Assembly: GCA_007123655.1 (NCBI GenBank)
Contig: SKKR01000439.1
Coordinates: 1 to 5,375, forward strand
Length of the DNA: 5,375 nt
DNA from: Thermomicrobiaceae bacterium
GTDB lineage: Bacteria; Chloroflexota; Chloroflexia; Thermomicrobiales; Thermomicrobiaceae
Reading direction: 5' to 3'
Part shown: in pieces, positions 1 to 5,375 of the stretch
Layout: each line of letters starts with the position of its first letter
Position numbering within the stretch: position 1 is the first letter of the stretch
Program-made: the position numbers and the translations under genes
Notes under the pieces: generated by a model
What the model was told of the DNA's origin: nothing
The model's database searches: none
Seen by the model: only the letters and a program-made list of their open reading frames with translations

Positions 1-1
1 C

Positions 2-139
2 GCCGTCGGCCGCTGCAGTGATTGCCTGATGTCCGTTGACGGCATACTAAATGTACGAACATGTGTGACGACCGTTCGGGACGGCATGCGTATCGAAACG
101 CAACACGGCCTCGGCCACTGGGAGGACATGCACTCATGA
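2..139 (+). CDS. C-terminal end of a [2Fe-2S] ferredoxin-like subunit (HcnA / gamma-subunit type), 5' truncated
   Basis: Reading from base 2 gives 45 codons to a TGA at 137-139. The peptide begins AVGRCSDCLMSVDG and continues with VRTCVTTVRDGMRIETQ. This is the second half of a plant-type [2Fe-2S] domain: the Cys-x2-Cys pair (codons at 14-16 and 23-25) and the last cluster Cys (62-64) are present, while the first Cys would lie before the window. The VTxVRDGMRIETQxGLG ending is characteristic, from memory, of the small electron-transfer subunit of hydrogen cyanide synthase (HcnA), D-hydroxyproline dehydrogenase gamma and octopine oxidase-like complexes. It would pass electrons between FAD subunits or to an acceptor. 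The stop overlaps the next start (ATGA at 136-139), which implies translational coupling with the FAD subunit. The exact substrate cannot be told from this fragment. Confidence 0.88.
   Translation, partial: AVGRCSDCLMSVDGILNVRTCVTTVRDGMRIETQHGLGHWEDMHS
121..126 (+). promoter_or_regulatory. Ribosome binding site that fixes the start of the FAD subunit
   Basis: GGAGGA lies 9 bases before the ATG at 136, at normal spacing. It lies inside the last codons of the ferredoxin gene. It supports 136, not the in-frame ATG at 61, as the oxidoreductase start; the sequence from 61 to 135 is already used as ferredoxin codons in another frame. Confidence 0.75.
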
Positions 140-1092
140 GCCAGGTCGATGTTGCCGTGATTGGCGCCGGACCGGCGGGCATCGCGGCCGCGCTCGCCGC
201 GGCGGACGCCGGTGCGAACACCCTGCTGGTTGACGAGGGCACCCGCGCCGGGGGTCACCTGCGGTGGAGGATATCGCTCACACTGGAGAACGACCCCGGT
301 TTCGGGCTCTCGCCGGCAGTGGGGCCCGAGTTTGCCGATCAACTCGTCGAGCGCATCCAGGCCCGTGGCAACCTGGAGCTCCGGCTCGAAACCGTCGCCT
401 GGGGACTGTTCGATGACAACCTGCTTGGGTTATCCAGCGCCAACGGAGCGAAAGAGATAACGGCGGGCGCGATCGTGATCGCCACCGGGTCCACCGACCT
501 TGTCGCGCCGTTTCCGGGCTGGACGCTCCCCGGCGTGATGACTGCGCGAGCAGCCCAGATCTTCATACATGTCCACCGCGTGCTGCCGGGACGTGCCTGG
601 GCCATACTGGGCGATTCACACGAAGCGGACGAACTGCAGCGGGATCTCGAGCTCGCCGGTGCAACCGTCGTCGTCAGGGCGAACGATCCGGAGACGTTGC
701 GGGCATCCGGGACAAACCGGCTTGCCCATGCCGAGGTCGGTGACGACGTCTATGAGCTCGATGCACTCGCGATCGCACTCGGACGGCAACCGGACGCCGA
801 ACTGGCGCTGCAGGCGATGGCTGAGGCCACCTTCTCGGAGTCGCTGGGCGGGTTCACCACGATGCGGGACCAGGATTGCGAAACGTCCGCGCCGGACGTG
901 TTTATCGCTGGCGACGCCGCGGGGATCGGCTCGCTCGCAGAGATTGTTGCCGAGGGGAGACTGGCCGGGCTCGCCGCAGCCGGAGCCGATGCCGCCAAAC
1001 TTGCCGATGCCAGGGCGGAGCGGGATGCGGCCATGTCCAATGCCCGCGCCGCCGCTCTCGAGGAACTTCATCTGAGACCGGCGGGCGCATAG
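136..1092 (+). CDS. FAD/NAD(P)-dependent oxidoreductase, alpha subunit of an HcnB / amine dehydrogenase-like complex
   Basis: A 318-residue flavoprotein. The N-terminal dinucleotide fold is clear: VAVIGAGPAG at residues 6-15, an acidic end of strand two (D33/E34) and a GGHLRW stretch after it. The ATG motif of this superfamily is at 116-118 (IATGS), and the C-terminal FAD motif PDVFIAGDAAGIGSLAEIVAEG surrounds G259-D260. These features match the alpha subunits of hydrogen cyanide synthase (HcnB), D-hydroxyproline dehydrogenase and octopine/nopaline oxidases. Those proteins are usually about 450 residues because they carry a C-terminal BFD-type [2Fe-2S] domain; here that domain is absent and encoded by the next gene. 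The second nucleotide-binding region (ILGDSHEAD, 157-165) lacks the normal GxGxxA/G pattern, so NAD(P) binding there is doubtful. The start is set by the GGAGGA site and the ATGA overlap. Flavoprotein class is sure; the substrate (an amino acid, imino acid or opine) is inferred. Confidence 0.87.
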   Translation: MSQVDVAVIGAGPAGIAAALAAADAGANTLLVDEGTRAGGHLRWRISLTLENDPGFGLSPAVGPEFADQLVERIQARGNLELRLETVAWGLFDDNLLGLSSANGAKEITAGAIVIATGSTDLVAPFPGWTLPGVMTARAAQIFIHVHRVLPGRAWAILGDSHEADELQRDLELAGATVVVRANDPETLRASGTNRLAHAEVGDDVYELDALAIALGRQPDAELALQAMAEATFSESLGGFTTMRDQDCETSAPDVFIAGDAAGIGSLAEIVAEGRLAGLAAAGADAAKLADARAERDAAMSNARAAALEELHLRPAGA

Positions 1093-1113
1093 ATGGTTGA
1101 TCAACCTGTCTCG

Positions 1114-1119
1114 AAGGGA
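1114..1119 (+). promoter_or_regulatory. Ribosome binding site favouring the internal start of the BFD-type protein
   Basis: AAGGGA lies 9 bases before the ATG at 1129. The other in-frame ATG at 1093, directly after the previous stop, has only a weak GGCGGG in front of it. The choice adds or removes 12 residues that lie outside the conserved domain. Confidence 0.5.
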
Positions 1120-1128
1120 CTTGATGAC

Positions 1129-1434
1129 ATGTCCAAATCGGATCAACTCCGGGATTACGTCTGCCGGTGTGAGGAGATTCCCCGGTCGGCAATCCGGGAA
1201 GCGATCGCCGAGGGCAATCACACGCTGAACGACATCAAGCGCCGAACACGCGCGGGCATGGGCGTTTGCCAGGGAATCTACTGCCTGCGCACGGTCGCCG
1301 AGATGATACGGTCCGAGACCGGCGTCCATCCTTCAACACTTGCGCCAATGACCGCCAGGCCACCGGCCAGGCTGATCTCGCTCGGCAGCCTGGCGAATAT
1401 CGATCCTGGTTCGGATGAGCATGACGGCGCCTGA
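1129..1434 (+). CDS. Free-standing BFD-type [2Fe-2S] protein (detached C-terminal domain of an HcnB/SoxA-like subunit)
   Basis: A 101-residue protein from the start chosen here, or 113 residues if the ATG at 1093 is used. It contains Cys12-x-Cys14 (YVCRCEEI) and Cys47-x4-Cys52 (GMGVCQGIYC), spaced as in the bacterioferritin-associated-ferredoxin-like fold, with the supporting KRRTRAGMG segment before the second pair. In HcnB, sarcosine oxidase alpha and opine oxidase A proteins this domain is fused to the end of the FAD subunit. Even the following proline-rich tail (RPPARLISLGSLA, about residues 80-92) resembles the C-terminus of those fusions. Its cluster probably relays electrons from the FAD subunit encoded just before it. 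It follows that gene by 0 or 36 bases and ends inside the start of manA, so the genes are likely cotranscribed. The domain call is firm; its place in a dehydrogenase complex is inferred from the neighbours. Confidence 0.85.
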   Translation: MSKSDQLRDYVCRCEEIPRSAIREAIAEGNHTLNDIKRRTRAGMGVCQGIYCLRTVAEMIRSETGVHPSTLAPMTARPPARLISLGSLANIDPGSDEHDGA

Positions 1435-2497
1435 CGGGCCGATCCTCCTGGAACCACGATACGACTCGAAGATCTGGGGTGGTCGACGGCTGGAGACGGT
1501 CCTGCAGAAGTCCCTCCCGGGTCGGGGGCGTTTCGGCGAATCGCTGGAGAGCGCCGCCGATTCCCGGCTCGTCAGCGGGCCATGGCGCGGAAAGATGCTC
1601 CTCGAACTTGTTACGACCTACCCCCACGAAGTACTCGGTTCGCTCGGCTACCGGGCGAGCGGTACGTTCCATGACCTTCCACTCCTGGCGAAATTCATCG
1701 ACGCCACCGACGACCTGTCCGTCCAGGTGCACCCCGATGACGATGCCGCCGAAACTATGGACAGGCGTGGGAAAACCGAGGCCTGGTATGTGATCTCGGC
1801 CGACCCGGATTCCCGCCTGATCACCGGCCTGGTGCCGGGCGTCACGGTTGACGACGTCCGTCGTGCCATCAGCGAAACGAGGCTCGGTGACCTCCTGATC
1901 GAACGGCCTGTGCACGCCGGCGACACGCTGCTGATACCGGCCGGTACCGCGCACGCGATCGGTAAGGGAGTGCTCCTCTACGAGATTCAGCAGGCGAGTG
2001 ACGTTACCTATCGAATGTACGACTGGGGACGGGTCGACGAGCACGGGAACCCGCGTGACCTTCACATAGACGCTTCCCTGTCAGTTCTGAAGCCTGAACT
2101 GGATGCCAGGCTGATCACGCCGCTGGAACGTTACCCCGGGCGCGAGGTGCTCGCGGCATCTCGCTACTTCGCGCTCGAACGGTGGCGTGTCCCGAACCTC
2201 GGAGCGACTGTTGATTTGCCGGTCGGTTCGTTCCTGCTGCTCAGCACGGTCGATGGCTCGGTCAGCCTCGACGGGTCCGGCGAGGCATTGCGACTCGGGA
2301 CCGGCCAGACTGCGCTTGTCCCCGCAACGCTGGAATCGCTTCGTGTAACTGGAGAGGGAATCGTGCTCGCAAGCTACGTCCCGGACCTGATGCAAGACAT
2401 CATCCTTCCGCTGCGACGCCAGGGGCACGCGGACGCGGCGATATCGGCGCTCGACGGAGCGCTGGACGACATTCAGGCGTTATTCGACGCCCGTTGA
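1415..2497 (+). CDS. manA: Type I mannose-6-phosphate isomerase (phosphomannose isomerase)
   Basis: Interconverts fructose 6-phosphate and mannose 6-phosphate in the cytoplasm, linking glycolysis to GDP-mannose synthesis or mannose use. The 360-residue protein shows the family pattern in order: KIWGGRRL near residues 19-26, LSVQVHPDD with zinc ligands Gln104 and His106, GKTEAWYVI with Glu122, PAGTAHAIGKG with His180, and the EIQQASDVTYRMYDWGR block with the likely catalytic Arg200. A second cupin-like half fills the C-terminus (about 240-340). It belongs to the short bacterial cupin-type ManA group, and is somewhat longer than the roughly 310-320 residues usual for Bacillus-type members. The start overlaps the BFD gene by 20 bases; a second ATG six bases later (1421) is equally possible, and no strong ribosome binding site precedes either, so reinitiation after the upstream gene is likely. 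Its coupling to an oxidoreductase operon has no obvious metabolic reason. Confidence 0.93.
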   Translation: MSMTAPDGPILLEPRYDSKIWGGRRLETVLQKSLPGRGRFGESLESAADSRLVSGPWRGKMLLELVTTYPHEVLGSLGYRASGTFHDLPLLAKFIDATDDLSVQVHPDDDAAETMDRRGKTEAWYVISADPDSRLITGLVPGVTVDDVRRAISETRLGDLLIERPVHAGDTLLIPAGTAHAIGKGVLLYEIQQASDVTYRMYDWGRVDEHGNPRDLHIDASLSVLKPELDARLITPLERYPGREVLAASRYFALERWRVPNLGATVDLPVGSFLLLSTVDGSVSLDGSGEALRLGTGQTALVPATLESLRVTGEGIVLASYVPDLMQDIILPLRRQGHADAAISALDGALDDIQALFDAR

Positions 2498-2562
2498 ATT
2501 CCCGGGCACCGCACACTGGCGCAAAACCGAGAGCAGATCCTACCCCTCCGGGTGTGTTCCCC

Positions 2563-2581
2563 TATACCCCACAGGGGTACA
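2563..2581. promoter_or_regulatory. Candidate CsoR-family operator (copper-type repressor site)
   Basis: A perfect inverted repeat TACCCC-ACA-GGGGTA occupies 2565-2579, with one more matching pair outside it (T2563 with A2581). C-tract/G-tract palindromes edged by TA are the known operator form of the CsoR family, which includes the Cu(I) sensor CsoR and the persulfide sensor CstR. The site ends 27 bases before the GTG start of the His-rich gene, a suitable place to block RNA polymerase. No clear -35/-10 pair was found; TACAGT at 2578-2583 is a poor -10 candidate overlapping the site. No csoR gene is in the window, so the regulator would act from elsewhere. The repeat is directly visible; the identity of the binding protein is inferred. 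Confidence 0.7.
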
Positions 2582-2595
2582 GTCATGGTGTGGTG

Positions 2596-2604
2596 AAAGG
2601 AGGT
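2596..2604 (+). promoter_or_regulatory. Near-perfect ribosome binding site for the GTG-started His-rich protein
   Basis: AAAGGAGGT is a full anti-16S match and lies 4 bases before the GTG at 2609. It fixes this start and predicts strong translation, the strongest such signal in the window. Confidence 0.85.
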
Positions 2605-2608
2605 CGAC

Positions 2609-2989
2609 GTGCCACGCACCATACTCGCACCCATCGGATTCGCCGCGCTTGTCGTTGCGATCATTGCCGGCGCAATGTTCGGGGGCAACATGATCCCGGG
2701 GTCACACGCGATGCCGCTCGTTGATTCAATCAGTCAGATGCACGGCGGCTGGCATCACGACGGCGACCATCAGGGGACGCACCATCATGGCGGTGGTCAC
2801 CGTATGGACCACACAGGTGGTGGTACGTGCACTTACAGCGACGACGTCGAAGGGTCTCGCTGTCCGGAACGTCAACACGGGAGCATGCACAACGTCGGGT
2901 CAGCAGGTTGCCCGTTCGGGGCCGGTTCGACAACAATGATGAGCGGGCAGGACTGCTCCCGGTTGCACCACTCAACTCGATCTGAATAG
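2609..2989 (+). CDS. Small exported or membrane-anchored His/Met/Cys-rich protein, probable metal binder
   Basis: A 126-residue protein that I do not recognise as a named family. It starts at GTG behind an excellent ribosome binding site. Residues 5-25 are a hydrophobic segment acting as signal peptide or anchor; SHA at 32-34 would suit signal peptidase cleavage. The rest is low in hydrophobics and rich in metal ligands: about 14 His (clusters at 45-50, 54-60, 64-68, 90-94 and 120-121), about 9 Met, and four Cys at 74, 85, 101 and 116. Several ligands sit side by side (QMH, RMDH, SMH), as in copper- and nickel-binding tails. The gene lies directly under a CsoR-type operator and 15 bases before a membrane-anchored propeller gene, so an extracytoplasmic role in copper binding or buffering is a reasonable inference. 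Nickel, zinc or silver binding is possible. That it is a real gene is well supported by its leader; the function is not shown by homology. Confidence 0.75.
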   Translation: MPRTILAPIGFAALVVAIIAGAMFGGNMIPGSHAMPLVDSISQMHGGWHHDGDHQGTHHHGGGHRMDHTGGGTCTYSDDVEGSRCPERQHGSMHNVGSAGCPFGAGSTTMMSGQDCSRLHHSTRSE

Positions 2990-3004
2990 GGAAAGCGAAC
3001 CCGG

Positions 3005-4000
3005 ATGTCAAATCAGCCACGCCGACAGGGTCGCAGGGCAGGCATCAGTCAACAGAAACGGATCTGGAACAGCGGAAGCGTTCGTCTCGCGATCGCAGGG
3101 GCAGTTGCGATCCTGATCGTCACCGGCGTATGGATCATTGTCTCCGAGCGAGGCGCGACTGCTGATTTCGAACCGGTTTCCTCGATCGAATACGAGCACA
3201 GCCCGAATCACCTGCACGGGATCGGATACGACCCGGACACGGACAGACTCTACCTTGCGACTCACTTCGGATTGTTCGCAATGGAAGATGATCAGCTTCA
3301 CCAGGTTGGCGATGAACGTTCAGACCTGATGGGGTTCTCTATGAACCCGAGGGACCGCTCGGAGATCTTCGTCAGCGGGCACCCCCAGGGAGGGGGTAAT
3401 CTCGGCCTGCTCCGCTCGACTGACGAAGGTGTCACGTTCGAGCAGATTTTCACCGGCGTGGAAGACGAGACCGTCGATTTCCACGGAATGTCGATCAGCG
3501 GTGCCGATCCCGATCGGATCTACGGCGCGTTCATGGGATACCTCTATCGAAGTCAGGACAGCGGTCAGACGTTCACCCGGTTCCAGCCCGCGGGACTCGC
3601 TGACGCCGGGCTCTGCTGGGGCGTCCCCTGCCTGGCCGCAGATAGCGACGACCCGGACCGGGTGTACGCTGGAATGCCGGAAGGGGTCATGGTCTCGACG
3701 GACGGTGGCGAAACCTGGGATACCCTGACCACCGACCTGGGACAGGTCGCCGCTATGAAAGTCGACTCGAACAATTCCAGCCGAATCGTGGCGTACACGG
3801 AAGCGATGGGGCTTGCGATTTCGCCCGACGCCGGGGAAACCTGGGCGAGTCATCACGGAGATCTGCCGGTTGGCGAAGGCGGATACGTGTTTGCGATCGC
3901 GCTGGACCCTGACGATGATCAGCGGATCTTCGTCGCCACGATGAACAATGACGTGTTCGAAACCCGGAACGGGGGCGAAACCTGGACTCGCGTCATATGA
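3005..4000 (+). CDS. Membrane-anchored Asp-box (BNR/sortilin-like) beta-propeller, F510_1955-type family
   Basis: A 331-residue protein with a basic N-terminus (RR/KR residues 6-19), one membrane segment at about 28-46 and a long extracytoplasmic domain, so type II topology is expected. Five Asp-box motifs (S/T-x-D/N-x-G-x-T-W/F) are seen at 138-145, 183-190, 231-238, 273-280 and 320-327, each at a propeller blade turn. The opening NHLHGIGYDPDTDRLYLATH and the later GHPQGGGNLG block resemble, from memory, the group annotated in databases as F510_1955 family glycosylhydrolase, related to sortilin/exo-sialidase-like propellers. Asp boxes are structural, and no sialidase active-site arginine triad is apparent, so enzymatic activity is doubtful; binding or scaffolding is as likely. 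A CWGVPC pair (Cys204, Cys209) could form a disulfide outside the cell or hold metal. The start follows AGGGAAAG at 2988-2995 and lies 15 bases after the His-rich gene, which indicates an operon under the same operator. Confidence 0.83.
   Translation: MSNQPRRQGRRAGISQQKRIWNSGSVRLAIAGAVAILIVTGVWIIVSERGATADFEPVSSIEYEHSPNHLHGIGYDPDTDRLYLATHFGLFAMEDDQLHQVGDERSDLMGFSMNPRDRSEIFVSGHPQGGGNLGLLRSTDEGVTFEQIFTGVEDETVDFHGMSISGADPDRIYGAFMGYLYRSQDSGQTFTRFQPAGLADAGLCWGVPCLAADSDDPDRVYAGMPEGVMVSTDGGETWDTLTTDLGQVAAMKVDSNNSSRIVAYTEAMGLAISPDAGETWASHHGDLPVGEGGYVFAIALDPDDDQRIFVATMNNDVFETRNGGETWTRVI
3381..3397. repeat. Intragenic inverted repeat ACCCCC-AGGGA-GGGGGT
   Basis: A perfect 6-base stem with a 5-base loop inside the propeller gene. 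It codes for the HPQGGG part of a motif that appears conserved in this family, so protein coding may fully explain it. It resembles the CsoR-type half-sites upstream but has a 5-base instead of a 3-base centre and lacks the TA edges. Confidence 0.3.
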
Positions 4001-4025
4001 GCCATCCGGCCGATCGCCGCGTGCC

Positions 4026-4484
4026 CTATTTTCGCAACTGCTCGTAGGTCCAGCCGAGCACTGCCCCGTACACCACGTGCCGGAACACCTCCTGCAAGAA
4101 GGGAACGGGCCGATTGAACCGCGGGAGCGTGCCGCGTCTGATATCCGGGTGAACGCGATCGAGGACCAGGATAATCGGCCAGAGAATCATGTTCTCCACG
4201 AGTCCAAACACGGTGCCCTTGAGCCATCCGGGACCCGGGAATCGATGCTCAACGTGCGCGTAGGCGACGCCGAGCGCAGCTCCGTTCACGGTGTGCATCG
4301 AGGTCCCCAGCACGGGCCAGAGCCGGCTTCCACCAGGGATCATGCCGGAGAGCAGGCGCAAATCGTTTGTTCGTTGCCGCGTAAGTGCAATGTCCAGCGC
4401 CATCGCGATCAGAAACGCGACCCCGGCAACCGTGCCGGCCACCAGCCCGGCCGCGGAACGGTGGGTTGATTCGTTGCGTCGCAT
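4026..4484 (-). CDS. Small multi-pass membrane protein of unknown function
   Basis: A 152-residue protein with three clear hydrophobic segments at about 11-34, 55-78 and 87-108 and a weaker one at about 133-147. The first carries a G13-x3-G17-x3-G21 run typical of close helix packing. Polar residues sit within or beside the membrane parts (D31, H64, N67, E97, N98, D109, H112, H136), and G-A-x-L-G-x-x-Y occurs twice (68-75 and 140-147), hinting at an internal repeat. I do not recognise the family and assign no function. Its ATG shares one base with the nadE stop (TGATG), with GGAG just upstream inside nadE, so translation is coupled to nadE. It ends 25 bases from the convergent propeller gene, and no clear terminator lies between them. 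Coding status is well supported by the coupling and the hydrophobicity pattern. Confidence 0.78.
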   Translation of the reverse strand: MRRNESTHRSAAGLVAGTVAGVAFLIAMALDIALTRQRTNDLRLLSGMIPGGSRLWPVLGTSMHTVNGAALGVAYAHVEHRFPGPGWLKGTVFGLVENMILWPIILVLDRVHPDIRRGTLPRFNRPVPFLQEVFRHVVYGAVLGWTYEQLRK

Positions 4485-5239
4485 CAGGCCATCTCCAGCA
4501 TGGAAACCGGCTTGCTCAGCGTGAACACCGGGGGCAATGCTCGCTTGTGTGCCGAACGGCTGATCATCTGCTCCACCCTGCGAACGGTCTCATGGTCGAA
4601 CCCGCTCGTGTCTCCCCGTTCCAGCCCGTCGATGATGCCGTCAAGTTCCTCATAGGTGAGGCCCATCTCTTCCTCGTCCGTCTGTCCCGCCCAGAGACCC
4701 GCGCTCGGCGGACGCTGGATGATCCGATCGGGGATGCCCAGCGCCCTGGCAAGGTCGCGAACCTGATGTTTGTACAGCGACCCGAGCGGCAGAAGATCCA
4801 CCCCGCCGTCTCCGTACTTCGTGAAATAGCCAACCAGCAGTTCAGATTTGTTACCGGTCCCGACAACCATCAGGTTGTTCGTGTTGGCGATGTGGTAGAG
4901 CGTAATCATCCGGAGTCTCGGTTTGATATTCGCCACAGCGAGATCGGTGCCGGACGGGAGTGTCTCGATCATCGTCTGAAACGCACTGCTCAGTTCGATC
5001 TCGAGCGCGTCGATTCCGACGGACCTGGCAACGAGGCGCGCGTCTTCGAGATCCTCTGTCTGGGAATTCGCCGGCATGATGACCGGCGTGACACGTTCGG
5101 GCCCGAGCGCGCGTGCTGCCAGTGCAACGACCACCGCAGAATCAATCCCTCCAGAGAGACCCACGGCAACACCGTCGGCACGAGCGTCGCTCACACGCTC
5201 ACGCAGCCATTCCGAGATCGCGTCAGCCAGTGTCGCCAT
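4484..5239 (-). CDS. nadE: NH3-dependent NAD+ synthetase
   Basis: Catalyses the last step of NAD+ synthesis, ATP-dependent amidation of nicotinic acid adenine dinucleotide, in the cytoplasm. The 251-residue protein is a complete short-form enzyme without a glutaminase domain, so free ammonia is the expected nitrogen donor. Visible motifs in order: the ATP-pyrophosphatase loop LSGGIDSA (28-35), the NIKPRLRM segment (104-111), GTGNKSE (127-133), KYGDGGVDLLPLGSLYK (141-157) and PSAGLWAGQTDEEEMGLTYEELD (178-200), which closes over the substrate. The start is preceded by AAGGAA (plus-strand 5246-5251) six bases upstream; an ATG 16 bases further upstream is out of frame. It is the first gene of a two-gene unit with the membrane protein that follows. 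Confidence 0.96.
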   Translation of the reverse strand: MATLADAISEWLRERVSDARADGVAVGLSGGIDSAVVVALAARALGPERVTPVIMPANSQTEDLEDARLVARSVGIDALEIELSSAFQTMIETLPSGTDLAVANIKPRLRMITLYHIANTNNLMVVGTGNKSELLVGYFTKYGDGGVDLLPLGSLYKHQVRDLARALGIPDRIIQRPPSAGLWAGQTDEEEMGLTYEELDGIIDGLERGDTSGFDHETVRRVEQMISRSAHKRALPPVFTLSKPVSMLEMA

Positions 5240-5299
5240 TGACAGTTCCTTCCATAGGTGCGCGGTCGGGCGATGTTCGCCATTTGCGATGTTCTGATC

Positions 5300-5305
5300 A
5301 TTCTA
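5300..5305 (-). promoter_or_regulatory. Weak candidate -10 element for nadE
   Basis: On the minus strand TAGAAT (5 of 6 to TATAAT) lies about 60 bases before the nadE start. The hexamer at normal distance upstream is a poor -35. A better -35-like CTGACA (plus 5330-5335) is 24 bases away, too far for a standard sigma-70 pair. The surrounding 136 bases (5240-5375) hold no ORF or RNA gene that I can see. Confidence 0.25.
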
Positions 5306-5358
5306 GCGTATCCGGTCTCCGGTCCGGCCTGTCAGTTCGCTCAGGGGACGCCAGTAAC

Positions 5359-5375
5359 GTTCCCTTAATCGGAAC
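5359..5375. repeat. Short inverted repeat at the window edge
   Basis: GTTCC-CTTAATC-GGAAC is a 5-base stem with a 7-base AT-rich centre, cut by the window end so that the full arm length is unknown. It could be part of an operator or terminator of the neighbouring region, or chance. Confidence 0.25.

Follow-up and report, generated by a model that had tools for sequence, protein, structure and literature searches.

The propeller family that NCBIfam names F510_1955 glycosylhydrolases has copper genes as neighbors in several phyla, and comparison of gene neighborhoods supports a copper link far beyond the genus in which we encountered it. In a 5,375-nucleotide stretch of DNA from a Thermomicrobiaceae bacterium (contig SKKR01000439.1, assembly GCA_007123655.1; the whole stretch is called the window here), a member of this family forms a two-gene unit with a small His/Met/Cys-rich protein behind a CsoR-type operator. 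The products of this unit probably bind copper and hold it outside the cytoplasmic membrane. The known part of the arrangement is the CsoR regulon and the new part is, apparently, an unstudied propeller family with a copper link; the copper link of the F510_1955 propellers is the more general result.

A gene pair behind a CsoR-type operator

The gene pair is flanked by manA (1415-2497) and, on the opposite strand, by a DUF6789 gene and nadE (Table 1). A preliminary description of this DNA had reported a perfect palindrome 5′ of the His-rich gene, and this is correct, as are its coordinates: TACCCCACAGGGGTA has no mismatches. When up to two mismatches are allowed, the window contains two palindrome matches against a mean of 0.09 in shuffled sequences, and 2 of the 200 shuffles reach two matches. 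The published CsoR consensus of S. lividans is ATATACCCCTNAGGGGTATAT with the core TAC-N9-GTA (PMC3902906), and the window site reproduces this pseudopalindromic core exactly, with two G/C tracts. The identification of the palindrome as a CsoR-type operator is strongly supported by its fit in every sequence test made. A sigma-70-like promoter was sought at the palindrome and none was found. Close by, the window has a possible degenerate second site (Table 1); at the aligned place, two genomes of the genus (G002 and G004) read TACCC-N4-GGATA.

The gene behind the operator was also said to have the strongest ribosome binding site, and AAGGAGGT indeed matches the Shine-Dalgarno core over 8 bases, the longest match of the seven gene starts compared, against 3-5 for the others. 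Its description as encoding an exported protein full of His, Met and Cys likewise holds, with export as a prediction: the protein contains 14 His, 9 Met and 4 Cys (21% of its residues), and its short basic N-terminus is followed by a hydrophobic stretch. Searches of Pfam and NCBIfam with this protein returned zero matches, a search among 5.8 billion proteins returned the protein itself only, and elsewhere in the genus no convincing homologue emerged (best E-value 0.08). Fifteen bases separate its stop codon from the ATG of the propeller gene.

Table 1. Features of the operator and the gene pair, in window coordinates.
Feature	Position	Strand	Basis
Possible degenerate second site, TACCC-N4-GGGTG, just 5′ of the main palindrome	2541..2554	.	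weak
CsoR-type (type 2) operator, TACCCC-ACA-GGGGTA, fits TAC-N9-GTA	2565..2579	.	sequence
Ribosome binding site, AAGGAGGT	2597..2604	+	Shine-Dalgarno core match
Small exported-looking His/Met/Cys-rich protein, 126 aa, GTG start	2609..2989	+	ORF, composition, counterparts in G001 and G003
Membrane-anchored six-bladed propeller, NCBIfam NF045728 (F510_1955 family), 331 aa	3005..4000	+	profile score, AlphaFold2
Predicted N-terminal membrane helix of the propeller, residues 23-53, after a basic N-terminus	3071..3163	+	AlphaFold2 model
Block with invariant H71, H87, D107, M109, H126, D158 and H160; candidate metal face, blades 1-3	3215..3484	+	69/69 sequences; strand topology

CsoR and its sites across the genus

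One CsoR-family protein was found in the genome that carries the window (G000; 2.93 Mb, 70.6% complete), with an E-value of 4.8e-28. In copper CsoR the Cu ligands are Cys-His-Cys; in the G000 protein these residues, together with RLRR, line up with those of 4m1p and 4adz, the copper CsoRs of G. thermodenitrificans and S. lividans, which are its best matches among solved chains. An RLXR motif is described for CsoR (PMC3902906), and by its Cys-His-Cys residues and this motif the aligned protein belongs to the copper CsoRs rather than to CstR, RcnR, InrS or FrmR; the CsoR proteins score below the NCBIfam cut-off for RicR. Behind csoR, at its 3′ side, lies the gene of a copper ATPase of 1024 aa, which carries two HMA domains and, at its C-terminus, a cupredoxin domain; this position was checked in G000. 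The preliminary description had proposed looking for csoR elsewhere in the genome with a matching site at its own promoter, and both are there, TACCCGTAGGGGGTA standing 35 bp ahead of the csoR start. Among the five genus genomes searched, csoR was found in four (none was found in G002), each time with a site at its own promoter.

Exact TACCCN5GGGTA sites number 24 in the five genomes, against 5 for the reversed pattern, and base composition predicts about 3.4 such sites per 2.93 Mb against 5 seen; since the count is near this expectation, it is the placement of the sites, and not their bare number, that constitutes the evidence. Fifteen of the 24 stand at csoR (4), at copZ-like HMA genes (4), at a copB-like ATPase locus (5) and at the His-rich gene of the present unit (2, in G000 and G001), while the remaining nine are without recognizable metal genes nearby. 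The copZ-like HMA proteins, of about 70 aa, score above the Pfam HMA cut-off in the two tested and below the NCBIfam CopZ cut-offs in the one tested, and both of the copB-like ATPases tested, which have a His-rich N-terminus, score above the NCBIfam cut-off for copper-translocating ATPases. The copB-like locus of G000 is assigned by synteny, since its contig does not reach the ATPase but includes the divergent polysaccharide deacetylase gene. Some of the sites away from copper genes (on G003 C451, G002 C418 and G004 C108) have GC-rich, hairpin-like flanks. The earlier proposal of a CsoR-type operator is thus borne out by the csoR gene and by sites of the same form ahead of csoR itself and, across the genus, at copZ-like and copB-like genes. 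The accompanying remark that classic copper genes are missing holds for the window but not for the genome.

Conservation of the unit in the genus

Four other genomes of the genus have the same gene order as far as their contigs reach, judged by ORF positions and sequence. Whether the site and the two genes co-occur in relatives had been put forward as a check, and the outcome is divided. The site, a His/Met-rich ORF and the propeller are all present in G001, where the counterpart in the same slot (L040:3586-3990, strand -) has 22% His, Met and Cys and an export-like N-terminus. Both genes are present in G003; its contig does not reach the promoter, and of the His/Met/Cys-rich ORF it contains the 3′ part (L041, 5′ end cut; 29% His, Met and Cys). 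In G002 and G004 the propeller stands alone at the same place: the His-rich ORF is absent, and the palindrome is broken at the aligned position. The exact site is kept ahead of the propeller locus in one of the three relatives with a readable promoter, and the His-rich gene in three of the five genomes. The propellers of G002 and G004 are 95% identical; these two genomes are sisters and therefore represent one evolutionary contrast, a single joint gain or loss of the site and the His-rich gene. By these sequence comparisons the two-gene unit is real, yet not fixed in the genus.

The N-termini of the G000 and G001 His-rich proteins align (M-RTIL, then AM...DS), with a search similarity that lacks significance; across the genus composition, place and N-terminus are in common, and significant sequence similarity is absent.

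Fold and family of the propeller

The downstream product had been described as a membrane-anchored Asp-box propeller, and the analysis agrees. BNR/Asp-box repeats score above cut-off (PF02012 and PF15902), PF14870 (Ycf48) falls just below it (26.3 against 27), and the AlphaFold2 model (pLDDT 91.7) consists of the N-terminal helix followed by six four-stranded blades, by count of strands, in a domain of about 275 residues. The positive-inside rule would place this domain outside the membrane. That the system was not recognized as a described one needs qualification: the propeller is a member of NF045728, which NCBI names the “F510_1955 family glycosylhydrolase” (182.9 bits against a cut-off of 175), for which no known function was found. 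Nor did the open-licence literature yield a paper giving a function of the F510_1955 propeller family.

The nearest folds are the GH74, Ycf48, sortilin, Pizza6, NHL and YWTD propellers, and six-bladed folds rank first in a second structure comparison. Such structural neighbors tell the fold, not the function. Sortilin has ten blades and Ycf48 seven, and identity with the sortilin/Vps10 or Ycf48 propellers was rejected by blade number, which is six in the model; the likeness to them lies in the shared type of Asp-box repeat and nothing more. No solved chain named as F510_1955 family occurs among the best 60 structure matches. NosZ and galactose oxidase are absent among the structure matches listed, an absence that excludes nothing.

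A candidate metal face

Nine columns are fully invariant in 69 family sequences: H71, H87, D107, M109, G125, H126, G134, D158 and H160. These 69 are what remains of 75 sequences (58 genome-scan loci, 16 plasmid loci and the window) when six are left out, three with the gene cut at the locus edge (L085, L101, L113) and three of fewer than 250 residues (L114, L117, L118). The seven His, Met and Asp residues among the nine (four His, one Met and two Asp) agree in a 42-sequence alignment of phmmer matches. The genome scan was made with the closer alignment A3, the wide alignment A2 being too diverse for a scan, and because the A3 patterns VDFH[SGA]M and NH[LI]HG cover D158, H160, M162, H69 and H71, the conservation of these five residues is biased in the genome-scan set. 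In the plasmid set, which was found by tblastn, H71, H87, D107, M109, H126, D158 and H160 are each present in 16 of 16 sequences, H69 in 15 of 16 and M162 in 7 of 16.

When these residues are placed on the model, H71, D107, M109, D158 and H160 fall at or just ahead of the first strand in blades 1, 2 and 3, and H87 and H126 at the end of the second strand in blades 1 and 2; all seven thus lie at DA/BC loops or A-strand starts of blades 1-3. From this strand order, they are predicted to share one face of the propeller, opposite the Asp-box turns between the third and fourth strands. This invariant His/Met/Asp face is likely a metal site, and we infer that copper may be the metal bound. Among the matches listed, other Asp-box proteins of these genomes match the family profile from about position 56 only, past H71, H87, D107 and M109.

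Copper genes beside the family beyond the genus

A tblastn search matched 108 plasmid records, and most among the 40 matches listed are annotated as F510_1955 family. Sixteen of these 40 records, chosen for taxon spread, were examined within 6 kb of the propeller gene, and 14 of the 16 neighborhoods contain annotated copper or heavy-metal genes: DUF305, copper/heavy-metal ATPases, HMA, four-helix copper proteins, CopC/CopD, multicopper oxidase, PCuAC, SCO and CusA/CzcA. Of these 14, L049 has a cupredoxin only; of the other two, L047 has a metal-responsive regulator only and L058 none. For the genome-scan loci, a panel of copper genes was composed from those seen beside the family on plasmids and those of this genus. 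By tblastn the panel matches 36 of the 54 loci that the scan gave outside the genus (548 kb), which are not independent because 13 are from Devosia and 5 from Aurantimonas or Aurantimonadaceae; of the 32 control regions (359 kb) it matches 1, by CusA. Without P-type ATPases, Cus and DUF4396, the panel matches 30 loci against no controls. The controls, some of which were short, were fixed stretches of contigs C2-C4 taken from 17 of these genomes, and 8 of the 40 regions requested do not exist. Archaeal loci match the panel in 2 of 11 cases only.

A CsoR site, defined by at most one mismatch and a spacer of 4-6 in the available 1.5 kb upstream, occurs at 2 of the 67 non-genus loci; the upstream DNA scanned at the other 65 has no CsoR-type site, and CsoR control is therefore not a family trait. 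The two are the Citricoccus plasmid L055, where an exact site separates the divergent HMA-copA genes from the propeller gene, and L074, where a CsoR site is followed by csoR, then an unassigned gene, a gene of 65 codons, the F510_1955 gene and a copB-like ATPase gene, the last two overlapping by 4 bases. A DUF305 protein (L046, L051, L057) or a small Met-rich exported-looking protein (L047, L048, L059) is encoded ahead of the propeller, with at most one gene intervening, at 6 of the 16 plasmid loci, so that a His/Met-rich exported partner is a recurring theme in which the partners differ.

Proposed function and alternatives

These data suggest a scheme in which a rise of cytoplasmic Cu(I) would cause CsoR to leave the operator, and the His-rich and propeller genes would be co-transcribed. 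Copper ATPases would pump copper out, and the exported pair would capture it outside the membrane. The His/Met-rich protein, if exported as its N-terminus predicts, may act as a copper sponge or shuttle, and the propeller as an anchored binding or redox station for copper, to which the His-rich protein might pass copper or with which it might share it. As a result, copper would be kept from re-entering or from damaging the envelope. A wider proposal, for which we find the balance even, is that the F510_1955 propellers are an unrecognized family of copper proteins found in bacteria, in archaea and on plasmids, that they have six blades, an anchor that keeps them outside the membrane and a copper face of His4-Met-Asp2, and are misnamed as glycosidases, and that in this genus they stand under CsoR with a fast-evolving His/Met-rich exported partner feeding the propeller. 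If this is true, many copper-resistance islands gain a new envelope component.

The propeller might instead be a copper-dependent or redox enzyme, with a catalytic His/Met/Asp copper site as in NosZ and with electrons supplied by cytochrome c or a cupredoxin. One family relative is fused with a cupredoxin (P0083) and one with a cytochrome c (P0104), genes for cytochrome c, SCO, Dsb or CcdA adjoin several family members, and NosZ offers a precedent in its CuZ center at the hub of a seven-bladed propeller and its cupredoxin domain (PMC11573801). The window propeller, however, is without a fused redox domain, and its neighbors manA, nadE and the DUF6789 gene suggest no substrate or reaction, so that we consider an enzyme of this kind rather unlikely. 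A glycosidase, or another carbohydrate protein that occurs in copper islands for a different reason, would agree with the NCBIfam name and with the top rank of GH74 xyloglucanases in both the Foldseek and the sequence-profile comparisons. In GH74 enzymes the active site lies between two propellers arranged in tandem; the GH74 chains listed have about 690-790 aa, more than twice the length of the window propeller, which is modeled as one six-bladed domain. Moreover, the family invariants are His, Met and Asp on one face and not an Asp pair alone, the neighbors are copper genes, and the F510_1955 gene itself is one of unknown function in Anoxybacillus, according to PMC3948429. The glycosidase name looks wrong, and we give a carbohydrate function very little credence.

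Doubts of another kind concern the regulator and the small ORF. CsoR/RcnR family operators resemble one another in form (PMC3902906), and the site could on this ground serve a CstR- or RcnR-like member that answers persulfide, nickel or another signal. Against this, at most one family member was found per genome (the genomes are incomplete), and the other genes behind this form of site encode copper ATPases and copper-chaperone-like proteins; a non-copper regulator appears highly improbable. Of the control by copper or persulfide that had been suggested, the copper part agrees with a CsoR of Cu type, whereas persulfide control is unsupported because the regulator has Cu-type Cys-His-Cys residues, with RLXR, and aligns best to copper CsoRs. 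It could also be that the palindrome is real and the His-rich ORF dispensable or spurious, which would leave the propeller as the sole functional product and make the link to copper regulation incidental in this strain. The want of any homologue of the protein other than itself and the absence of the ORF from this place in G002 and G004 speak for such a reading; the ORFs of like composition in the same slot of G001 and G003 and the best ribosome site of the seven compared speak against it, as does, weakly, the G+C content by codon position (0.63/0.54/0.67, a weakly informative measure). On balance we think it improbable that the ORF is dispensable or spurious.

Comparison with known systems

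Read as a copper-holding unit under CsoR, the gene pair can be placed beside the CsoR regulons that have been described. The regulons of S. lividans (copZA) and S. aureus (copAZ/copBmco/copXL) share with this genus the operator form, the type of regulator, and copper ATPases and chaperone-like genes under the site; they differ in that a His/Met/Cys-rich exported-looking protein and a propeller are members here, which the accessible parts of the sources do not name for those regulons. Of the described cases that we saw, the nearest is CopL, a lipoprotein of S. aureus copXL that is under CsoR control and has been proposed to bind copper extracellularly (PMC10233261). What CopL and the present unit would share is an envelope protein, controlled by CsoR, that holds copper outside; they differ in that CopL is a lipoprotein encoded with an ATPase, whereas here a His-rich protein and a propeller form a unit without one. 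In M. tuberculosis the RicR regulon (mymT, lpqS, socAB and mmcO) similarly places small metal-binding and envelope proteins under a CsoR homologue at several promoters, and differs in that no propeller is named in the accessible part of its description (PMC10961391).

For NF045728, of which the window propeller is a member, the comparison is with a name: a widely annotated family is called after an enzyme activity for which we found no support, whereas gene neighborhood and conserved residues point to copper. A structural counterpart may be sought in NosZ, whose seven-bladed propeller binds CuZ at its hub with seven His and which also has a cupredoxin domain (PMC11573801). The likeness lies in His residues at a propeller hub or face and in a cupredoxin partner, which is fused in one F510_1955 relative. 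The two differ in having seven blades against six, and seven His against four invariant His with a Met and two Asp, with no sign of homology; a propeller with a copper site would parallel NosZ with another blade number and another ligand set.

CsoR-type sites elsewhere in the genome

Perfect CsoR-type palindromes were found at two further loci of the source genome (G000). On contig C79, the site is followed by a small, Met- and Trp-rich membrane protein (GGWMMGPGHMWGW) without a Pfam match, at the position that the copB-like ATPase has in relatives. On contig C51, the palindrome is flanked by TTGACA and TATTTA hexamers and lies at most about 200 bases from the start of an ORF that is truncated where the contig stops. 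No copper gene was seen nearby, and the ORF reads from its sequence as histidine/aromatic ammonia-lyase-like. Matches to TACCC-N5-GGGTA in three other genomes of the genus (G003 C451, G002 C418, and G004 C108) extend to GGCTACCC...GGGTAGCC, and these extended matches look like hairpins rather than operators.

Domain fusions and propeller neighbors

The propeller family is naturally fused to a cupredoxin (PF00127) in the protein P0083 and to a cytochrome c (PF00034/PF13442) in the protein P0104. A cupredoxin domain occurs at the C-terminus, past the ATPase part, of a csoR-adjacent copper ATPase in G000 (L039). Outside the genus, a 0.8 Mb genome carries a CsoR site followed by csoR, an F510_1955 propeller gene, and a copB-like ATPase in a single operon-like run (L074). 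Such a propeller seems to be present in another copper enzyme, because chain residues 191-462 of PDB 9m58, a Deinococcus Cu/Zn superoxide dismutase entry, are among the best propeller matches. Within the window itself, the adjoining FAD oxidoreductase and BFD-type [2Fe-2S] protein resemble parts of a sarcosine oxidase alpha chain.

Coordinates of the features discussed
Locus	Position	Feature
Window	61-1434	FAD oxidoreductase and BFD-type [2Fe-2S] protein, adjoining
L036 (G000 C51)	3840	Perfect palindrome
L037 (G000 C79)	3-260	Met/Trp-rich membrane protein behind a perfect site
L039 (G000 C428)	3421-6495	Copper ATPase with cupredoxin domain
L074	4556-8837	CsoR site, csoR, propeller gene, copB-like ATPase
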